From: Rhizobium acidisoli
Lineage (GTDB): Bacteria > Pseudomonadota > Alphaproteobacteria > Rhizobiales > Rhizobiaceae
Assembly (NCBI RefSeq): GCF_002531755.2
Contig: NZ_CP035000.1
Coordinates: 310,001 to 374,000 of the forward strand
Length of the DNA: 64,000 nucleotides
Reading direction: 5' to 3'
The translations under genes and the position numbers were made by a program. Under the pieces are notes generated by a model. The model was not told where the DNA came from, ran no database searches, and saw only the letters and a list, made by a program, of their open reading frames with translations. Positions 1 to 64,000 of this stretch are shown here, piece by piece; within the stretch, counting starts at the first letter, position 1, and every line of letters starts with the position of its first letter.

Positions 1-603
1 GTCGCCTCCCATGTCAATGGCAAAGCCCTGCATGTTCACGGCTATCTCGGACGCTTCGAGGCTTCGGCCAAACGGACGGCCCGCTATCTCGAGCGTTTGG
101 ATGAGACAGGCGTGGCGCTCGTCGGGCTCGATCCGTCGATGACGCTGGCCTTTCGCAGCGAATATAAGGGCATATCGAAAGCGAATGTCCTGCTGCCGCA
201 GGAATGGCTGACCACCCATCTCGACCGGCTCGCCGCCTCGCCTTCTGCGGCCGCAGGCAAAAGCTTCCGTTTGATGGCCCATTGCACCGAACGCACCAAT
301 GCGCCGGCCTCCGTGGCACAATGGCAAAAAATATTCGAAGGCCTCGGCATCGACCTTCAGGCAGTACAAACCGGCTGTTGCGGCATGGCCGGCACCTTCG
401 GCCACGAGGCCCGCAACCGGCCGATCTCCGAACGTCTCTACGCGATGAGCTGGAAGCCCGAGCTTGATGCGGCCGGCAAAGCCGATATCCTGATGGCAAC
501 GGGATATTCCTGCCGCTCCCAGGTGATGGAAATCGACAATAAGCGCATCCCACATCCGTTTCAGGTCATCGACCGGATGATCCTTCACAAGCGACATATC
601 TGA
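1..603 (+). CDS. FAD/Fe-S D-2-hydroxyacid dehydrogenase, C-terminal end (partial)
   Basis: This is the last 200 codons of a gene that starts before the window; the frame is open from base 1 to the TGA at 601-603. The protein carries the cysteine-rich CCG-type motif GCCGMAGTFGHE (about residues 131-142 of the visible part) and a later SCRSQ motif. Both are typical of the iron-sulfur C-terminal domain of the long, YdiJ-like fusion proteins that join a FAD-linked oxidase to a GlpC-like module. Family members oxidise D-2-hydroxyacids such as D-lactate or D-2-hydroxyglutarate at the membrane side of the cytoplasm. The FAD-binding half is outside the window, so the substrate cannot be judged. The domain call is fairly secure, the substrate is not. 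Confidence 0.75.
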   Translation, partial: VASHVNGKALHVHGYLGRFEASAKRTARYLERLDETGVALVGLDPSMTLAFRSEYKGISKANVLLPQEWLTTHLDRLAASPSAAAGKSFRLMAHCTERTNAPASVAQWQKIFEGLGIDLQAVQTGCCGMAGTFGHEARNRPISERLYAMSWKPELDAAGKADILMATGYSCRSQVMEIDNKRIPHPFQVIDRMILHKRHI

Positions 604-698
604 CCATAGGGGCGTTTGCCGTGCCTCGGAGAAATGGAGAACTTGCGGCAGCCGACCGGTCGCGAGGCATCAATGATGATAACGTCAGCCAGGTGGCA

Positions 699-989
699 TC
701 AAGCCGATTTCCCCCGAAGCACGGTCATCTCCTCGTGCTGCACCTCGTTCGCATCATTCAGCACCGCGCGCCAAAGCCTGTTGCCGAGCCGAAGCGACAC
801 CCGCTTGGTGCCCGCGTGTTCAGGCGTGCCGATTTCCACGGTGCTCACGAGGGAGCCGTGCCGCATGTGACGGCGGAGAGCGGCCAGCGATAGTCCGAAC
901 CGTTCCGCGAGTTCGGATGAGTCCAGGATAAAATCCCCATTCGGATCGCGTTCGATTAACACCGGCCCATTCTTCCCACTGCTTGACAC
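699..989 (-). CDS. DUF6522 family protein
   Basis: A 96-residue protein with a GTG start at 989, placed 14 bases after the stop of the HPP/CBS gene, so the two are probably co-transcribed. The middle reads LAERFGLSLAALRRHMRHG, a helix-turn-helix-like stretch, followed by a strand-rich C-terminal half (TKRVSLRLGNRLWRAV). I recognise this pattern as DUF6522, a small family common in rhizobia and often found near respiratory or stress genes; its function is unknown. There is no signal peptide or membrane segment. Confidence 0.65.
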   Translation of the reverse strand: MSSSGKNGPVLIERDPNGDFILDSSELAERFGLSLAALRRHMRHGSLVSTVEIGTPEHAGTKRVSLRLGNRLWRAVLNDANEVQHEEMTVLRGKSA

Positions 990-1003
990 TTTGCGATCAT
1001 CGC

Positions 1004-2134
1004 TCAGGCCACGGCCGAGATCGGGGCGCTGTCGTTCGGCAGCAGCCGCGCCACTGCGCTGAGGAGATCGGTCTGCGATATCAGCCCCAGGATCCGGTAA
1101 TCGTCATCGACAATGATGACGGCATGCGTGCGCCCGTCCGTCAGAACGGGAAGCAGCGACAGGGCCGGATCCGAAGGCCTTGCCACCGCCGGCTTTGAAA
1201 TTGCGCCTGCGATTGTACCGATGCTGGTCGACAATTCCCGCAAGCCGACGCTGCCAATCAGGCGGCCCTCCCGGTCCTTTACCGGCAGCGTGCGGATATT
1301 GTGCTTCAAGAGCAGGTGCCGTGCGGCATCCGGTTCTGCCGCTTCACTGACGCCGATCACGTCGCGCGACATGATATCGGCGCAGCTGATCTTGCCGTTC
1401 GAGCGGATCGCCGCCTGCAGCTCGACCTGCTGCAGCAGCCGGCCGAGATCGGCGCGATCGATATCGAAGGTTTCGTCGAGCGCCGCAAGGGCGGCATCGA
1501 CATCCTCCTCACGAAAACCCACCCGCACGGCGGACGGCAGGTCAATCGTGCGATGGGTGTTCTCCGCGGGTTTTGGAACGACATGCGGATAGTTCCGCCG
1601 GGAAAGCTTGTGGAACAACAGGCCGAGGCCGACGAGAAGGCAGGAATTCAGGGCGACCGGCACGAAGGGAAAGAGGAAACCCCAGCCGGCGACGACAGGG
1701 CCGCCGAGCACCGCGGTGAGTGCCGCAGCACCTCCCGGCGGATGAAGGCAGCGCGTGAAAGACATGGCGCCGATGGCAAGCGACACGCCAACGCCGGTCG
1801 CGATGATCGGATCGCGGATGAAATAAGCGGCGATGATTCCCATCAGGGCGGAAATGGTATTGCCGCCGATGATCGACCACGGCTGCGCCAGCGGGCTGGC
1901 CGGCACCGCGAAAAGAAGCACCGCCGACGCCCCCATCGGCGCGACGATCAGCGGAAGATGCGGCCCCTGCCCGAACAGATAGCCGCTGATGACGCCGGTG
2001 AGGCCGATGGCCAGCAAAGCGCCGACGCATGCGATCAGCCGCTCGCGCAGGGTCGCACCGGCCAAAATCGGTGAAAACAGACGGAAGCGACGGAAGCGGC
2101 TCGGTCCCACCTTCGGGGAAACGGGATACTGCAT
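1004..2134 (-). CDS. HPP family membrane protein with paired CBS domains
   Basis: A 376-residue protein. The N-terminal half has about five hydrophobic membrane segments (residues roughly 30-190) with the family signature CLHPPGGAAAL near residue 128. The C-terminal half has two CBS motifs: about residues 250-305, beginning SCADIMSRDVIGV, and about 310-370, ending ILGLISQTDLLSAVARLL. CBS pairs bind adenine nucleotides, so a regulated membrane channel or transporter is plausible. HPP proteins of plants and cyanobacteria have been linked to nitrite transport, but nothing here proves that. The gene leads into the DUF6522 gene. The ATG at 2132-2134 is the only sensible start before the membrane region. 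Confidence 0.8.
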   Translation of the reverse strand: MQYPVSPKVGPSRFRRFRLFSPILAGATLRERLIACVGALLAIGLTGVISGYLFGQGPHLPLIVAPMGASAVLLFAVPASPLAQPWSIIGGNTISALMGIIAAYFIRDPIIATGVGVSLAIGAMSFTRCLHPPGGAAALTAVLGGPVVAGWGFLFPFVPVALNSCLLVGLGLLFHKLSRRNYPHVVPKPAENTHRTIDLPSAVRVGFREEDVDAALAALDETFDIDRADLGRLLQQVELQAAIRSNGKISCADIMSRDVIGVSEAAEPDAARHLLLKHNIRTLPVKDREGRLIGSVGLRELSTSIGTIAGAISKPAVARPSDPALSLLPVLTDGRTHAVIIVDDDYRILGLISQTDLLSAVARLLPNDSAPISAVA

Positions 2135-2189
2135 GACAAGACCAATGTTGAGCGAGGATTATATGGCGGACTGAAGGAAGAGCTGACGG

Positions 2190-3095
2190 CTAGTTTGTGG
2201 CAAGCCTGATGTCCCTGCCTTTTGTCGCGCTGAGGACTTCGTGGAAGGCGTTGAAAGCGCTGGGGCGATCGTTCCTGCGGTAGACCAGCAGCGTCTCGAC
2301 AGGCCCCAGTTGATGGGTCTGGACGGACGTCGGCCAGGGCATGAGGTCGAGAACGGATCTCGGCATGACGCCGGCGGTATTGCCGGTCGCGACGCTCGCC
2401 AGGATCGCATGGTAGGAGCCATGCTCGCTCGTCGGCAGGACGCTCGATTTACGCGCCCAGTTTTCGGCGATCCTGCGATAGGTGCAGCCGGGCTCCAAAG
2501 CGGCAATCGACCCGACACGAAGGTCGGCAGCGGATTTGATCGCGGGATGCCCGGATGGCAGCACGATCAGCAGGTCTTCGACAAAGACCGGCTCCATCTC
2601 TAGCGCCTTGAGCTCGGCTTCGAAACCCACGTCATCCCCGCGCATCGTCTTCGGCGGGCGGGCAATCAGCGCACAGTCCAGCGCATCGGTTACGACGGCG
2701 CGGGCGAGATCGCGGGATGCGCCCATGGTCAGATGAAGCGACACATCAGGCCACATCCGGTTGAATTGCGTCAGCGCCGCCGGCAGCCTGCTGGCGGCCG
2801 TGCTTTCCATCGTGCCGACGCGCAATGTTCCCGACGGGGCGAGAGGCCGCACGGCCTGGCGCGCTTCGAGCGCAAGCGCCGTCAACCGGTTGGCATAAGT
2901 TAGGAACGTCTCGCCTTCCCGCGTCAACGTCATCTTCTTGCCGTCACGGCTGAAGAGGGAAACTCCGAGATCCTCCTCCAACTGCTGGATGCGTGTCGTC
3001 ACGTTCGACGGCACCCGCCCGACGGCCTTGGCAGCCTTGGTAACGCTGCGGTCGCTGGCGACAGCGAGGAATATTTCGATCGACGAAAGGTCCAA
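2190..3095 (-). CDS. LysR-family transcriptional regulator
   Basis: 301 residues with a TTG start. The N-terminus begins MDLSSIEIFLAVASDRSVTK and continues with the LysR winged helix-turn-helix (AAKAVGRVPSNVTTRIQQLE, about residues 20-40). An effector-binding domain follows (about 90-295) with the usual LRVGTMES and IAALEPGCTYRR segments. It lies upstream of the HPP/DUF6522 genes on the same strand with a 55-base gap and may control them or itself. The inducer is unknown. The TTG is supported by matching the normal LysR N-terminal length, although its ribosome-binding site is weak. Confidence 0.85.
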   Translation of the reverse strand: MDLSSIEIFLAVASDRSVTKAAKAVGRVPSNVTTRIQQLEEDLGVSLFSRDGKKMTLTREGETFLTYANRLTALALEARQAVRPLAPSGTLRVGTMESTAASRLPAALTQFNRMWPDVSLHLTMGASRDLARAVVTDALDCALIARPPKTMRGDDVGFEAELKALEMEPVFVEDLLIVLPSGHPAIKSAADLRVGSIAALEPGCTYRRIAENWARKSSVLPTSEHGSYHAILASVATGNTAGVMPRSVLDLMPWPTSVQTHQLGPVETLLVYRRNDRPSAFNAFHEVLSATKGRDIRLATN

Positions 3096-3191
3096 TGAAA
3101 AGATCTCGTTTCCGGAATTATGGAGAAAGATAATTCTCTATATAAAAATCATCGCCGCAGCTCAAGCCGGTTTCGGCATCGAAATCGAGTG

Positions 3192-3647
3192 TCATTGCAT
3201 CCAGGCGATCCGCTGGATGTTCTGGCGATCCTGCAGGACGCGAAGCGCCTGCATCAGTTCAGGCGCCATTTTGCGGATCTCGAATAGATGGGCGCTTGCC
3301 AGCCGGTCGAGCACAGCCTCAGCCTTATCAGTCAAACGCATGAACTGTTTGCCAGGTCCTGCTGCCGCCGGGCCCACGTCGATATAGGCTTTGTCGATGA
3401 GTTCTTGAACGAGGCCATCCGCCGCCTTCCTGTCCATCAGCAGGCGCTCGGCCAGCATCCGCGCGCTCATCTTCTTGCCGGCCGGCTGGCCTTTTATTGC
3501 GAGCAGCGCCTGATGCTGTGGCGGCGTCAGGCCAAGCCTGTGTGCCTCCTTCGCGCTGAATTGCCGGAACCGGCGGATGCGATAACGCAAGTTGGCCAAT
3601 GCTTCGTAATCTCCGTCATGGAGACGCTCCTGCTGCTTCATCGCCAT
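3192..3647 (-). CDS. MarR-family transcriptional regulator
   Basis: 151 residues from the ATG at 3647, which sits behind a strong GGAGGTGAC ribosome-binding site; a longer reading frame upstream has no such site and is not used. The winged-helix core is visible (LGLTPPQHQALLAIKG, about residues 38-53; ARMLAERLLMDRKAADGLVQ, about 62-81), followed by the wing and a C-terminal dimerisation helix. The wing contains an unusual run, VGPAAAGPGKQ. It is transcribed away from the small membrane-protein gene at 3861, which could be its target. Confidence 0.8.
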   Translation of the reverse strand: MAMKQQERLHDGDYEALANLRYRIRRFRQFSAKEAHRLGLTPPQHQALLAIKGQPAGKKMSARMLAERLLMDRKAADGLVQELIDKAYIDVGPAAAGPGKQFMRLTDKAEAVLDRLASAHLFEIRKMAPELMQALRVLQDRQNIQRIAWMQ

Positions 3648-3860
3648 GTCACCTCCACCTTTGCCGTGTTTTACGTCGCATCGCCATGCGTTTCGGTTGC
3701 TCGAGCGAACCGCAGTGGTTGCCGAAAAAAGGATCGCGACGCCGAGGAAATAGCCAGACAGGCCGTGGCAACGCCTCCATCGCATGGCGATTCAAGCGTT
3801 TGAGGCTGGCATGGGGTTTGCATCTGCAATTCCATCTGCAGATCAATCGGCGCCGACCCC

Positions 3861-4172
3861 ATGTTGCATCTTGTCTTGACCTGTCTCCTTCTCAGCATCG
3901 CTTCCGGCCTGAGCATGCGGCGCTTTCTGCTGCCCTATTTAGCGGGCGGCGACCTCGCCGAGAAATCTGCGCCCGTGACGATCGTCGCAAGCGCCGTCTT
4001 CCTGGCGACGCTCGCCTTCACCGTCTCCGATCAGGACCTTTGGGCGAAATCCGCCATCCTGATGCTCGGCCTGTTGCTGGCGGCCATGTTCGACGATGCC
4101 AGACCCAAGCTGATGATCGCCCTTTCCGCCATCAGCCTGGCGGCCTATCTCGGCTTGCGTTCGATCACCTGA
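3861..4172 (+). CDS. Small membrane protein, unknown function
   Basis: 103 residues, almost entirely hydrophobic, with three to four predicted membrane spans (about residues 3-18, 40-57, 63-76 and 84-99). There is a short charged loop GGDLAEKS between the first and second span and DDARPK before the last. I recognise no family. It is divergent from the MarR gene with about 210 bases between the two starts, so joint control is possible. Confidence 0.5.
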   Translation: MLHLVLTCLLLSIASGLSMRRFLLPYLAGGDLAEKSAPVTIVASAVFLATLAFTVSDQDLWAKSAILMLGLLLAAMFDDARPKLMIALSAISLAAYLGLRSIT

Positions 4173-4190
4173 GCCCTTTCGAACGCCAGC

Positions 4191-4412
4191 CTATTTGGCG
4201 GTATCGAAGCCTCTGTCGAGGTGTTGCATCCAAAGCCGAAAATCGTTGGTCAGCAAAGCCACATCATACCGCCACTCCGCCCGCAAAAGCTCCCAACGGC
4301 TTGTCTCTCCGCTATCAAGCAAGGCATGAACCCTCTGCCTGAGATTTTCAAACGCCTCATCAGCGGGATAAGGCGCGGGGCGGTGCAATGCGGGATGCAA
4401 TCGGCTTTCCAT
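4191..4412 (-). CDS. Small hypothetical protein
   Basis: 73 residues from the ATG at 4412, chosen because AGGAG lies eight bases upstream; an in-frame GTG at 4421 overlaps that site. The protein is charged and tryptophan-rich (SRWELLRAEWRYDVALL) and probably helical and cytoplasmic. Its function is not recognised. The perfect palindrome at 4447-4465 lies just upstream and could be its operator. Confidence 0.45.
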   Translation of the reverse strand: MESRLHPALHRPAPYPADEAFENLRQRVHALLDSGETSRWELLRAEWRYDVALLTNDFRLWMQHLDRGFDTAK

Positions 4413-4446
4413 GAAGCTCACTCCTCAACAATCGGCATTCTGTAAA

Positions 4447-4465
4447 TATATCGTACTACGATATA
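4447..4465. promoter_or_regulatory. Perfect 19-bp palindrome, probable operator
   Basis: The arms TATATCGTA and TACGATATA are perfectly complementary around a single C. The AT-rich setting contrasts with the GC-rich surroundings and lies 35 bases before the start of the small minus-strand gene, as expected for a repressor site. The cognate regulator is not known; the MarR gene 0.8 kb away is one candidate. Confidence 0.5.
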
Positions 4466-4664
4466 ATTTCAAGAGATGCTGACGGGCACTTTCAGGGGCC
4501 GACACAAGGATTCCTACTTTGCTCCGAAGGCCAAAAGGCCCAGCGATATAGCAAGGAAATTTTCACGCGAAGCGGGAAAACGATCCCTATTAAAGAATGA
4601 TGTTTCATTGTTATTCTCTATTATGGAACACAACGAACAATGCTTCCAAGCATGGGGAATAGCG

Positions 4665-4871
4665 ATGGCCTTGGAGAGCAAACAGGCAGAAAAGATCTGG
4701 TCTGAATGGTATGCTTGGCATCCGGTCTTGCCGATCGACGACAGCGTTTTCTGGCTGGAGACCGTATACCGGCGGGTATCCCCGGACGGCTTCTGGCAAT
4801 ACCGCTCGTTCCGGCCCGAATCCGAACGCCGACAGGCTCTGGTCTCCACGCCCATCTATCCCGGCGCGTGA
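4665..4871 (+). CDS. Small hypothetical protein (tentative)
   Basis: 68 residues if the ATG at 4665 is used, which has GGGGA six bases upstream; in-frame starts at 4623 and 4476 lack a convincing site. The core WSEWYAWHPVLPIDDSVFWLETVYRR is rich in aromatic residues and looks like a structured small protein rather than noise, but no function is recognised. The opposite strand is also open here, which lowers confidence. Confidence 0.35.
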   Translation: MALESKQAEKIWSEWYAWHPVLPIDDSVFWLETVYRRVSPDGFWQYRSFRPESERRQALVSTPIYPGA

Positions 4872-5150
4872 CCCCGCAGCAATGCCGAGGATCCCGCTCA
4901 GTCGATCCCGCCAGGTCGCGATGATCCCAGGCCACTACAGATCGTTCGACAGAATTCGCTGGTGATGCCGGCGCGCACAATACAATCGACCAAATCCCGG
5001 CCGCTTTCGGCAAATAAAGCCTGACCCACGCTCTAAAGTCATGGCCACGCGGCGCACACGCAGTGCGGATTCGGCAAGGATCACGCCTGCGAAGCCTATC
5101 CCGCCAACCGCAGAGCAAGAGTGTGCTGATCAGCCTTGAGAGGACCTGCC

Positions 5151-6194
5151 ATGAAGACCTACAGGATTGCCCTTCTGCCGGGAGACGGTATCGGCCGCGA
5201 TGTCACTGAGGCAGCCAAGGCCGTGCTCGAAAAGGCGGCTGCGCGAAACGGATTTTCGCTTGCGACAACAAGCTATCCCTGGTCCTGCGACTACTATCTG
5301 GAGAATGGCAGCATGATGCCCGACAATGGCATCGAAACGCTGCGCTCCTTCGACGCCATTCTGCTCGGCGCCGTCGGATGGCCCCGTAAAGTGCCGGATT
5401 CCGTGTCGCTGCACGGACTTCTGCTGCCGATCCGCAAGGCTTTCGTCCAATATGCCAATATCCGCCCGCACCGGCTGCTGCCGGGTGTGCAGGGACCGTT
5501 GCGGTCGGAGAACTTCGATATCCTCTGCATTCGTGAAAATACCGAGGGCGAATATTCCGGCGCCGGCGGCCGCGTTCACCAGGGGACCGACAGCGAGGTG
5601 GCCGTGGAGACCTCGATCTTCACCCGCCAGGGAGTCGAGCGCATCCTGCGTTTCGGCTTCGAACAGGCGCGTGCGCGCCGCGGCAAGCTTGCCTCGGTGA
5701 CCAAGTCCAACGCGCAAAGATACTCGATGGTTTTCTGGGACGAGATCACCCAGAGACTTTCCCAAGACTATCCCGATGTCGAGGTGACAAGCTACCATAT
5801 CGACGCCATGGCCGCCCGCATGGTGATGGCGCCGGATAGCCTCGATGTGGTCGTCGCCTCCAACCTGTTCGGCGACATCCTGACGGACCTTGGCGCCGCC
5901 ATTCAGGGCGGGCTCGGCTTTGCAGCCTCCGCCAATATCAATCCCGATCGCTCGGCGCCGTCGATGTTCGAGCCCGTCCACGGTTCCGCGCCGGATATCG
6001 CCCATCTCGGCATCGCCAACCCGATCGCTGCGATCTGGTCGGGCGCTATGATGCTGGAGCACCTGGGAGAAACGGGCGCCGCCGGCAAGGTGATGGCCGC
6101 AATCGAGGCAACGACGGCACGCGGCATCGGTGCAAATCCCGGCAGGGACAAGACCGACGCGATCACGGCATCGGTGCTTTCGGCGCTCGATTAG
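5151..6194 (+). CDS. ttuC: Tartrate dehydrogenase / D-malate dehydrogenase family
   Basis: 347 residues, isocitrate/isopropylmalate dehydrogenase fold. Visible signatures are the N-terminal ALLPGDGIGRDV, the substrate-loop RENTEGEYSGAGGR, the lysine in VTKSNAQRYS, the metal-binding aspartates in DVVVASNLFGDILTDL and the cofactor segment FEPVHGSAPDIA. The spacing and the WPRKVPDSVSLHGLLLPIRK segment match the NAD-dependent tartrate/D-malate branch rather than LeuB. The enzyme oxidises tartrate or D-malate with NAD, Mn and often K. The ATG at 5151 has GAGAGG upstream; an in-frame TTG at 5136 does not. It runs convergently into otnC and sits beside the tetronate genes, consistent with a sugar-acid island. 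Confidence 0.82.
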   Translation: MKTYRIALLPGDGIGRDVTEAAKAVLEKAAARNGFSLATTSYPWSCDYYLENGSMMPDNGIETLRSFDAILLGAVGWPRKVPDSVSLHGLLLPIRKAFVQYANIRPHRLLPGVQGPLRSENFDILCIRENTEGEYSGAGGRVHQGTDSEVAVETSIFTRQGVERILRFGFEQARARRGKLASVTKSNAQRYSMVFWDEITQRLSQDYPDVEVTSYHIDAMAARMVMAPDSLDVVVASNLFGDILTDLGAAIQGGLGFAASANINPDRSAPSMFEPVHGSAPDIAHLGIANPIAAIWSGAMMLEHLGETGAAGKVMAAIEATTARGIGANPGRDKTDAITASVLSALD

Positions 6195-6261
6195 ACCATG
6201 ATGCCGGCAAGAGGTGGTCGGGTTTGGCCGCCCCGACCTGAACCTCAATCTGTTTTGGCCG

Positions 6262-6930
6262 TTAATGGTCGTCGTGATCGTGATGCGATGGAAGGTCCAG
6301 GCCGAACGTATTGACCAGATCGGCCACCTGTCCCGGGCTGAGGTAACGGGGATTGAGGTTGCGCAGAAGCAGATAGAGCTTTGCCGTTTCCTCCAACTCC
6401 TCGGTGGCAAAGACCGCCGCCTCCAGGCTGTCGCCGGCAACGACAGGTCCGTGGTTGGCCAGAAGCACCGACGAATACTTGCCCGCCAGCCCGCGGATGG
6501 CGTCGGCCACCGCCGGATCGCCGGGACGATAATACGGCACCAGTGCGGTTTCGCCGGCGCGCATGAGATAATAGGGCGTCATCGGCGGCAGGGCGGCGCG
6601 CGGATCGATCTCCGGCAGCATGGTCAACGCCACCGCGTGCGTGGAGTGAAGGTGGACGATGGCGCGGGCGCTGCCGCGTGTGTCGTAGAGGGCGGTATGC
6701 AGCGGAATTTCCTTGGTCGGCTTGTCGCCGGACAGCAGCCGGCCTTCGGCATCGAGCCTTGAGATCCGCGCCGGATCGAGAAACCCGAGCGATGCGTTGG
6801 TGGGAGTCACCAGCCAGCCGCCATCATCGAGCCGCAACGATATGTTGCCCGACGAACCGGGCGTCAGCCCGCGCTCGAACAGCGAGCGGCCGTATCGGCA
6901 GATATCTTCACGCTGGCGCGCGTCGGACAT
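6262..6930 (-). CDS. otnC: 3-oxo-tetronate 4-phosphate decarboxylase (class II aldolase fold)
   Basis: 222 residues of the class II aldolase/adducin fold. The glycine-rich phosphate-binding segment LTPGSSGNISLR, the catalytic glutamate region PTKEIPLHTALY and the metal ligands in IVHLHSTHAVAL and LLANHGPVV are all present. In the known OtnK/OtnC pathway this enzyme turns 3-oxo-tetronate 4-phosphate into dihydroxyacetone phosphate and CO2. It follows the lacI-type gene by 16 bases on the minus strand and faces away from the other pathway genes, so the pathway is split across a divergent promoter. The C-terminus ends in a small His/Asp cluster, SHHDHDDH, which could bind metal but may be incidental. 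Confidence 0.85.
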   Translation of the reverse strand: MSDARQREDICRYGRSLFERGLTPGSSGNISLRLDDGGWLVTPTNASLGFLDPARISRLDAEGRLLSGDKPTKEIPLHTALYDTRGSARAIVHLHSTHAVALTMLPEIDPRAALPPMTPYYLMRAGETALVPYYRPGDPAVADAIRGLAGKYSSVLLANHGPVVAGDSLEAAVFATEELEETAKLYLLLRNLNPRYLSPGQVADLVNTFGLDLPSHHDHDDH

Positions 6931-6946
6931 GACATTTCCTCCAATA

Positions 6947-7945
6947 TTACGCAGTTGCGCCTTCGATCAGCTCAAAACCGAGATCGACGGCCTGGGGCGG
7001 CGCGTTGGCGACGACCAGCTGCGCGGCGATCTGTCCGGTTGCCACACGCGGCGTTCGGATGGTCGACAAGGGCTGCGGCATCGCCCGGCCGATATCGAGA
7101 CCGTTATAGCCGAAAATGGCAAGCTTCGACGGGATAGCGATCCCCTCGGCCAGACAGTGAAAATAGCCGCCCAACGCCATATCGTCGTTGGAGAAATAAA
7201 CCGCATCGAGACCCCTTGCCCGGGCAAGCAGCCGCTCCAGCCCCAGCCTGCCGTTTTCCACGGACGAAGCGCCGGCGAGAATTTCACGCGCGACGAGGGG
7301 GGCGCCACCTGTCTCCAGCGTTTCGCAAAAGCTTGAGAACCGCTTGCCGGCGCGGGTATCGCGGTTGAGATCGTGACCGACATAGCCGATCCGGCGATAG
7401 CCTCGTTTTAGCAGGAAGGCGGCGCTTTCCCGTCCGGCCGCGCGGTTCGAAAATCCGACCGCGATATCGAGCGCATCTCCATCGAGATCGAGCAGTTCCA
7501 CAATCCGGCATCCGCTGGCGCGCAGCATCTTCACTGACCCGTCGGTATGCTCGTATCCCGCCAGCATGACCGCCGCCGGCCGCCAGGCGAGCATCGCGGC
7601 GGCAAGCGCTTCCTCCTTGCCTGGATCATAGTCGGTGACGGAGAACACCGCCTGGTACCGATTTTCCTCCAGGACGGCACTGGCGCCGCGCAGCACATCG
7701 GGGAAGACGATGTTGGACAGCGAGGGGATGACGAAGGCGACGAGACGAGAGCCGGTGGAGGCCAGCGTCCCGGCGATCCGGTTCGGCACATAGCCCAGCC
7801 GCTCGACGGCAGCCATCACCCGCTCCCGCGTCTTGCCGGAAAACGAGCCGTGATTGCGGAGCACGCGCGACACCGTGCTCTCGCCAACACCGGCTGCTTC
7901 CGCGACCTCGGCAAGCGTTACGGTCGCCGGCTGTTTCAATTCCAT
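6947..7945 (-). CDS. LacI-family regulator of the tetronate genes
   Basis: 332 residues from the ATG at 7945 (a TTG lies two codons earlier). The LacI DNA-binding domain is clear (VTLAEVAEAAGVGESTVSRV, hinge helix NRIAGTLAS at about residues 54-62). It is followed by a periplasmic-binding-protein-like sensor domain, including YFSNDDMALGGYFHCL and IFGYNGLDIGRAM. It belongs to the GntR/IdnR-like branch by general look. It is the first gene of the lacI-otnC unit and faces the dehydrogenase gene across a region with three palindromes of the LacI type, so it most likely represses both directions until a tetronate or its intermediate is present. Confidence 0.88.
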   Translation of the reverse strand: MELKQPATVTLAEVAEAAGVGESTVSRVLRNHGSFSGKTRERVMAAVERLGYVPNRIAGTLASTGSRLVAFVIPSLSNIVFPDVLRGASAVLEENRYQAVFSVTDYDPGKEEALAAAMLAWRPAAVMLAGYEHTDGSVKMLRASGCRIVELLDLDGDALDIAVGFSNRAAGRESAAFLLKRGYRRIGYVGHDLNRDTRAGKRFSSFCETLETGGAPLVAREILAGASSVENGRLGLERLLARARGLDAVYFSNDDMALGGYFHCLAEGIAIPSKLAIFGYNGLDIGRAMPQPLSTIRTPRVATGQIAAQLVVANAPPQAVDLGFELIEGATA

Positions 7946-8047
7946 CGTCAAGTCTGAAATCCAGCTGTTCAGGTGGTTGGACGTTCTGCTCGCTTTCCGA
8001 CCATTGCCTCACCATTTTCACGGCTCTCGCCAAGAAGCAAAGGTTTT

Positions 8048-8116
8048 TTGGCAGCGCTACCAATTTGTCGTTGGCAGCGCTGCCAAAATGCACTACTAAA
8101 ATGGCAGCGCTGCCAC
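8048..8116. promoter_or_regulatory. Triple LacI-type operator array
   Basis: Three copies of a 16-bp palindrome lie between the divergent lacI-type and dehydrogenase genes. Copy 1 at 8048-8063 is TTGGCAGCGCTACCAA (one mismatch), copy 2 at 8071-8086 is the perfect TTGGCAGCGCTGCCAA, and copy 3 at 8101-8116 keeps the 14-bp core TGGCAGCGCTGCCA. The central CG and the length fit LacI/GalR-family operators. Centre-to-centre distances are 23 and 30 bp. I saw no further copy elsewhere in the window. Confidence 0.85.
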
Positions 8117-8189
8117 ACCGCTGCGCTGCTCTGTCGCCATAGCACCCGGAACGGCACGACCTTTCCTTACGAGACCGGAGAACCTCCTG

Positions 8190-9134
8190 ATGTCACCACT
8201 TGCTGAAAATCCAGGCTCTGCCATCGTCGCGGCCGTCATCGGTCTCGGCTCCATGGGGCTCGGGATGGCCCGGTCGATGAAGCGCGCCGGACTCGATGTC
8301 GTTGGATATGACATCACGCCGGCCGCGGTTGACCGCTTCATGGCCGATGGCGGACGAGGCGCGGCGACCCCGGCAGGCGCCGCGAAGGACGCTAACATCG
8401 TCGTCTCCGTCGTCGTCAACGGCGCCCAGACCGAGGCCGTGTTGTTCGGGCCGGAAGGCGTCGCGAACACGATGAAACCCGGGGCCGTCTTCATCTCCTC
8501 GGCAACCATGGATCCTGCCGTTGCCCGCGATCTGGCACGAAGGGTGGAGGCTCTCGGCCTGCACTATCTCGACGCGCCGATTTCAGGCGGCGCGGCCAAG
8601 GCTGCGCTGGGCCAGCTGACGATCATGGCGTCCGGCTCCGGGCAGGCTTTCGACACCGCTCGTCCGGGTCTCGACGCCATGGCCGGCAAGGTCTATGAGC
8701 TCGGCGACGCCGCCGGAGCAGGTGCCGCCTTCAAGATGATCAACCAGCTTCTCGCCGGCGTGCACATCGCGGCCGCCTGCGAGGCCATAACATTTGCCGC
8801 CAAACAAGGTCTCGACCTCGACAAGGTCTATGAGGTGATCACCGCCTCGGCAGGCAATTCGTGGATGTTCGAAAACCGTGTGCCGCATGTGCTGGTCGGA
8901 GACTATACACCGCTCAGCAGCATCGAGATTTTCGTCAAGGATCTCGGCATCGTCCAGGACATGGCCCGCTCCGAGCGTTATCCGGTGCCGCTGGCGGCCG
9001 CGGCGCTACAGATGTATCTCGCCGCCGCCGGCGCCGGCATGGGCCGTGATGATGATTCCTCGCTCGCGCGGCTCTACGCCAAGCTTTCCGGCGCGGAACT
9101 GCCCGGCCCCGGCAAAGAGCCGCAGACGCTTTAA
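8190..9134 (+). CDS. ltnD: L-threonate/D-erythronate-type dehydrogenase (beta-hydroxyacid dehydrogenase family)
   Basis: 314 residues of the 3-hydroxyisobutyrate dehydrogenase family. The NAD-binding motif VIGLGSMGLGMA (about residues 16-27), the substrate motif LDAPISGGAAKA (about 129-140) and the catalytic lysine in FKMINQLL (about residue 183) are in place. Its neighbours OtnI and OtnK identify it as the enzyme that oxidises a tetronate at C2 to 2-oxo-tetronate with NAD. Whether the substrate is L-threonate (LtnD) or D-erythronate cannot be settled from sequence reading. The start ATG is preceded by a GGAG-containing leader downstream of the operator array. Confidence 0.85.
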   Translation: MSPLAENPGSAIVAAVIGLGSMGLGMARSMKRAGLDVVGYDITPAAVDRFMADGGRGAATPAGAAKDANIVVSVVVNGAQTEAVLFGPEGVANTMKPGAVFISSATMDPAVARDLARRVEALGLHYLDAPISGGAAKAALGQLTIMASGSGQAFDTARPGLDAMAGKVYELGDAAGAGAAFKMINQLLAGVHIAAACEAITFAAKQGLDLDKVYEVITASAGNSWMFENRVPHVLVGDYTPLSSIEIFVKDLGIVQDMARSERYPVPLAAAALQMYLAAAGAGMGRDDDSSLARLYAKLSGAELPGPGKEPQTL

Positions 9135-9149
9135 AAAGGAAACGCCACC

Positions 9150-9926
9150 ATGCCGGTTTTCGCCGCCAACCTGACGATGATGTTCAACGAATGGACATTC
9201 CTCGACCGCTTCGACGCGGCAGCCGATGCCGGCTTTGCCGCCGTCGAATATCTCTTTCCCTATGAAGCTGCGCCAGAGGCAATCGCCGAAAGGCTTGCCC
9301 GCAACAATCTGCAGCAGGCCTTGTTCAACCTGCCGCCGGGCGACTGGGCGGCCGGCGAGCGCGGCATCGCGGCGCTTCCCGGACGGTTCGATGCGCTGAA
9401 AGCCGATGTCGAGCGCGCACTCGACTATGCAACGGCGACCGGCGTCAGGCGGTTGCACCTGATGGCAGGCATTGCCGACCCTCGTGACGAAGACGCCTCC
9501 TCATCGTACCGGCGCTCCGTCGCTTATGCTGCCGGGCGGCTTGCGGAAAAAGGCATCGATCTCGTGCTCGAGCCGATCAACGGGCGAAACATGCCGGGCT
9601 ATTTCCTCAACGACTTCGGCGCCGCCGAAACGCTGATTGCCGAATCCGGCCTGGCCAACCTGAAACTCCAGTTCGACATCTATCATCGTCAGATCATCCA
9701 CGGCGACGTGACGATGGCGTTGCGGCGCCTGCTGCCGATCACCGGCCATATCCAGATCGCCAGCGTGCCGTCCCGCAACGAGCCGGACGGGGAAGAGCTG
9801 AACTATTCCTATCTGTTCGGCGAAATCGACCGCCTGGGTTACGACGGTTTCATCGGCTGCGAATACATCCCGCGCGGCCACACACTGGACGGCCTCGGCT
9901 GGTTCAGACCTTTTGCACGGAGCTAG
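9150..9926 (+). CDS. otnI: 2-oxo-tetronate isomerase (hydroxypyruvate isomerase-like)
   Basis: 258 residues of the xylose-isomerase-like TIM barrel. It begins AANLTMMFNEWTFLDRFDAA, as hydroxypyruvate isomerases do. The metal-binding residues are visible in VLEPINGRN (Glu), LKLQFDIYHRQIIHGD (Asp, His), HIQIASVPSRNEPDGEE and FIGCEYIPRG (Glu). In this gene order it is OtnI, which converts 2-oxo-tetronate to 3-oxo-tetronate before phosphorylation. It starts 15 bases after the dehydrogenase stop behind AAAAGGAAA and is followed three bases later by the kinase. Confidence 0.87.
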   Translation: MPVFAANLTMMFNEWTFLDRFDAAADAGFAAVEYLFPYEAAPEAIAERLARNNLQQALFNLPPGDWAAGERGIAALPGRFDALKADVERALDYATATGVRRLHLMAGIADPRDEDASSSYRRSVAYAAGRLAEKGIDLVLEPINGRNMPGYFLNDFGAAETLIAESGLANLKLQFDIYHRQIIHGDVTMALRRLLPITGHIQIASVPSRNEPDGEELNYSYLFGEIDRLGYDGFIGCEYIPRGHTLDGLGWFRPFARS

Positions 9927-9929
9927 ACA

Positions 9930-11210
9930 ATGGCTATTTTGCTCGGATCAATCGCTGACGACTATACGGGCGCGTCCGACCTCGCCAACACGCTGACGAA
10001 GAACGGTCTGCGCACGGTGCAGACGGTCGGCATCCCCGATCCGTCGCTGGCGTTGCCGGATGTCGACGCCGTCGTCGTTTCCCTGAAAATCCGCTCTGTC
10101 CCGGCGGCGGAGGCCGTAACGGCTGCAGCCAGCGCCGAGCAATGGCTGCGCCGGCGAGGCGCCGGCCATGTGCTCTACAAGATCTGCTCGACCTTCGATT
10201 CCACCGATGCCGGCAATATCGGACCCGTCACCGAGGCATTGAGCCACGCTGCGGGCGGCGGCATCGTGCTGGTGACCCCCGCTTTCCCGGAAACGGGTCG
10301 CACCGTCTATCTCGGTCATCTCTTCGTCGGCGGACAGCCCTTGAACGAAAGCCCGCTCAAGGACCACCCCCTCAATCCGATGCACGATGCCAATCTCGTG
10401 CGGGTCCTCACCCGGCAATCGCATGGCGCCGTTGGGCTGATCGATCTCACGGCCATCGCCGCCGGACCCGCCGTCGTCAAAGCGAGGCTCGAGGCCCTGC
10501 GTGCGGGAGGCGTCACTGCTGCCATCGCCGATGCGATTTTCGAGCGGGATCTGGAAACGCTCGGCGAGATCGCATTGGAAACACCGGTGTCCACAGGCGC
10601 CTCCGGGCTCGGCCTCGGCCTTGCCCGCGCGCTCGTCCGCTCCGGCCGGATATCGTCCGGCGGCGCCGCGCCGGCGGATGCCATTCGCCCGGTCGGCGGA
10701 CTTTCAGCGATCGTTGCCGGCAGTTGTTCCAAGGCAACGCTGCGCCAGCTCGAGGTCGCCGAACGGTCGATGCCCGTGCTGCGGCTCGACCCGGAACGAC
10801 TGCTTGCCGGTTCGGATGAGATCGCCGCGGCGATTTCCTGGGCAGGAGACCGCATCGCCGCCGGCCCCGTCGTGATCGCCGCAAGCGCTGCACCCGAAAC
10901 CGTGGCCCGGCTGCAATCCCTTTATGGACGGGAGGCCTCCGGCCACGCGATCGAGACCGCAACCTCGATCATCACAGCCGAACTGGTGGCAAGAGGCGTG
11001 CGGCGGCTCGTGGTCGCAGGCGGCGAAACATCGGGCGCAGCGGTCGACAGGCTCGCCATTCCGGCATTTCTGATCGGACCGGAGATTGCCGCCGGCGTGC
11101 CGGTGCTACGCACGGTCGGCAATGCCCCGGGCGACATGCTCCTGGCTTTGAAATCAGGCAACTTCGGAGGCGAGGATTTCTTTGCGGCAGCGCTGGCGAT
11201 GATGCACTGA
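9930..11210 (+). CDS. otnK: 3-oxo-tetronate 4-kinase (four-carbon acid sugar kinase)
   Basis: 426 residues, two-domain DUF1537-type kinase. The N-terminal domain starts with the substrate-binding GSIADDYTGASDLAN. The C-terminal nucleotide-binding domain has the LSAIVAGSCSKATLRQLE and VVAGGETSGAAVDRL segments (about residues 252-269 and 350-364). The product is 3-oxo-tetronate 4-phosphate, the substrate of OtnC. It is separated from otnI by three bases, with a ribosome-binding site inside the otnI tail. This is the last gene of the plus-strand tetronate operon; a 450-base gap follows. Confidence 0.9.
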   Translation: MAILLGSIADDYTGASDLANTLTKNGLRTVQTVGIPDPSLALPDVDAVVVSLKIRSVPAAEAVTAAASAEQWLRRRGAGHVLYKICSTFDSTDAGNIGPVTEALSHAAGGGIVLVTPAFPETGRTVYLGHLFVGGQPLNESPLKDHPLNPMHDANLVRVLTRQSHGAVGLIDLTAIAAGPAVVKARLEALRAGGVTAAIADAIFERDLETLGEIALETPVSTGASGLGLGLARALVRSGRISSGGAAPADAIRPVGGLSAIVAGSCSKATLRQLEVAERSMPVLRLDPERLLAGSDEIAAAISWAGDRIAAGPVVIAASAAPETVARLQSLYGREASGHAIETATSIITAELVARGVRRLVVAGGETSGAAVDRLAIPAFLIGPEIAAGVPVLRTVGNAPGDMLLALKSGNFGGEDFFAAALAMMH

Positions 11211-11664
11211 CCTATCGCCAGCTTGTGCCGGCGAAACGGACCCGCCGGCACCGCCGATCTCCCGTCAGCACCGCGCCAGAACGCGCGGGAGTCGACCTCG
11301 TCATCTACCGCCTTCGGCAATGGCGTCCTTGCCATGCGCTGCCGCGTGCCGCCTGGAAACGGCAGACATAATCATCGAGCCCGCCGGCCTCCGCCCCGAA
11401 CAAAACATGAACAATACTGGCCAGCGCGCGGGCGATGCAAGCCTCAGAATATCGCGAAACGGTCAGATTCGGTATTTTGTGCCGCCATATGACGCCTTTC
11501 AGGAGAATCCGGCGCGGTGCAGGTGACACACTACGGTCACTGAAGGGCTCGGATCCCGGCAAATGCGAGGCCTTCCATAGAAGAGCGGGACAAAGATCTC
11601 GCCTGCGGGAACAGAATATTCTTCTTCACCGTGCTCCCATGGGGCCGAACACTGGGGAATTCAC
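11211..11664. other. Intergenic region, no gene supported
   Basis: Several short open frames occur on both strands but none has a convincing start or protein-like composition. A 10-bp palindrome AGAATATTCT at 11613-11622 precedes the HAD gene and could be part of its promoter region. I see no clear terminator after otnK. Confidence 0.5.
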
Positions 11665-12378
11665 GTGAGCAAGAGCCTTCCGGAATTCAAATATATGACA
11701 TTCGATGTCGTCGGCACGCTCATCGACTTCGAGAGTGGCCTCAAGGCCTGCCTCGCCGAGATCGCCGCTGAGGCAGGTACGACCGTCGACGGCGAGCAGG
11801 CGCTGACCCTCTACCGCACAGCCCGCTATGCCGAGGATGCCGATCTCTTTCCCGACGACCTCGTGCGCGTCTACCTCGCGATCGCGCCGAAGCTCGGCCT
11901 ACCCGCCGATCAAAAATATGGCGAGCGGTTGCGGGACTCGGCGAAGAACTGGAAGGGTTTTGCAGACAGCGCCGCAGCGCTGGCCAGACTTGCGAAGGAT
12001 TACCGCCTTGTCGCGATGACCAATGCCCGCCGTTGGGCATTCGATTTGTTCGAGAAGGAACTCGGCAATCCCTTTTATGCCACCTTCACGGCCGACGATA
12101 CCGGCACCGAAAAACCCGACCCCGAATTCTTCGAGGCGGTCTTTGCCTATGTTGCCGCGCAAGGCCATTCGAAGGACGACATCCTGCATGTCGCCCAGAG
12201 CCAGTACCACGATATCGGGATTTCCAGGGAACTCGGGCTGGCCAATTGCTGGATCGAGCGGCGACATGCCCAGAAGGGTTACGGCGGCACGATCGAGCCG
12301 GCCGAGTTCACCAAACCCGATTACCATTTCACGTCCATGGCAGGCCTTACGGATGCCGTGGCTGCTGCACGCGCCTGA
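11665..12378 (+). CDS. HAD-superfamily hydrolase, haloacid dehalogenase-like
   Basis: 237 residues with a GTG start. Motif I is YMTFDVVGTLIDFES with the nucleophilic Asp. Motif II is MTNARRWAFDL, the motif III lysine is in TEKPDPEFFEAV, and motif IV is HVAQSQYHDIGISRELGL. The arrangement is that of type II haloacid dehalogenase-like proteins (subfamily IA), but many relatives are phosphatases of small metabolites, and the motif I residue after Asp-x is Val-Gly rather than the usual Tyr/Phe-Gly. It leads the ABC-transporter operon, so a role in processing the imported compound is inferred. Confidence 0.75.
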   Translation: MSKSLPEFKYMTFDVVGTLIDFESGLKACLAEIAAEAGTTVDGEQALTLYRTARYAEDADLFPDDLVRVYLAIAPKLGLPADQKYGERLRDSAKNWKGFADSAAALARLAKDYRLVAMTNARRWAFDLFEKELGNPFYATFTADDTGTEKPDPEFFEAVFAYVAAQGHSKDDILHVAQSQYHDIGISRELGLANCWIERRHAQKGYGGTIEPAEFTKPDYHFTSMAGLTDAVAAARA

Positions 12379-12441
12379 TTTTAAAACCGGGTCGGGCCTG
12401 CCCGAAACGGGCAGCCCGCCACAGAAGAAAAGGGGAATGAG

Positions 12442-14052
12442 ATGAACAGCAAGATTACCAACTGGACCAGCTCCGACGACGCCATGATCGAAACCGCCAT
12501 CCGTCGTGGCGCGACCCGTCGCGAGCTGCTGCATATGATGCTGGCGGGCGGTGTGGCCATGTCCGCCGGCGGCCTTGTGCTCGGCCGCGCCGGCAAGGCG
12601 CTTGCGGCGACGCCGGTTTCCGGCGGTTCGCTCAAGGCAGCCGGCTGGTCGTCCTCGACGGCCGATACGCTCGACCCCGCCAAGGCTTCGCTCTCCACCG
12701 ATTATGTCCGGTGCTGCTCCTTCTATAACCGCCTCACCATCCTCGACCAGAGCGGCAAGCCGCAGATGGAGCTTGCCGACGCGATCGAGTCCAAGGATGC
12801 GAAGACCTGGATGGTAAAGCTGAAGAGCGGCGTCACATTTCATGACGGCAAGCCGCTGACATCAGACGACGTGGTCTTCTCACTGAAGCGCCATCTCGAC
12901 CCCGCGGTCGGCTCGAAGGTCGCCAAGATCGCCGCCCAGATGACGGGCTTCAAGGCAGTCGACAAACAGACCGTCGAGATCACGCTCGCCAGCGCAAACG
13001 CCGACTTGCCGACCATCCTGGCGATACACCACTTCATGATCGTTGCCGACGGGACGACCGATTTTTCGAAGGCGAACGGCACCGGTGCTTTCGTCAAGGA
13101 AGTCTTCGAACCCGGCGTGCGCTCGGTCGGCATCAAGAACAAGAACTACTGGAAATCAGGCCCGAACGTCGATTCCTTCGAATATTTCGCGATCAGCGAC
13201 GACAATGCCCGCGTCAACGCGCTGCTTGCCGGCGACATCCATCTCGCAGCCTCGATCAATCCGCGCTCGATGCGCCTGATCGAAGCTCAGGGCGACGGGT
13301 TTACCTTGTCGAAGACGACCTCCGGCAACTATACCAACCTCAATATGCGGATGGATATGGAGCCCGGCAACAAGCGGGACTTCATCGAAGGCATGAAATA
13401 CCTCGTCAACCGGGAACAGATCGTCAAGTCGGCGCTGCGCGGTCTCGGCGAGGTTGGCAATGACCAACCCATTTCACCGGCGAACTTCTATCATGATGCG
13501 GACTTGAAAGCGCGGAGCTTCGATCCCGAAAAGGCAAAGTTCCACTTCGAAAAGGCAGGCGTCCTCGGCCAATCGATTCCGATCATCGCTTCGGATGCGG
13601 CGAACTCGTCGATCGACATGGCCATGATCATCCAGGCCGCCGGCGCGGAAATCGGCATGAAACTCGATGTCCAGCGGGTACCGTCCGACGGCTACTGGGA
13701 CAACTACTGGCTCAAAGCGCCGATCCACTTCGGTAATATCAACCCGCGGCCAACCCCTGACATCCTGTTTTCCCTGCTCTACTCCTCGGATGCTCCGTGG
13801 AACGAAAGCCAATACAAATCAGAGAAGTTCGACAAGATGCTGATCGAGGCGCGCGGTATGCTCGACCAGGAGAAGCGCAAGGCGATCTACAACGAGATGC
13901 AGGTTATGGTCGCTCAGGAAGCCGGCACCATCATTCCGGCCTATCTGTCGAATGTCGATGCCACAACGGCCAAGCTCAAGGGCTTGCTACCCAGCACGCT
14001 TGGCGGCCAGATGGGATACGCGTTCGCTGAATATGTCTGGCTCGAAGCCTGA
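12442..14052 (+). CDS. ABC transporter substrate-binding protein, peptide/opine type (family 5)
   Basis: 536 residues. A long N-region with twin arginines (ATRRELLHMMLAGGVAMSAGG, about residues 24-44) ahead of an Ala-rich cleavage site suggests Tat export to the periplasm. The mature protein follows the DppA/OppA plan (ADTLDPAKASLSTDYV, about 74-89; SGVTFHDGKPLTSDDVVFSLKR, about 130-151). The GGGGA-containing ribosome-binding site gives a firm start. It precedes two permeases and a double ATPase in one operon. The ligand cannot be told from sequence; family members bind peptides, opines, sugar acids or glycosides. Confidence 0.85.
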   Translation: MNSKITNWTSSDDAMIETAIRRGATRRELLHMMLAGGVAMSAGGLVLGRAGKALAATPVSGGSLKAAGWSSSTADTLDPAKASLSTDYVRCCSFYNRLTILDQSGKPQMELADAIESKDAKTWMVKLKSGVTFHDGKPLTSDDVVFSLKRHLDPAVGSKVAKIAAQMTGFKAVDKQTVEITLASANADLPTILAIHHFMIVADGTTDFSKANGTGAFVKEVFEPGVRSVGIKNKNYWKSGPNVDSFEYFAISDDNARVNALLAGDIHLAASINPRSMRLIEAQGDGFTLSKTTSGNYTNLNMRMDMEPGNKRDFIEGMKYLVNREQIVKSALRGLGEVGNDQPISPANFYHDADLKARSFDPEKAKFHFEKAGVLGQSIPIIASDAANSSIDMAMIIQAAGAEIGMKLDVQRVPSDGYWDNYWLKAPIHFGNINPRPTPDILFSLLYSSDAPWNESQYKSEKFDKMLIEARGMLDQEKRKAIYNEMQVMVAQEAGTIIPAYLSNVDATTAKLKGLLPSTLGGQMGYAFAEYVWLEA

Positions 14053-14139
14053 CAGGCATAGGGGCCGGGGCTGCAGTTGCGCCCCCGGCCCCTCCATCGG
14101 ATTGGTCAAACTCAACTCGAACGCCAAAGGGAGCCGCGC

Positions 14140-15090
14140 GTGAACAACCAGGTCTTATCCCTTGTGCTGGGCAGATTGCTCATCGCCCTGATCACCCTGG
14201 TGATCGTCTCCTTCGCCGTGTTCTTCGCGACAACGCTGCTGCCGGGAGACACGGCGGCGATCCTGCTTGGCCAGGCGGCGACGCCGGAAGCCGTCGCAGG
14301 TCTTCGCCAGGCCATGCATCTCGACGAGCCGGCGCTCTTTCGTTTCCTGCGCTGGTCCGTCGGGCTGCTGCAGGGCGACCTTGGCACGTCCTATGCCAAC
14401 CAGATGCCGATCGCCGAGCTTATTGCCGGCCGCTTCGTCAACACGCTGAAACTCGCCGGCGTTACCGCGCTCTTCTCGGTGCCGATTGCGCTGACGCTCG
14501 GTATCACCGCGGCGATGCTGCGCGGCACTCTTTACGACCGGATCGTCACCGTGATCACCATCGGCGTCATCTCCGTGCCGGAGTTCATGGTCGCCACCTC
14601 CGCCGCGCTGATCTTCGCCGTCTATCTGAAATGGCTGCCGGCGCTGTCTTTCGCCAATGAAATCCACAGCCTGGCCGACATGTTGCGCGTCTATGCGATG
14701 CCGGTGATCACCCTCACCTTCGTCGTCTCGGCGCAGATGATCCGCATGACGCGCGCGGCCGTCATCGAGACGCTCAACACACCCTATGTCGAAATGGCGT
14801 TGCTCAAGGGAGCCTCCTGGCCGCGCATCGTCTTTCGCCATGCGCTGCCCAATGCGCTCGGCCCGATCGTCAACGCCGTTGCACTTTCCCTGTCTTATCT
14901 GCTCGGAGGCGTCATCATCGTCGAGACCATTTTCAATTATCCCGGTATCGCCAAGCTGATGCTGGATGCCGTAGCCACCCGCGACCTGCCGCTGATCCAG
15001 AGCTGCGCGATGATCTTCTGCCTAGGCTATCTGCTCCTGATCACCATCGCCGATATCATCGCCATCCTTTCCAATCCGAGGCTCCGATGA
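14140..15090 (+). CDS. ABC transporter permease, DppB type
   Basis: 316 residues from the GTG at 14140, preceded by AAGGGAG; the in-frame ATG at 14077 would add 21 residues unlike any permease and has no binding site. There are six membrane spans, with the classic N-terminal LLIALITLVIVSFAVFF span, GDLGTSYANQMPI periplasmic loop and an EAA-type loop (YVEMALLKGASWPRIVFRHALPNA, about residues 207-230). Its stop overlaps the next permease start by four bases, so translation is probably coupled. Confidence 0.87.
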   Translation: MNNQVLSLVLGRLLIALITLVIVSFAVFFATTLLPGDTAAILLGQAATPEAVAGLRQAMHLDEPALFRFLRWSVGLLQGDLGTSYANQMPIAELIAGRFVNTLKLAGVTALFSVPIALTLGITAAMLRGTLYDRIVTVITIGVISVPEFMVATSAALIFAVYLKWLPALSFANEIHSLADMLRVYAMPVITLTFVVSAQMIRMTRAAVIETLNTPYVEMALLKGASWPRIVFRHALPNALGPIVNAVALSLSYLLGGVIIVETIFNYPGIAKLMLDAVATRDLPLIQSCAMIFCLGYLLLITIADIIAILSNPRLR

Positions 15091-15953
15091 CTATGAGCAC
15101 ATCCGAAACCACGTCCCGCCGGCTGTCCGGAACCTCGTTTGGCTATCGCTTCAACATCGTCGGAGCAATCGGGCTTGCCGTCATCCTCGCCTGGGCGCTC
15201 GTCGCGATCTTCGCGCCGTTGATCATCCCCTACCCCGTCGGCGAGATCGTCGATCTCGACTATTTCGGCCCGATGAGCCGGCAACTCTGGCTCGGCTCCG
15301 ACTATCTCGGTCGCGACATGCTCTCGCGGATTCTGATGGGCGCGCGCTACACGGTCGGCATCTCGCTGGCGGCGGTGACGATCGCCTGTTTCAGCGGCGT
15401 CGTGCTCGGCATGATCGCCGCGGTCGCCGGCGGTTGGCCGGACACGATCCTCAGCCGCTTCCTCGACGCCCTCAATTCCATCCCGAGCAAGCTGTTCGGC
15501 CTGGTCGTGGTCGCCGCCATCGGTTCCTCGGTCCCGGTTCTGGTCCTGACGCTGTCGGTGATCTACATCCCCGGCGCCTACCGCTTCGCCCGGGCGCTCG
15601 CCGTCAACATCAATGCGATGGATTTCATCACGGTGGCGCGCATCCGCGGCGAAAGCACGCTCTATCTCATTCGCTCGGAAATCCTGCCCAACATTGTCGG
15701 GCCGGTGCTTGCCGATCTCGGAATCCGCTTCGTCTTCATCGTTCTGCTCCTTTCCGGGCTTTCCTTCCTGGGCCTTGGCGTTCAGCCGCCCTATGCCGAC
15801 TGGGGTGCGCTCGTGCGCGAGAATATCGGCGGGCTGCCGTTCGGCGCGCCGGCGGTGATGTTTCCCTCACTTGCGATCGCCAGCCTGACGATCAGCGTCA
15901 ATCTGCTGATAGACAACCTGCCGCAGAAGATTCGCGACCGGAGCGTGTCATGA
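15087..15953 (+). CDS. ABC transporter permease, DppC type
   Basis: 288 residues. After a short polar N-terminus there is a first span (IGLAVILAWALVAIFAPLI), the DppC signature LGSDYLGRDMLSRILMGAR (about residues 71-89) and the EAA loop (DFITVARIRGESTLYLIRSEILPN). It overlaps both its upstream and downstream neighbours by four bases (ATGA), a tight translational unit with the ATPase. Confidence 0.87.
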   Translation: MTMSTSETTSRRLSGTSFGYRFNIVGAIGLAVILAWALVAIFAPLIIPYPVGEIVDLDYFGPMSRQLWLGSDYLGRDMLSRILMGARYTVGISLAAVTIACFSGVVLGMIAAVAGGWPDTILSRFLDALNSIPSKLFGLVVVAAIGSSVPVLVLTLSVIYIPGAYRFARALAVNINAMDFITVARIRGESTLYLIRSEILPNIVGPVLADLGIRFVFIVLLLSGLSFLGLGVQPPYADWGALVRENIGGLPFGAPAVMFPSLAIASLTISVNLLIDNLPQKIRDRSVS

Positions 15954-17605
15954 GCAATTTCATTGAAATCCGCGACCTGAAGATCGAGGCCACCACCGAT
16001 TCCGGCCGGCGCGTCGAAATCATCAAGGGTGTCAGCCTCGACGTTGCCGAGGGCGAGATCGTCGCGCTGATCGGCGAGAGCGGCTCGGGCAAGACAACCA
16101 TCGCCCTGACCCTGATGGGCCATACCCGTGCGGGCTGCCGCATCACCGGCGGCAGCGTTTCGGTCGGCGGCAAGGACATGGTCACCCTCCGCGAGAAGCA
16201 GCGCGCCAAGGTGCGCGGCACCGAAGTCGCCTATGTCCCGCAATCAGCCGCAGCCGCGTTCAACCCGGCCATATCAATCATGGACCAGGTGATCGAAGTC
16301 ACCCGTATTCATCAGCTGATGTCGCCGGAGGAGGCGCGCGCCCGGGCGGTCGAACTCTTCCGGGCGCTGTCGCTGCCGGAACCCGAGACGATCGGCAGCC
16401 GTTACCCGCATCAGGTTTCCGGCGGCCAGCTGCAGCGCCTGGCAGCCGCCATGGCGCTGATCGGCGATCCGACCCTAGTTATCTTCGACGAGCCGACGAC
16501 GGCGCTCGATGTGACGACCCAGATCGAAGTGCTGCGCGCTTTCAAGTCGGTCATGAAGAAGGGCGGCATATCAGGCGTCTATGTCTCGCACGATCTCGCC
16601 GTCGTCGCGCAGATCGCCGACCGCATCGTCGTGCTGAAAGGCGGGGAAACCCAGGAAATCGGCACCACCAATGAAATCCTCAACAATGCGAAGCATCCCT
16701 ATACCAGAGAGTTGCTCGCAGCCTTTGAGCCGAAATCGCGCGGTGCGGCAGGACTGGCCACAAGTGCGACGGCGCCGCTTCTGAAGATCGAAGATCTCGT
16801 CGCGGGTTACGGACAGCGCCAGGCCGACGGCTTGCCCCTCATTCGCGCGGTCGAGCACGTCAGCCTGAAGGTGGAGAAAGGGCGAAATCTCGGCATTATC
16901 GGCGAATCCGGTTGCGGCAAGTCCACACTTGCCCGCACCATCGCCGGCATCCTGCCGGCGGCAATCGGCAAGATCGTCTTCGACGGCACGGAACTGCGCC
17001 GCAACGCCCGCGAGCGTTCGCGCGACCAGTTGCGCGAGATGCAGATCGTCTTTCAATATGCCGATACCGCTCTCAACCCGGCAAAATCAGTCGAGGACAT
17101 TCTCGCCAGGCCCCTGGTTTTCTACCATCGCATGGATCGGCAGGCGCGAAATGCCCGGATCGATCAACTGCTCGACATGGTGCGCCTGCCCCGCAGCCTG
17201 CGCCATCGCCGGCCCGGAGAACTCTCCGGCGGGCAGAAGCAGCGCGTCAATTTCGCCCGGGCGCTCGCCGCCGATCCGAAGCTGATCCTCTGCGACGAGA
17301 TTACCTCGGCGCTCGACACGGTGGTTGCCGCCGCGGTCATCGACCTGCTCAAGGAATTGCAGCGCGAACTCGGCCTCTCCTACATCTTCATCAGCCACGA
17401 CCTCTCGGTGGTGGAGGCGATCTGCGACGAGATCGTCGTGATGTATGGCGGCCGGAAAGTCGAGGAAATCACACCCTCGACGGTGAAGGCGCCGACGCAC
17501 CCCTATTCGCAATTGCTCTTCTCCTCGGTGCCGACGCTTGATCCGGCCTGGCTCGACGGTCTCCAGCAGGATCCTGAACTGGTGCGGGCCTATTGTCGGC
17601 AATAA
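15950..17605 (+). CDS. Fused double ATP-binding subunit of peptide/opine ABC importer (DppD-DppF type)
   Basis: 551 residues from the ATG at 15950, which overlaps the permease stop; upstream readings in this frame run through the permease gene and are not coding. Two complete ATPase domains are present. The first has Walker A GESGSGKTT, signature VSGGQLQRL and Walker B LVIFDEPTTALD. The second has Walker A GESGCGKST (about residue 322), signature LSGGQKQRV and Walker B LILCDEITSALD. Each domain ends with the oligopeptide-transporter extension that includes HPYTRELLAAF and HPYSQLLFSS. One protein therefore supplies both nucleotide sites of the importer. Confidence 0.9.
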   Translation: MSNFIEIRDLKIEATTDSGRRVEIIKGVSLDVAEGEIVALIGESGSGKTTIALTLMGHTRAGCRITGGSVSVGGKDMVTLREKQRAKVRGTEVAYVPQSAAAAFNPAISIMDQVIEVTRIHQLMSPEEARARAVELFRALSLPEPETIGSRYPHQVSGGQLQRLAAAMALIGDPTLVIFDEPTTALDVTTQIEVLRAFKSVMKKGGISGVYVSHDLAVVAQIADRIVVLKGGETQEIGTTNEILNNAKHPYTRELLAAFEPKSRGAAGLATSATAPLLKIEDLVAGYGQRQADGLPLIRAVEHVSLKVEKGRNLGIIGESGCGKSTLARTIAGILPAAIGKIVFDGTELRRNARERSRDQLREMQIVFQYADTALNPAKSVEDILARPLVFYHRMDRQARNARIDQLLDMVRLPRSLRHRRPGELSGGQKQRVNFARALAADPKLILCDEITSALDTVVAAAVIDLLKELQRELGLSYIFISHDLSVVEAICDEIVVMYGGRKVEEITPSTVKAPTHPYSQLLFSSVPTLDPAWLDGLQQDPELVRAYCRQ

Positions 17606-17643
17606 GGGTCGCCATCGCGACCGTTTGTCCGGCAACGTTCCGC

Positions 17644-17674
17644 CCGGGAATCACGTAAAAACAAAATGTTAGAG
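17644..17674. repeat. RIME-like intergenic repeat, copy 1 (core)
   Basis: The stretch between the ATPase and the oxidoreductase shares CCGGGAAT, GTAAAAACA and TTAGAG blocks, in the same order, with the reverse complement of 19098-19127. Such mosaic palindromic elements (RIME) are common between rhizobial genes. Confidence 0.5.
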
Positions 17675-17732
17675 AGGTTCTGCGCTTCGGCGAAAGCTGA
17701 ACCGCTCTGGAGTATGAAACGGAGACAACGCC

Positions 17733-19058
17733 ATGCCTGCACCGCTCGATCGCGTCGATACCACGCCGGAGCTGCCCGCTGCCGCCGATGCGGTGGTTAT
17801 CGGCGGCGGCATCGTCGGCATTTTCGCGGCCTACTATCTTGCCCGGCGCGGATTGAAGGTTGTCCTCGTCGAGAAAGGCCTTGTCGGGGCTGAACAATCG
17901 AGCCGCAACTGGGGCTGGTGCCGGCAGCAGAACCGCGACGCCCGTGAACTGCCGATGTCGACGAAGAGCCTCGATCTGTGGGAGCGCTTCTTTGCCGAGA
18001 CTGGGGAGGATACCGGTTTTCGCCGCTGCGGCCTCTTCTATCTCAGCAATAGCGACGAGGAACTGGCCGGCTGGGCACGCTGGCGGGATTTTGCGCGTTC
18101 GGTCGGGGTCACGACGCATATGCTGAGCGGCGCAGAGGCAACCGAACGCGGGCGCGCCACTGGCGCTTCGTGGAAAGGCGGAGTGTTTTCGCCGACCGAC
18201 GGCACTGCCGATCCGGCACGCGCCGCGCCCGCCGTCGCGCGGGCGATCCTGAAGCTCGGCGGCACGGTGCATCAATCCTGTGCCGCCCGCGGCATCGCCA
18301 TCGAAGGCGGCAGGGTCGCCGGCGTCGTCACCGAGCACGGTACGATCCGGACAAAAATTGCGATCCTGGCCGGCGGCGCCTGGGCCTCCTCCTTCTGCCG
18401 CCAGCTCGGCATTCGATTTCCGCAGGCATCGATCCGTTCGTCGATCCTTTCCGTTTCTCCTGGAGCAAGCGGCCTGCCGGATGCGCTCCATACATCCGCG
18501 GTCTCCGTTACGCGGCGCAGCGATGGCGGCTACACGCTAGCGATCAGCGGCCGCGGCCGCGTCGATCCGACCGCGCAGCAGTTCCGCTTCGCCCGAGAGT
18601 TTCTGCCGATGTTCGCCCGGCGATGGCGCAGTCTCGCGCCCGGCGGCTTGGAGGGATTTCGCTCCGGTCACGAGTCTCTTGCACGCTGGCGGCTCGACAG
18701 GCCGACGCCGATGGAGCGCATGCGCATCCTCGACCCGGCGATCAATCAGGCCACCATCCGCCTCACGCATGCGCGCGCGCTCGAGCTTCTACCCGCCTTG
18801 AAGAAAACCGGCATCAGCGCGGCCTGGGCGGGCTATATCGACAGCACGCCCGACGGCGTGCCGGGGATCGGCGAGATCGCCTCCCTTCCCGGCTTCATCC
18901 TTGCTGCGGGCTTCAGCGGCCACGGCTTCGGCATCGGCCCGGGCGCCGGTCATCTGATTGCCGATATCGCCACAGGCGATGAGCCGATCGTCGATCCCCG
19001 GCCCTATCATCCGGACCGCTTCGGGAAATCCGCCTGGGGCAAGGTGGCCGATTTTTAA
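17733..19058 (+). CDS. FAD-dependent amino-acid/amine oxidoreductase (DAO family)
   Basis: 441 residues. The N-terminal dinucleotide-binding motif is VVIGGGIVGIFAAYYLARRG (about residues 22-41), followed by SSRNWGWCRQQNRD, typical of the D-amino-acid oxidase/glycine oxidase branch of rhizobial opine and sarcosine-like oxidases. The C-terminal FAD contact is in LPGFILAAGFSGHGFGIGPG. It probably oxidises a C-N bond in the compound imported by the ABC system just upstream. A 127-base gap with a RIME-like repeat separates it from the transporter, so it may have its own promoter. The substrate is not known. Confidence 0.8.
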   Translation: MPAPLDRVDTTPELPAAADAVVIGGGIVGIFAAYYLARRGLKVVLVEKGLVGAEQSSRNWGWCRQQNRDARELPMSTKSLDLWERFFAETGEDTGFRRCGLFYLSNSDEELAGWARWRDFARSVGVTTHMLSGAEATERGRATGASWKGGVFSPTDGTADPARAAPAVARAILKLGGTVHQSCAARGIAIEGGRVAGVVTEHGTIRTKIAILAGGAWASSFCRQLGIRFPQASIRSSILSVSPGASGLPDALHTSAVSVTRRSDGGYTLAISGRGRVDPTAQQFRFAREFLPMFARRWRSLAPGGLEGFRSGHESLARWRLDRPTPMERMRILDPAINQATIRLTHARALELLPALKKTGISAAWAGYIDSTPDGVPGIGEIASLPGFILAAGFSGHGFGIGPGAGHLIADIATGDEPIVDPRPYHPDRFGKSAWGKVADF

Positions 19059-19097
19059 ATACGGCTCGGACGAGAATTTCATGGAAGCACAGGACTG

Positions 19098-19154
19098 CTC
19101 TAACCCGTGTTTTTACACTATTCCCGGCAAAACCGTTTCGGTTTGCCTGGGGAA
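19098..19154. repeat. RIME-like intergenic repeat, copy 2, with terminal hairpin
   Basis: This copy lies between two convergent genes. Positions 19098-19127 resemble copy 1 in inverted orientation. 19121-19135 (TTCCCGGCAAAACCG) can pair with 19139-19154 (CGGTTTGCCTGGGGAA) to make a strong hairpin, so the element may also serve as a bidirectional terminator for the oxidoreductase and the chemoreceptor gene. Confidence 0.55.
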
Positions 19155-19170
19155 AGCGGGACAACACTTG

Positions 19171-21711
19171 TCAGGAGGCGACGGATATGAGCGGACGGGC
19201 TGCGAGCGCGCCCCTGCGGCCGTCGGCAGTTTGAAAATGGGAAATTCTTTCGTTCAATAGTTCCACCTGCTGGCGAAGCCTGTGAATCTCGGCGGTGTTT
19301 TCCTCGACCATTGCTGCGTTATGCTGGGTGATATGCTCGACGTCGCGAACGGCGTTGTTCACCTCGTCGATGCCCTTGTATTGCGTGGTCGTCGAAGCAG
19401 AGATGACCTGCACCAGTCCATTGATCGAAGTGAAGTGCTCCATGATGGCAGAAAGCGCATGGCCGGTTTCCTCGACGAGCGTGACGCCCGCGCCGACCTG
19501 CGATGCGCTGTTGGAGATGAGGTCCTTGATCTCGCGGGCAGCCTTGGCGCAGCGCTGGGCAAGCTCACGCACCTCCTGAGCAACCACGGCAAAACCTCTG
19601 CCGGCCTCCCCGGCGCGCGCCGCTTCCACACCAGCATTGAGAGCAAGAAGATTGGTCTGGAAGGCGATCTCGTCGATCACGCCGATGATGCTGGTGACCT
19701 TCTCGGATGAACGGTTGATTGCGCCCATAGCATCGACGGCCTTCGCCACGACGGCTGCGGAATGCTCCGCCTGGCGGTGTGCTTCCGCGACCGAAACCGA
19801 CGTCTGACGCGCGTTTTCAGCGGTCGTTCGCACGCTGTCTGTGAGTTCACCGAGCACCCGCGAACTCTCCTCAAGCGCTGCTGCCTGCTGTTCGGTGCGC
19901 CGCGCCAGATCGTCGGCGGCTCCTGAAAGATTGGTGCTGCCCTCGGCGATCTCGTAGGTCGTGTTGCGAACCTCGGCGAGCGTCAGGCGCAGCGCATCAA
20001 TGGCGTGATTGTAGGTTTGCGCCATGGCGACATAGTCTGCGGCCAGATCCTCGCTCATCTCGGCAGCGAGATTGCCATTGGCAAGCTTGCCCAACATTTC
20101 CGACAGCGCCGTCAGAGCCTCGCTCTGTTCCGCTTCGATGCGCGCCTGCTCGGCGGCGCGGCGGGCCTGCTCCCGTTCGTCCCGCGCCCTGTTTACCTCG
20201 GCCACCTCTTCGAGCCTGGTCTTCTCAAGCGCCTGATCGCGGAAGACGGTCACCGATCGGATCATGTCGCCGATCTCGTCGCCGCGCTTGCCGTCGCCGA
20301 TTGCAACGTTCAGATCGCCGTCGGCAAGCCGCATCATTGTCTGGGTGATCCGCTTCAGCGGCCCGCGCAGAGTTTCGATCAGCATGAGGCCGCCGATAAA
20401 CGCAAGCACGGTGCCCGCGATCATTGCCGCGAGCGACATCGTCGCCGAGCGCTGGCTGATTTCCTTGCCGCTCTCCTGCGCCGTGCTGACAAACTGTTCG
20501 AGCGTGTGGCTTGCGTCGGCCACAAGTGCGGTCGCCGTCTCCTTGTCCGCGCGCCACCGGTCGGCGATCGAGATCAGAAGCGACGTGTCTTTCTCGATCG
20601 CCGCAAGGGATGGCTCGATCTTCTTGGCAAGATCTTGCAGCGCGGCATTTTTACCGCTCAAGGGAACAAGCTTTGCAGCGCTTTCGCGCAATGCCTTAAG
20701 ATCCGCGAGAACCGCATCCCGCGACTCTGCATCGACCCGTCTGTTCAGTTCACTCAGATGCAGGCGCAGATCGTCGATCGATTTGAACGCGGCATTGACG
20801 ATCGCCACCATCGAACGAAGCGTTGAAATGCTCGCATCCATGCCGGTAAAGCGCTCGATTGCCGTGTCCGCATTGCCGGAGGCGAGTTTTGCAAATTGCT
20901 CCTGCAGGCCCTGGAGATCCTGATCGATGGGAGCGTAACCTTCGAGCGTCAGGCTGCTGCTGTCCTTGGCCATGGGGGCGAGCTTATCCAGGACCGGCTT
21001 CAGCGCAGCGATCTGGCTCTGGGCCTTGTCGGAGGCAAGCGCCCCGCTGTCGCCGACCTCTTTGACGAGCGGCGGCAGAAGGCTGCCGATGGCCTGGCCG
21101 AGCTTTTGAGGGTCGGCCGCCGCTGCGGTCGCCTTGCGCAGTTTAGCAATGCGTCCCGAGAGATTCTTGTAGGCCGAGGCATCGAGAAGCAGCGCCCGGA
21201 CGAAGGCCTCCTTGCCATTCGCCTGATCCTGGAGAACGTCGAGCTGTTTGCGCGCCGTCTGGCTTTCCTTAAACAGCCCGGTTACCGCGTCGTCGATCGC
21301 CTGTTCGGTATTGACGCGCTCCTGCGACACGGCCCAAAGCGCGTCGGCGCCGCCCTGCATCTTAGCCCCGAGTTCTCGCACCGCAGCGATCTGCTGCTTT
21401 TGCGCAGGATCGATCAACATGGCATCGAGCGTCGCCGCACCCTTCTGCTGATCGGAGATGCTGGCGATCAATCGATCGCGCGTGGCCGCTGTCGGAAGAT
21501 CGGTAAAGGCGGTCAGCGACGATCGCAGTTGCTGAAAACTGGAAAGCGTATCGATCGTCTGCCGCGTCAGTGTCATCTGGCCATTGAGCGTGCCGGCGGT
21601 GAAATAACCGAAAAGACCGATGCCGGCGATGAGAACGATCAGCGGCACGACGAAGAAGAGTACCTTCGTCACGATCCGCATCCGCTGCAACAGTCGGTCA
21701 ATCAACGCCAT
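19171..21711 (-). CDS. Methyl-accepting chemotaxis protein
   Basis: 846 residues from the ATG at 21711, chosen because MALIDRLLQRMRIVTKVLFF gives a normal short N-terminus before the first membrane span; a GTG 17 codons earlier is possible. A long sensory region of almost 400 residues, mostly helical, is followed by a second span (SLAAMIAGTVLAFIGGLML), a HAMP domain (MMRLADGDLNVAI) and the signalling domain with the conserved tip VIDEIAFQTNLLALNAGVEA. No C-terminal CheR-docking pentapeptide is present. The large periplasmic helical domain has no recognisable ligand signature. It is a lone gene convergent with the oxidoreductase and may sense a plant-derived nutrient used by the neighbouring operons. 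Confidence 0.9.
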   Translation of the reverse strand: MALIDRLLQRMRIVTKVLFFVVPLIVLIAGIGLFGYFTAGTLNGQMTLTRQTIDTLSSFQQLRSSLTAFTDLPTAATRDRLIASISDQQKGAATLDAMLIDPAQKQQIAAVRELGAKMQGGADALWAVSQERVNTEQAIDDAVTGLFKESQTARKQLDVLQDQANGKEAFVRALLLDASAYKNLSGRIAKLRKATAAAADPQKLGQAIGSLLPPLVKEVGDSGALASDKAQSQIAALKPVLDKLAPMAKDSSSLTLEGYAPIDQDLQGLQEQFAKLASGNADTAIERFTGMDASISTLRSMVAIVNAAFKSIDDLRLHLSELNRRVDAESRDAVLADLKALRESAAKLVPLSGKNAALQDLAKKIEPSLAAIEKDTSLLISIADRWRADKETATALVADASHTLEQFVSTAQESGKEISQRSATMSLAAMIAGTVLAFIGGLMLIETLRGPLKRITQTMMRLADGDLNVAIGDGKRGDEIGDMIRSVTVFRDQALEKTRLEEVAEVNRARDEREQARRAAEQARIEAEQSEALTALSEMLGKLANGNLAAEMSEDLAADYVAMAQTYNHAIDALRLTLAEVRNTTYEIAEGSTNLSGAADDLARRTEQQAAALEESSRVLGELTDSVRTTAENARQTSVSVAEAHRQAEHSAAVVAKAVDAMGAINRSSEKVTSIIGVIDEIAFQTNLLALNAGVEAARAGEAGRGFAVVAQEVRELAQRCAKAAREIKDLISNSASQVGAGVTLVEETGHALSAIMEHFTSINGLVQVISASTTTQYKGIDEVNNAVRDVEHITQHNAAMVEENTAEIHRLRQQVELLNERISHFQTADGRRGALAARPLISVAS

Positions 21712-21929
21712 ACGGAAGCCCCACCCCAGGAAATTGCCTGCTTCTCCTGCGCAACCAATCACATCGACACACAGCCTCAGCGGTCATGTCGAGGCGACCG
21801 CCATCGGCAGTCGTCGCACCAGCTTGTCACGATAGCCAGAACTCTTAAAAAAATGGTCAATGGTGTCGAGTTTTTCGAAGCATGCGAAACGGCGATCGAG
21901 GGCGCATGTGTGCGCCTCGTCTCGTTTTC

Positions 21930-24900
21930 TCAGCCGATCGCCATAAGGCTGGCATTGCCGCCGGCTGCCGCGGTGTTGATCGATGTCGACACCTCCTCCA
22001 GCAGCCAGTTGAGGCAATAGGCCTCGGGATCGTTCGTCAATTCTTCGCTCGTCGCCGCCTGGACCAGCAGAAGCGGACCGGGCAGAGCAGCAATTTTCCG
22101 ATTGACGATCAGGACGCTGTCGCGATCGCCTTCGACGAGTGCGCCCGAGAATGGCCCGTCCTTTTCCCAATCCGACGTCCAGGAAACCCGGCTGGCGACA
22201 GCCGCCGGGAGATCCGCCAGGGCCGATTTCGGCAGGGAGCCGGCGTCGACGACGACGTGATTGCCTGTCGACAGTGCTGCGGCGATCTGGCGATAGAGCC
22301 CGCTTTCGGTCTGCGGCACGGCAAGAATGCGGCCGCGTGGATGGAGCGCGTAGAGATTGAGTTCTCCGACCGGGCCCACCAGTTCCCGCTCGAGTCCGAG
22401 CGCCGAACGGCTCGCATATCCGCGCGCCGCCTCCCCTTCGGCCGGCAAGCCCTTCCTGTCGAGCCAGACGATATAATCGCGAAGGGCGAGGTCCGTATGG
22501 ACGGAATCCTGCTGTGGCGGCACCGGTGCACGCTGCACCAGCCGGCCGATATAGAGCGGACCGCCGGCCTTCGGACCGGTGCCCGACAGGCCGCGGCCGC
22601 CGAAAGGTTGCACGCCGACGACGGCGCCGATGATGTTGCGGTTGACGTAGAGGTTGCCGGCCTTGATGCGGCTGGTCACATGCGCGATCGTTTCGTCAAG
22701 CCGGGTGTGAAGCCCGAATGTCAGGCCGTAGCCCGATGCGTTGATGTCGTCGATCAGGCGATCGAGGCCGTTTCGCTTGAAGCGGACGACATGCAGGACC
22801 GGCCCGAAGATCTCCCGCGTCAGGTCCGACAGGGCCTTGATTTCGATGATCGTCGGCGGAACGAAGGTCCCCGCCGCGGCACTTTCGGGCAGCGGCAGTT
22901 GATCGACCTTGCGGCCGGCGCCGCGCATCTGCTCGATATGCTGGTCGATCTCGGCCTTTGCGCCATCGTTGATGACAGGACCGACATCGATGCTCAGCCG
23001 GTCGGTACGGCCGATCGTCAGCTCGCGGAAGGCGCCTTTCAGCATGTTGAGGGTCCGGTCGGCCACATCATCCTGCAGGCAGAGGACGCGGAGCGCCGAG
23101 CAGCGCTGGCCGGCGCTATCGAAAGCCGAGGCGATGACGTCGGCCACCACCTGCTCGGCAAGTGCCGAGGAATCGACGATCATGCCGTTCTGGCCGCCGG
23201 TTTCGGCAATCAGCGGGATCGGCTTGCCTGATGAAGACAGCCGTTCGGCCAGCTGCGCCTGGATCATCCGGGCGACTTCGGTCGAGCCGGTGAACATGAC
23301 GCCGGCTGTTTCCGGGGCACCCACCATGCCGGCGCCGAGGCGGCCGCTGCCGGGTACGAACTGCAATGCGCCAACAGGCACGCCCGCCTCATGGAGGATC
23401 TTGACGCTTTCCGAAGCGATGATTGGCGTGACGCCGGCAGGCTTGGCGAGCACGGGATTGCCGGCCACCAGTGCGGCGGCCACCTGCCCGGTGAAAATCG
23501 CCAGCGGGAAATTCCAAGGGCTGATGCAGACGATGGGGCCGAGGGGCGCATGCGACGGCCCGAGGGTCTTGCGCGCCTGTTCGGCGTAATAGCGCAGGAA
23601 GTCGATCGCCTCGCGCACTTCGCCGACCGCGTTGGCCGCGGATTTGCCGGCTTCGCGCATGATGATGCCCATCAGCGTCTTGATGCGGGCCTGCATGATG
23701 TCGGCCGCCCGCTCCAGGCAAGCCGCCCGCTCGGCCGGCGGCACCGCCGCCCATTGCGGCGCATAGTCGGCCGCCATCGCCACGATACGAGCGGCCTCTT
23801 CGACCTTCAGTTCGGTGACCGTGCCGACGACGTCGCGGTGATCGGCAGGATTGAGGACGTCACGCGTCACCCCGTCCGTGGAGCCGTCGGCGAGGATCGG
23901 AAGCGCATGCCAGGGGCTTGCAGCCGAAGAGGCGAGTGTCTGAGCCAGATCAGAAAGGGTCGTCTCGTTCGAGAGATCGAGACCGTCGGAATTGGCGCGG
24001 GCACTGCCGTAAAGCGCCTTCGGCAAGGCGATCTGCGCGTGGGCGGCGCCGATGACGGGCATGGCGGCAACGGTTTCGGCGGGATCGGCGATCAGCGCCT
24101 CGACCGAGACGTTCGGATCGGAGATGCGGTGCACGAAGGAGGAGTTGGCGCCGTTTTCCAGGAGACGCCGCACCAGATAGGCGAGCAGCGTCTCATGCGT
24201 TCCCACAGGCGCGTAGATGCGGCAGGGCCGGTCGAGCTTTTCCTTGCCGACGACTTCGTCGTAAAGAGGTTCGCCCATGCCGTGCAGGCACTGGAACTCG
24301 TATTTGCCGACAGCGAAATCGGGACCGGCGAGATGATAGATCGTCGCCAGCGTCTGCGCATTGTGGCTGGCAAACTGCGGGAAGACGGCATCGGGCGCGT
24401 TCAGCAGCTTGCGCGCGCAGGCGATGTAGGCGACGTCGGTGTAGATCTTGCGGGTATAGACCGGATAATCGTCGAGACCGTCGAGCTGGGCGCGCTTGAT
24501 TTCCGCATCCCAATAGGCGCCCTTGACCAGACGCACCATGACCCGGCGGCCGGAGCGGCGGGCGAGATCGATGACATAGTCGAGCACGAAGGGGCAGCGC
24601 TTGCCATAGGCCTGCACCACGAAGCCCAGGCCGTTCCAGCCGACAAGATCAGGGGCAAAGCAGAGCTCTTCGAGCAGATCGAGCGAAAGCTCCAGCCGGT
24701 CGGCTTCCTCGGCGTCGATGTTGAGGCCGATATCGTAGCCCTTGGCGAGAAGGGCGAGCGCCTTGACCTTCGGCAGCAGCTCTCCCATCACCCGGCCGGC
24801 CTGCGCCCTCACATAGCGGGGATGCAGGGCGGAAAGCTTGATCGAAATACCAGGGCCGTCATAGATGCCGCGTCCGTTCGAGGCCTTGCCGATGGCATGG

Positions 24901-25637
24901 ATCGCCTTTTCATAGTCCTTGAAATAACGTTCGGCGTCGGCAGCCGTCGTCGCGGCCTCGCCCAGCATGTCGTAGGAATAACGGAAGCCGCGCGCTTCGA
25001 GCGGCCGGGCGCGCTTCAACGCCTCCTCGATCGTTTCGCCGGTGACGAACTGCTCGCCCATCATGCGCATCGCCATATCGACGCCGCGGCGGATGACCGG
25101 CTCGCCGGCGCGCGCGATCAGCCGCGTCAGCGCCGCCGACAGGCTGCGGTCGTTGACCGTCGAGGTCAGCTTGCCGGTGACGACGAGGCCCCAGGTGGCG
25201 GCGTTGACGAACATGGATTTGCCGCCGCCGATATGCGAGGTCCAGTTGCCCTCGGCGATCTTGTCGCGGATCAGCGCATCGCGGGTGTCGGTATCGGGAA
25301 TGCGCAGCAGTGCTTCGGCAAGGCACATCAGCGCCACGCCTTCCTGGCTGGAGAGCGAATATTCCTGCACCAGCCCCTCGACGCCAGTGCCCTTATGCTT
25401 GGCGCGCAGCGCCTCGATCAGCGTGCGGGCGGTGCTGCGAATGTCGTAGCGTTTCGCCTCGGAGACGCGCGCCGCGGCAACGAGCGGCGGCAGGCATTCG
25501 GTTTCCGGGCGGCGATAGGCCGCGGTGATGGCCTGGCGAAGCTCGGATTGCGGCCGGATCGGCGGGGCAAAGCCGGAGAACGGCGCCCCGTTGGCGGGAT
25601 CATTGGAGGATACGGTGTCGATCGCTGCGTTCAACAT
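21930..25637 (-). CDS. putA: Bifunctional proline dehydrogenase / L-glutamate gamma-semialdehyde dehydrogenase
   Basis: 1235 residues from the ATG at 25637 (AGGGA upstream); a longer frame to 25772 reads through the promoter side and is not used. The proline dehydrogenase barrel includes VRLVKGAYWDAEIKRAQ and the C-terminal arginine pair in LLAYLVRRLLENG. The aldehyde dehydrogenase half has ISPWNFPLAIF, the ETGGQNGMIVDSS glutamate motif and the catalytic cysteine in DSAGQRCSALRV. It lacks the ribbon-helix-helix DNA-binding start of E. coli PutA, so it cannot be its own repressor; the divergent PutR gene is the likely regulator. It oxidises proline to glutamate with FAD and NAD at the membrane, the end point of betaine demethylation in this region. 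Confidence 0.95.
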   Translation of the reverse strand: MLNAAIDTVSSNDPANGAPFSGFAPPIRPQSELRQAITAAYRRPETECLPPLVAAARVSEAKRYDIRSTARTLIEALRAKHKGTGVEGLVQEYSLSSQEGVALMCLAEALLRIPDTDTRDALIRDKIAEGNWTSHIGGGKSMFVNAATWGLVVTGKLTSTVNDRSLSAALTRLIARAGEPVIRRGVDMAMRMMGEQFVTGETIEEALKRARPLEARGFRYSYDMLGEAATTAADAERYFKDYEKAIHAIGKASNGRGIYDGPGISIKLSALHPRYVRAQAGRVMGELLPKVKALALLAKGYDIGLNIDAEEADRLELSLDLLEELCFAPDLVGWNGLGFVVQAYGKRCPFVLDYVIDLARRSGRRVMVRLVKGAYWDAEIKRAQLDGLDDYPVYTRKIYTDVAYIACARKLLNAPDAVFPQFASHNAQTLATIYHLAGPDFAVGKYEFQCLHGMGEPLYDEVVGKEKLDRPCRIYAPVGTHETLLAYLVRRLLENGANSSFVHRISDPNVSVEALIADPAETVAAMPVIGAAHAQIALPKALYGSARANSDGLDLSNETTLSDLAQTLASSAASPWHALPILADGSTDGVTRDVLNPADHRDVVGTVTELKVEEAARIVAMAADYAPQWAAVPPAERAACLERAADIMQARIKTLMGIIMREAGKSAANAVGEVREAIDFLRYYAEQARKTLGPSHAPLGPIVCISPWNFPLAIFTGQVAAALVAGNPVLAKPAGVTPIIASESVKILHEAGVPVGALQFVPGSGRLGAGMVGAPETAGVMFTGSTEVARMIQAQLAERLSSSGKPIPLIAETGGQNGMIVDSSALAEQVVADVIASAFDSAGQRCSALRVLCLQDDVADRTLNMLKGAFRELTIGRTDRLSIDVGPVINDGAKAEIDQHIEQMRGAGRKVDQLPLPESAAAGTFVPPTIIEIKALSDLTREIFGPVLHVVRFKRNGLDRLIDDINASGYGLTFGLHTRLDETIAHVTSRIKAGNLYVNRNIIGAVVGVQPFGGRGLSGTGPKAGGPLYIGRLVQRAPVPPQQDSVHTDLALRDYIVWLDRKGLPAEGEAARGYASRSALGLERELVGPVGELNLYALHPRGRILAVPQTESGLYRQIAAALSTGNHVVVDAGSLPKSALADLPAAVASRVSWTSDWEKDGPFSGALVEGDRDSVLIVNRKIAALPGPLLLVQAATSEELTNDPEAYCLNWLLEEVSTSINTAAAGGNASLMAIG

Positions 25638-25665
25638 GGGAGTCCCTATCAAATCTTTGTTCGGT

Positions 25666-25872
25666 CTAACGGATAAATGGGACACCGGGCTCGTCGTCCC
25701 AGGTGGCGTCATCCGTAAAAGCTGGGCCGGAATATTCCGTCTCGCGAAGCGGGCGCGCATCCGGCTTGCCACGCTTGAGGGTGAATGCCGCAGCCACGGC
25801 CCTTATCGCCACCGGCCTGTAGTGAGCGAGCAGGTCCGGCTTCTGATCGTCATCCGGTTCACTCCTGTGCAT
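25666..25872 (-). CDS. Small protein upstream of putA, unknown function
   Basis: 68 residues from the ATG at 25872, which has AAGGGG seven bases upstream. It begins MHRSEPDDDQKPDLLAHY and has the central helix-like RPVAIRAVAAAF followed by an acidic, disordered-looking tail ending DDEPGVPFIR. It ends 28 bases before putA on the same strand, so the two are likely co-transcribed. No family is recognised. It could also be the coding part of a leader, but it has no proline-rich stretch of the kind used for attenuation. Confidence 0.5.
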   Translation of the reverse strand: MHRSEPDDDQKPDLLAHYRPVAIRAVAAAFTLKRGKPDARPLRETEYSGPAFTDDATWDDEPGVPFIR

Positions 25873-26045
25873 GCATGATCCCCTTTTTGAGCGCGGCGCC
25901 AATGCCGATCCGACAATATGCCGGGCGGCTTTGCCCTTCCCCCGATTGCCGCTGTGTAAGGTATCACAGTCGCCAATCGTGATCTCACTTGATTTTTTCG
26001 GTTTATAGGCTGTATGAACTTATTTACTCATTCGCGAAAGTTCAA

Positions 26046-26540
26046 ATGGCTAGCGAAACTGAAATCCTTAGTGAATTAGACCAGTTCGACAAGAAGATCC
26101 TCGCCGCGCTCGCCGAGGACGGCAGACTGTCGATCACCGATCTCGCAGCAAAAGTCGGACTGTCGAAGACGCCGTGCCAGATCCGCTTCAAACGGCTGAT
26201 CAGCGACGGCTATATCGAAGGCTTCAAGGCCGTCCTCAACCCCGCGAAAATGCAGCTCGACCACATCGCCTTCGTCGAGGTGAAACTCTCCGACACCCGC
26301 GAGGATGCGCTGAAAAGCTTCAACGACGCCATCAAGAAAATCCGGGAAGTCGAGGAGTGCCATATGATCGCCGGTCGGTTCGACTATCTCCTGAAGATCC
26401 GCACCCGCGACATCGGCCGTTACCGCCGCGTCCTCGGCGAACGCATCTCGACGTTGCCCCACGTTGCCAGCACTTCGACGAATGTCGCGATGGAGACGGT
26501 CAAGGAAGCCTGGGACAAGTTGGGTTCGAGCTTGTCCTGA
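26046..26540 (+). CDS. putR: Lrp/AsnC-family activator of proline catabolism
   Basis: 164 residues. The helix-turn-helix lies at about residues 10-55 (KKILAALAEDGRLSITDLAA, LSKTPCQIRFKRL), and the RAM ligand-binding domain follows (about 70-150, including VEECHMIAGRFDYLLKIRT). Divergence from putA and the close match to the PutR pattern of Agrobacterium and Rhodobacter support the name; PutR activates putA in response to proline. The chosen ATG at 26046 gives the normal family N-terminus; an upstream ATG at 25989 adds 19 hydrophobic, unconvincing residues. Confidence 0.87.
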   Translation: MASETEILSELDQFDKKILAALAEDGRLSITDLAAKVGLSKTPCQIRFKRLISDGYIEGFKAVLNPAKMQLDHIAFVEVKLSDTREDALKSFNDAIKKIREVEECHMIAGRFDYLLKIRTRDIGRYRRVLGERISTLPHVASTSTNVAMETVKEAWDKLGSSLS

Positions 26541-26594
26541 AGGGCGCGATTGCCGACAATCTCGCCAAGTCAATATTCGGCCACTGAGGCGGAG

Positions 26595-28259
26595 ATGAGG
26601 ATCAAGATGGATCAGGCCAATAATCCGCAAACATCGGCGAACGACCATGAGGAAGCGCGCCGGCTGCAATATCTTCCGTGGGAGCGCATTGCATCCGACC
26701 TCGATCATCCCGCTCACCTCGCCCGCAAGGCGGAGCTTAGGCGGACCTGCGGTGCGGAGCTGGCCGAGACATCCTATATCGCCGAAAATGCCGCGATTTT
26801 CACCGAGAACCTGACGATGGGCGAGCGCTCCTGGATTGCGGGGCACGCGCTCGTTCGGGGCGATGTGATCCTTGGTGACGACTGCAGCATCAATCCCTAT
26901 GCCTGCGTGTCGGGCAAGGTGACGTGCGGCAACGGAGTGCGGATCGCTTCTCATGCCTCGGTCGTCGGCTTCAATCATGGATTCGACGATCCCGATCGAC
27001 CCATCCACCGCCAGGGCGTCGTCAGCATTGGCATCGTCATCGGCGACGATGTCTGGATTGGCGCCAATTGCGTGATCTTCGATGGCGTCACCATTGGAAA
27101 CGGCGCGGTGATCGCCGCCGGAGCTGTGGTCACGCAGGACATTCCCGCCTTGTCGATTGCCGGTGGCGTACCGGCGAAGGTGCTGCGGAGCCGAGGCGCG
27201 GCAACCAGAAAATCCGGCACGGCAGATATCGAAGACCGATTGCTGAAGCTCGGTGAGAAGGCGAAAGAGCAATGGCCTGACATTCTTGCACACTGGAAAA
27301 AGCCTGAGACCTATGAATCGCTGGAGGGGGACGGCGTCAGGCGGCCGGCGATCCGGCATCTGTGCGATGCAATCGAGATCGCCGCCGGTTTCGGCCACCT
27401 GCCGCCGGGCCTCGTTTCGTCGGAAACCGTCGAGCTTCTCCAAGGCCTTCAGGATCGGGAGACGGGGCTTTTCCCGGAAGAGCATTCGCGCGTAGATGGC
27501 CGGGCGTTGCGGGAGGATCCGAAGGCACTCTACAATGTGCTTTCAGTCGGCTATGCGCTTGAACTGCTTGGCTCCAGACCACGTCACCCCATCCAGGCGG
27601 TACAGCTCGGGGCTGAAGAGCTGGAGCAATGGCTGAGCGGCCTGCCCTGGTCGAGCCGGGCGTGGCACGCCGGCAGCGTCGTCGATGCCATCGGAACTGC
27701 GATGTATTTCGACGCGCGGTATTTCGGCATCAGAGGCCCACGCCAGGCGCTTTTCGAGTGGCTGAGCCGTAATGCCAACGCCGTCTCGGGCCTATGGGGC
27801 GAGCCGACGGCACTGGAAGGATGGCTGCAGCCGGTGAACGGTTTTTATCGGCTGACGCGTGGCGCCTACGCGCAGTTCGGCGTTCCGCTTCCCCATCCGG
27901 ACGCTTCGCTCGAAACGGTTCACCTCAACTACCGAAATCACAAGGGTTTCGTCGGCGCGCGATACAATGCTTGCAATCTACTCGATACGATCCATCCGCT
28001 GCTGCTGATTGCCCGGCAAACCGATTACCGGCGGGCCGATGGCGAGGCGATCGCCCGCAATCTCATATCGAGAGCGCTCGATCGATGGCGGGATGGCGAG
28101 GGTTTTGCCTTCGCCGATGGCGGCGAACCGAGCTTGCAGGGAACGGAAATGTGGCTTTCCGTCATTCACCTGGCGGCAGATTTCCTGGATCTGTCGGATC
28201 GGTTCGCGTTCGTCCCGAAAGGCGTGCACCGGACGGCAACGCCTGGGCTCGGCTTGTGA
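26595..28259 (+). CDS. Hexapeptide-repeat acyltransferase fused to an unrecognised helical domain
   Basis: 554 residues (ATG at 26595 after GAGG; an ATG at 26607 with its own GAGG is equally possible). Residues about 45-205 are a left-handed beta-helix acyltransferase, with repeats such as [20 protein letters not shown], the catalytic-type histidine region [14 protein letters not shown] and the C-terminal [15 protein letters not shown] of maltose/galactoside acetyltransferases. Residues about 240-545 form a separate domain with repeated helices and conserved-looking aromatic motifs ([46 protein letters not shown]). It resembles an alpha/alpha-barrel but matches no family I know. It lies 54 bases downstream of putR on the same strand; its stop abuts that of the convergent LysR gene. 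Confidence 0.75.
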
Positions 28260-29147
28260 TCAACCGTGCAGCGATGCCGTCAGCCAGGCGGCGGCGAGGT
28301 CGCGGGCATTGCTTCGCTTGGCTTTGACCGGCACGATCACGTTGTAACGATCTTCCGCGGCAAGTTCGCTTTGTTCGGCGGGCACCAGGGTTCCGTCTTC
28401 GAGAAAAGTGCCGATCAGCATGCGCCAACCCAAGGCAATTCCCTGCCCGGCGCGCGCGGCGGCGATTGTCTCGGTATAATGGCTGAACCGAAGCGACGGC
28501 TTGACCGCGATATTGGCGCCGGTGAACGAAACCCATTGCGACCAGCTGTACCAGGAACGATCGACAACATCCGTTTCGATGAATTCGTCAGCCGAGCCGA
28601 GCGGCCCATCTCCCCGACGCCGGAGATAGTCTGGAGAGCAGACGGGGGAAATGACATCGCCGCGCGAGGCGATGACCGTTCCGTCGCTGAAGGGAGGCAG
28701 GCCGTAGCGGATCGCCACGTCGACCTCTCCGCCGTCGAGCGCAATCGGGCTGTCCTGGGATATCACCCGCACCAGAATGCCTGGGTTGGCTCGGCGGAAC
28801 TCAGCCAGCCGCGGCAGCAGCCAGAAGGACGAGAATGCGACGGTTGCGCCGATCGTTACCACGTCCTGACTGCGTGACTGGAGCGCTTCCACACTCTCGG
28901 CGATATCGGCAAAACTCTTCGCCAGTGTTGCGCCAAGGCTGATGCACGCCGCCGTCGGTTCGATCGCTCGATGCTTGCGCACGAAGAGGGACTGGCCGAA
29001 CTCCTCCTCCAGCAACGCGATCTGCCTGCTGACCGCTGCCTGGGTGACGCCGAGTTCGGTCGCAGCCAGGGTGAAGCTATTCCTACGCAGCACCGCCTCC
29101 AGGGTCACCAGTGCGGTCAGCGATGGAAGCCGTCTTCGAAATTGCAT
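28260..29147 (-). CDS. LysR-family regulator (GcvA-like), probable regulator of the demethylase genes
   Basis: 295 residues from the ATG at 29147; a 23-residue upstream extension in frame lacks the LysR start. The winged helix is LAATELGVTQAAVSRQIALL (about residues 27-46), preceded by LPSLTALVTLEAVLRRNSFT, the GcvA/AmpR-type beginning. The sensor domain includes VDVAIRYGLPPF and ETIAAARAGQGIALGW. It is transcribed divergently from the Rieske demethylase gene with 110 bases between the starts, the usual position for a LysR activator. Its stop codon directly abuts the convergent acyltransferase gene. Confidence 0.85.
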   Translation of the reverse strand: MQFRRRLPSLTALVTLEAVLRRNSFTLAATELGVTQAAVSRQIALLEEEFGQSLFVRKHRAIEPTAACISLGATLAKSFADIAESVEALQSRSQDVVTIGATVAFSSFWLLPRLAEFRRANPGILVRVISQDSPIALDGGEVDVAIRYGLPPFSDGTVIASRGDVISPVCSPDYLRRRGDGPLGSADEFIETDVVDRSWYSWSQWVSFTGANIAVKPSLRFSHYTETIAAARAGQGIALGWRMLIGTFLEDGTLVPAEQSELAAEDRYNVIVPVKAKRSNARDLAAAWLTASLHG

Positions 29148-29257
29148 CTTGGAGGCCTTTTCACATGAGAAAAGATTATGCAAACGTGATTTTTTATGCC
29201 GTTGAAAGCCCCGCACTGCAAGAGCAATCTAGGGAAACTCTCACATAAGAGGTTCTC

Positions 29258-30511
29258 ATGCTAAACAGGCTGCCATCTACCATTTCGGCGCTGCTCGACT
29301 CCCGCTCTGAAGGCCATTCACTGCCGGCCGGCCTCTATGTCAGAGAAGACGTGTTCGAAGCAGACATCGACGTCTTCTTCCACAAGCACTGGATCTGTGT
29401 CGGCCTCGACTGTGACGTTCCCGAAGCCGGCGACGCCACCGTCGTCGATATCGGCAAGACGAGCCTGATCCTTCTGCGCGACGACGACGGTGAAATCCGC
29501 GTCCTGCACAATGTCTGCCGCCATCGCGGCTCCCGCCTTCTCAATCCGGGCAAGACGATTGTTTCGAAGCTCGTCTGTCCCTATCACACCTGGACCTATG
29601 AGCTGACGGGCGAGCTCAGCTACGCCCCCCATATGGGCAAGGAATTCGACAAGGATTGTCACAGTCTCAAACCCGTTACCTTCAAATCGATCGGCGGCCT
29701 GATTTACGTCTGCCTGTCCGACAATCCGCCCGAGGATATTGCCGGCCTCGAACAGGCGATGGTCGACCGCCTTGCTCCCTACGATATCCGCAATGCCAAG
29801 ATCGCGCACCAGACCGACGTCATCGAGGACGGCAACTGGAAGCTGACGATGGAGAACAATCGCGAGTGCTATCACTGCTCCGCCAACCACCCGGAACTCT
29901 GCGTCTCCTTCGTCGATCTCGACTTCGGCTTCGATCCGGAAACGCTGAGCCCCGAGGATCGTGAGCAGGCCGAGGAGCACTTCCGGATGTACGAGGAGCG
30001 CACGCAGGCATGGGAGGCCGACGGCTTCCCCTCGGCTGCCGTCGAGCAGCTTTCCGACTGCGCTACGAACTTCCGCACGCAGCGGCTGATCATATCAGGT
30101 GCCGGCGAATCCCAGACCCACGACGCCACCGCCGCATCCTCCAAGCTCCTCGGGCAGATGACCCGCAAGGATCTCGGCGACATGCATCTCTGGGGTCATA
30201 ACAGTTGGAACCACTTCATGGGCGACCATGCCGTCGTGGCAACCGTCATCCCGCTCTCGGCCGGCAAGACCCTGGTCAGGACCAAGTGGCTGGTGCACAA
30301 GGACGCCGTCGAAGGGGTCGATTACGACCTCGACAAGCTGACGGATGTCTGGGTCGCAACGACGGATCAGGACGCCGATCTCGTCGCCCGTTCCCATGCC
30401 GGCGCTCTCGATCCCGCCTATCAGCCGGGCCCCTATTCCCGCTTTTCCGAGACGAACCTCGACAAGTTCGCCAGCTGGTACATCGACCGGATGCGCGCTC
30501 ATGGATACTAG
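29258..30511 (+). CDS. stc2: Rieske non-heme iron oxygenase, betaine N-demethylase (Stc2/GbcA type)
   Basis: 417 residues. The Rieske 2Fe-2S ligands are in NVCRHRGSRLL (C-x-H, about residues 87-89) and LVCPYHTWTYEL (C-x2-H, about 107-110). The mononuclear iron site is in ENNRECYHCSANHPEL (two His, about residues 204-209), with a C-terminal Asp in VWVATTDQDADLVARS. This is the glycine-betaine/proline-betaine demethylase branch; Rhizobium Stc2 removes one methyl group from stachydrine as formaldehyde. The proline and importer genes nearby favour proline betaine or hydroxyproline betaine over glycine betaine, but that is inference. RBS AGAGG; overlaps the reductase gene by 11 bases. Confidence 0.85.
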   Translation: MLNRLPSTISALLDSRSEGHSLPAGLYVREDVFEADIDVFFHKHWICVGLDCDVPEAGDATVVDIGKTSLILLRDDDGEIRVLHNVCRHRGSRLLNPGKTIVSKLVCPYHTWTYELTGELSYAPHMGKEFDKDCHSLKPVTFKSIGGLIYVCLSDNPPEDIAGLEQAMVDRLAPYDIRNAKIAHQTDVIEDGNWKLTMENNRECYHCSANHPELCVSFVDLDFGFDPETLSPEDREQAEEHFRMYEERTQAWEADGFPSAAVEQLSDCATNFRTQRLIISGAGESQTHDATAASSKLLGQMTRKDLGDMHLWGHNSWNHFMGDHAVVATVIPLSAGKTLVRTKWLVHKDAVEGVDYDLDKLTDVWVATTDQDADLVARSHAGALDPAYQPGPYSRFSETNLDKFASWYIDRMRAHGY

Positions 30512-31592
30512 GACCCCGCAAGTGCTGCTCGCAAAGGCCGCCCGTCACGACGTCTGGAACCCCGAGGAAGACGATGTGCTCGTCTGTCTCGACGTCCAGC
30601 AGGAGACACATGACGTCAAGACCTTCACTTTCGCATCCCCTGACGGGAAGCGGTTCGCCTTCAAGGCCGGACAGTATTTTCTGTTCGACCTGGAGCACAA
30701 CGGAGAGCCGGAAAGCCGGTGCTACAGCATCTCCTCTTCGCCGCATCGCACGAACGCCTTCTCCGTCACGGTGAAGCGCGTTCCGGGCGGCAAGATCTCC
30801 AACTGGCTTCACGACACCCTGGTTCCGGGAGCATCGGTCAAGGCGAACGGCCCGCTTGGCCATTTCGTCCGGTCCGAGACGTCGAAGCCGAAACTTCTGC
30901 TGCTCTCCGGCGGGTCCGGCATTACCCCGGTCATGTCGATTCTGCGTGAACTCGCCGACAGCTGCGAACCCGCCGATGTTGTCTTCATGCATGCGGCGCG
31001 CACGCCGCAGGATCTGATCTTCCGCGACGAGCTCGCCTGCATCGCCCGCAGGCTGAAGGGCCTTCGGTTGCACTTCCTGCCGGAGACCGTTGCGGGCGAG
31101 GCGTCCTGGCCGGGCCTTACCGGCCGCATTTCGGCGGACTATGTCAGGCTCGCGGTTCCCGATATTGCGGAGCGAACGGTGATGTGCTGCGGCCCCGCCC
31201 CGTTCATGGCGGCAGCACGCAGCATTTCCGCCGAGCTCGGCGTCCCCGGCTCGCATTACCTCGAGGAAAGCTTCGACGCCGCGGTCATCGACGAACCCGA
31301 GATCCCCGCGATCCAGGAAGCGGCCGCCAAGGTCTTTCAGGTCACCTTCTCGAAGCAGGCCCGCAGCATCGAGGTAACCGGTGACCAGAGCGTGCTCTCC
31401 TGCGCGAAGAAGACGGGCGTCAGGATTCCGTCTTCCTGCGCCAACGGCGTTTGCGGCACCTGCAAGTCGAAGCTGACATCAGGCACGGTCGACATGAACC
31501 ACAATGGCGGCATCCGCCAGAGGGAAATCGACGCCGGCTTTTTCCTGCCCTGCTGCTCGAAGCCCCTTAGCGATCTCGTCATCGAACGCTGA
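30501..31592 (+). CDS. Ferredoxin-type reductase partner of the Rieske demethylase (GbcB/Stc3-like)
   Basis: 363 residues from the ATG at 30501, inside the end of the oxygenase gene; the longer upstream frame runs antiparallel in sense to that gene and is not used. The FAD-binding domain has ESRCYSISSSPHRTN (about residues 71-85), the NAD-binding domain has LLLLSGGSGITPVMSIL and MCCGPAPFM, and the C-terminal plant-type 2Fe-2S domain has SSCANGVCGTCKSKL followed by FLPCCSKPL. It passes electrons from NAD(P)H to the Rieske protein. Translational overlap shows that the two are made together. Confidence 0.88.
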   Translation: MDTRTPQVLLAKAARHDVWNPEEDDVLVCLDVQQETHDVKTFTFASPDGKRFAFKAGQYFLFDLEHNGEPESRCYSISSSPHRTNAFSVTVKRVPGGKISNWLHDTLVPGASVKANGPLGHFVRSETSKPKLLLLSGGSGITPVMSILRELADSCEPADVVFMHAARTPQDLIFRDELACIARRLKGLRLHFLPETVAGEASWPGLTGRISADYVRLAVPDIAERTVMCCGPAPFMAAARSISAELGVPGSHYLEESFDAAVIDEPEIPAIQEAAAKVFQVTFSKQARSIEVTGDQSVLSCAKKTGVRIPSSCANGVCGTCKSKLTSGTVDMNHNGGIRQREIDAGFFLPCCSKPLSDLVIER

Positions 31593-31632
31593 GCGACACC
31601 GCATTACTTATCGACAATAGGGAATTACCCGG

Positions 31633-32913
31633 ATGCTGCGAGACGAAAACGAATCCGTCGAGCTGGCCGGCTCGACCGTCTTCAAGGACGAGCGGAAGCA
31701 GGCTTACCTCAATCCCGATGGTGCGGACCGGCCTCTCATCAGTCCTGTGCCGGCCGCGACACTCGACCGGGCGCGCCGTTACCGCCTGGAGCGGCTGCGC
31801 ATGAAGATGCGCGAATGGGATTGCGGCGCCCTGCTGCTCTACGATCCCGTCAACATCCGCTACGCCTTCGACTCGTCGAATATGAGCATCTGGACGATGC
31901 ATAATCCGTCGCGCTACGCGCTGATCCTGGCCGACGGCCCGGCGATTATTTTCGAATACGAAGGCGCCGAACACGTCAATGACGGACTGCCCGGCATCGA
32001 CGAGATCCGGCCGTCGAAATCCTGGATCTTCTTCACCGCAGGCAACCTCGTGGAACCCCGCCTGAAGGCCTGGGCGGACGAGATCGCCGACATCGTCAAG
32101 GGGAATGGCGCCAACAGGCGCATCGCCGTCGACAGGCTCGAACCATCAGGCGCGTTCGAACTCACGGAATGCGGATTTACCCTTCTCGACGGCCAGGAGC
32201 TGGCCGAACGGGCGCGGTCGATCAAAAGCGCCGATGAAATCGAGCTGATGCGCTGGACGATCCGCGTCTGCGAAGCGGGAATGGCGCGGATGTACGAAGT
32301 ATCAGAGCCGGGCCGCACCGAGCGGGAAATCTGGGCCGAGCTCCACTTCGAAAATGCGCGCAGCGGCGGCGAATGGCTGGAAACCAAGCTGCTGACCGCA
32401 GGCCCCCGAACCAATCCCTGGTATCAGGAATGCTCGGACTACGTCATCAAGCGCGGCGAGATGATCTCCTTCGACACCGATATGATCGGCCCCTACGGCT
32501 ATTGCGCCGACCTCTCGCGCTCATGGACCTGCGGTCAAGTAGCCATGAACGCCAAGCAGAAGGAGCTTTACGCGGCAGCCAGGGACCACATCGAACACAA
32601 TCTGTCGGTCATCCGGCCGGGCATGACGTTCCGGGAGTTCAACGAACTGTCCTGGCAAATCCCGGAGAAATACCAGCCTTATCGCTATACGCTCGCCCTG
32701 CACGGCACCGGCATGGCCGACGAATGGCCGGGGGTGCTGCTGCACCCGGATTTCGATCCCGATTTCAGCGGCATCATCGAGGAGAACATGGTGCTCAACG
32801 TCGAAAGCCTGATCGCCGAAGCCGGTTCCGAGAGCATCAAACTGGAAACCCAGGCCCTGATCACATCAAAGGGCGCGGAGCGGCTGGACAGCTTTCCGTG
32901 GGAGGATATCTGA
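31633..32913 (+). CDS. M24-fold protein resembling DMSP lyase DddP
   Basis: 426 residues of the pita-bread (creatinase/Xaa-Pro peptidase) fold. Candidate metal ligands are D281, D283 and D293 (FDTDMIGPYGYCADLSRSW), H358, E391 and E405. The doubled D-x-D and the spacing to the third Asp are as I remember for DddP. So are an Asp six residues after the His (HGTGMADEWPG, D364), the position proposed as the DddP catalytic base, and a Trp in NMSIWTMHNP. Known DddP cleaves dimethylsulfoniopropionate to DMS and acrylate. An aminopeptidase or a betaine-cleaving hydrolase remains possible. It is the last gene of the Rieske operon, 40 bases after the reductase. Confidence 0.7.
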   Translation: MLRDENESVELAGSTVFKDERKQAYLNPDGADRPLISPVPAATLDRARRYRLERLRMKMREWDCGALLLYDPVNIRYAFDSSNMSIWTMHNPSRYALILADGPAIIFEYEGAEHVNDGLPGIDEIRPSKSWIFFTAGNLVEPRLKAWADEIADIVKGNGANRRIAVDRLEPSGAFELTECGFTLLDGQELAERARSIKSADEIELMRWTIRVCEAGMARMYEVSEPGRTEREIWAELHFENARSGGEWLETKLLTAGPRTNPWYQECSDYVIKRGEMISFDTDMIGPYGYCADLSRSWTCGQVAMNAKQKELYAAARDHIEHNLSVIRPGMTFREFNELSWQIPEKYQPYRYTLALHGTGMADEWPGVLLHPDFDPDFSGIIEENMVLNVESLIAEAGSESIKLETQALITSKGAERLDSFPWEDI

Positions 32914-32938
32914 AACCTCTTCGCGCGAGGCGTCTCGG

Positions 32939-33952
32939 TCAGTGTGCTCTTAAAGCTGCCGCGCGATGCTGTGACGGGGTCTGCCCGAAGGTCCGCTTGA
33001 AGGTTCGCGTGAATTGCGAGGCATTTTCGAAGCCGACATCGAGCGCGATCTCGATAAGCGGCGCCTTCGACTGGACCAGGATCGATTTCGCCCGCTCCAT
33101 GCGGACCCGATTATAGGCCTTAGCGGGAGACATTCCCGTCTTGTCGATGAAAATTCTCTCCAGCTGCCGCCGTGACAGCCCAACCATGCCGGCAAGCTTC
33201 TGGATCGATATGCTGCCGTCGACGAACTGTTCCATCGTAATCATCGCCGCCTTGACGCGAGCGTCGTCATAATCGTCATACAGCGGACGGCGAGGCTGGA
33301 TGTCCGCCGGCGCCCGGGCCTTCTCGATCTGAAGCACCTCAAGCGCATTTCGCTCGGCATCCCGGCTGATATATTTCCTGACGAGCAACGCGGCCATGTC
33401 GGCCGAACTGCTGCCGCCGGCGCAGGATCCGCGCTGGCGATCGAGATTGAAGAGCCGGTCGGACCGAACGCCGAGGTCGGGAAACCGCTCGCGAAATTCC
33501 TTGTAATGCAGCCAGCTCACGCAGGACTCGTGCCGCTTCATCAGATCCGCGGCCGCAAGAATGAACGACCCGGTGCAGACGCCGATCAGCGGCACCTTCT
33601 TGGCATCCGCCTGCCTGAGAAAATTGATGGTCTGCTGGTCGACAGGGTTTTCCACCGTCAGAAGCCCGCCGACGACGACGATATAGTCGAATTTCAGCGG
33701 ATCGACGAAATCGGAGGTCGGAGCAACCTGGACGCCGCAGCTCGAGGTGATCAGATGGCGCGTGCTGCCGATCACCTGCCAGTCGGCAAGCACCCTTCCG
33801 GACCGATCCTGCTCGTCACTGGCAAGCCGCAGCGTGTCGACGAAGAGCGCGAAGGCCGACAGCGTAAACGACCGCGACAGCACGAACCCCACCTTGAGCC
33901 GGGCACCTGATTTCGCGGCGCCGTCCCCCTGCCGATGCTGCTCCGGTCGCAT
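32939..33952 (-). CDS. GlxA-type transcriptional regulator (DJ-1/PfpI domain plus AraC HTH)
   Basis: 337 residues from the ATG at 33952: AAGGAG lies six bases upstream, while an ATG two codons earlier directly touches that site. The N-terminal class I amidotransferase-like domain (about residues 20-190) has the nucleophile-elbow cysteine region LIGVCTGSFILAAADLM. The C-terminal AraC domain has both helix-turn-helix motifs (SISIQKLAGMVGLSRRQLER and APLIEIALDVGFENASQF). The closest functional types are GbdR/CdhR-like regulators of betaine and carnitine catabolism, which fits its neighbours. It is the last gene of the long minus-strand run and ends 25 bases from the convergent M24 gene. Confidence 0.87.
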   Translation of the reverse strand: MRPEQHRQGDGAAKSGARLKVGFVLSRSFTLSAFALFVDTLRLASDEQDRSGRVLADWQVIGSTRHLITSSCGVQVAPTSDFVDPLKFDYIVVVGGLLTVENPVDQQTINFLRQADAKKVPLIGVCTGSFILAAADLMKRHESCVSWLHYKEFRERFPDLGVRSDRLFNLDRQRGSCAGGSSSADMAALLVRKYISRDAERNALEVLQIEKARAPADIQPRRPLYDDYDDARVKAAMITMEQFVDGSISIQKLAGMVGLSRRQLERIFIDKTGMSPAKAYNRVRMERAKSILVQSKAPLIEIALDVGFENASQFTRTFKRTFGQTPSQHRAAALRAH

Positions 33953-33992
33953 TGTCATCTCCTTGCCGCCTCGCAAAACTCAGAAAACGCGC

Positions 33993-34991
33993 TCATCGAA
34001 TTTGAAAACCGTGCGCCAGCGGATCGCGGTCGTCAACGAAAATGGTATTGTGGCCGATGACCCGCGCCCAGCCTCCGATGCTGGGAAGAATCCCGCGATA
34101 GGGTCCGATCCTTGCCTCGGCTTCGACCCGGCCCTCGAAAATGGTTCCGATCAGGCTTTCATGGAGATATCTCGACCCGACGGCGAGCCGCCCCTTCCCG
34201 TGGAGCTGGGCCATGCGCGCCGAGGTGCCGGTGCCGCCCGGGGACCGGTCGATCGCCTTGTCGCCATAAAAGACCGCGCAGCGTCCGTCTGAGACGTCGT
34301 TCACCGGACGGTCGCACCAGATCGCATGATGTACACCGCGGATCCTGGCATCGTCGGGATGAACGGGATCGCAGACCTCGGCCAACGCTGATCTGAGCTT
34401 CTGGCTGCAACCGACGATGTCGGAGGCGCTCATGCCGTCGAGCCCGCTCCAATTCTCTTGCGGCTCGACGACCGCATAATAATTGCCGCCATAGGAGATA
34501 TCAACGCGCAGACGGCCCTTGCCGGGCACATCGACCTCGACATCCGCCTCATGCAGATAGCTCGCCACATTGTGGAGACGAACGGAATCAACATATCCGC
34601 CCTTCTCCTCATAGGTGACATCAACTCTGCCGGCCGGCGTTTCGATGGCGACCCGACCAGGCTCGCGCGGCTTGACCAGTCCCTCTTCGATCGCTGCGGT
34701 TACGGTGCCGATCGTGCCGGCGCCGCACATCGGCAGGCAGCCGCTGACCTCAATGAAAAGAACGGCGAAATCGCAGTCCTCCCGATACGGGGGATAGATG
34801 ATCGAACCCGACATGATGTCATGCCCCCTCGGCTCGAACATCAGCGCCTTGCGGACCCAGTCGTGGTCACGCACGAAGATCTCCCGGCGCTCGCCCATCG
34901 GCAGGTGCGGAAGCAGCGGGCCGCCGCCGGCAACGAGGCGGACGGGATTGCCGCAGGTATGTGCATCGATGCAGAAGAAACTGTTTCTCAT
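33993..34991 (-). CDS. Proline racemase / hydroxyproline epimerase family protein with altered catalytic residues
   Basis: 332 residues from the ATG at 34991 (GAGGAGG-containing leader). The family framework is intact: FFCIDAHTCGNPVRLV at the start, EPRGHDIMSGSIIYPP, and the paired catalytic loops. The first loop reads LPMCGAGTIG: Cys89 is kept, but the usual neighbouring His is Ala91. The second loop reads DRSPGGTGTSARMA: the catalytic Cys (Thr in the dehydratase branch) is Gly252. I checked both at the nucleotide level. Standard two-base racemisation would therefore be impaired, so another reaction or substrate is possible. It lies between the betaine permease and the GlxA regulator genes in the same operon. 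Confidence 0.75.
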   Translation of the reverse strand: MRNSFFCIDAHTCGNPVRLVAGGGPLLPHLPMGERREIFVRDHDWVRKALMFEPRGHDIMSGSIIYPPYREDCDFAVLFIEVSGCLPMCGAGTIGTVTAAIEEGLVKPREPGRVAIETPAGRVDVTYEEKGGYVDSVRLHNVASYLHEADVEVDVPGKGRLRVDISYGGNYYAVVEPQENWSGLDGMSASDIVGCSQKLRSALAEVCDPVHPDDARIRGVHHAIWCDRPVNDVSDGRCAVFYGDKAIDRSPGGTGTSARMAQLHGKGRLAVGSRYLHESLIGTIFEGRVEAEARIGPYRGILPSIGGWARVIGHNTIFVDDRDPLAHGFQIR

Positions 34992-35004
34992 CCTCGGATC
35001 CTCC

Positions 35005-35856
35005 TCATCTCGCCTTCGGCAGCCTGTCACGGTCGAGCAGGCCGCGCGACAGCCGGTCCAGCAGAAGGGCGACCGCGACGATCGCCAGGCCGGCCCTGAG
35101 ACCAAGCCCCATCTCCATGCGCGTCAGCCCGCGTGTCACCTCGGCGCCGAGGCCGCCTGCGCCGACGAGGCCGGCCAGCACGACCATGGCCAGCGACAGA
35201 AGAATGCACTGGTTGAGCCCGACCAGCAGCGTCTGCTTGGCCAGCGGGATTTCGATCTTCCAGAGGATCGAGCGCGGCGGCGCGCCGATGGCGCTGCCGA
35301 GTTCGAGGAAGACTTTCGGCACCTGGTTGAAGGCCAACGTCGTCAGGCGCAGCATCGGGGGAATGCCGTAGACGATGGTGGCGATAATCGCCGGCACGCG
35401 CCCAAGGCTGAAGATCATCACCGCCGGAATGAGGTAGACCCAGGGCGGCACTGTCTGCATCACGTCGAGAATTGGCCGAACCACCGCTTCCAGCGTCTTG
35501 TGTCGCGAGCACAGGACACCGATCGGGAAGGCGATGAGCACCGAGATCACGACGGCGACGCTGACCAGCGCCAGGGTCTGCATCGATGCCGTCCACAGCC
35601 CGACAAGCAGGCAGAAGCCGAGGCAGAGGCCGGCAAGGATCGCGGCGCGCAGGCTGACGGCAAAAAATGCCACGACGACGACGATCGCGATCAGCGCATA
35701 GGGCGGCACGAAGAGAAGTGCTGCCTCGATTGCCGAAAGCACCGTTTCCACCAGATAGCTGATGGCCGCAAACAGCGGGTGAAGATTGGTGTTGAGCCAA
35801 TCGACCGATGGCGCCAGGAAGGCGCCGGGCGAAAACTGCAAGGTCGAGAGATTCAT
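35005..35856 (-). CDS. Betaine ABC transporter permease (ProW/OpuAB type), second copy
   Basis: 283 residues, six to seven membrane spans, with the EAA loop PKVFLELGSAIGAPPRSILW and the downstream GLVGAGGLGAEVTRGL of ProW-like permeases. It overlaps the preceding permease gene by four bases. The importer thus encodes two different ProW-like subunits, which probably form a heterodimeric pore. It is followed closely by the racemase-family gene. Confidence 0.87.
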   Translation of the reverse strand: MNLSTLQFSPGAFLAPSVDWLNTNLHPLFAAISYLVETVLSAIEAALLFVPPYALIAIVVVVAFFAVSLRAAILAGLCLGFCLLVGLWTASMQTLALVSVAVVISVLIAFPIGVLCSRHKTLEAVVRPILDVMQTVPPWVYLIPAVMIFSLGRVPAIIATIVYGIPPMLRLTTLAFNQVPKVFLELGSAIGAPPRSILWKIEIPLAKQTLLVGLNQCILLSLAMVVLAGLVGAGGLGAEVTRGLTRMEMGLGLRAGLAIVAVALLLDRLSRGLLDRDRLPKAR

Positions 35857-36701
35857 GCTTTCCTCCCTGTTCCCAAGCGAGCGGCACTCTGGGTTATCCG
35901 GTCAATCACCATGGTCAATACCACGATGGCGATCGCTCCATTGATAGAGGTGGCGATGTCGAGTGTCCTGATCGCGCCGTAGATCGTCTCTCCGAGCCCG
36001 CCGGAGCCGACGATGCCGGCGATGACCACCATGCCGAAGGCCATCATCAGGCTCTGGTTGATACCCGCCATGATGCTCGGCAGGGCAAAGGGAAGACGGA
36101 TCTTGAAGAACATCTTTGCCGGCGTCATCCCGAGCGCCTCCCCAAGTTCGATGAATTCCTTGGGGGTCATGCGGATGCCGAGCGAGGTCAGGCGGATTGC
36201 CGGCGGCACCGCGACGATCACGGTCGCGATCAGCGCCTTCGCCGGCCCGTAGCCGAGCAGGGCAATCGCCGGCAGCAGATAGATATAGGGCGGAAGCGTC
36301 TGGATCAGATCGAGGCCCGGCTCCATGAAGCGATCGAGGGCGGTGAAAAAGCCGGCGGCGATGCCGATCGGGATGCCGATCGCCAAGGCGATCACAGTCG
36401 CGGTCAGAACCAGAGCCAGCGTGCTCATCGTCTCCGGCCAGAGCCCCATCCAAAAACAAAGCGCCAGCGCGAAGCCGCTCAGGAGAGCGAACCAGACATT
36501 GACCAGCCGCCAGCCGATCAGCGCCACGACCAGCGCGATCACATAGAAGGGCGGAAGCTGCAGGAGCCAGAGGATACCGTCATAAAGCCCTTCGAGAACC
36601 TGTCTAATATAGTCGAAGAGGGTCTCCCCGTTGTCGCTCACCCATTCGAGCGCCGAGTCCGTCCATTCGTCGAAAACATCGGTGAAGGCTGAACTATCCA
36701 T
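35853..36701 (-). CDS. Betaine ABC transporter permease (ProW/OpuAB type), first copy
   Basis: 282 residues from the ATG at 36701, eight bases after GGAGG; a GTG three codons earlier overlaps that site. An acidic N-terminal tail of about 50 residues precedes the membrane core. The conserved QTLPPYIYLLPAIALLGYG, the EAA loop (PKEFIELGEALGMTPAKMFF) and GIVGSGGLGETIYGAI place it with ProW/ChoW. It is coupled to the second permease and sits 21 bases after the ATPase gene. Confidence 0.88.
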   Translation of the reverse strand: MDSSAFTDVFDEWTDSALEWVSDNGETLFDYIRQVLEGLYDGILWLLQLPPFYVIALVVALIGWRLVNVWFALLSGFALALCFWMGLWPETMSTLALVLTATVIALAIGIPIGIAAGFFTALDRFMEPGLDLIQTLPPYIYLLPAIALLGYGPAKALIATVIVAVPPAIRLTSLGIRMTPKEFIELGEALGMTPAKMFFKIRLPFALPSIMAGINQSLMMAFGMVVIAGIVGSGGLGETIYGAIRTLDIATSINGAIAIVVLTMVIDRITQSAARLGTGRKA

Positions 36702-36722
36702 GTCAATCACCTCCAGTTGGGG

Positions 36723-37814
36723 TCACGCCGCCGTGAGATCGGTGGCAGACGTTCCCTTGACGCCCATCAGCAGGCTGCGCGGCGTGACCACGCCGACGAC
36801 CTGATCATTGTCGACGACGGCGATGGCGTCGCGCTCCGACTGCATCGTCAAAGAGATGAGCTCGTCGATATCGGCGTCCGGCGTCGTGCGCGCCAGCGAC
36901 GCAATGTCGAAGTTCGGCGCGCTTTGCTGGAATTCGGCGACGCTGCGCATGACGGAATGTGCCTTGATCAGGTGAAGGCGGGAGATGCCCGCGACGAATT
37001 CGGCGACGTAGGCGTCCGCCGGGTTAAGGATGATTTCCTCGGCCGTGCCGGTCTGGATTATGACGCCGTCCTTCATGATCGCGATGCGGTCGCCGATGCG
37101 GATCGCCTCGTCGAGATCATGGGTGATGAAGACGGCCGATTTGCCGAGTGCTTTGGTCAACTGACGGAACTCATCCTGAAGCTGGCGCCGGATCAGCGGG
37201 TCGAGCGCGCTGAAAGGCTCGTCCATTAGAATGATCTCGGGGTCGGAGGCGAGAGCGCGGGCAAGCCCGACGCGTTGCTGCATGCCGCCGGAAAGCTCGT
37301 TGGGATAGCGGCTCAGCCAGTCGGCGAGGCCGACCTTCTCGAGGGCGGCAGAAGCGGTCTCGTTTCGCTCCGCCTTCGCAATGCCCTGGACTTCGAGGCC
37401 GAAGGCGGCATTTTCGAGCACCGTCCGGTGCGGCAGCAGCGCAACGCTCTGGAACACCATGCCGATGTTCTTGGCGCGCATCTGCCTGAGATCGACCGGC
37501 GACAGGCTGGCGAGGTCGCGTCCCTTGACAAGGACCTTGCCGGCGCTCGGCGTGATCAGCTTGTTGAGAAGGCGGATGAGTGTCGATTTTCCGCTTCCCG
37601 ACAGTCCCATGATGCAGAAGATCTCGCCGCGCCGGACCTGGATGCTCGCATCGGAGACGCCGACGACGCAGTTGAATTCCTTGAGGACCTCGTTCTTGCC
37701 GAGGCCGCGCTCCTTGATCGATTTCATCGCGGCAGCCCACTTGCCTCCGAAGACCTTCCAGAGGGACTGGCAGTCGATCAGGACATCCTTGGCATCGATA
37801 TTGACAGCTTTCAT
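36723..37814 (-). CDS. Betaine ABC transporter ATP-binding protein (ProV/ChoV type) with CBS-like tail
   Basis: 363 residues from the ATG at 37814 (AAAGGGG upstream). The ATPase domain has Walker A MGLSGSGKST, Q-loop MVFQSVALLPHRTV, signature LSGGMQQRV and Walker B ILMDEPFSALDP. The N-terminal extension (KVFGGKWAAAMKSIKERG) is typical of ProV-type ATPases. The C-terminal part (about residues 285-360) carries a single CBS-like motif ending DQVVGVVTPRSLLMGV, the module that in OpuA senses ionic strength. Confidence 0.9.
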   Translation of the reverse strand: MKAVNIDAKDVLIDCQSLWKVFGGKWAAAMKSIKERGLGKNEVLKEFNCVVGVSDASIQVRRGEIFCIMGLSGSGKSTLIRLLNKLITPSAGKVLVKGRDLASLSPVDLRQMRAKNIGMVFQSVALLPHRTVLENAAFGLEVQGIAKAERNETASAALEKVGLADWLSRYPNELSGGMQQRVGLARALASDPEIILMDEPFSALDPLIRRQLQDEFRQLTKALGKSAVFITHDLDEAIRIGDRIAIMKDGVIIQTGTAEEIILNPADAYVAEFVAGISRLHLIKAHSVMRSVAEFQQSAPNFDIASLARTTPDADIDELISLTMQSERDAIAVVDNDQVVGVVTPRSLLMGVKGTSATDLTAA

Positions 37815-37898
37815 AGCGATCCCCTTTGAGCCAATAGCGCTGGCTTCTTCATTCGATTTCAAGATGGCCGCCCGACGTGTCGGGCGGCCACGAGATGC

Positions 37899-38750
37899 TT
37901 ACTTCTTCTTGATGTTTTCCCAGCGCTTGATCAGGTCGGCATGGGCGCCGATCCAATTCTCTACGGCCTGGTTCATGGTCTTGCCGTCCTTGACTTCGCC
38001 GTTGATGGTGGTGATGTCGGCGATCGGCACGTAAACGCTGGCCATGACTTCGCGGGCATGCGGATATTCTTCGGAGAAGCCCTTGTGGCCGATCCAGTAG
38101 TAGCTCTGCGGCGGCGGGAAGACGCCCTTCGGATCCTTCAGGTACTTGACCTCGTACTTCTGGACCATCCATGACGGCTCCCAGATCGTGACTGCGATCC
38201 ACTCCTTGCGATCGTAGGCGGATTTCAGCGCCGCCGTCATCGCAGCCGTGCTGCCTTCGATGAGCTGGAGCTTGAGGCCGTAATCCTTGACCGCATTCGA
38301 CGTATCGCGCATCAGGCCGGCGCCCGGTTCGATGCCGATAATCTTGCCGCCGAACTTGTCGGCGTTTTCATTGAGCTGTTCCAGCGAGTCGATCGGAACA
38401 TATTTCGGAACGGCGACGCCCTGATAGAGGCCGTGCGAAACCGGTGAAATCTTTTCGAGACGGTTCTTGTTCTTGTCCCAATAATCCTGGGCGACGTAGT
38501 CGGTCTGCGAGGTCAGGGCCTGGATGTCACCCTTGGCGAGAGCGGCATAGGCGATGCCCCATTCGGAAAACTCGGTGACTTTGACGGTGTAACCGGCGTC
38601 TTCGAGAACCTTCTTGGTGATGCCGGTGATGGGCGTCAGGTCTTCCCATGCCATCGTGCCCAGATTGATCGTCTTTTCCTCAGCGCGGGCGGGAAGGATA
38701 CTGATCCCGATCACCGCAGCGGCGCGAAGCGCCTTCCACAAAGTCTTCAT
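37899..38750 (-). CDS. Betaine-type ABC substrate-binding protein (OpuAC/ProX family)
   Basis: 283 residues. A signal peptide (about residues 1-23, ending ISILPARA) sends it to the periplasm. The mature protein begins EEKTINLGTMAWEDLTPITG. Aromatic residues of the kind that form the quaternary-ammonium cage occur in TMAWEDL, VTIWEPSWM and SYYWIGH. It should bind a betaine and deliver it to the two permeases; proline betaine is favoured by the neighbours but not proven. The stop is 85 bases before the ATPase gene. Confidence 0.87.
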   Translation of the reverse strand: MKTLWKALRAAAVIGISILPARAEEKTINLGTMAWEDLTPITGITKKVLEDAGYTVKVTEFSEWGIAYAALAKGDIQALTSQTDYVAQDYWDKNKNRLEKISPVSHGLYQGVAVPKYVPIDSLEQLNENADKFGGKIIGIEPGAGLMRDTSNAVKDYGLKLQLIEGSTAAMTAALKSAYDRKEWIAVTIWEPSWMVQKYEVKYLKDPKGVFPPPQSYYWIGHKGFSEEYPHAREVMASVYVPIADITTINGEVKDGKTMNQAVENWIGAHADLIKRWENIKKK

Positions 38751-38827
38751 TTTTCTTACTCCTGGTTTTCGTTCCCATTCTCATTGAAGTCTGCGGGCGG
38801 CAGTCTTCATATTGCGCGGCCGAGGGA

Positions 38828-40174
38828 TCATCCCTCGCGGCCTGCACGCAATTCCTGCAAACGGATCACCGCATTGATGCCGAGCCATGCGAACGGCTCG
38901 GGGGGAATCTTCGACGGTCCGGGGTGATCCATAAATTCTTCGAGATGCCGGGAGGTGGTCCCGGTCGCCAATTCGGCCGCCATCATACCGGCGAGCGTGC
39001 TCTTGACGGTTCCCAGTCCGTTCTCGCAGCACGCGGAGTAAAGTCCTTCTTCGACTTCGCCGAAGGCGGGCACATGGTTCAGGCTGAGGCATATGCGCCC
39101 GGCCCAGCTATGCTCGAACGGGATGCCCTTGAGGCCGGGGAAACGTGCATCCAGCGAGCGCCGATGTTCCTCGGCCATTGCCCGTAGCCGGCGCTCGGTC
39201 AATGCTATGGTCGTGTCATAGGTCCATCGCGTTCTGAGCACGATGCGCGACTGACCGCCTGATGTGATCTTGCGAACGGTCGCCCCCATGGCGTCCGCAG
39301 GAAGCAGCGCCCATCTGTCGCGGCCACTGGCCTTGCGTCCGAGGTCTTCCGCCGCGAAAGGAGCCGTCATCGAGGCATAGCCATAGAAGTGCATCAGACG
39401 GCGGCGGTAGTACCCGAAGTCGTTGATATGACCGTTGACGCCCACGATCACCTTGGATGCTGTGACCGTGCCCTGCGCAGAAGCCGCCGTCCAGGTTCCG
39501 TTCTCGCGCTTCAGTGAAGTAACCGGCGAGTGTTCGAAAATGTCGACTTTGCCCGAGAGCCCGGCAGCAATCGCGCGGATATAATCGGCAGGCTGGATCA
39601 GAACGGCACCCGGCGTAAAGACGCCGCCGAAGTAATAATCCGATCCCGTGATCTCGCGCATCTCCGCCGCATCGAGGAAGCTATGCTTCTCGCCGGCGCC
39701 CTCCAGTGACTCGCCGAAGCTCCGGTTCAGCTTCATGCCCCGTTCTGTGGCCGCCGCATTGATCTTCCCCACGGGATCGAATGTCTCCCGCGACATGCCG
39801 TATTCCTGCGCGGCTTGTGCGGCAAAAGCGATCGCGGAGCGGTTTTGCGCCATCTCTAAGCGGGTCGAATCCACCTCTCCGCTCGAATATTCGCCGCCCG
39901 TCAGATTATGCGGCACGTCGATCATGAAGCCGGAGTTCCGGCCGGACGTGCCTTTGCCGACCTCGCTCGCATCGAGGACGACAATCTTGTCGTCCGGTCG
40001 AAGCTGGAGGAGACGGCGGGCCGCAGAGAGGCCGGCAAAGCCGGCGCCGATAATCAGCCAGTCTGCATTAACGTTGCCTTCCAGGCGTCGGACCGGGAAC
40101 GAACGCTTGCTGATCGCCTCCCAGCCCGAGATGCCATTCTCAACCGGCAGACGTTTGACCGGTCTCGTGATCAT
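38828..40174 (-). CDS. FAD-dependent oxidoreductase, DadA/PuuB-like
   Basis: 448 residues from the ATG at 40174, overlapping the aldehyde dehydrogenase stop by four bases. The FAD motif is DWLIIGAGFAGLSAARRLLQ (about residues 36-55), followed by SEVGKGTSGRNSGFMIDVPH, and the C-terminal domain includes FEHSWAGRICLSLNHVPAFG. PuuB-like gamma-glutamylputrescine oxidases and D-hydroxyproline oxidases of this shape both occur next to aldehyde dehydrogenases. Given the DapA-family and racemase-family genes in the same operon, oxidation of a D-proline-type or N-methyl intermediate is the better guess. Confidence 0.82.
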   Translation of the reverse strand: MITRPVKRLPVENGISGWEAISKRSFPVRRLEGNVNADWLIIGAGFAGLSAARRLLQLRPDDKIVVLDASEVGKGTSGRNSGFMIDVPHNLTGGEYSSGEVDSTRLEMAQNRSAIAFAAQAAQEYGMSRETFDPVGKINAAATERGMKLNRSFGESLEGAGEKHSFLDAAEMREITGSDYYFGGVFTPGAVLIQPADYIRAIAAGLSGKVDIFEHSPVTSLKRENGTWTAASAQGTVTASKVIVGVNGHINDFGYYRRRLMHFYGYASMTAPFAAEDLGRKASGRDRWALLPADAMGATVRKITSGGQSRIVLRTRWTYDTTIALTERRLRAMAEEHRRSLDARFPGLKGIPFEHSWAGRICLSLNHVPAFGEVEEGLYSACCENGLGTVKSTLAGMMAAELATGTTSRHLEEFMDHPGPSKIPPEPFAWLGINAVIRLQELRAGREG

Positions 40175-41688
40175 CGGATTGTCTCGTCCACCGACCGCTC
40201 CGAGATATCGATCCAGATGGTCTTGAGCTCGCAGTAATTGTCGTGGGCGAAGACCGACTTGTCGCGGCCGCCGAAACCGGACTCCTTGTAGCCGCCGAAG
40301 GGGGTCGAGGCATCGCCCTCGCCGAAGCAATTGACGGTGACGAGGCCGGCGCGGATGTCGCGGGAGAGCCGGATCGCGTTGCGCAGACTGCCGGTATAGA
40401 TCGACGCGGTCAGGCCGTAATTGGTATCGTTGGCAAGTGCGGTGGCCTCGGCCAGGTTTTCGAAGGTGGTGACCGAAAGGATGGGGCCAAAAATTTCCTC
40501 CTTGAACAGCCGGCTCTTCGGCGTGACGCCGTCGACCACCGTCGGTTCGATGAAGGCCCCTTCAAAAGTTTCGCCGCCATGGGCAAGCGAGAGTTTTTCG
40601 GTCTTCACATCATCGAGGAAAGATTGCACCTTCTCGAAATGGCTCTTGCTGACCAGTGCACCGATGCGGTTTTCCGGGTTCAGCGGGTCACCCGTCTTCC
40701 ATTCGCCCATATAGGCGCCGATACGCTGCAGCAATTCGTCCTTGATGCTGGCATGGACGATCAGGCGCGACGTGGCCGAGCAGTTCTCGCCCATGTTCCA
40801 GAAGGCGCCGTTGACCACCTGCTCGGCGACGAGATCGAGGTCTTCGGCATCCGCCAGCACTACCGCCGGGTTCTTGCCGCCGCATTCGAGCACGACCTTC
40901 TTGAGGTTCGAGTCTGCGGCGTAACGCAGGAAGCGGCGGCCGGTCGGCGTCGACCCAGTGAAGGCCACCATATCGACGTCCATGTGCAGGCCGATCGGTT
41001 CGCCCACCTCCCGGCCGGAACCGGTGACGACGTTGAACACACCAGCAGGAATACCTGCCTCATGGGCAAGCTCGGCGACGCGCAGCGTCGTGAGAGTCGT
41101 TTCCTGCGCCGGCTTGACGATGACCGAGCAGCCGGCGGCGAGCGCCGGGCCGATCTTCCAGGCCAGCATCAGCAGCGGGAAGTTCCACGGCAAAACACAG
41201 CCAACGACGCCGATCGGCTCGCGCACCACCATGGCCAACGCATTGGCGCCGACATTGTTGGTGTTGTCGTAGATCTTATCGATGAGCTCGGCATGCCAGC
41301 GGATCGTATGAATGGTATCGGGAACATCGACCGTCTGGCATTCGCGCACCGGCTTGCCGCTGTCGAGGCTTTCCAGGACGGCGAGGTCGTGCCTGTTCTG
41401 CTCCATCAGCTTGGCGAGCTTCAGCAGCACTTCCTTGCGCTCGCCCGGCGAGCGCAGCCGCCAGCGTCCGTCGTCGAACGCGTCCTTCGCCTTCTGCACC
41501 GCGAAGTCGACGTCACTGGAATCGCAGGCTGCGATTTCGGCAAGGACCTCACCTGTCGCAGGGTTCGTGGTGATGAAAGTCTTGCCGGAATTTGCCGGAC
41601 GAAATGCGCCGTCGATGAAGGCGTTCGTCGGAAACTGCAGTTCGGCGGCAATCGCCTTGTATTCGGCTGCGGTCAAGGGTTCATGCAT
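40171..41688 (-). CDS. Aldehyde dehydrogenase (PuuC / ketoglutarate-semialdehyde type)
   Basis: 505 residues. The catalytic cysteine is in NMGENCSATSRL (about residue 308), the glutamate in VVLECGGKNPAVVL (about 273), and the cofactor region PWNFPLLMLAWK and GSTPTGRRFL are standard. The C-terminus (FGEGDASTPFGGYKESGFGG) is PuuC-like. In hydroxyproline-degrading clusters an aldehyde dehydrogenase beside a DapA-family deaminase oxidises 2-oxoglutarate semialdehyde to 2-oxoglutarate, and that is the likely job here. It overlaps its upstream neighbour by eight bases and its downstream one by four. Confidence 0.87.
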   Translation of the reverse strand: MHEPLTAAEYKAIAAELQFPTNAFIDGAFRPANSGKTFITTNPATGEVLAEIAACDSSDVDFAVQKAKDAFDDGRWRLRSPGERKEVLLKLAKLMEQNRHDLAVLESLDSGKPVRECQTVDVPDTIHTIRWHAELIDKIYDNTNNVGANALAMVVREPIGVVGCVLPWNFPLLMLAWKIGPALAAGCSVIVKPAQETTLTTLRVAELAHEAGIPAGVFNVVTGSGREVGEPIGLHMDVDMVAFTGSTPTGRRFLRYAADSNLKKVVLECGGKNPAVVLADAEDLDLVAEQVVNGAFWNMGENCSATSRLIVHASIKDELLQRIGAYMGEWKTGDPLNPENRIGALVSKSHFEKVQSFLDDVKTEKLSLAHGGETFEGAFIEPTVVDGVTPKSRLFKEEIFGPILSVTTFENLAEATALANDTNYGLTASIYTGSLRNAIRLSRDIRAGLVTVNCFGEGDASTPFGGYKESGFGGRDKSVFAHDNYCELKTIWIDISERSVDETIR

Positions 41689-42592
41689 GATTGGCTCCCG
41701 ACGTGATCTGGGCGACCGTGCGCTTCAAGGTGGCGACGACGGTCTCAAGGGTTCTTTTCTCTTCGGAGTTCAGTCCGCGCAGCGGCGCCCGCACCGGGCC
41801 GGCTTTGAGGCCGATGATCTCGCAGCCGTGCTTGATCGATTGGACGAATTTGCCGCATTCGAGGAAATCCATCAGCGGCAGCATCGCGCTCATGATCGCG
41901 CGGCCCTTGTCGAAGTTCTTCTCGATGACGCAGGCCTCGTAGAGGGCGACATGCTCGCGCGGCAGGAAGTTGGAGCCGGCGCAGACCCAGCTCTTCGCGC
42001 CCCAGGCGAAGAATTCGAGCGCCTGGTCGTCCCAGCCGCAGGACAGAGCAATGTGCGGAAACTTGCGGGCGAGCCGGTGAAGATTGCCCATGTCGCCGGA
42101 GCTTTCCTTGATGGCGATCACGTTCTTCGACTTGCCGACCCGGGAGAAATACTCCTCGCCCATCACCACGCCCATGCGGGCGGGATAGTTGTAGAGCATG
42201 ATCGGCAGGTTGGCGGCGCGATCGACCGTCAGGGCGTGAACCGCATTCTCGCGTTCGGTCGGCAAAGCGTAGGGCGGCGACGACACCAGGATCGCATCCG
42301 CGCCGATTTCCTTCGCCGCCTTGGCGTATTCGACCGAATCTTCGGTGCGCGTGGCGCCGGTGCCGATGATCAGGGGCAGCCGTGTGCCGATGACGTCCTT
42401 CGCATAGGCCGCGAGTTCGTGACGTTCCTGGCCGCTCTGGGCGTAGTATTCGCCCGTCGAGCCGCCGACGATGATGCCGTGGACGCCCGCCTCGATCAGC
42501 GACTCGAGCACGGCGGCAAATCCGGCCCGGTCGATCTGACCATTCTTGTCAAGCGGCGTCACCGCCGGCGTATAGATCCCCTCAAACTTCAC
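41681..42592 (-). CDS. DapA-family lyase, probable pyrroline-hydroxycarboxylate deaminase (HypD-like)
   Basis: 303 residues of the dihydrodipicolinate synthase/N-acetylneuraminate lyase family. The Schiff-base lysine is in VIAIKESSGDMGN (about residue 161), with the Tyr motif LYNYPARMGV and the substrate loop VGGSTGEYYAQS. In hydroxyproline catabolism the family member converts 1-pyrroline-4-hydroxy-2-carboxylate to 2-oxoglutarate semialdehyde. The position between GntR and aldehyde dehydrogenase genes, with four- and eight-base overlaps, fits this, though other 2-oxo acid aldolases look alike. Confidence 0.82.
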   Translation of the reverse strand: MKFEGIYTPAVTPLDKNGQIDRAGFAAVLESLIEAGVHGIIVGGSTGEYYAQSGQERHELAAYAKDVIGTRLPLIIGTGATRTEDSVEYAKAAKEIGADAILVSSPPYALPTERENAVHALTVDRAANLPIMLYNYPARMGVVMGEEYFSRVGKSKNVIAIKESSGDMGNLHRLARKFPHIALSCGWDDQALEFFAWGAKSWVCAGSNFLPREHVALYEACVIEKNFDKGRAIMSAMLPLMDFLECGKFVQSIKHGCEIIGLKAGPVRAPLRGLNSEEKRTLETVVATLKRTVAQITSGANHA

Positions 42593-43305
42593 GACGACTT
42601 CTCCAATACTTGCGTGGCCGGACCGCCGAGGAAGGCGTCCGCTTTCAGGCCTTGCGGGGCGATGAACATCTCCATGTTCTCGCGGGACAATTCCCAGTGT
42701 TCGAAAACGAGATCGACGACGGCATCCTCGTCGTGAGCGCCGAGTGCTGCGATGAAGCTGTCATGGTGGTCGACCGCCACCTGCAGCCGCCGCCGCATGT
42801 CCTCGTTCCTCGGCCGGAAGAACGTGTGACCGATGCGCGCGTGATCGATGAGCAGCCGGCCGAGGCTCGGCTGCAGATAGACGTTGCCCGACATCTCGCC
42901 GAAGATTTCGTGAAAGCGATTGTTCTCAAGAACCATCGCCAATGCGTCCATGCTCTTGCTGGCAGCACGGAACCGCTCCTGCGTCTGCTTCAGGTCCGAC
43001 AGCTGAGCGGGCTTGAAGTTCTGCACAGCGAGACGGCCGATCGCCGCATAGATCATCGGGGCGACGAGAAAGAAATTGCGAAGCGTGGAGTGGTTCATCG
43101 GGATGACCCGCGCACCCTTGTTCTCGCGGATGTCGACATAACCCTCGCCGGCGAGGCGGCGGAATATGTCGCGCACCGGCGTCCGGGAAAGCCCGTATTT
43201 CTCGCTCAAACTGGCCTCGTCCAGATCGGCGTCCGGGTCCAGTTCCATCGTCAAAATCTGGCGCTTCAGGTCTTCGTAGAGATTGCTCTTCGGTGTCTTC
43301 GCCAT
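42589..43305 (-). CDS. GntR-family (FCD) regulator of the betaine/hydroxyproline operon
   Basis: 238 residues from the ATG at 43305 (GGAGA upstream); a 15-codon extension is not needed. The winged helix is ADLDEASLSEKYGLSRTPVR (about residues 27-46). The FCD ligand domain has the metal-binding pattern NNRFHEIFGEMSGN, ARIGHTFF and AVDHHDSFIAAL. It is the first gene of the ten-gene minus-strand run and probably represses the run and itself through the inverted repeats just upstream at 43372-43419. Confidence 0.88.
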   Translation of the reverse strand: MAKTPKSNLYEDLKRQILTMELDPDADLDEASLSEKYGLSRTPVRDIFRRLAGEGYVDIRENKGARVIPMNHSTLRNFFLVAPMIYAAIGRLAVQNFKPAQLSDLKQTQERFRAASKSMDALAMVLENNRFHEIFGEMSGNVYLQPSLGRLLIDHARIGHTFFRPRNEDMRRRLQVAVDHHDSFIAALGAHDEDAVVDLVFEHWELSRENMEMFIAPQGLKADAFLGGPATQVLEKSS

Positions 43306-43371
43306 CGTCGATCTCCGGCCAATTGTTGCTCTACGTCCTGAAGATGGCATGCCTTCTGGGAGGAGTCAATA

Positions 43372-43419
43372 ATTGTGTACTTTGCGTACACAGTAATTAT
43401 TCTCAGGATACACAATAAT
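43372..43419. promoter_or_regulatory. GntR-type operator region
   Basis: A 7-bp inverted repeat TGTGTAC/GTACACA (43374-43380 and 43386-43392) is separated by five bases. A related half-site, GATACACAATAAT (43407-43419), mirrors the flank AATAATTGTGTAC (43368-43380). The region is AT-rich, lies 67 bases before the GntR start and has the look of a FadR/FCD operator pair overlapping the operon promoter. Confidence 0.65.
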
Positions 43420-43691
43420 CCGCAACTGCGAGGGGCGAGCGGCTCTCCTGAAGGCAGGAGACTTGATGCGGCTGATGGTGAGAACAGACATCCACAGCGG
43501 AAAGCTCCGCGGCGGCATCTCCGGTTTCTTTCCGGGCGGGTAATCGTGGCAGGTCGGGAGAATTCTCTTCAACCGACATCGATGCGCTCTTTGCATTCAT
43601 CGATCATTAGGCGTCCGAGTGTGGCCGCCGGCAAGCCGGCGGTGCGCGGCCATCGCGGGGATATATCGATATCCGGACAGCGGCGGGGGTC
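43420..43691. other. Intergenic, no gene supported
   Basis: Only short, compositionally poor frames are open here. A GC-rich hairpin with arms CCGCCGGC and GCCGGCGG (43625-43632 and 43635-43642) is present without a following T-run. Confidence 0.4.
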
Positions 43692-43717
43692 GGGGAGCGC
43701 CGAGGTCGGCGCTCCCC
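43692..43717. terminator. Perfect 26-bp palindrome, possible terminator relic
   Basis: Arms GGGGAGCGCCGA (43692-43703) and TCGGCGCTCCCC (43706-43717) are fully complementary around GG. It lies just downstream of the truncated gfa copy on the minus strand and could be its former terminator, although no clear T-run follows on either side. Confidence 0.45.
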
Positions 43718-43727
43718 TATGGATTAC

Positions 43728-43939
43728 GAGGCGAGAACGCCGCTCTTCTTGGCCGTTCAGGTGGCGATATAGTCCATCAGGCCAGGGTTGAGGCAATCGT
43801 ACGGCTCGATCCCGGATGCCTTCAACTGCGCTCTGACGGCGTCCATTTTCGCAGGATCAAAGCCGCTTTCGATGATCGATGACACGAAGGCGGCAAAACC
43901 GGGCTTCACCCAGCCGCTTTCCTGGAAGCGCTCCGGAGG
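43728..43939 (-). pseudogene. Truncated second copy of gfa
   Basis: This stretch closely matches the 3' third of the intact gfa gene (56972-57185). The encoded segments [20 protein letters not shown] and [17 protein letters not shown] are the same in both. The copy has lost the 5' two thirds, with similarity ending sharply near 43939. A TGG codon in the intact gene is TGA here, so the last eleven residues are cut off. It is therefore a non-functional duplicate. Confidence 0.85.
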
Positions 43940-44419
43940 TGTCCAGCAGGTGGTTTTCGTGGACATGGGGAACCAGTTCCTCGCGCTAAGCCGCGGTAGA
44001 AAGCAAGAGCGTGACACTTACTACTTCGGCCTCGCTGTGAACGACATATCGATTGTCATGGGCCTTGCCACCGCGGGGCCCCGAACCCGGAAGGCCGACC
44101 GTTCAACTTTCTGAACCCTTGGAGAAACCATGTCGAACCGTCGAGTGCCGCAACGTCAATGGCCGCCTTACTGAAGGCGCTGGGCGTCGCCGCCGACAAG
44201 ACCGAGATCGCGAAGGAAGAAATGCGGCAGAAAGGCGTTTGTATGCCGAAATATATCACGATCGGCTATGGCGATCAGATCGGTTATGACCGTACCGCGC
44301 CAGCCATCCGCGATGCAGCAGCGGACATGGCTGGTTTGGATTTCACCGCAGTCAGACCACTATTTGCTTTTGGTCTCACCGCTCTACCTCAATCGACAGA
44401 GACAGCGGAGGAAGTAGCA
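43940..44419. other. Junction and degraded sequence
   Basis: After the end of gfa similarity I find no intact gene. A plus-strand open frame from 44159 contains MPKYITIGYGDQIGYDRTAP (from about 44243), which looks like the start of a real small protein. It then runs without a proper body into the next gene, so it is at most a relic. Confidence 0.35.
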
Positions 44420-44800
44420 GTGCGGAAGCCGATCATACTATTCGCCATAGGCGCGTTCGCCTTGCCCGCAAATGCGATGGCGCAGTCGCCTGAGCTCGAG
44501 GATACCTGCAAATCCGTCGCAAAGAGCTTCTTCATGACGGATCAGCTCACTATCGGCACCGTGCAATCCTTTCCCGAGTTGAAGCCGCCGGGCGTCCGCA
44601 TGTCGTATTCAACGCGGCAGGGAACGCCGCCGGCCGAAATGACCGACATATTCGAATGCGAGTTCGACAAGGCGGACAAGCCGCACAACCTGGCGCGCTT
44701 CTGCGTATCGAGCACGTGCTATTCACCGAACGGCGATGACGGTGACCGCAAGCGGCGCTTCGATGAAATGCGAATTCTTCTCAACCGCGCTGAAAAATAG
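44420..44800 (+). CDS. Small secreted protein, unknown function
   Basis: 126 residues from the GTG at 44420, preceded by AGGAAGT; the frame is open further upstream but that part is unrelated. A clear Sec signal peptide (RKPIILFAIGAFALPANAMA) precedes a mature domain with four cysteines (one in EDTCKSVAKSFFM, one in FECEF and two in ARFCVSSTCYSPNG), probably forming two disulfides in the periplasm. No family is recognised. Confidence 0.55.
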   Translation: MRKPIILFAIGAFALPANAMAQSPELEDTCKSVAKSFFMTDQLTIGTVQSFPELKPPGVRMSYSTRQGTPPAEMTDIFECEFDKADKPHNLARFCVSSTCYSPNGDDGDRKRRFDEMRILLNRAEK

Positions 44801-45194
44801 GATCGCGCCGTGCTCGGGCCGAATGCCGATCACACTGGCTGAACATTGGCCTTCGCTTCGGAGCGACGCCGGTAGGATGCGGTCGGCGGCAGCCTGGTCG
44901 AAACGGGTTCGCTCTCGCGTCCGGAACAAGGCCGTCTTCAGCCGTTCGAAATGCACGGCGTCGCTCAGGCCCCTGTAACCTTCGGCGATGCGGTCGTCGG
45001 GGGGCGAAGTGTCCCTTGCTATGGTGCACGGCGGCCCCTACCCGGTGACCGCTGACGGCAGGTCGACATCAGTTGGAACGTTGGCAATCTATGGATTTCT
45101 TCGGCCGGTCTCCTCTCAGGATTTTCCGAGCGAAATCCTGCCGAAGCCACTCCGGTAGCAGGTCGCTGCAGTCGCAAAATGCACTACACTGTGC
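44801..45194. other. Intergenic, no intact gene
   Basis: On the minus strand a frame with protein-like composition ([20 protein letters not shown], then ERTRFDQAAADRILPASLRS) overlaps the end of the secreted-protein gene. It has no convincing start codon or ribosome-binding site, so it is at best a fragment. Confidence 0.35.
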
Positions 45195-45600
45195 TTGCAG
45201 CGTCACGGCATCGGCCGCTTGCTGGATGTCGACGGCGACAGGCCGGCGAAGAAGAAGTTCAAGAGCTACCCGATCGGCTACTCCACATCGACATTGCCGA
45301 GGTGCGCACCGAACAAGGCAAGCTGCATATGTTCGTTGCCATCGATCGCACCAAAGTTTGCCTTCGTCGAACTGCACGAGAAGGCCACCACCGCCATCTC
45401 GCGCGAGTTCCACCTGCGCTTAATTGCAGCCGTCCCCTACAAGATCCACACCGTGCTCACCGACAACGGGATCCAGTTCACTACGCCCGGCGCTGGAGGG
45501 TCCGCTGTGCCGCTGATCAAGAAGCGATCGCCAATGGCGAACGTATCTGGGCCCATGCCTTCGAATACACCTGCGCCACCAATGATATCGAACACCGAGG
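45195..45600 (+). pseudogene. IS481-family transposase remnant
   Basis: Pieces of one integrase-core transposase appear in different plus-strand frames: LQRHGIGRLLDVDGD, then HIDIAEVRTEQGKLHMFVAI with the first Asp, then FAFVELHEKATTAIS, then VPYKIHTVLTDNGIQFT with the second Asp, and finally EAIANGERIWAHAFEYTCAT and NDIEHRG. At least three frameshifts are needed to join them, and the region with the third acidic residue is missing. The element is dead. Confidence 0.8.
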
Positions 45601-45714
45601 GGCAGTTGGGCGAAACACCAGAGTTGCAGCGCATCATGCGGCAGGAACTGCGATCGCTCTGGGCCGATCGATCCAACCGGTTTAGGTCCCGCGCGTTCCG
45701 CACCATTCTAGATT

Positions 45715-45909
45715 TCATATAAAGAGCCGCACCAAGGATTCCTCGTCCTTCACCCCATGTCGAAATGACTGGATAATCCGGCTCGCCAATTCCTCACGCT
45801 CGGCGTCTCTCGTAACACGTTTCAGGGAGCTAACACGGTCAAATACGCGCTGACAGAGAGCTAATTCGACTTCATCAAATACGTGTTGCGCGGTCTGAAA
45901 TGGAGCCAC
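45715..45909 (-). CDS. Small hypothetical protein
   Basis: 64 residues with a GTG start behind GAAAGAGGG. The composition is strongly helical and charged (APFQTAQHVFDEVELALCQR, ARDAEREELASRIIQSF-like pattern), reminiscent of short conserved rhizobial proteins of unknown role. It ends at the IS481 remnant. Confidence 0.5.
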   Translation of the reverse strand: MAPFQTAQHVFDEVELALCQRVFDRVSSLKRVTRDAEREELASRIIQSFRHGVKDEESLVRLFI

Positions 45910-46506
45910 CGTCGCCCTCTTTCCGCGAGGTAATTATTAAAGATCAGCGGCCACCCAACGCACAGGAGAAGTAAATGCTTCGGGTTTAGCAGATCGCTGA
46001 GCGGCCGATACAGTAATATCAGAAATTGAATGACCACCGTCTGGTTGGTACGAAACCGCATCCTTTCTGCATAAGCACTTGGGCAGATATATATTTTAGC
46101 CATCACTAATTATTGCAAAATGAGGAAAGATCGGTCAAAATGGAGGTTGCGTCGCCACAGGCGCAGCTAAGAAACCACCCCCCTCACTATCCCCGCTCAG
46201 GCGGGGTCTTCCTCTGGCGAGCATGGAGCGGTCGTTGCTCCAAAACCGCAGCCCGCGCCATTTCACGCCGCCCGGCGTAAGCCCCCGGGTTCGCCGACAG
46301 CTACTTGCTAGTCGCGACGTCAAGGGCCCACCAACGCTCGCGCGACCGAGCGAGTGCAGTCTGGCGCGCCTGATCCCAAGGTTCTGCCGAACTTCATCCA
46401 GCCTCCGATCCTGCCCGAAGTGAGTCCCAAGATCGCCAGTCGGACCTAAGTCCATCTTTCCCCCCGCGCGATCCCGCTTAGATTTTCCTAATCCTTGTTC
46501 AAAGGA
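45910..46506. other. Accessory intergenic region, no gene supported
   Basis: Short frames occur on the minus strand (45861-46106, 46135-46509) but their translations are Arg/Gly-rich or disordered and lack start sites. The first part is AT-richer than the surroundings, as expected for imported or decayed DNA. Confidence 0.4.
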
Positions 46507-46558
46507 CACCAGGGAGGTTTTAGCAATGTTGCTGTCTCCAGTCAGAACCTCCCTGGTG
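46507..46558. repeat. 13-bp perfect inverted repeat with 26-base loop
   Basis: CACCAGGGAGGTT (46507-46519) and AACCTCCCTGGTG (46546-46558) are exact complements. It could fold as an RNA hairpin or mark an element end. No T-run follows, so a simple terminator is unlikely. Confidence 0.6.
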
Positions 46559-46600
46559 AAGCTTTATCAATCGATGTCGGGCGTCGCTTTTTGAGAGTAA

Positions 46601-46924
46601 ATGGCGGCTATTCATGCAACGAGCCGGGATAGAAGCGAAGATTTCGCTCATCTTAAGCTTGTGATGAGCGGCCAGACTAAACATCGGCTGATCCGATCTC
46701 TTGGGGAGGTCGCGGAGGCCCTTATCGCAGCATGTCCGACTGACGATGGCAAGGAATACATCGGGGCCGTGAAAACATGCCTAGCCATTCAAAGGCAATA
46801 TCCAAGACAGCGCGTGCCGCACTTATTCGCGATGCGGAGAAAGCCGGTATTCCGGTAATGCCGTCGTTCATTGACGAAGTCCGCAAAAGGCTGCGAAGTG
46901 TCGGCGTCGCAAGACAATCCTGAA
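46601..46924 (+). pseudogene. DUF982 gene, frameshifted
   Basis: The first part, LVMSGQTKHRLIRSLGEVAE followed by ACPTDDGKEYIGAVKTCLAI, is a DUF982 domain. Its expected C-terminal part continues in another frame as ARAALIRDAEKAGIPVMPSF and ends at 46924. One frameshift around 46795-46820 therefore breaks the gene. An intact DUF982 gene is present at 50422. Function of the family is unknown. Confidence 0.65.
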
Positions 46925-47482
46925 TTTCGTTCGAGCCAACCCCCCTACGAAAGTAGAGGGCCTACGTCGGACCAAAGTCCGTTTGCCATCGCAGAACAAA
47001 GTTGGAGTGTAGGCGTATTGAAGGCGACCTCTAACATTGTCGACGGCAGGGATTTGCACCCTCCGACTTGAATGTGGGAGAGATCTCGCTCAGTGGTTAA
47101 GGCCGCAGACGTCGGGCCCCATCCGGCGGAAGCTCCGGAGTATATACGTTATTGTTCGGGTCTCGCCCCCTCGGCTCATTGATTGTGACTACTCGGGAAA
47201 GGAAATCGGGGGCTACGTTCGAAGAGTCGCGGAGAAGGACAAAGACGATACGATATTTCCCGGCGAGAGATGGAGCTAGAAGCGGCGTTCAAGCTGGCGG
47301 AGTCCCACAATGGCAACAGCACTCATCTCGTGTTCGTGGAATTGGCCGAAGGAGTGGAATGGAATCCGGCCTGGGGACGACTCCTTTGTCAGCCGAGCTG
47401 AACGGGAATGTATCGGCAGTGTGATTTTGCCGTTCAGCGTGCGAAAGGTGACGTGATCACGCCCCTCATGAAAGCGGGTAAG
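46925..47482. other. Intergenic, no gene supported
   Basis: No frame here has a good start or protein-like composition. A stretch at about 47080-47180 has weak tRNA-like features but does not fold as a tRNA. Confidence 0.4.
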
Positions 47483-47779
47483 ATGGCCTTTTTGATTGAG
47501 ATCTTGCTGCCAGTGTCCCCCGGTGACGCCCATGGACGGTTCGATGCCGTGCGCAGTGAGCTGGCCGAAAAGTTTGGGGGCGTAACCATATATGCAAATG
47601 TTCCGGCGGAGGGGATATGGACCGAGGGTGGTTCCGTAGAAATAGACCATATCATCGTGGTCGAAGTGATGGCGAGCAATCTCGACCGGCAGTGGTGGGC
47701 ATCTTATCGGAAGACCTTGGAGATCCGTTTCGAGCAAAACGAGATCGTCATCAGGTCAACGGCAATCGACCGGCTTTGA
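47483..47779 (+). CDS. Conserved hypothetical protein
   Basis: 98 residues from the ATG at 47483, which gives a start FLIEILLPVSPGDAHGRFDA typical of a small conserved proteobacterial family. The protein has conserved-looking SELAEKFGGVTIYANVPAEG and RQWWASYRKTLEIRFEQNEI segments. Function is unknown. An in-frame ATG five codons earlier (47468) is possible; neither has a strong binding site. Confidence 0.6.
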   Translation: MAFLIEILLPVSPGDAHGRFDAVRSELAEKFGGVTIYANVPAEGIWTEGGSVEIDHIIVVEVMASNLDRQWWASYRKTLEIRFEQNEIVIRSTAIDRL

Positions 47780-48340
47780 CAGCTCGCGCTGCGCCTGGAT
47801 GCCGATAATCCTCCCGCCGATCATTGAAGCGCGCGGGCGAACGATCCTTTCAATGCAGGATTGGCCCGATCGCTCTTGTTCGGCGCCGAGCACAGAGGGG
47901 CTTGTCGCGCAGGCACCAGGGCTCGACGTTCCCTCGCAACTGCTCGCATGCCTGCCCTACGTGTGACAATCATCGTGCTCGACATCATCTCGGCGGATCG
48001 CCGCCTGCGAAACTCAATGGCGTCGCCTCGCTGAGCGAGAGTTTCGAGCGATAAGAATGCCGCGCCAGAAGCGCAGTATCGCTAGTAACAGTCTTAAACT
48101 TTAAGCGTGGCGTGTTTGGGGTTCGAATGTCGGCGTTAAACTCATAACTCCTGACATGCCCGGCCTTTACTCCGGCGACGCGCAGCACGCCAGTACATTG
48201 CATCGTAACATATCTGCGGTTTTTGGAGCGGCTCAGTCGCTATCAAACCAGGGCGGCCGGCGCTGATCCAACGCTGACAGGAGACGAAACCGCGGGATGC
48301 ACAGTGTCTAAACTCCCCGCGGTGTCTGATGCCGAACCGA
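47780..48340. other. Intergenic, no gene supported
   Basis: Only weak frames are open on either strand. The region ends at the U-run of the sRNA terminator on the minus strand. Confidence 0.4.
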
Positions 48341-48378
48341 AAATGAAAAAGCCTGCCGCGGGAGGAGGTGCGGCAGGC
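48341..48378 (-). terminator. Rho-independent terminator of the sRNA
   Basis: A 9-bp GC-rich perfect stem (GCCTGCCGC/GCGGCAGGC), whose loop is the anti-SD motif, is followed on the minus strand by TTTTTCATTTT. Confidence 0.8.
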
Positions 48379-48511
48379 TCTTATACGAAACCGAACAGCG
48401 ACTGGGAGGAGATGCCGCTGTTCCCTCAGGCGTCCCTTGGGAGGAGGAGTGAGGCGCCTGATTCGAAGCCCTGCGGGAGGAGGTGCATGGCTTCGATCTG
48501 CTCATCATACG
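48341..48511 (-). ncRNA. sRNA hairpin array with anti-Shine-Dalgarno loops (alpha-r14/cuckoo-like)
   Basis: Read on the minus strand, four consecutive hairpins each expose a CCTCCTCCC-type loop. Stems in plus coordinates are 48463-48470/48489-48496 (8 bp), 48426-48432/48455-48461 (7 bp), 48393-48400/48416-48423 (8 bp) and 48351-48359/48370-48378 (9 bp). Loops contain GGGAGGAGG on the plus strand (GGGAGGAGA in the third). The last hairpin is followed by TTTTTCATTTT, a rho-independent terminator. Rhizobial alpha-r14 and cuckoo RNAs have this design and are thought to pair with ribosome-binding sites. The 5' end is a guess from a GATAAT box at 48518-48523. Whether this is one RNA or two is open. 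Confidence 0.75.
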
Positions 48512-48592
48512 CCCGGCATTATCGTTCACCAGCGCTTATGCTGCAGCGCAGCTATGATGCAGAAGCATTGCTACCTGTCGGGTCTGCATAAA

Positions 48593-48910
48593 TTATAACC
48601 AGGTTTTTAACGAGCCCTCCGAGCCACCCGCCAGGGCTAAATATATGTCATTGAGCCTTTCGACTGGCATCGCCGACGGGAGGAACAAACGGGCGCATTC
48701 CCGTTGCAGCGTATTGATCCCCATGCGGCGATCTCGGATATTGCGTGCGCCGTCGGCATCCATGTCAACCAGCTCTTCCGGGAGGAGCTTTCCCGATGAT
48801 ACGTCAAAGCAGTATCCTGTGGCCTGGGGAGAACCATTCTGTTGGATGAAGCCGACTTTCGCGAAGTCGCGCGGCAGGGGACACCCACTCCTGCTACCAT
48901 TTAATTGCAT
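48593..48910 (-). CDS. Hypothetical protein (tentative)
   Basis: 105 residues from the ATG at 48910. Codon use is mixed but has rhizobial-like third positions in the second half. The segment DMDADGARNIRDRRMGINTL and the helix RECARLFLPSAMPVERL look protein-like. There is no clear ribosome-binding site and no known family. It lies directly upstream of the sRNA array on the same strand. Confidence 0.35.
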   Translation of the reverse strand: MQLNGSRSGCPLPRDFAKVGFIQQNGSPQATGYCFDVSSGKLLPEELVDMDADGARNIRDRRMGINTLQRECARLFLPSAMPVERLNDIYLALAGGSEGSLKTWL

Positions 48911-48991
48911 GGCATGCCAATAGCCGGTTGCTGCGGCGCAACATTGATGATTTGATACTTTCGTCGCTAAACTCTTTGCTGGATAATCATC

Positions 48992-49399
48992 TTGTTAGAC
49001 GGCCATGATCAAAAACACGTGATCCTGATTGTAGAAGAGAACCGGGGCATCCGCGCAGAGGCGGTAACCGCGTGTAAAGAGTCCGGCTATGGGACAATCG
49101 AGGCTTCTAATGGCGCAGATGCGCTGGAGATCCTGGAAAGACGGGACGACGTCAGTCTGGTGTTCACATCCGTTAATATGAAAGGCCCGATAGATGGTGT
49201 CCAACTCGCGGTGCGCGTTCATGCAAGATGGCCAAAGCTAGCGATTGTTATGACGTCCGGGGTCGTAAGTCTGCGACAGTCGCTGCTACCGCAACGCTTT
49301 AGATTTCTCAGCAAACCATACGCGACCGAGCACTTAATGACATGCTTCAAGCTCCTAATCGAATTCGAACATCGACAAGAAGTCTCGTCCCCACAATGA
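48992..49399 (+). CDS. Degenerate response-regulator receiver (pseudo-receiver)
   Basis: 135 residues with a TTG start. The receiver fold is recognisable (VILIVEENRGIRAEAVTACK, ADALEILERRDDVSLVF, the conserved Thr in LAIVMTSG and Lys in RFLSKPYATEH), and no output domain follows. The phosphorylated Asp is replaced by Ser60 (LVFTSVNMKG; codon TCC), and the acidic pair is EEN instead of EDE. It therefore cannot be phosphorylated normally. It could be a decoy or partner-binding protein, or a decaying CheY/FixJ-like copy. Confidence 0.7.
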   Translation: MLDGHDQKHVILIVEENRGIRAEAVTACKESGYGTIEASNGADALEILERRDDVSLVFTSVNMKGPIDGVQLAVRVHARWPKLAIVMTSGVVSLRQSLLPQRFRFLSKPYATEHLMTCFKLLIEFEHRQEVSSPQ

Positions 49400-49754
49400 G
49401 GTCTGCAAGGCAGAAACGCGAGCGCCGTTTCGCTGGCCTATCTCTGTGACAGACTGAAAAATCGGGCCGATGGAGGACGCTCGAATTCGACCCCTTTCGC
49501 CATGACGCGACGCGGCAGCTTTATCGTCAATGCGCCTTGCAGCGAGCATTCCGTCTGGCGCGATATCGGCAGCGTCGTGCTGATCCAATGGGATCGGCCC
49601 GTGAAAATACTTCAAGAGGAAATAGCGTGAAGTCGTAAGTCTAAGTTGTTGAACACGCTCTCAAATCCGGGGCCTTGAACAGATACACCATGCCCCTGTT
49701 AAAGGACCAAGAAAATTCCCGAAAATTTTTCCTCATCGATGCCTTGAAACCAAA

Positions 49755-49861
49755 ACTCCGACAACCAGATAATTTTCGCTGGATGCCACAAGGGCCAGCG
49801 ACAGCAAAGGCGTCGGTTGTCCGGCGTCTTCGTACCATGTTGCTTCAAGGAGGATATGGCT
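49755..49861 (+). promoter_or_regulatory. ROSE-type RNA thermosensor in the hsp20 leader
   Basis: The leader folds into nested hairpins: GACAACC (49760-49766) with GGTTGTC (49815-49821), and inside it CGCTGG (49777-49782) with CCAGCG (49795-49800). A 3' hairpin, CCAT (49835-49838) with ATGG (49856-49859), encloses TTGCTTCAAGGAGGAT, where the TTGCT box faces the AGGAGG site. This is the known arrangement of ROSE elements, which hide the ribosome-binding site at low temperature. The 5' end of the transcript is not visible. Confidence 0.75.
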
Positions 49862-50338
49862 ATGGCAACATCTTACGACTATGCACCGCTTTTCCGCTCG
49901 AGCGTTGGCTTCGATAGGGTCTTTAACCTTCTGGAAAACGCGCAGCGGGCCCGCTCGATCAGCGATTGGCCGCCTTACGATATCATCAAGTCGGGTGAGG
50001 ACACCTATCGCATCACTGTCGCCGTCGCCGGCTTCTCGCAGGATGATCTTAACCTCACATTCCAGTCAAACCTGTTGACGATCATCGGAAACAAAGGCGA
50101 AACGCAAAGCGAAAGCTATCTGCATCGCGGGATTGCCGGCCGGCCATTCGAACACCGTTTCGAATTGGCCGATCACGTCCGGGTCTCCGGTGCTGATTTA
50201 ACCAACGGTCTCTTGTCCATCGATCTGGTTCGAGAAATTCCCGAGGCGATGAAGCCACGGAAGATCGATATTCAGACGAATGCGCAACTTGCAAAATCAG
50301 CGAGTGCACCGCAGATCGAAACTCAGAAAGCCGCCTGA
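49862..50338 (+). CDS. Small heat-shock protein, Hsp20 family
   Basis: 158 residues from the ATG at 49862, eight bases after AGGAGG; an ATG at 49856 in the same frame lies too close. The alpha-crystallin domain (about residues 32-135) runs from WPPYDIIKSGEDTYRITVAV to GLLSIDLVREIPEAMKPR, with FRSSVGFDRVF at the N-terminus as in class A IbpA-like proteins of rhizobia. It acts as an ATP-independent holdase for unfolding proteins. Temperature control is likely through the leader RNA. Confidence 0.92.
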   Translation: MATSYDYAPLFRSSVGFDRVFNLLENAQRARSISDWPPYDIIKSGEDTYRITVAVAGFSQDDLNLTFQSNLLTIIGNKGETQSESYLHRGIAGRPFEHRFELADHVRVSGADLTNGLLSIDLVREIPEAMKPRKIDIQTNAQLAKSASAPQIETQKAA

Positions 50339-50421
50339 GGGCTTGATCATCGCAGTGGCGCTGGGAACCAGCGCCCTGCCTACCCTCTCTTTAACAATCG
50401 GGCTTTTGAAAGGAGTGCGCC

Positions 50422-50721
50422 ATGAAACCCGATATGTTTAGAACACCTGTAACGGTTCTGGTCGGTCTCGGTATTCCGACGCGGGTCTCCACAGTCATGC
50501 ATGCCTATCGGCTTCTGCTGGAATGGTCAAATCTGAATGATGATCCAGCTCATGCCGTTGCCGTAAAAACCTGCAAGGCAGCGCTTGCGGGCGAAATAGA
50601 GGCGGAGACTGCCCGTAGCGTGTTTGTCGTTTTTGCTGAGAAACACGATCTGCTCGCTCCCGAGATCAGTGCCGTGGTGACATCACGCAACCGGCACAGC
50701 AGCGACCCGCACCTGCGATGA
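50422..50721 (+). CDS. DUF982 domain protein
   Basis: 99 residues, start behind AAAGGAG. The domain (VTVLVGLGIPTRVSTVMHAY, then AVAVKTCKAALAGEIEAETA) is the DUF982 pattern common in rhizobia. It follows hsp20 by 83 bases on the same strand and may be co-transcribed with it. Function unknown. Confidence 0.7.
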   Translation: MKPDMFRTPVTVLVGLGIPTRVSTVMHAYRLLLEWSNLNDDPAHAVAVKTCKAALAGEIEAETARSVFVVFAEKHDLLAPEISAVVTSRNRHSSDPHLR

Positions 50722-50850
50722 TCTCATTGCGCCATCGTCTGTGATCCGGCAGACAAGCATAAACCATGGTTGCAATCTATCGCATGCGCCCGGCGAGCAA
50801 CGCCCCAACGGTTCCGAGGACACCGGGACCCAGGCGCAAAGACCACCTCC

Positions 50851-51093
50851 ATGGGCAGCCTCGACGCCGCGCTCGGCGAGCGCCTCGATCAGTGCCGCAC
50901 GGCGTTTGGCGTAGAGGTCGCGCGCCCGGTGGCCAAGGCCAAGGCCGAAGGCGAATGGTCACTCGTCAAGGCGGCCGACGGCAAGGAGATGTGGGCTTAC
51001 GAAGGGAAGCCGCTTTACACCTTCGCCGGGGATAAGAAGCCTGGCGATATGACCGGCGATGGCGTCGGCGGCGTTTGGCATGTCGCCAAGTAG
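50851..51093 (+). pseudogene. C-terminal fragment of a COG4315-type secreted protein
   Basis: The last 55 residues (EGEWSLVKAADGKEMWAYEG, KPLYTFAGDKKPGDMTGDGV, GGVWHVAK) match the second repeat of small secreted proteins with the Yx(FWY)xxD motif. The signal peptide and first repeat are missing; the open frame upstream (from 50770) is unrelated Arg-rich sequence. It is probably a truncated gene. Confidence 0.55.
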
Positions 51094-51482
51094 CCCTTCG
51101 CACCAGAGCCTTTCGCGCTGATTTCAAAGGCTCGAAACCGGGGATGAGGGCGACGATCTATCCGCGACGCGCCTCATCCCAATCCGACATCGAGACAATC
51201 ACCCCATCGCCGGCGTTTTCGGAACCGGCATCTGCATCACAACCTCTTCAAGCGTCTCATCCTGATCGTCGCGCTATCGTGGTCTCTTTTGCTTCACCAT
51301 CCGGCCCCGAATGGTCGCGCGAATACAACTGAATCGCGACAACAGAACCTCATGTCTGTCGACGGAACTGAGTTTGTTCTTGCGCTGTCCATTGGATGGT
51401 CGCTAAGGCATGTTGCGTGGTGGTGAGCTTTGTGTGGGACAAGCGACCTCGGCAATAGAATTCGAGAATCGAAGGCAATTCA
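51094..51482. other. Intergenic, no gene supported
   Basis: Nothing recognisable apart from the leader of the downstream serA-like gene, whose start is preceded by GAAGG. Confidence 0.4.
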
Positions 51483-52721
51483 ATGACCGGACAACTTTCT
51501 CTTCCTCGTGATCGGATCTCGGTCCTTCTATTGGAAGGGATCAGTCAGAGCGCGGTGGACTACTTTGCGTCTTCCGGCTATGTCAATCTCACTCACTTGC
51601 CGAAGGCCCTGGATGACAAGGATCTCAAAAGTCATATAGCCGAAGCGCATATCATCGGAATTCGTTCACGCACGCAGCTCACAGAGGAAATTTTCAGCTC
51701 CGCCAAGAAGCTCATTGCCGTCGGCTGCTTTTCTGTAGGAACAAATCAGGTCGACCTGGACGCGGCCCGCCGACGCGGGATTCCCGTGTTCAACGCGCCC
51801 TATTCGAATACGCGCTCAGTCGCAGAGCTTGTAATCGGTGAAATCATCATGCTGACCAGGCGGATTTTCCCACGTTCGGCTTCCGCCCATGAAGGCGGAT
51901 GGGACAAATCCGCGGTTGGTAGTCGTGAGATGCGCGGAAAAACGCTTGGCATCGTGGGCTACGGCAACATTGGTTCGCAGCTTAGCGTTCTTGCGGAAAG
52001 CATGGGCATGAACGTGCGCTATTTTGATCCTTCAGACAAGCTTCGCCACGGCAATTCAGAATCGATGGCCACGCTCGGCGAGCTTCTCGAAATCTCGGAT
52101 TTCGTGACTATGCATGTTCCCGAAACCAGTTCGACGCAAAACATGATAGCCGAGGCCGAGCTGCGCAAAATGAAAAAGGGAGCGCTTTTCATCAATAACT
52201 CCCGCGGGACCGTGGTGGATCTCGAAGCGCTTGCGAAGGTTTTGAAGGAAGGACACCTGGCAGGCGCAGCCGTGGACGTGTTCCCGAAGGAGCCGGCATC
52301 AAACAACGAGCGTTTCGAAACGCCCCTCCAAGGTTTGGATAATGTCATTCTGACGCCGCATATTGGCGGCTCGACCGAAGAAGCCCAGGAGCGCATCGGC
52401 GGGGAAGTCTCCAGGAAGCTTGTGGAGTATTCCGACGTCGGCTCTACTCTAGGCGCGGTCAATTTTCCCCAGGTGCAGCTGCCGCCACGCCCAAACGGCA
52501 CGCGATTCATCCATGTTCATGAGAATCGTCCTGGCATCCTAAACAGTCTGAACACGATTTTTTCGTCGCGTGGACTTAATATCGTCGGAGAGTTCCTGCA
52601 GACACACGGCGTAATGGGTTACGTGGTCATTGAAGTCGAGGGCGTCGGCCAGACGGCCGATGATATCCTTAATGCGCTTCGCCAGATTCCAGGAACGATA
52701 CGGGCCCGATTGGTTTATTGA
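51483..52721 (+). CDS. serA: D-3-phosphoglycerate dehydrogenase, E. coli SerA type
   Basis: 412 residues. The NAD motif is LGIVGYGNIGSQLSVLAESM (about residues 155-174). The catalytic arginine lies in NNSRGTVVDLEAL, the glutamate in DVFPKEPASNNE and the histidine in LTPHIGGSTEEAQERI, and a C-terminal ACT domain (about 338-412, FIHVHENRPGILNSLNTIFS) allows feedback by serine. It makes 3-phosphohydroxypyruvate for serine synthesis, and related enzymes reduce 2-oxoglutarate to 2-hydroxyglutarate. Length and ACT arrangement match the short E. coli form. It stands alone in the accessory zone. Confidence 0.9.
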   Translation: MTGQLSLPRDRISVLLLEGISQSAVDYFASSGYVNLTHLPKALDDKDLKSHIAEAHIIGIRSRTQLTEEIFSSAKKLIAVGCFSVGTNQVDLDAARRRGIPVFNAPYSNTRSVAELVIGEIIMLTRRIFPRSASAHEGGWDKSAVGSREMRGKTLGIVGYGNIGSQLSVLAESMGMNVRYFDPSDKLRHGNSESMATLGELLEISDFVTMHVPETSSTQNMIAEAELRKMKKGALFINNSRGTVVDLEALAKVLKEGHLAGAAVDVFPKEPASNNERFETPLQGLDNVILTPHIGGSTEEAQERIGGEVSRKLVEYSDVGSTLGAVNFPQVQLPPRPNGTRFIHVHENRPGILNSLNTIFSSRGLNIVGEFLQTHGVMGYVVIEVEGVGQTADDILNALRQIPGTIRARLVY

Positions 52722-53038
52722 CGCCGGTGGGAGCTATCACTCGCCCAAGTGTTCTGGCATAGCTGTTATAGCTGAACTCGCAGAAACCTTTATTGGAACT
52801 AGCGCCTGCACCAAATGTGCGGGAATGCGGGAATTCGCGTCACACGAGGGCGCGAGGGACGGCAGCCGCAGGAGTTGGCGTGTTAGCGCAGGCTGGACCG
52901 ACTGCCCCGCGCCATCGCGTTCCGTTTTGAGGCGGAGGCCGCCATCCGCAGCCATCCTCTCAGCAGACGGCCCGTCCTGCATTCGCCTTGCCTTGCCTTT
53001 GCCTTGTTAGCGTCACGGAAGCAGTCATATAAGGCGCG
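52722..53038. other. Intergenic, no gene supported
   Basis: Open frames run through from the serA end, but they have no start or family match. Confidence 0.4.
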
Positions 53039-53647
53039 ATGAATTCAGATTCCAAGATATTCGTTGGCTTGCGACCTCTCCGCAAGAAGACAGATTCGAA
53101 CCGGGAGCCGGATGGTCCCAAATGCCAATGGGACGGGTGCCAAAAGGGCGGTATTCACCGCGCTCCCGTTGGACGGGATGCAGAGGGATTGTATCTGCTC
53201 TTCTGTGCCGAGCATATGAAGGACTATGGCAGAGGCTACAATTTTGCGAGCAATCTGTCCGATCCTGTCGTCGCTCGCTATCAGAGAGAAGCGGCAAGCG
53301 GCGCCCGTCCGACATGGGGAAGCAGGATCCGTCAGCCGGCGGAGGCAGCGCTCCCCTTCACGGTCCGATCTGGTTCTGCAAAGGCGATGAATGCCCGCAG
53401 AAACGCTGCAGAACGTCAGGCGGCAAGAGCGGATCTCCAACGACGCAAGCTGAAAGTGCTGGAGGCCAAAGCGTTCGAAACACTCGGCCTTCTGGCGGAG
53501 GCAAGCCCCGAGCAAATCAGAAGCCGCTATCAGCAGGAGCTAAAGATGCACCATCCTGACGCCAACAGCGGAGATCGGAATTCGGAGGACGAGCTTCGGG
53601 CTGCGATCGACGCCTATAAGATCCTAAAATTGAACGGCTTTTGCTGA
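53039..53647 (+). CDS. J-domain protein with N-terminal zinc-ribbon-like segment
   Basis: 202 residues. The C-terminal J domain (about residues 142-200) contains the HPD motif in LKMHHPDANSGDRN, preceded by ALETLGL-type helix text (AFETLGLLAEASPEQIRSRY). The N-terminal part has the pattern KCQWDGCQKGG followed by FCAEHMKDY, two Cys pairs and a His, possibly binding zinc. Such proteins are widespread single-copy genes in rhizobial chromosomes; this looks like a complete paralogue. It would stimulate an Hsp70. Confidence 0.8.
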   Translation: MNSDSKIFVGLRPLRKKTDSNREPDGPKCQWDGCQKGGIHRAPVGRDAEGLYLLFCAEHMKDYGRGYNFASNLSDPVVARYQREAASGARPTWGSRIRQPAEAALPFTVRSGSAKAMNARRNAAERQAARADLQRRKLKVLEAKAFETLGLLAEASPEQIRSRYQQELKMHHPDANSGDRNSEDELRAAIDAYKILKLNGFC

Positions 53648-54059
53648 ACAAAAAGAGCGCTGGCGAGCAGCGGCTCAGCCTCGACTACCTGCCCGGCCGC
53701 ACGAGCGGGCCCCGATCTTGAAACCGACACCCCATTGTGTTGAAACCTTGGTCCAACCGCCGATCGATCGACCTTAAATCTGCAAGCGGGGCTTGCACGA
53801 TCTCTGTCTAGTACGGCGGGCTTTGGCAGCCAAGCCCCCTGATCTTCTTTTCGGATTTGGGCATTTGTCGCTTGGGGCTTAACCGCAAGAGTTTCAGCTT
53901 AACGAGTGAAGTCGGTCCGCCTGCTCGTACTCTGCTTGCATCAGGGATTCTTGCGCTGTGATCCCGCGATCATCGCGTTCAAACGACGGTGCAGCGCAGG
54001 CGGCTCAACCTCCATCCGTACATTGCCAAGGGCGTAGCACATTGCGGGAGAGAACGGCA
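53648..54059. other. Intergenic, no gene supported
   Basis: I see no gene, repeat or RNA signature here; the right edge runs into ParB-gene debris. Confidence 0.4.
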
Positions 54060-55104
54060 TCAAGGCCCCAGGATATCGAGCAGAGTGTCGGACATCATAT
54101 TCTCCAACGGATCGACGCCCAACTGGCCCAGTGCCTTTTCATGCTCGGGCAGCTTCGCTTTCGCAACAATGGCGAGAACGCGTTTCAATATGACGCCTCG
54201 CAGATCATGATGCAAACTCGTCGACCACCACCACCCATCGACATCTGCAAGATAAGCCGACACATAGGTTTCTGCTGTCAACTGCGGCGGCCTTGAGTTT
54301 TTCGAGCGCGAGCTGCTCAAGCAGCGCCGGATCCTGCAGCCATCCACCCTGATCTTGCTCGAATAGATCACGCATGAGCACGCCGCCGGCAGCTTCATAC
54401 ATATTGACGCCGACATAGACGGCGCGGCGGTCACTGGCGCGGATCGCGGTTTCGGTCAGCAGCCGGCGGATATAATATGGCTCGCGGCTGTGCGACCGCG
54501 AGATCGTATCCCAGACCTGCTCCTGGCGGACATGATCGTTGGTGATCGAGAACGCCATGATCTGCTCGAGCTTCATTACGTCTTCGGTGTAGAGATCGAG
54601 AAGCCGCGGCGAGACGGTCGCAAGCCGCAGGCGCTGCCTCACCGTGGCGACCGAGACGAAGAACCGCGCGGCGATCTCTTCCTCATCGAGTCCCTGTTCC
54701 CGCAGCGTCTGGAAGACTCGGAACTGATCGAGCGGATGCAGGCCGACGCGCTGAACGTTTTCGGCAAGGGAGTCTTCTTCGGCCGATGTCTCGTCGCCTC
54801 GCTTGACGACGCACGGGATCGGCTCATCCTTCGCCATGCGCTTCTGCTTCACGAGCAGTTCGAGTGCCCGATAGCGCCGGCCGCCGGCGGGAACTTCGTA
54901 GGTGCCGGTCTCCTCTCCGGCCTCAGCGAGAACCGGGCGGACGCTCAGGCTCTGGAGGAGTTTGCGACGGGCGATATCCTCAGCAAGATCCTCAATCGAC
55001 ACTCCCGTCTTGATGTTGCGGACGTTTTTCTGCGAGAGCACGAGCTTGTCGAAAGCGATGTCTTCCGATCGGTTGAGGGTGATTTTCTGAATGGCTTTGG
55101 CCAT
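54060..55104 (-). pseudogene. ParB-like partition/nuclease-domain gene, broken
   Basis: The frame from the ATG at 55104 (GGAGAAATGAC upstream) encodes a ParB/Srx domain (KLVLSQKNVRNIKTGVSIED, then VPAGGRRYRALELL and AEDIARRKLLQ) and the HTH region (EEIAARFFVSVATVRQRLRL). Residues up to about 272 (LEQLALEKLKAAA) fit the long ParB-like proteins of rhizobial plasmids, which I recall as 650-700 residues. After that the frame turns into Cys/Arg/Val nonsense and stops at 54205. A second frame remains open from about 54290 to 54060 and may be part of the original downstream region. The gene is truncated and frameshifted, and its promoter side abuts the IS3 remnant. Confidence 0.7.
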
Positions 55105-55339
55105 GTCATTTCTCCATGACGGACCGGCTGGAGCCTCTCTCCAATCCTGTCAATCCGTCACAGCTTTCCCTTCCCTCCTCTTCCTCTCTCCTCCTCGCTA
55201 ACTGGCCAGCACTAGTCTCGCCGGTCGCGCCGCTCCCTGAGCCGCCCTCGCCACTCTCGCAGGGAGCCGAGCCGAGTATGCTCTTTCGCTCTTTCGCTGT
55301 TTCACTGAAAGACAGTTCCTCGCATGCTCATGCTCAGTG
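55105..55339. other. Intergenic with 33-nt pyrimidine tract
   Basis: Upstream of the ParB gene, positions 55164-55196 are all C or T on the plus strand, giving a purine-only leader for the minus-strand gene. Confidence 0.45.
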
Positions 55340-56160
55340 CCAAAGAATCCTATCCGTATTTGATCGAACGCCAGAGCCGCTCGACGAAGACGTTGTCGCG
55401 CCGTGCACCCTGGCCATCCATCGAGATTTCAATCCCGGCCTTCTTCAGCACCGCCGTGAAGTCGATTGAGGTAAACTGCGACCCCCGGTCAGTATTGAAG
55501 ATGTCTGGCTTGTCATATCGGCAAAGAGCTTCCTCATCCGCCTCGAAGGCCGTCTTCATCGTGATCGATAGCCGCCACGACAGAACCGATCAACGATAAC
55601 GAAGAGAAAGACGAAGCCCCCCGCCATGGGGATGTACGTCAGGTCCAATGCCCACACCTGGGTGGGTCTGGTGACCGCCAGCTTCCCGAGCAATAGACTG
55701 ACCAGGCGCAGGTTTAGACGCGTTGGGACGACAGTAAATCGCCTCAATGCCCATCTTCTTCATCAGCGTCGCAACATGGAGCCGCCGTGACTGAAGCCGA
55801 GAAGCTTCGCCTGGCGGACAACGGACAGTTTGTGCTCGCGGTTGATCATTCCTTTCCGCTCAGCAGCCCGGCTTTGCCGAGCGCACCGGATAAAAACATT
55901 CGCTAACGTCAGCTCCCAATCTTGGCGTGCAGGATTTTAATTATCGACGGTCGGAGCCGCCGGTTCGGCTTTGGCGTCATCGCCGAAAACGCCTGTCGCT
56001 CCCTCAAGGAGCTGGTCTTTCCACTGTTTAGTCTGATTGGCTTGTCCGTCGAACTGCAGGGATAATTCCACAAGCGCTGTTAACCTCTGACGGCGGCAAG
56101 CGCCACCTTTGCCTTGAGAGCCGGGGCGATGGTTCCGCCGCGATCGTCTCGAAACCTCCG
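55340..56160 (-). mobile_element. IS3-family element remnant (orfA and orfB relics)
   Basis: On the minus strand, orfA debris gives QWKDQLLEGATGVFGDDAKA then LHAKIGELTL in shifted frames. orfB debris gives INREHKLSVVRQAKLLGFS, then MGIEAIYCRPNASKPAPG, VTRPTQVWALDLTYIPM (first Asp), IFNTDRGSQFT (second Asp) and DNVFVERLWRSIKYG (Glu). Part of orfB after LLGFSHGGS is deleted and several frameshifts separate the pieces. The catalytic triad residues are visible but no complete transposase can be made. I could not define the terminal repeats. Confidence 0.8.
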
Positions 56161-56269
56161 CAGTCGTCTCAGCGTATTTCCAATAAGGACGTCGCGCCGC
56201 CGCAATCGTACTGCGGCCGGAACTGGAAATCCTTAAAACAAACGATGCAAGCAGCGGCCGTATGACCGC

Positions 56270-56530
56270 TTAGCGATCGTTCCTCATGGCGGCTCGGAGC
56301 ACATCATTGATGCGGTCTTGCCAGCCCGGGCCATCCTCCTGAAAATAGACGAGCACGTCGCTGTCGAGCTTCAGGGTGACCTGCTCCTTGACGTTCGGCA
56401 GCGCCGGCCGCGCGACGGGTGGTGCGGCGGCGACCTTTTTGGCGGGCTTGAACAAGGCTTCCGCGGCATGAAGCGCATTGACTGGGCGGCGTGGGGTTTT
56501 GGTCACGTTTCTCTCCAATGGTTCGCTCAT
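56270..56530 (-). CDS. BrnA-like antitoxin, orphan
   Basis: 86 residues from the ATG at 56530 (an upstream GTG/ATG in frame would add a Pro-rich tail). The C-terminal 40 residues, VKEQVTLKLDSDVLVYFQED, GPGWQDRINDVLRAAMRND, match the BrnA antitoxin DNA-binding domain. The N-terminal half is basic and Ala/Pro-rich. In BrnTA systems the toxin gene precedes brnA; none is found here, the upstream side being non-coding. It may act as a lone regulator or be a leftover. Confidence 0.65.
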   Translation of the reverse strand: MSEPLERNVTKTPRRPVNALHAAEALFKPAKKVAAAPPVARPALPNVKEQVTLKLDSDVLVYFQEDGPGWQDRINDVLRAAMRNDR

Positions 56531-56971
56531 TCCGCGGTCAGGCAGTCTTTCAAAGGGTTGATCGTCCGCCGGGACGCTTCCGGGTCGTTGACCTGCTCCG
56601 GTCATGGCAACGACCCCTGTTTTAGAAAGCGACCGCTCCTGCAGCAGTGCGTTGTATCGACCACGAATCTCACTTGACCATTAGAGGATACCAAATCCAG
56701 CCGGCTTGGTAAGGCGTTGGAAAGCTGGGCCTCGTTCCGGAGCCGCACGATGTGTAGCCGATTCTCATGTTGTGAATGTTCTACGTTTCAGCAGACCGAA
56801 AAACAGTCGTGTTAGCGCTGATGTTGGCTTGTTGAACACGGACAAGACTTCCAGCCCGCCCATAAGATCAAACAGATCGCAGCCATGGCTGGAGGGCAAG
56901 CCGTCCGGTATCGTGGGTGCAGGGCGAAAGAGCTCCGCGCCATCGCAGGCGCGGTGCCTTTGTCGATCTCA
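56531..56971. other. Intergenic, no gene supported
   Basis: No brnT-like toxin frame and no other gene is visible between the BrnA-like gene and gfa. Confidence 0.4.
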
Positions 56972-57541
56972 TCAAGAGGCGAGAACGCCGCTCTTCTTGG
57001 CGGTCCAGGTGGCGATATAATCCATCAGGCCGGGATTGAGGCAATCGTACGGTTCGATACCGGATGCTTTCAGCTGCGCTCTGACGGCGTCCATCTTGGC
57101 AGGATCGAAGCCGCTTTCGATGATCGACGACACGAAGGCCGCAAAGCCGGGCTTTGCCCAGCCGGTTTCCTGGAAGCGCTCCGGATGGACGAAGGACAAT
57201 CCCTGGAACGGGTGTTCGCGCTCGACCGGCCCGTACATATGCACGCCGCATTCCTTGCAGGCATGCCGCTGGATCAAGGCCGCGGCATCGACGACGGCGA
57301 GCTTGTTGCCGTTCTCGAGCACTTCGACGTTCTCGGTCGGCGCAACCGCCACCACCGAAAAGGCCGCACCCTCGGGCTTCCAGCATTTGGTGCAGCCGCA
57401 GGCGTGATTGTGGGCGATATCGCCCTTGATCCTGACCTTGACCGGATTGCTCGCGCATTTGCACACCAGCGTCCCACCGGCAAAGGCAGCGTCAGTCGCT
57501 CGAAAGCCTGAATCCACGGCCGGATGAATGGCTATGCTCAT
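56972..57541 (-). CDS. gfa: S-(hydroxymethyl)glutathione synthase (glutathione-dependent formaldehyde-activating enzyme)
   Basis: 189 residues from the ATG at 57541 (AAGGAG upstream). The zinc-binding cysteines of the GFA/CENP-V fold are visible: [10 protein letters not shown] (C-x-C), [13 protein letters not shown] (C-x-C-x2-C) and [11 protein letters not shown]. The length fits Gfa of Paracoccus. It speeds the joining of formaldehyde to glutathione, the first step of the oxidation pathway completed by the next two genes. A broken copy of its 3' end sits at 43728-43939. Confidence 0.92.
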
Positions 57542-57596
57542 TGATGTTCTCCTTCCCTCCTTGGCCGTTTGCGTTATGCCCGGCCGAGCTCTGCAA

Positions 57597-58433
57597 TCAA
57601 TTCCCCAACCTCTGCGCATGCCAGCGCAGATGGTCCTCCATGAATGTCGAAATGAAAAAGTAGGAGTGGCCGTAGCCTTCCTGCATGCGCAGCGTCAGCG
57701 GAATGCCCGCTGCCTCGCAGGCCTGCCTGAGCTCGTCGGGACGCAGGCCGTCCTCCAGGAAACTGTCGGCCGTCCCCTGGTCGACGAAGAGTTCCGGGCA
57801 CCGGCGACCGTCTTCGATCAACGAGCAGGCATCATAGGCCCGCCAGGTCTTCTCATCGGGCCCAAGATATTTCCGCAAAGCCGGTTTCGACCAGCCGGAG
57901 ACCGAGGGATGGCTGATCGGCGCGAAGGCCGAGCAGCTCTTGAAGCGGTCCGGGTTCTTGAGCGCGATGGTGATCGCGCCATGTCCGCCCATCGAATGGC
58001 CGAAGATTGCCTGGCGGTCCATGTCGACGGGAAATTCCGCGGCAAGGAGGCGCGGCAGCTCGTCGGCGATGTAGCTGTACATGCGATAATTCGTTGAAAA
58101 CGGCGGCTCGGTGGCATCGACATAAAAGCCGGCCCCCTTGCCGAACTGCCAATTGTCCGGCTCATCCGGAACGTGGTCGCCGCGGGGACTGGTATCCGGG
58201 CAGACGACGATCAGTCCGAGCTCGGCGGCAAGCCGCCGATATTCGCCCTTGTCCATGACATTGGCATGCGTGCAGGTCAGGCCGGACAGGTACCACAGCA
58301 CCGGGCAATTGCCCTTGGCTGCCTGCGGCGGCACGTATACCGCAAATGTCATGTCGCAGTCGCAGGCCTCGGAGCGACTGACATAGACCCCTTGAGTGCC
58401 GCCATGAGACTTCTCGGTCGAGATGGTTTTCAT
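57597..58433 (-). CDS. fghA: S-formylglutathione hydrolase
   Basis: 278 residues, alpha/beta hydrolase of the esterase D family. The nucleophile is in [13 protein letters not shown] (Ser, about residue 147), with [20 protein letters not shown] at the oxyanion side and the catalytic Asp and His in [13 protein letters not shown] and [12 protein letters not shown]. It splits S-formylglutathione to formate and glutathione. It follows the dehydrogenase gene by three bases. Confidence 0.95.
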
Positions 58434-58436
58434 GGC

Positions 58437-59564
58437 TTAGTAGACCACCACGCCGCGGATGCTTTCGCCCTTGTGCATCATGTCGAAGCCCTTGTTGATG
58501 TCTTGGAGTGGCATGGTGTGGGTGATCATCGGGTCGATCTGGATCTTGCCCTGCATGTACCAGTCGACGATCTTCGGCACGTCGGTACGCCCGCGCGCGC
58601 CGCCGAAGGCGGTGCCCATCCAGTTGCGGCCGGTGACCAGCTGGAACGGACGGGTGGAGATCTCCTGGCCGGCGCCGGCAACGCCGATGATGATCGACTT
58701 GCCCCAGCCGCGGTGGGAGGCCTCGAGCGCCTGGCGCATCACCTTGGTGTTGCCGGTGCAGTCGAAGGTATAGTCGGCGCCGCCGATCAGGTCGCCATTA
58801 CGCTTGGTCATATTGACAAGATGGGGCACGATGTCGTCGCCAACCTCCTTCGGATTGACGAAATGCGTCATGCCGAACTTTTCGCCCCAGGCCTTGCGGT
58901 CATTGTTGATGTCGACGCCGATGATCATGTCGGCGCCGGCAAGCCTGAGGCCCTGCAGCACGTTGAGGCCGATGCCGCCGAGACCGAAGACGATCGCCGT
59001 CGAACCGATCTCGACCTTGGCGGTGTTGATCACCGCGCCGATGCCGGTGGTCACGCCGCAGCCGATATAGCAGATCTTGTCGAAGGGCGCGTCGGGATTG
59101 ACCTTGGCAAGGGCGATCTCCGGCAGCACGGTAAAATTGGCGAAGGTCGAGCAGCCCATGTAATGATGGATCTTGTCCTTGCCGATCGAGAAGCGCGAGG
59201 TGCCATCCGGCATCACACCCTGGCCCTGGGTCGATCGGATCGCGGTGCAGAGATTGGTCTTGCGGGAAAGGCAGGAATAACATTCGCGGCATTCCGGCGT
59301 GTAGAGCGGGATGACGTGGTCGCCCTTCTTGACCGAGGTCACACCTGGACCGACATCGACGACGATACCGGCACCCTCATGGCCGAGGATCGCCGGAAAC
59401 AGACCTTCCGGATCGGCGCCCGACAGGGTGAAATCGTCGGTGTGGCAGATGCCGGTCGCCTTGACCTCGACCAGCACTTCGCCGGCCCGCGGGCCTTCCA
59501 GCTGCACGGTCATCACTTCGAGCGGTTTTCCTGCCTGAACGGCAACAGCGGCGCGAACGTCCAT
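58437..59564 (-). CDS. adhC: S-(hydroxymethyl)glutathione dehydrogenase / class III alcohol dehydrogenase
   Basis: 375 residues of the zinc alcohol dehydrogenase family. The catalytic zinc ligands are in ATGICHTDDFTLSG and LGHEGAGIVVDVG, with the third Cys in IGCGVTTGIG. The structural zinc site is ECRECYSCLSRKTNLC, and the NAD fold has VFGLGGIGLNVLQGL. The enzyme oxidises the formaldehyde-glutathione adduct to S-formylglutathione. It is the first of the three formaldehyde genes on the minus strand (adhC-fghA-gfa), placed directly after the ETF/cupin genes that would generate formaldehyde. Confidence 0.95.
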   Translation of the reverse strand: MDVRAAVAVQAGKPLEVMTVQLEGPRAGEVLVEVKATGICHTDDFTLSGADPEGLFPAILGHEGAGIVVDVGPGVTSVKKGDHVIPLYTPECRECYSCLSRKTNLCTAIRSTQGQGVMPDGTSRFSIGKDKIHHYMGCSTFANFTVLPEIALAKVNPDAPFDKICYIGCGVTTGIGAVINTAKVEIGSTAIVFGLGGIGLNVLQGLRLAGADMIIGVDINNDRKAWGEKFGMTHFVNPKEVGDDIVPHLVNMTKRNGDLIGGADYTFDCTGNTKVMRQALEASHRGWGKSIIIGVAGAGQEISTRPFQLVTGRNWMGTAFGGARGRTDVPKIVDWYMQGKIQIDPMITHTMPLQDINKGFDMMHKGESIRGVVVY

Positions 59565-59663
59565 CTTGATATCCTTCCTCGTAAATTGAATTCTGACTGC
59601 TAGATATTCGGATAGGCTGGCCTCGCCGCCGGCTTTCGCCGATCGCTGCCAAAACCAACCCGA

Positions 59664-60362
59664 TCACGTCTCCGGCTCAACCTGGCACCAGACCGCGAGA
59701 AGCGGCCTTGCCGTGCATCTTATCGCGAATGATTGCCCGGCATCGTTTGCGAAAACAGTGCCGGTCGCGGCAGAGAACCACTGCGAATTGCCAAGGCAGA
59801 TTTCTCCAGGCGAAAACAGGATGAAGGCCCGCGGCTGCGTCTGAACATGATCGGGAAACCGGGTGTAGCGGTCCATATAGATCACGCCGACCCTCAGATC
59901 GGCGCGCTCCTCCATGCCGCCGGGGCCGACCACGACAGCATGAGAATGCGTATTGCCGAAATTCAGGCTTGCAAACGGGCCCGAGCGGCCGCGCCGCCAG
60001 AGCAGGCTGTCGGCAAGACTTCTGAATTGGCCGGCGATCGCCTCGTATTTCCGTCCTGATTTCGCAAGATGGTCGATGGCGTCGTCAAGCCCTTCCGGCG
60101 CGCCGGCACGAGGCCCGCTCTCCAAAGGACGCACCTTGCCGGTTTTGAGCAGTTTCTGCAGAACCTTGCCCGCGACGAAACTGGCGACGGCTGGGGCGTC
60201 GGCCGACAACATTAGGCCGCCGACGTCGTTCAGGAATTCCTGCAACGGCCGAGGACGCCTTTCCCTGCCGATGTCGTGCAGCCGTATATAGGCCGGCTTT
60301 TCCTCATCGTTCAGAAGAAGATCGGCCCCACGTTTGATTGGACGTCCCACCGCGCGCGCCAC
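59664..60362 (-). CDS. Cupin of the DMSP-lyase (DddQ-like) family lacking most metal ligands
   Basis: 232 residues with a GTG start at 60362 (GAGGGG seven bases upstream; a TTG two codons earlier is an alternative). The domain plan matches the neighbouring cupin at 62117: VVVGPGGMEERADLRVGVIY then the cupin strands. Where that protein has [14 protein letters not shown] and GIKHAMRS, this one has PDHVQTQPRAFILF and GQSFAIRC. Only the first His remains; the second His, the Glu pair, the Tyr and the distal His are gone. It is unlikely to be a metal-dependent lyase and may have a binding or regulatory role. It lies 15 bases after etfA. Confidence 0.7.
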   Translation of the reverse strand: MARAVGRPIKRGADLLLNDEEKPAYIRLHDIGRERRPRPLQEFLNDVGGLMLSADAPAVASFVAGKVLQKLLKTGKVRPLESGPRAGAPEGLDDAIDHLAKSGRKYEAIAGQFRSLADSLLWRRGRSGPFASLNFGNTHSHAVVVGPGGMEERADLRVGVIYMDRYTRFPDHVQTQPRAFILFSPGEICLGNSQWFSAATGTVFANDAGQSFAIRCTARPLLAVWCQVEPET

Positions 60363-60377
60363 GTTCAATCCCCTCGC

Positions 60378-61307
60378 TTAGAGCGCCTTTTCCAATTCCG
60401 GCAGAGCCTCGAACAGATCGGCGACGAGGCCATAGTCGGCGACCTGGAAGATCGGCGCCTCCTCGTCCTTGTTGATGGCGACGATCACCTTACTGTCCTT
60501 CATGCCGGCCAGATGCTGGATCGCCCCGGAGATGCCGGCGGCGATATAAAGCTGCGGGGCGACGACCTTGCCGGTCTGGCCGACCTGCCAGTCATTCGGC
60601 GCATAACCGGCATCGACGGCCGCACGCGATGCGCCGACGGCAGCCCCGAGCTTGTCGGCAAGCGGTAGGATGACTTCCTTGAACTTTTCCGCAGAGCCGA
60701 GTGCCCGGCCGCCGGAAAGGATGATCTTCGCCGAGGTCAGCTCCGGCCGGTCGGAGGCCGACAGCGCATCCTTCACGAAACGTGACAGACCCGGATCGGA
60801 GACCGCCGGGATGGTCTCCACTGTTGCGGAACCGCCTTCAGCTGCTGAGGCAAACGAGGCGGTGCGGACGGTGATGACCTTCTTGGCATCGCTTGATTGT
60901 ACCGTCTGGATGGCATTGCCGGCATAGATCGGCCGCTTGAAGGTATCGGGGCTGACGACCTCGATGATCTCCGAGACCTGGGCGACATCAAGCAGGGCAG
61001 CGACGCGCGGCAGCACGTTCTTGCCGACCGAGGTGGCGGCCGAGAGGATGGTGTCGTAGGAGCCGGCCAGCGAGACGATCAGGTCGGCAAGCGGTTCGGC
61101 GAGATTGTTGGCAAGCGCGTCGCTTTCGGCCAGCAGCACCTTGGAGACGCCGGCGAGTTTGGCAGCCGCATCGGCCGCAGCCTTGGCGCCCTTGCCGGCA
61201 ACGAGGATGTGGATATCGGAGCCGATCTGGCTTGCTGCCGTCAGCGCCTTGGCGGTCTGGTCGGAAAGGCTGACATTGTCGTGGTCGGCCAGAAGAAGAA
61301 TGGTCAT
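60378..61307 (-). CDS. etfA: Electron transfer flavoprotein, alpha subunit
   Basis: 309 residues. The N-terminal part ([20 protein letters not shown]) and the C-terminal FAD-binding domain with [59 protein letters not shown] and [12 protein letters not shown] are typical. With EtfB it passes electrons from flavin dehydrogenases to the quinone pool. It is 25 bases downstream of etfB. Housekeeping copies usually lie elsewhere, so this pair probably serves the adjacent demethylase. Confidence 0.95.
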
Positions 61308-61332
61308 GATGGTTGCTCCTGTTCCTGCCCGA

Positions 61333-62082
61333 TTACAGCACGCCGGCTTCGTTCTTCAATTTGTCGATCAGTTCGGCGACCGACTTGACCTTGACGCCGG
61401 CCTTGCGGCCGCTGGGCTCTTCGGTCTTCAGCACCTTCAGCCGCGGCGCGGTGGAGACGCCGAAATCATCAGGCGACTTCTTGTCGAGCGGCTTCTTCTT
61501 CGCCTTCATGATATTCGGCAGCGAGGCATAACGTGGTTCGTTCAGCCTGAGGTCCGAGGTGACCACCGCCGGCAGCTTGATCTCGATCGTCTGCAGGCCG
61601 CCGTCGACCTCGCGGGTGACCTCAGCCTTGCCATCGCCGATCTCGATCTTCGAGGCGAAGGTCGCCTGGGCCGAACCCAGAAGTGCGGCCAGCATCTGGC
61701 CGGTCTGGTTGGAATCATCGTCGATCGCCTGCTTGCCGACAATAATCAGCCCCGGCTGTTCGGCATCGGCGACGCCTTTGAGGATCTTGGCGACCGCCAG
61801 CGGCTCGACTTGATCGTCGGTCTCGACCAGGATCGCCCGGTCGGCGCCCATGGCAAGAGCCGTGCGCAGCGTCTCCTCGGCCTTGGCCGGGCCGATCGAC
61901 ACCACCACCACTTCCTCAGCCTTGCCGGCTTCCTTCAGACGCAGCGCCTCTTCCACCGAGATCTCGTCGAACGGGTTCATCGACATCTTCACATTGGCAA
62001 GCTCGACACCGGAACCATCCGGCTTCACCCGGATCTTCACGTTGTAGTCGACGACGCGCTTGACGGGCACGAGAATCTTCAT
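61333..62082 (-). CDS. etfB: Electron transfer flavoprotein, beta subunit
   Basis: 249 residues from the ATG at 62082 (AAAGGGG upstream); the longer frame to 62136 is not supported by a binding site. The start [20 protein letters not shown], the AMP-site region [20 protein letters not shown] and the signature [20 protein letters not shown] are those of EtfB. It precedes etfA and follows the DddQ-like cupin gene by 34 bases. Confidence 0.95.
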
Positions 62083-62116
62083 TTGCAAAACCCCTTTATG
62101 TCTAGACTGCCGGCCA

Positions 62117-62722
62117 TCAATGCGGCCGTTCGGCAAGCAGCGCCCAGAAGGCGAAGAGCGGTGTGTCCACCGACCTCATGGCATGTTTGATCCCGGGGAT
62201 ATTGTAGAACGATCCGCCGATACCAGGCGAAAACCAGTCCCCCTCCCCTTGCTGAAATTCCCCCTCGGAAAGCACAAGATAAACTTCCTCCGGCGGGTGG
62301 TCGTGATCGGGATAGCGCACGTGCGGCGCCAGCAATGTCACACCCAGCCACAGGTCGCTCCGCTCCTCCAATCCTCCCGGGCCGACGATCATGGCATTGG
62401 CATGCCCATCGACGAAATTGTCGCCGGCGGTGTGGTCATACTTGGTGCGCCGGCGCCATTCAAGCATCGGCTCGATGCCTTTGAACGCCTCAATCAATCG
62501 CGCCAGTGAGGGATCATAGGAGGGATCAACCGCAAGCGCCACATCAAGCTGAGCGCAGACGGGCAACCGGCTTCCCTGCCCCGCACGTGCGATCCCCGGC
62601 CGCTCCAGCGCCGCGAAAAATTGACGGATCGAGCGCCGGGACTCCGGGGCTTTCGCGAACTGATCAAAAGCCAGAGACGCAGCATCCACGAAACGCTGGA
62701 GGCTTTCTTCACGCAAACTCAT
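62117..62722 (-). CDS. DddQ-like cupin, DMSP-lyase family
   Basis: 201 residues from the ATG at 62722 (GGGGGATGAT upstream); an ATG at 62770 overlapping the preceding stop would add 16 residues and give translational coupling, so both are possible. The C-terminal cupin has [20 protein letters not shown], the metal site [15 protein letters not shown] (H140, H142, E145/E146, Y148) and the second-motif His in GIKHAMRS (H180). These residues match what I recall of the DddQ/DddW/DddL group. Its location between etfB and an StcD-like demethylase suggests action on betaines or sulfonium analogues; activity on DMSP is untested. Confidence 0.72.
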
Positions 62723-62766
62723 ATCATCCCCCGAAATGAGCGACCGACGAGCGGCCGCTCCTGCGA

Positions 62767-64000
62767 TCATATATCCTTGGCGATGCGCAGGCCGTCATAA
62801 ATGGCGGCATGCGTATTGCGCGCAGCGACAGCATCGCCGATCCGAAACAGCTGGAACTTGCCCTCAGGATTGCGCATGACGGACTGCGGCTCCCCAGAAA
62901 GAAGCTGGTCGTGCGACACCTCGCCGAGATTGCTGGAGCTGGGCTTCAGCTCGAAATAGAGTTCGTCGAGCGGGATGGTCCCGTGATTGACGACGATCTG
63001 GTCGAAGCTGCTCTGCTTGGCAATCCCGCCGTAATCGCTGCCGACATGGGCGACGAGCTGGTTGCCGCTCTTTTCGACGGCCTCCAGGCGATAGGTGACG
63101 GTGAAGGTGACGTCATGCTTCTGCAGGGAGCGCATATAGGGCACCAGGTTCATCGCCATGACTTCGGGCGCGAAGGACCGGTCCGGCGTCATGATCTCGA
63201 CCTTGGCGCCCGCCTTCGCAAGAAACTCCGCCGCCTGAAGGCCGGCATGGTCGCCGGCATCGTCGAAGATTAGTACATTGGTGCCGGGCTTCACATCGCC
63301 GGAGATGATGTCCCAGGAAGAGACCACCAGCTCGTTGCCGCGCGAGAGAACCTCGGTATGCGGCAAGCCGCCGGTCGCGATGATGACGACGTCGGGGTTC
63401 TCGGCTGCGATCGTGTCGGCTTCCGCCCAGCTATTGAAGTGGAAGGTGACGTCGTATTTCTCGCACTGGCTCATGCGCCAGTCGATGATGCTGATCATTT
63501 CCCTGCGGCGCTCGCTCTGCGCGGTGAGCCGGATCTGGCCGCCGGCATTGTTCGCCGCTTCGAAGACGACGACCTGGTGGCCGCGCTCTCCGGCGACGCG
63601 CGCCGCTTCCAGACCGGCCGGGCCGGCGCCGACGATGACGACCTTTTTCCTGGCGTCGGCCTTCGCTACGATATGCGGCATGGTCAGTTCGCGGCCGGTC
63701 GCGGCATTGTGGATACAGTAGGCGGCTCCGCCCTGGTAGATACGATCGAGACAGTAATTGGCGCCGACGCAGGGACGGATATCGTCTTCCCGCTTTTCGA
63801 TGATCTTGCGGACGATGTGCGGGTCGGTCATGTGGGCGCGGGTCATGCCGACCATGTCGACCTTGCCGGCCGCGATTGCGTGGCGGGCGGTGGCGACGTC
63901 GGGAATCTTCGCCGCATGGAAGGTCGGGAAGTCGGTCGCGGCGCGAATTTCACCGGCGAAGTCGAGATGCGGCGAATTCGCCATGCCCTGGATCGGGATC
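62767..64000 (-). CDS. stcD: N-methylproline/dimethylamine demethylase-like flavoprotein (StcD/TMADH family), partial
   Basis: The C-terminal 410 residues of a gene whose start lies beyond the right edge. Visible are the end of the FMN barrel (GKVDMVGMTRAHMTDPHIVR), the 4Fe-4S cysteines in RPCVGANYCLDRIYQGGAAY followed by C-I-H-N, and the FAD/NAD domain (KVVIVGAGPAGLEAARVAGE). This is the trimethylamine dehydrogenase/dienoyl-CoA reductase family; StcD of Sinorhizobium acts in stachydrine breakdown, removing the second methyl as formaldehyde. Neighbouring ETF and formaldehyde genes fit. Substrate is inferred. Confidence 0.82.
   Translation of the reverse strand, partial: IPIQGMANSPHLDFAGEIRAATDFPTFHAAKIPDVATARHAIAAGKVDMVGMTRAHMTDPHIVRKIIEKREDDIRPCVGANYCLDRIYQGGAAYCIHNAATGRELTMPHIVAKADARKKVVIVGAGPAGLEAARVAGERGHQVVVFEAANNAGGQIRLTAQSERRREMISIIDWRMSQCEKYDVTFHFNSWAEADTIAAENPDVVIIATGGLPHTEVLSRGNELVVSSWDIISGDVKPGTNVLIFDDAGDHAGLQAAEFLAKAGAKVEIMTPDRSFAPEVMAMNLVPYMRSLQKHDVTFTVTYRLEAVEKSGNQLVAHVGSDYGGIAKQSSFDQIVVNHGTIPLDELYFELKPSSSNLGEVSHDQLLSGEPQSVMRNPEGKFQLFRIGDAVAARNTHAAIYDGLRIAKDI

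Follow-up and report, generated by a model that had tools for sequence, protein, structure and literature searches.

An unannotated gene for a four-hairpin alpha-r14/cuckoo-type small RNA in Rhizobium acidisoli

Introduction

Rhizobial RNAs in which repeated hairpins present a common loop motif were described by Reinkensmeier et al. (2011; PMC3927594), whose models include RFMSmelA075, with three hairpin loops of the motif, and RFMSmelA099, with four, and who proposed one family in which the number of modules varies. The same paper notes copies on each replicon, lists relatives in R. leguminosarum, and cites an Agrobacterium member, L5, that was verified by sequencing and Northern blotting. 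SmelA099 (smrA6) of S. meliloti, which gave RFMSmelA099 its name, is tabulated as a 160-nt transcript from pSymA 1328175–1328334 on the minus strand (PMC7143759, PMC2873474). The cuckoo motif is described as having 2–4 hairpins (PMC4504443).

The function of such RNAs is best illustrated by NfeR1, which is activated by LsrB from a TGCA-N6-GCAT site at −72 to −60/−57 and silences ntrBC and transporter mRNAs through redundant loops (PMC10746234). SmelA075 is reported to be heat-induced and bound by Hfq, and to occur in shorter forms as well (PMC2873474, PMC5928592). Only one of the six NfeR1-type copies in S. meliloti was reliably detected on Northern blots (PMC7143759). The DUF1127 gene ccaF1 of R. 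sphaeroides shares a transcript with CcsR1-4, and pairs of this type are called CIN1 loci (PMC10253847).

Results and Discussion

We analyzed a window of 64,000 nucleotides from R. acidisoli (contig NZ_CP035000.1, positions 310,001–374,000), and the positions given here are those of the window unless a contig is named. The window carries a genuine gene, missing from the annotation, for a bacterial regulatory RNA of a known kind, the four-hairpin form that was described in rhizobia in 2011 (Table 1). Within 48341–48511 on the minus strand, four consecutive hairpins are separated by spacers of 1, 2, and 10 bases, and in the 5'-to-3' direction of the RNA their loops are CCTCCTCCC, CCTCCTCCC, TCTCCTCCC, and CCTCCTCCC. 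The original prediction of adjacent hairpins with exposed motif loops, the last of them a terminator with a T-run, was thus borne out; the stems, which it had put at 7–9 bp, are partly longer (8+3, 7+3, 10, and 13 pairs, in order, in the minimum-energy fold). The structure was established by folding a 177-nt stretch, which reached −73.7 kcal/mol compared with −54.9 ± 4.0 for shuffled sequences (z = −4.7); none of 200 shuffles was equally stable. The 8-mer CTCCTCCC lies on the minus strand at 48360–48367, 48404–48411, 48439–48446, and 48475–48482. By itself it is not rare: the whole window has six copies where 2.6 would be expected, and 11% of shuffles (11 of 100) also contain six or more; what is non-random is that four fall within ~125 nt and that each occupies a hairpin loop.

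Table 1. Features of the small RNA locus (window coordinates)
Feature	Position	Strand	Basis
Predicted sRNA, ~156 nt, four-loop alpha-r14/cuckoo type (SmelA099-like)	48343..48498	-	ar14 91.7 bits; R2 156.4 bits; ends from alignment to published SmelA099 ends
Hairpin 1, loop CCTCCTCCC 48475-48483, beyond the ar14 model	48463..48496	-	Fold; 93.3% of cells paired (69 homologs)
Hairpin 2, loop CCTCCTCCC 48439-48447	48426..48461	-	Fold; both-sided changes in 9/10 pairs
Hairpin 3, loop TCTCCTCCC 48404-48412	48393..48423	-	Fold; both-sided changes in 8/10 pairs
Hairpin 4, terminator, loop CCTCCTCCC 48360-48368, T-run TTTTT 48350-48346	48347..48382	-	Fold; almost invariant (69 homologs)
LsrB/VtlR-like box CATAGCTGCGCTGCA, putative LysR-type activator site	48542..48556	-	Sole window match; box position in homologs
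-10-like element GTATGAT	48504..48510	-	Recurs across upstream alignments of homologs

Membership of the family was established by searching the window against Rfam at gathering thresholds, as the original prediction of an alpha-r14/cuckoo-type sRNA had proposed. Two matches were obtained, ar14 (RF02344) and a ROSE element; CcsR1 (RF02791) gave no match in the window at its gathering threshold. The ar14 match, at 91.7 bits against a cut-off of 58.8 (E = 2.2e-15), runs from 48344 to 48466 on the minus strand, covers positions 1–123 of the 123 in the model, and upholds the predicted type. The model describes exactly three hairpins and its match spans hairpins 2–4, with hairpin 1 upstream, so that the predicted RNA, with four, departs from ar14 in number. 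It agrees with RFMSmelA099, which has four hairpins with CCUCCUCCC-like loops: three loops of the window RNA are CCUCCUCCC and one is UCUCCUCCC. The view that four loops exceed the usual number for this group, which accompanied the original prediction, does not hold, given RFMSmelA099 (2011) and the 2–4 hairpins of the cuckoo motif; hairpin number and loop motif both fit the description of the cuckoo family in PMC4504443.

SmelA099 is the closest described RNA. It matches positions 1–157 of a four-hairpin model, R2, as does the window RNA (155.1 and 156.4 bits, respectively). The genomic stretch of SmelA099 contains four loops, starts AATCGAAGC where the window has GATCGAAGC, and ends after the same terminator. 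The two RNAs are alike in their hairpins, loops, ends, and length (160 versus ~156 nt), but differ in stem sequence and come from different replicons and genera. This end-to-end homology settles the kind of RNA and provides the best estimate of its ends. The RNA would accordingly run from 48498 to 48343; the hairpins therefore lie within the interval first proposed (48341–48511), but its remainder, 48499–48511, is promoter DNA and not RNA. Rfam ar14 omits the first hairpin of four-loop members, which are consequently filed as three-loop RNAs, and the gene described here fills a gap in the annotation of a rhizobial replicon. A four-hairpin model such as R2 separates four-loop from three-loop RNAs largely, though not perfectly.

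A BLAST search with the window RNA gave 78 near-full-length matches, from which four that repeated a place already included were dropped; the remaining 74 reduced to 69 distinct RNAs, including that of the window. Exact (C/T)CTCCTCCC loops number four in 58 of these, three in nine, two in one, and none in one, a conservation that is partly selected because similarity to the window RNA was the criterion for choosing the homologs; neither the covariation nor the upstream features are subject to this selection. In the alignment of the 69 RNAs (A3), 96.9% of cells hold standard pairs. Changes on both sides of a pair were found at 20 of 42 pairs, compared with a mean of 9.8 in shuffled alignments that ignore relatedness (none of 500 reached 20), and they occupy 173 cells, against a shuffled mean of 41.1 and at most 31 in slid versions. 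By helix, 1/10, 9/10, 8/10, and 2/12 pairs show such changes; hairpins 1 and 4 vary too little to contribute, and the evidence rests on hairpins 2 and 3. The four-loop class thus covaries across 69 distinct RNAs, and the locus passes the test of covariation at homologous loci that had been named as a possible refutation.

The position of an upstream box was also established. The box in the window is the only match there even when one mismatch is allowed (0.39 expected). A box like CATnGCTGCnnTGCA, of a slightly looser form, starts 57–60 nt upstream of the RNA start in 62 of the 69 homologs, and this form was found in none of 1305 hundred-base control segments from the same loci. The box resembles both the LsrB site of NfeR1 and the reverse complement of the VtlR motif CAATGCAGCCATGCA that is quoted for Brucella, with which, counted by hand, one homologous locus (L096) agrees at 14 of 15 positions and the window at only 10 of 15. 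In sequence and position, the box would fit an sRNA promoter activated by LsrB/VtlR. Control by LsrB appears to vary, as deletion of lsrB in S. meliloti is reported to have had no effect on AbcR1/2 in one study (PMC7486931). A simple promoter/terminator scan, whose rules exclude non-consensus promoters and 10-base loops, found no promoter or consensus sigma-70 site, and its terminator search returned only one unrelated terminator-like site.

We consider it very probable that the locus is a stand-alone gene for one trans-acting sRNA of ~156 nt that is activated by LsrB/VtlR, folds into four hairpins, and silences multiple mRNAs at their ribosome sites. Its transcription, LsrB control, Hfq binding, and target silencing would follow the pattern of tested relatives. 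A LysR-type activator (LsrB/VtlR) bound to the box would bring RNA polymerase to a weak promoter whose −10-like element is GTATGAT; transcription would start near 48498 and end at hairpin 4, once the four hairpins had folded. The single-stranded (C/U)CUCCUCCC loops could then mimic the anti-Shine-Dalgarno sequence of 16S rRNA, pair with GGGAGGAGG-like ribosome-binding sites, and block the translation of several mRNAs, probably with Hfq. The source genome contains 51 occurrences of GGGAGGAG-N3-9-ATG (23 forward and 28 reverse; two repeat a site already counted, and another is hairpin 1 itself read on the complementary strand), against five of the reversed pattern, which shows only that suitable ribosome sites exist.

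The alpha-r14 sRNAs, including NfeR1, share the loop motif, the terminator hairpin, and a LysR-type box equally far from the first loop, but they have three hairpins, and in the genomes examined the largest contig carries most of them (31 of 38 loci outside the four-loop class). CcsR1-4 of Rhodobacter, which accompany CcaF1 in the CIN1 locus, share the loop motif but are separate RNAs from one precursor, and RF02791 falls below its cut-off in the window. Of the four-loop-class loci, 73 could be examined over 500 nt or more of upstream sequence; 38 of them are preceded by a DUF1127 gene, on the same strand in every case and never on the opposite one, and the match ends 166–238 nt before the RNA. 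No DUF1127 match was found beside the window RNA, which belongs to the other 35. The source genome has seven PF06568 matches, six on its contig C1, one on C4, and none on C3, the contig of the window. One three-hairpin RNA of this genome (L002; C1:1538104–1538653 and 1539092–1539212, minus strand) has two DUF1127 genes on the same strand after it and not before it. The strict form of the box is absent from this locus, as from others of its type.

It is possible, although we think it unlikely, that the window holds a decaying and silent copy, in which the structure is intact and transcription, or the need for it, is gone. The best match among plasmid records, to pRLG201 of Rhizobium leguminosarum bv. 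trifolii WSM2304, covers 97% of 47500–50500 at 93.5% identity, and the DNA flanking the RNA is 92.7% and 96.9% identical. The RNA itself carries 16 changes in 154 nt compared with 121 in 2164 outside it (p = 0.02). All four loops are altered (one through a deletion of 10 bases), as is the −10-like element, although the changes are not concentrated in the loops beyond chance (6/47 versus 10/107, p = 0.57). The ortholog scores 35.7 bits with ar14, below the cut-off, and 93.4 bits with R2. The WSM2304 ortholog is decayed and the window copy is intact; the loss of the ortholog's loops indicates that the locus can be dispensable and that selection can lapse. The window copy also scores lower with R2 (156.4 bits) than the three four-loop paralogs in its genome (174.0–177.9 bits), which are further copies of the same kind; it has no nearby DUF1127 gene, and AraC-like debris, identified by eye, adjoins it. 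Against silence, the window copy is intact in its four loops and their stems as well as in its terminator, box, and GTATGAT element, and the DUF1127 gene is missing from 35 of 73 homologs as well.

The original prediction had left open whether the locus encodes one multivalent RNA or two in tandem. In the second case, hairpin 1 would form an RNA of its own, ahead of a separate ar14 RNA with three hairpins. The ar14 model does end at hairpin 2, arrays of separate three-loop groups occur in other genera (L166, L172, and L174), and CcsR1-4 are processed out of one precursor (PMC10253847). However, the single base between hairpins 1 and 2 could not accommodate a promoter or terminator, and the looser box occurs inside none of the 69 RNAs. 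Of the 73 loci of the four-loop class that have an exact loop, 42 carry the strict box GCATnGCTGCnnTGC, as do 36 of 57 other loci; the distance from it to the first exact loop is most often 75 nt in the former (27 of 42) and 76 nt in the latter (30 of 36). A distance of 112 nt in six four-loop-class loci arises because the first loop is altered. In both classes, then, the promoter and the first hairpin are equally far apart, which indicates that the extra hairpin is part of the same transcript. This distance, the conservation of the whole unit, and the co-terminal SmelA099, tabulated as a single 160-nt transcript, favor one multivalent RNA, and we regard a tandem pair as very improbable. Processing could nevertheless split a four-loop RNA, as the short forms of SmelA075 lack loops.

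That the hairpins belong to a coding sequence, or are palindromes strung together by chance, has a negligible probability: three overlapping mechanical open reading frames (48223–48591 and 48368–48598, plus strand; 48308–48529, minus strand) have no Pfam match, loop spacings that vary by 1–2 nt among paralogs break any shared reading frame, and the covariation and the Rfam ar14 match speak against chance. The tandem pair, coding sequence, and chance were therefore rejected on the basis of the one-base spacer, the box position, the lack of a Pfam match, the covariation, and the Rfam match.

The single four-hairpin RNA is one of several related copies in the source genome, which comprises five contigs (7.5 Mb) and has eight ar14 matches, all above the cut-off. 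Those on the largest contig (L001–L003) are of the three-hairpin type, with three, two, and two exact loops. Contigs C2, C3 (701,880 bases, the contig of the window), C4, and C5 each carry one copy with four exact loops. If the box works, a single stress regulator would call up the same loop sequence from six copies (L001, L003, and L004–L007), a point of relevance to sRNA redundancy and dosage. An eighth (L008, C3:562800–562913) and three loci elsewhere (L074, L075, and L076) are divergent, ar14-like, and on secondary replicons, with one exact loop each, and perhaps form a separate subtype.

In 151 genomes of the family, R2 (E ≤ 0.001) matched in 135, three-loop relatives included at lower scores. 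With 115 bits as our own dividing line for the four-loop type, a match was found in 18 of 151 genomes and 14 of 109 genera; the best loci of those 18 genomes have four exact loops in 17 cases and three in one (L155). Eighteen is a lower bound, because a locus below the line (L163, 89.5 bits) has four exact loops. A draw of 150 genomes from the order gave a highest score of 74.4 bits outside the family. In nine near-complete genomes of the genus, for which 55 of 57 ar14 matches were tabulated (two weak ones inside tabulated loci were left out), 16 of 17 four-loop-class loci lie off the largest contig, compared with seven of 38 other loci (Fisher p = 1e-7); the class of the 17 was set by homology, and they have four exact loops in 11 cases, three in four, two in one, and none in one. 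A query with 48300–48700 matched 479 plasmid records.

This work adds an intact unannotated copy, covariation of the four-loop class, the box distance that this class shares with other loci, and its bias toward contigs other than the largest. For the four-loop class, neither the box distance nor the bias was found in the literature searched, outside of which lies the cuckoo family's own paper, and we make no claim that they are unpublished.

We tentatively suggest, while thinking it rather doubtful, that the four-loop RNAs of Rhizobium and its relatives form a distinct, largely plasmid-borne lineage. Each replicon would bring its own broad blocker of ribosome sites, wired to an LsrB-type regulator of the host through the conserved box, and plasmid gain or loss would alter the dose of a shared regulatory loop. 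Loop number would shift by recombination between identical loops, of which L073 is an apparent product. This locus (contig C4 of genome G025, ~1500–1625, plus strand) encodes a three-loop RNA that resembles a four-loop one except that a single loop joins the 5' arm of hairpin 1 to the 3' arm of hairpin 2, and it suggests that loop number changes through loop-to-loop deletion. L166, L172, and L174 each contain three successive three-loop groups, with nine exact loops in ~430–700 nt.

The window contains other features near the sRNA. Upstream of it, at 48690–48810 on the plus strand, the end of an AraC-type regulator is recognizable by eye, probably a gene remnant. A single-domain response regulator receiver protein (48992–49399, plus strand; PF00072, 50.3 bits) adjoins the sRNA. 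The ROSE RNA thermometer (RF00435, 49779–49868, plus strand, 54.3 bits) is immediately 5' of an Hsp20 gene (PF00011, 61.1 bits) that extends to 50338, and together, at 49779–50338, they form an ordinary heat-shock arrangement.
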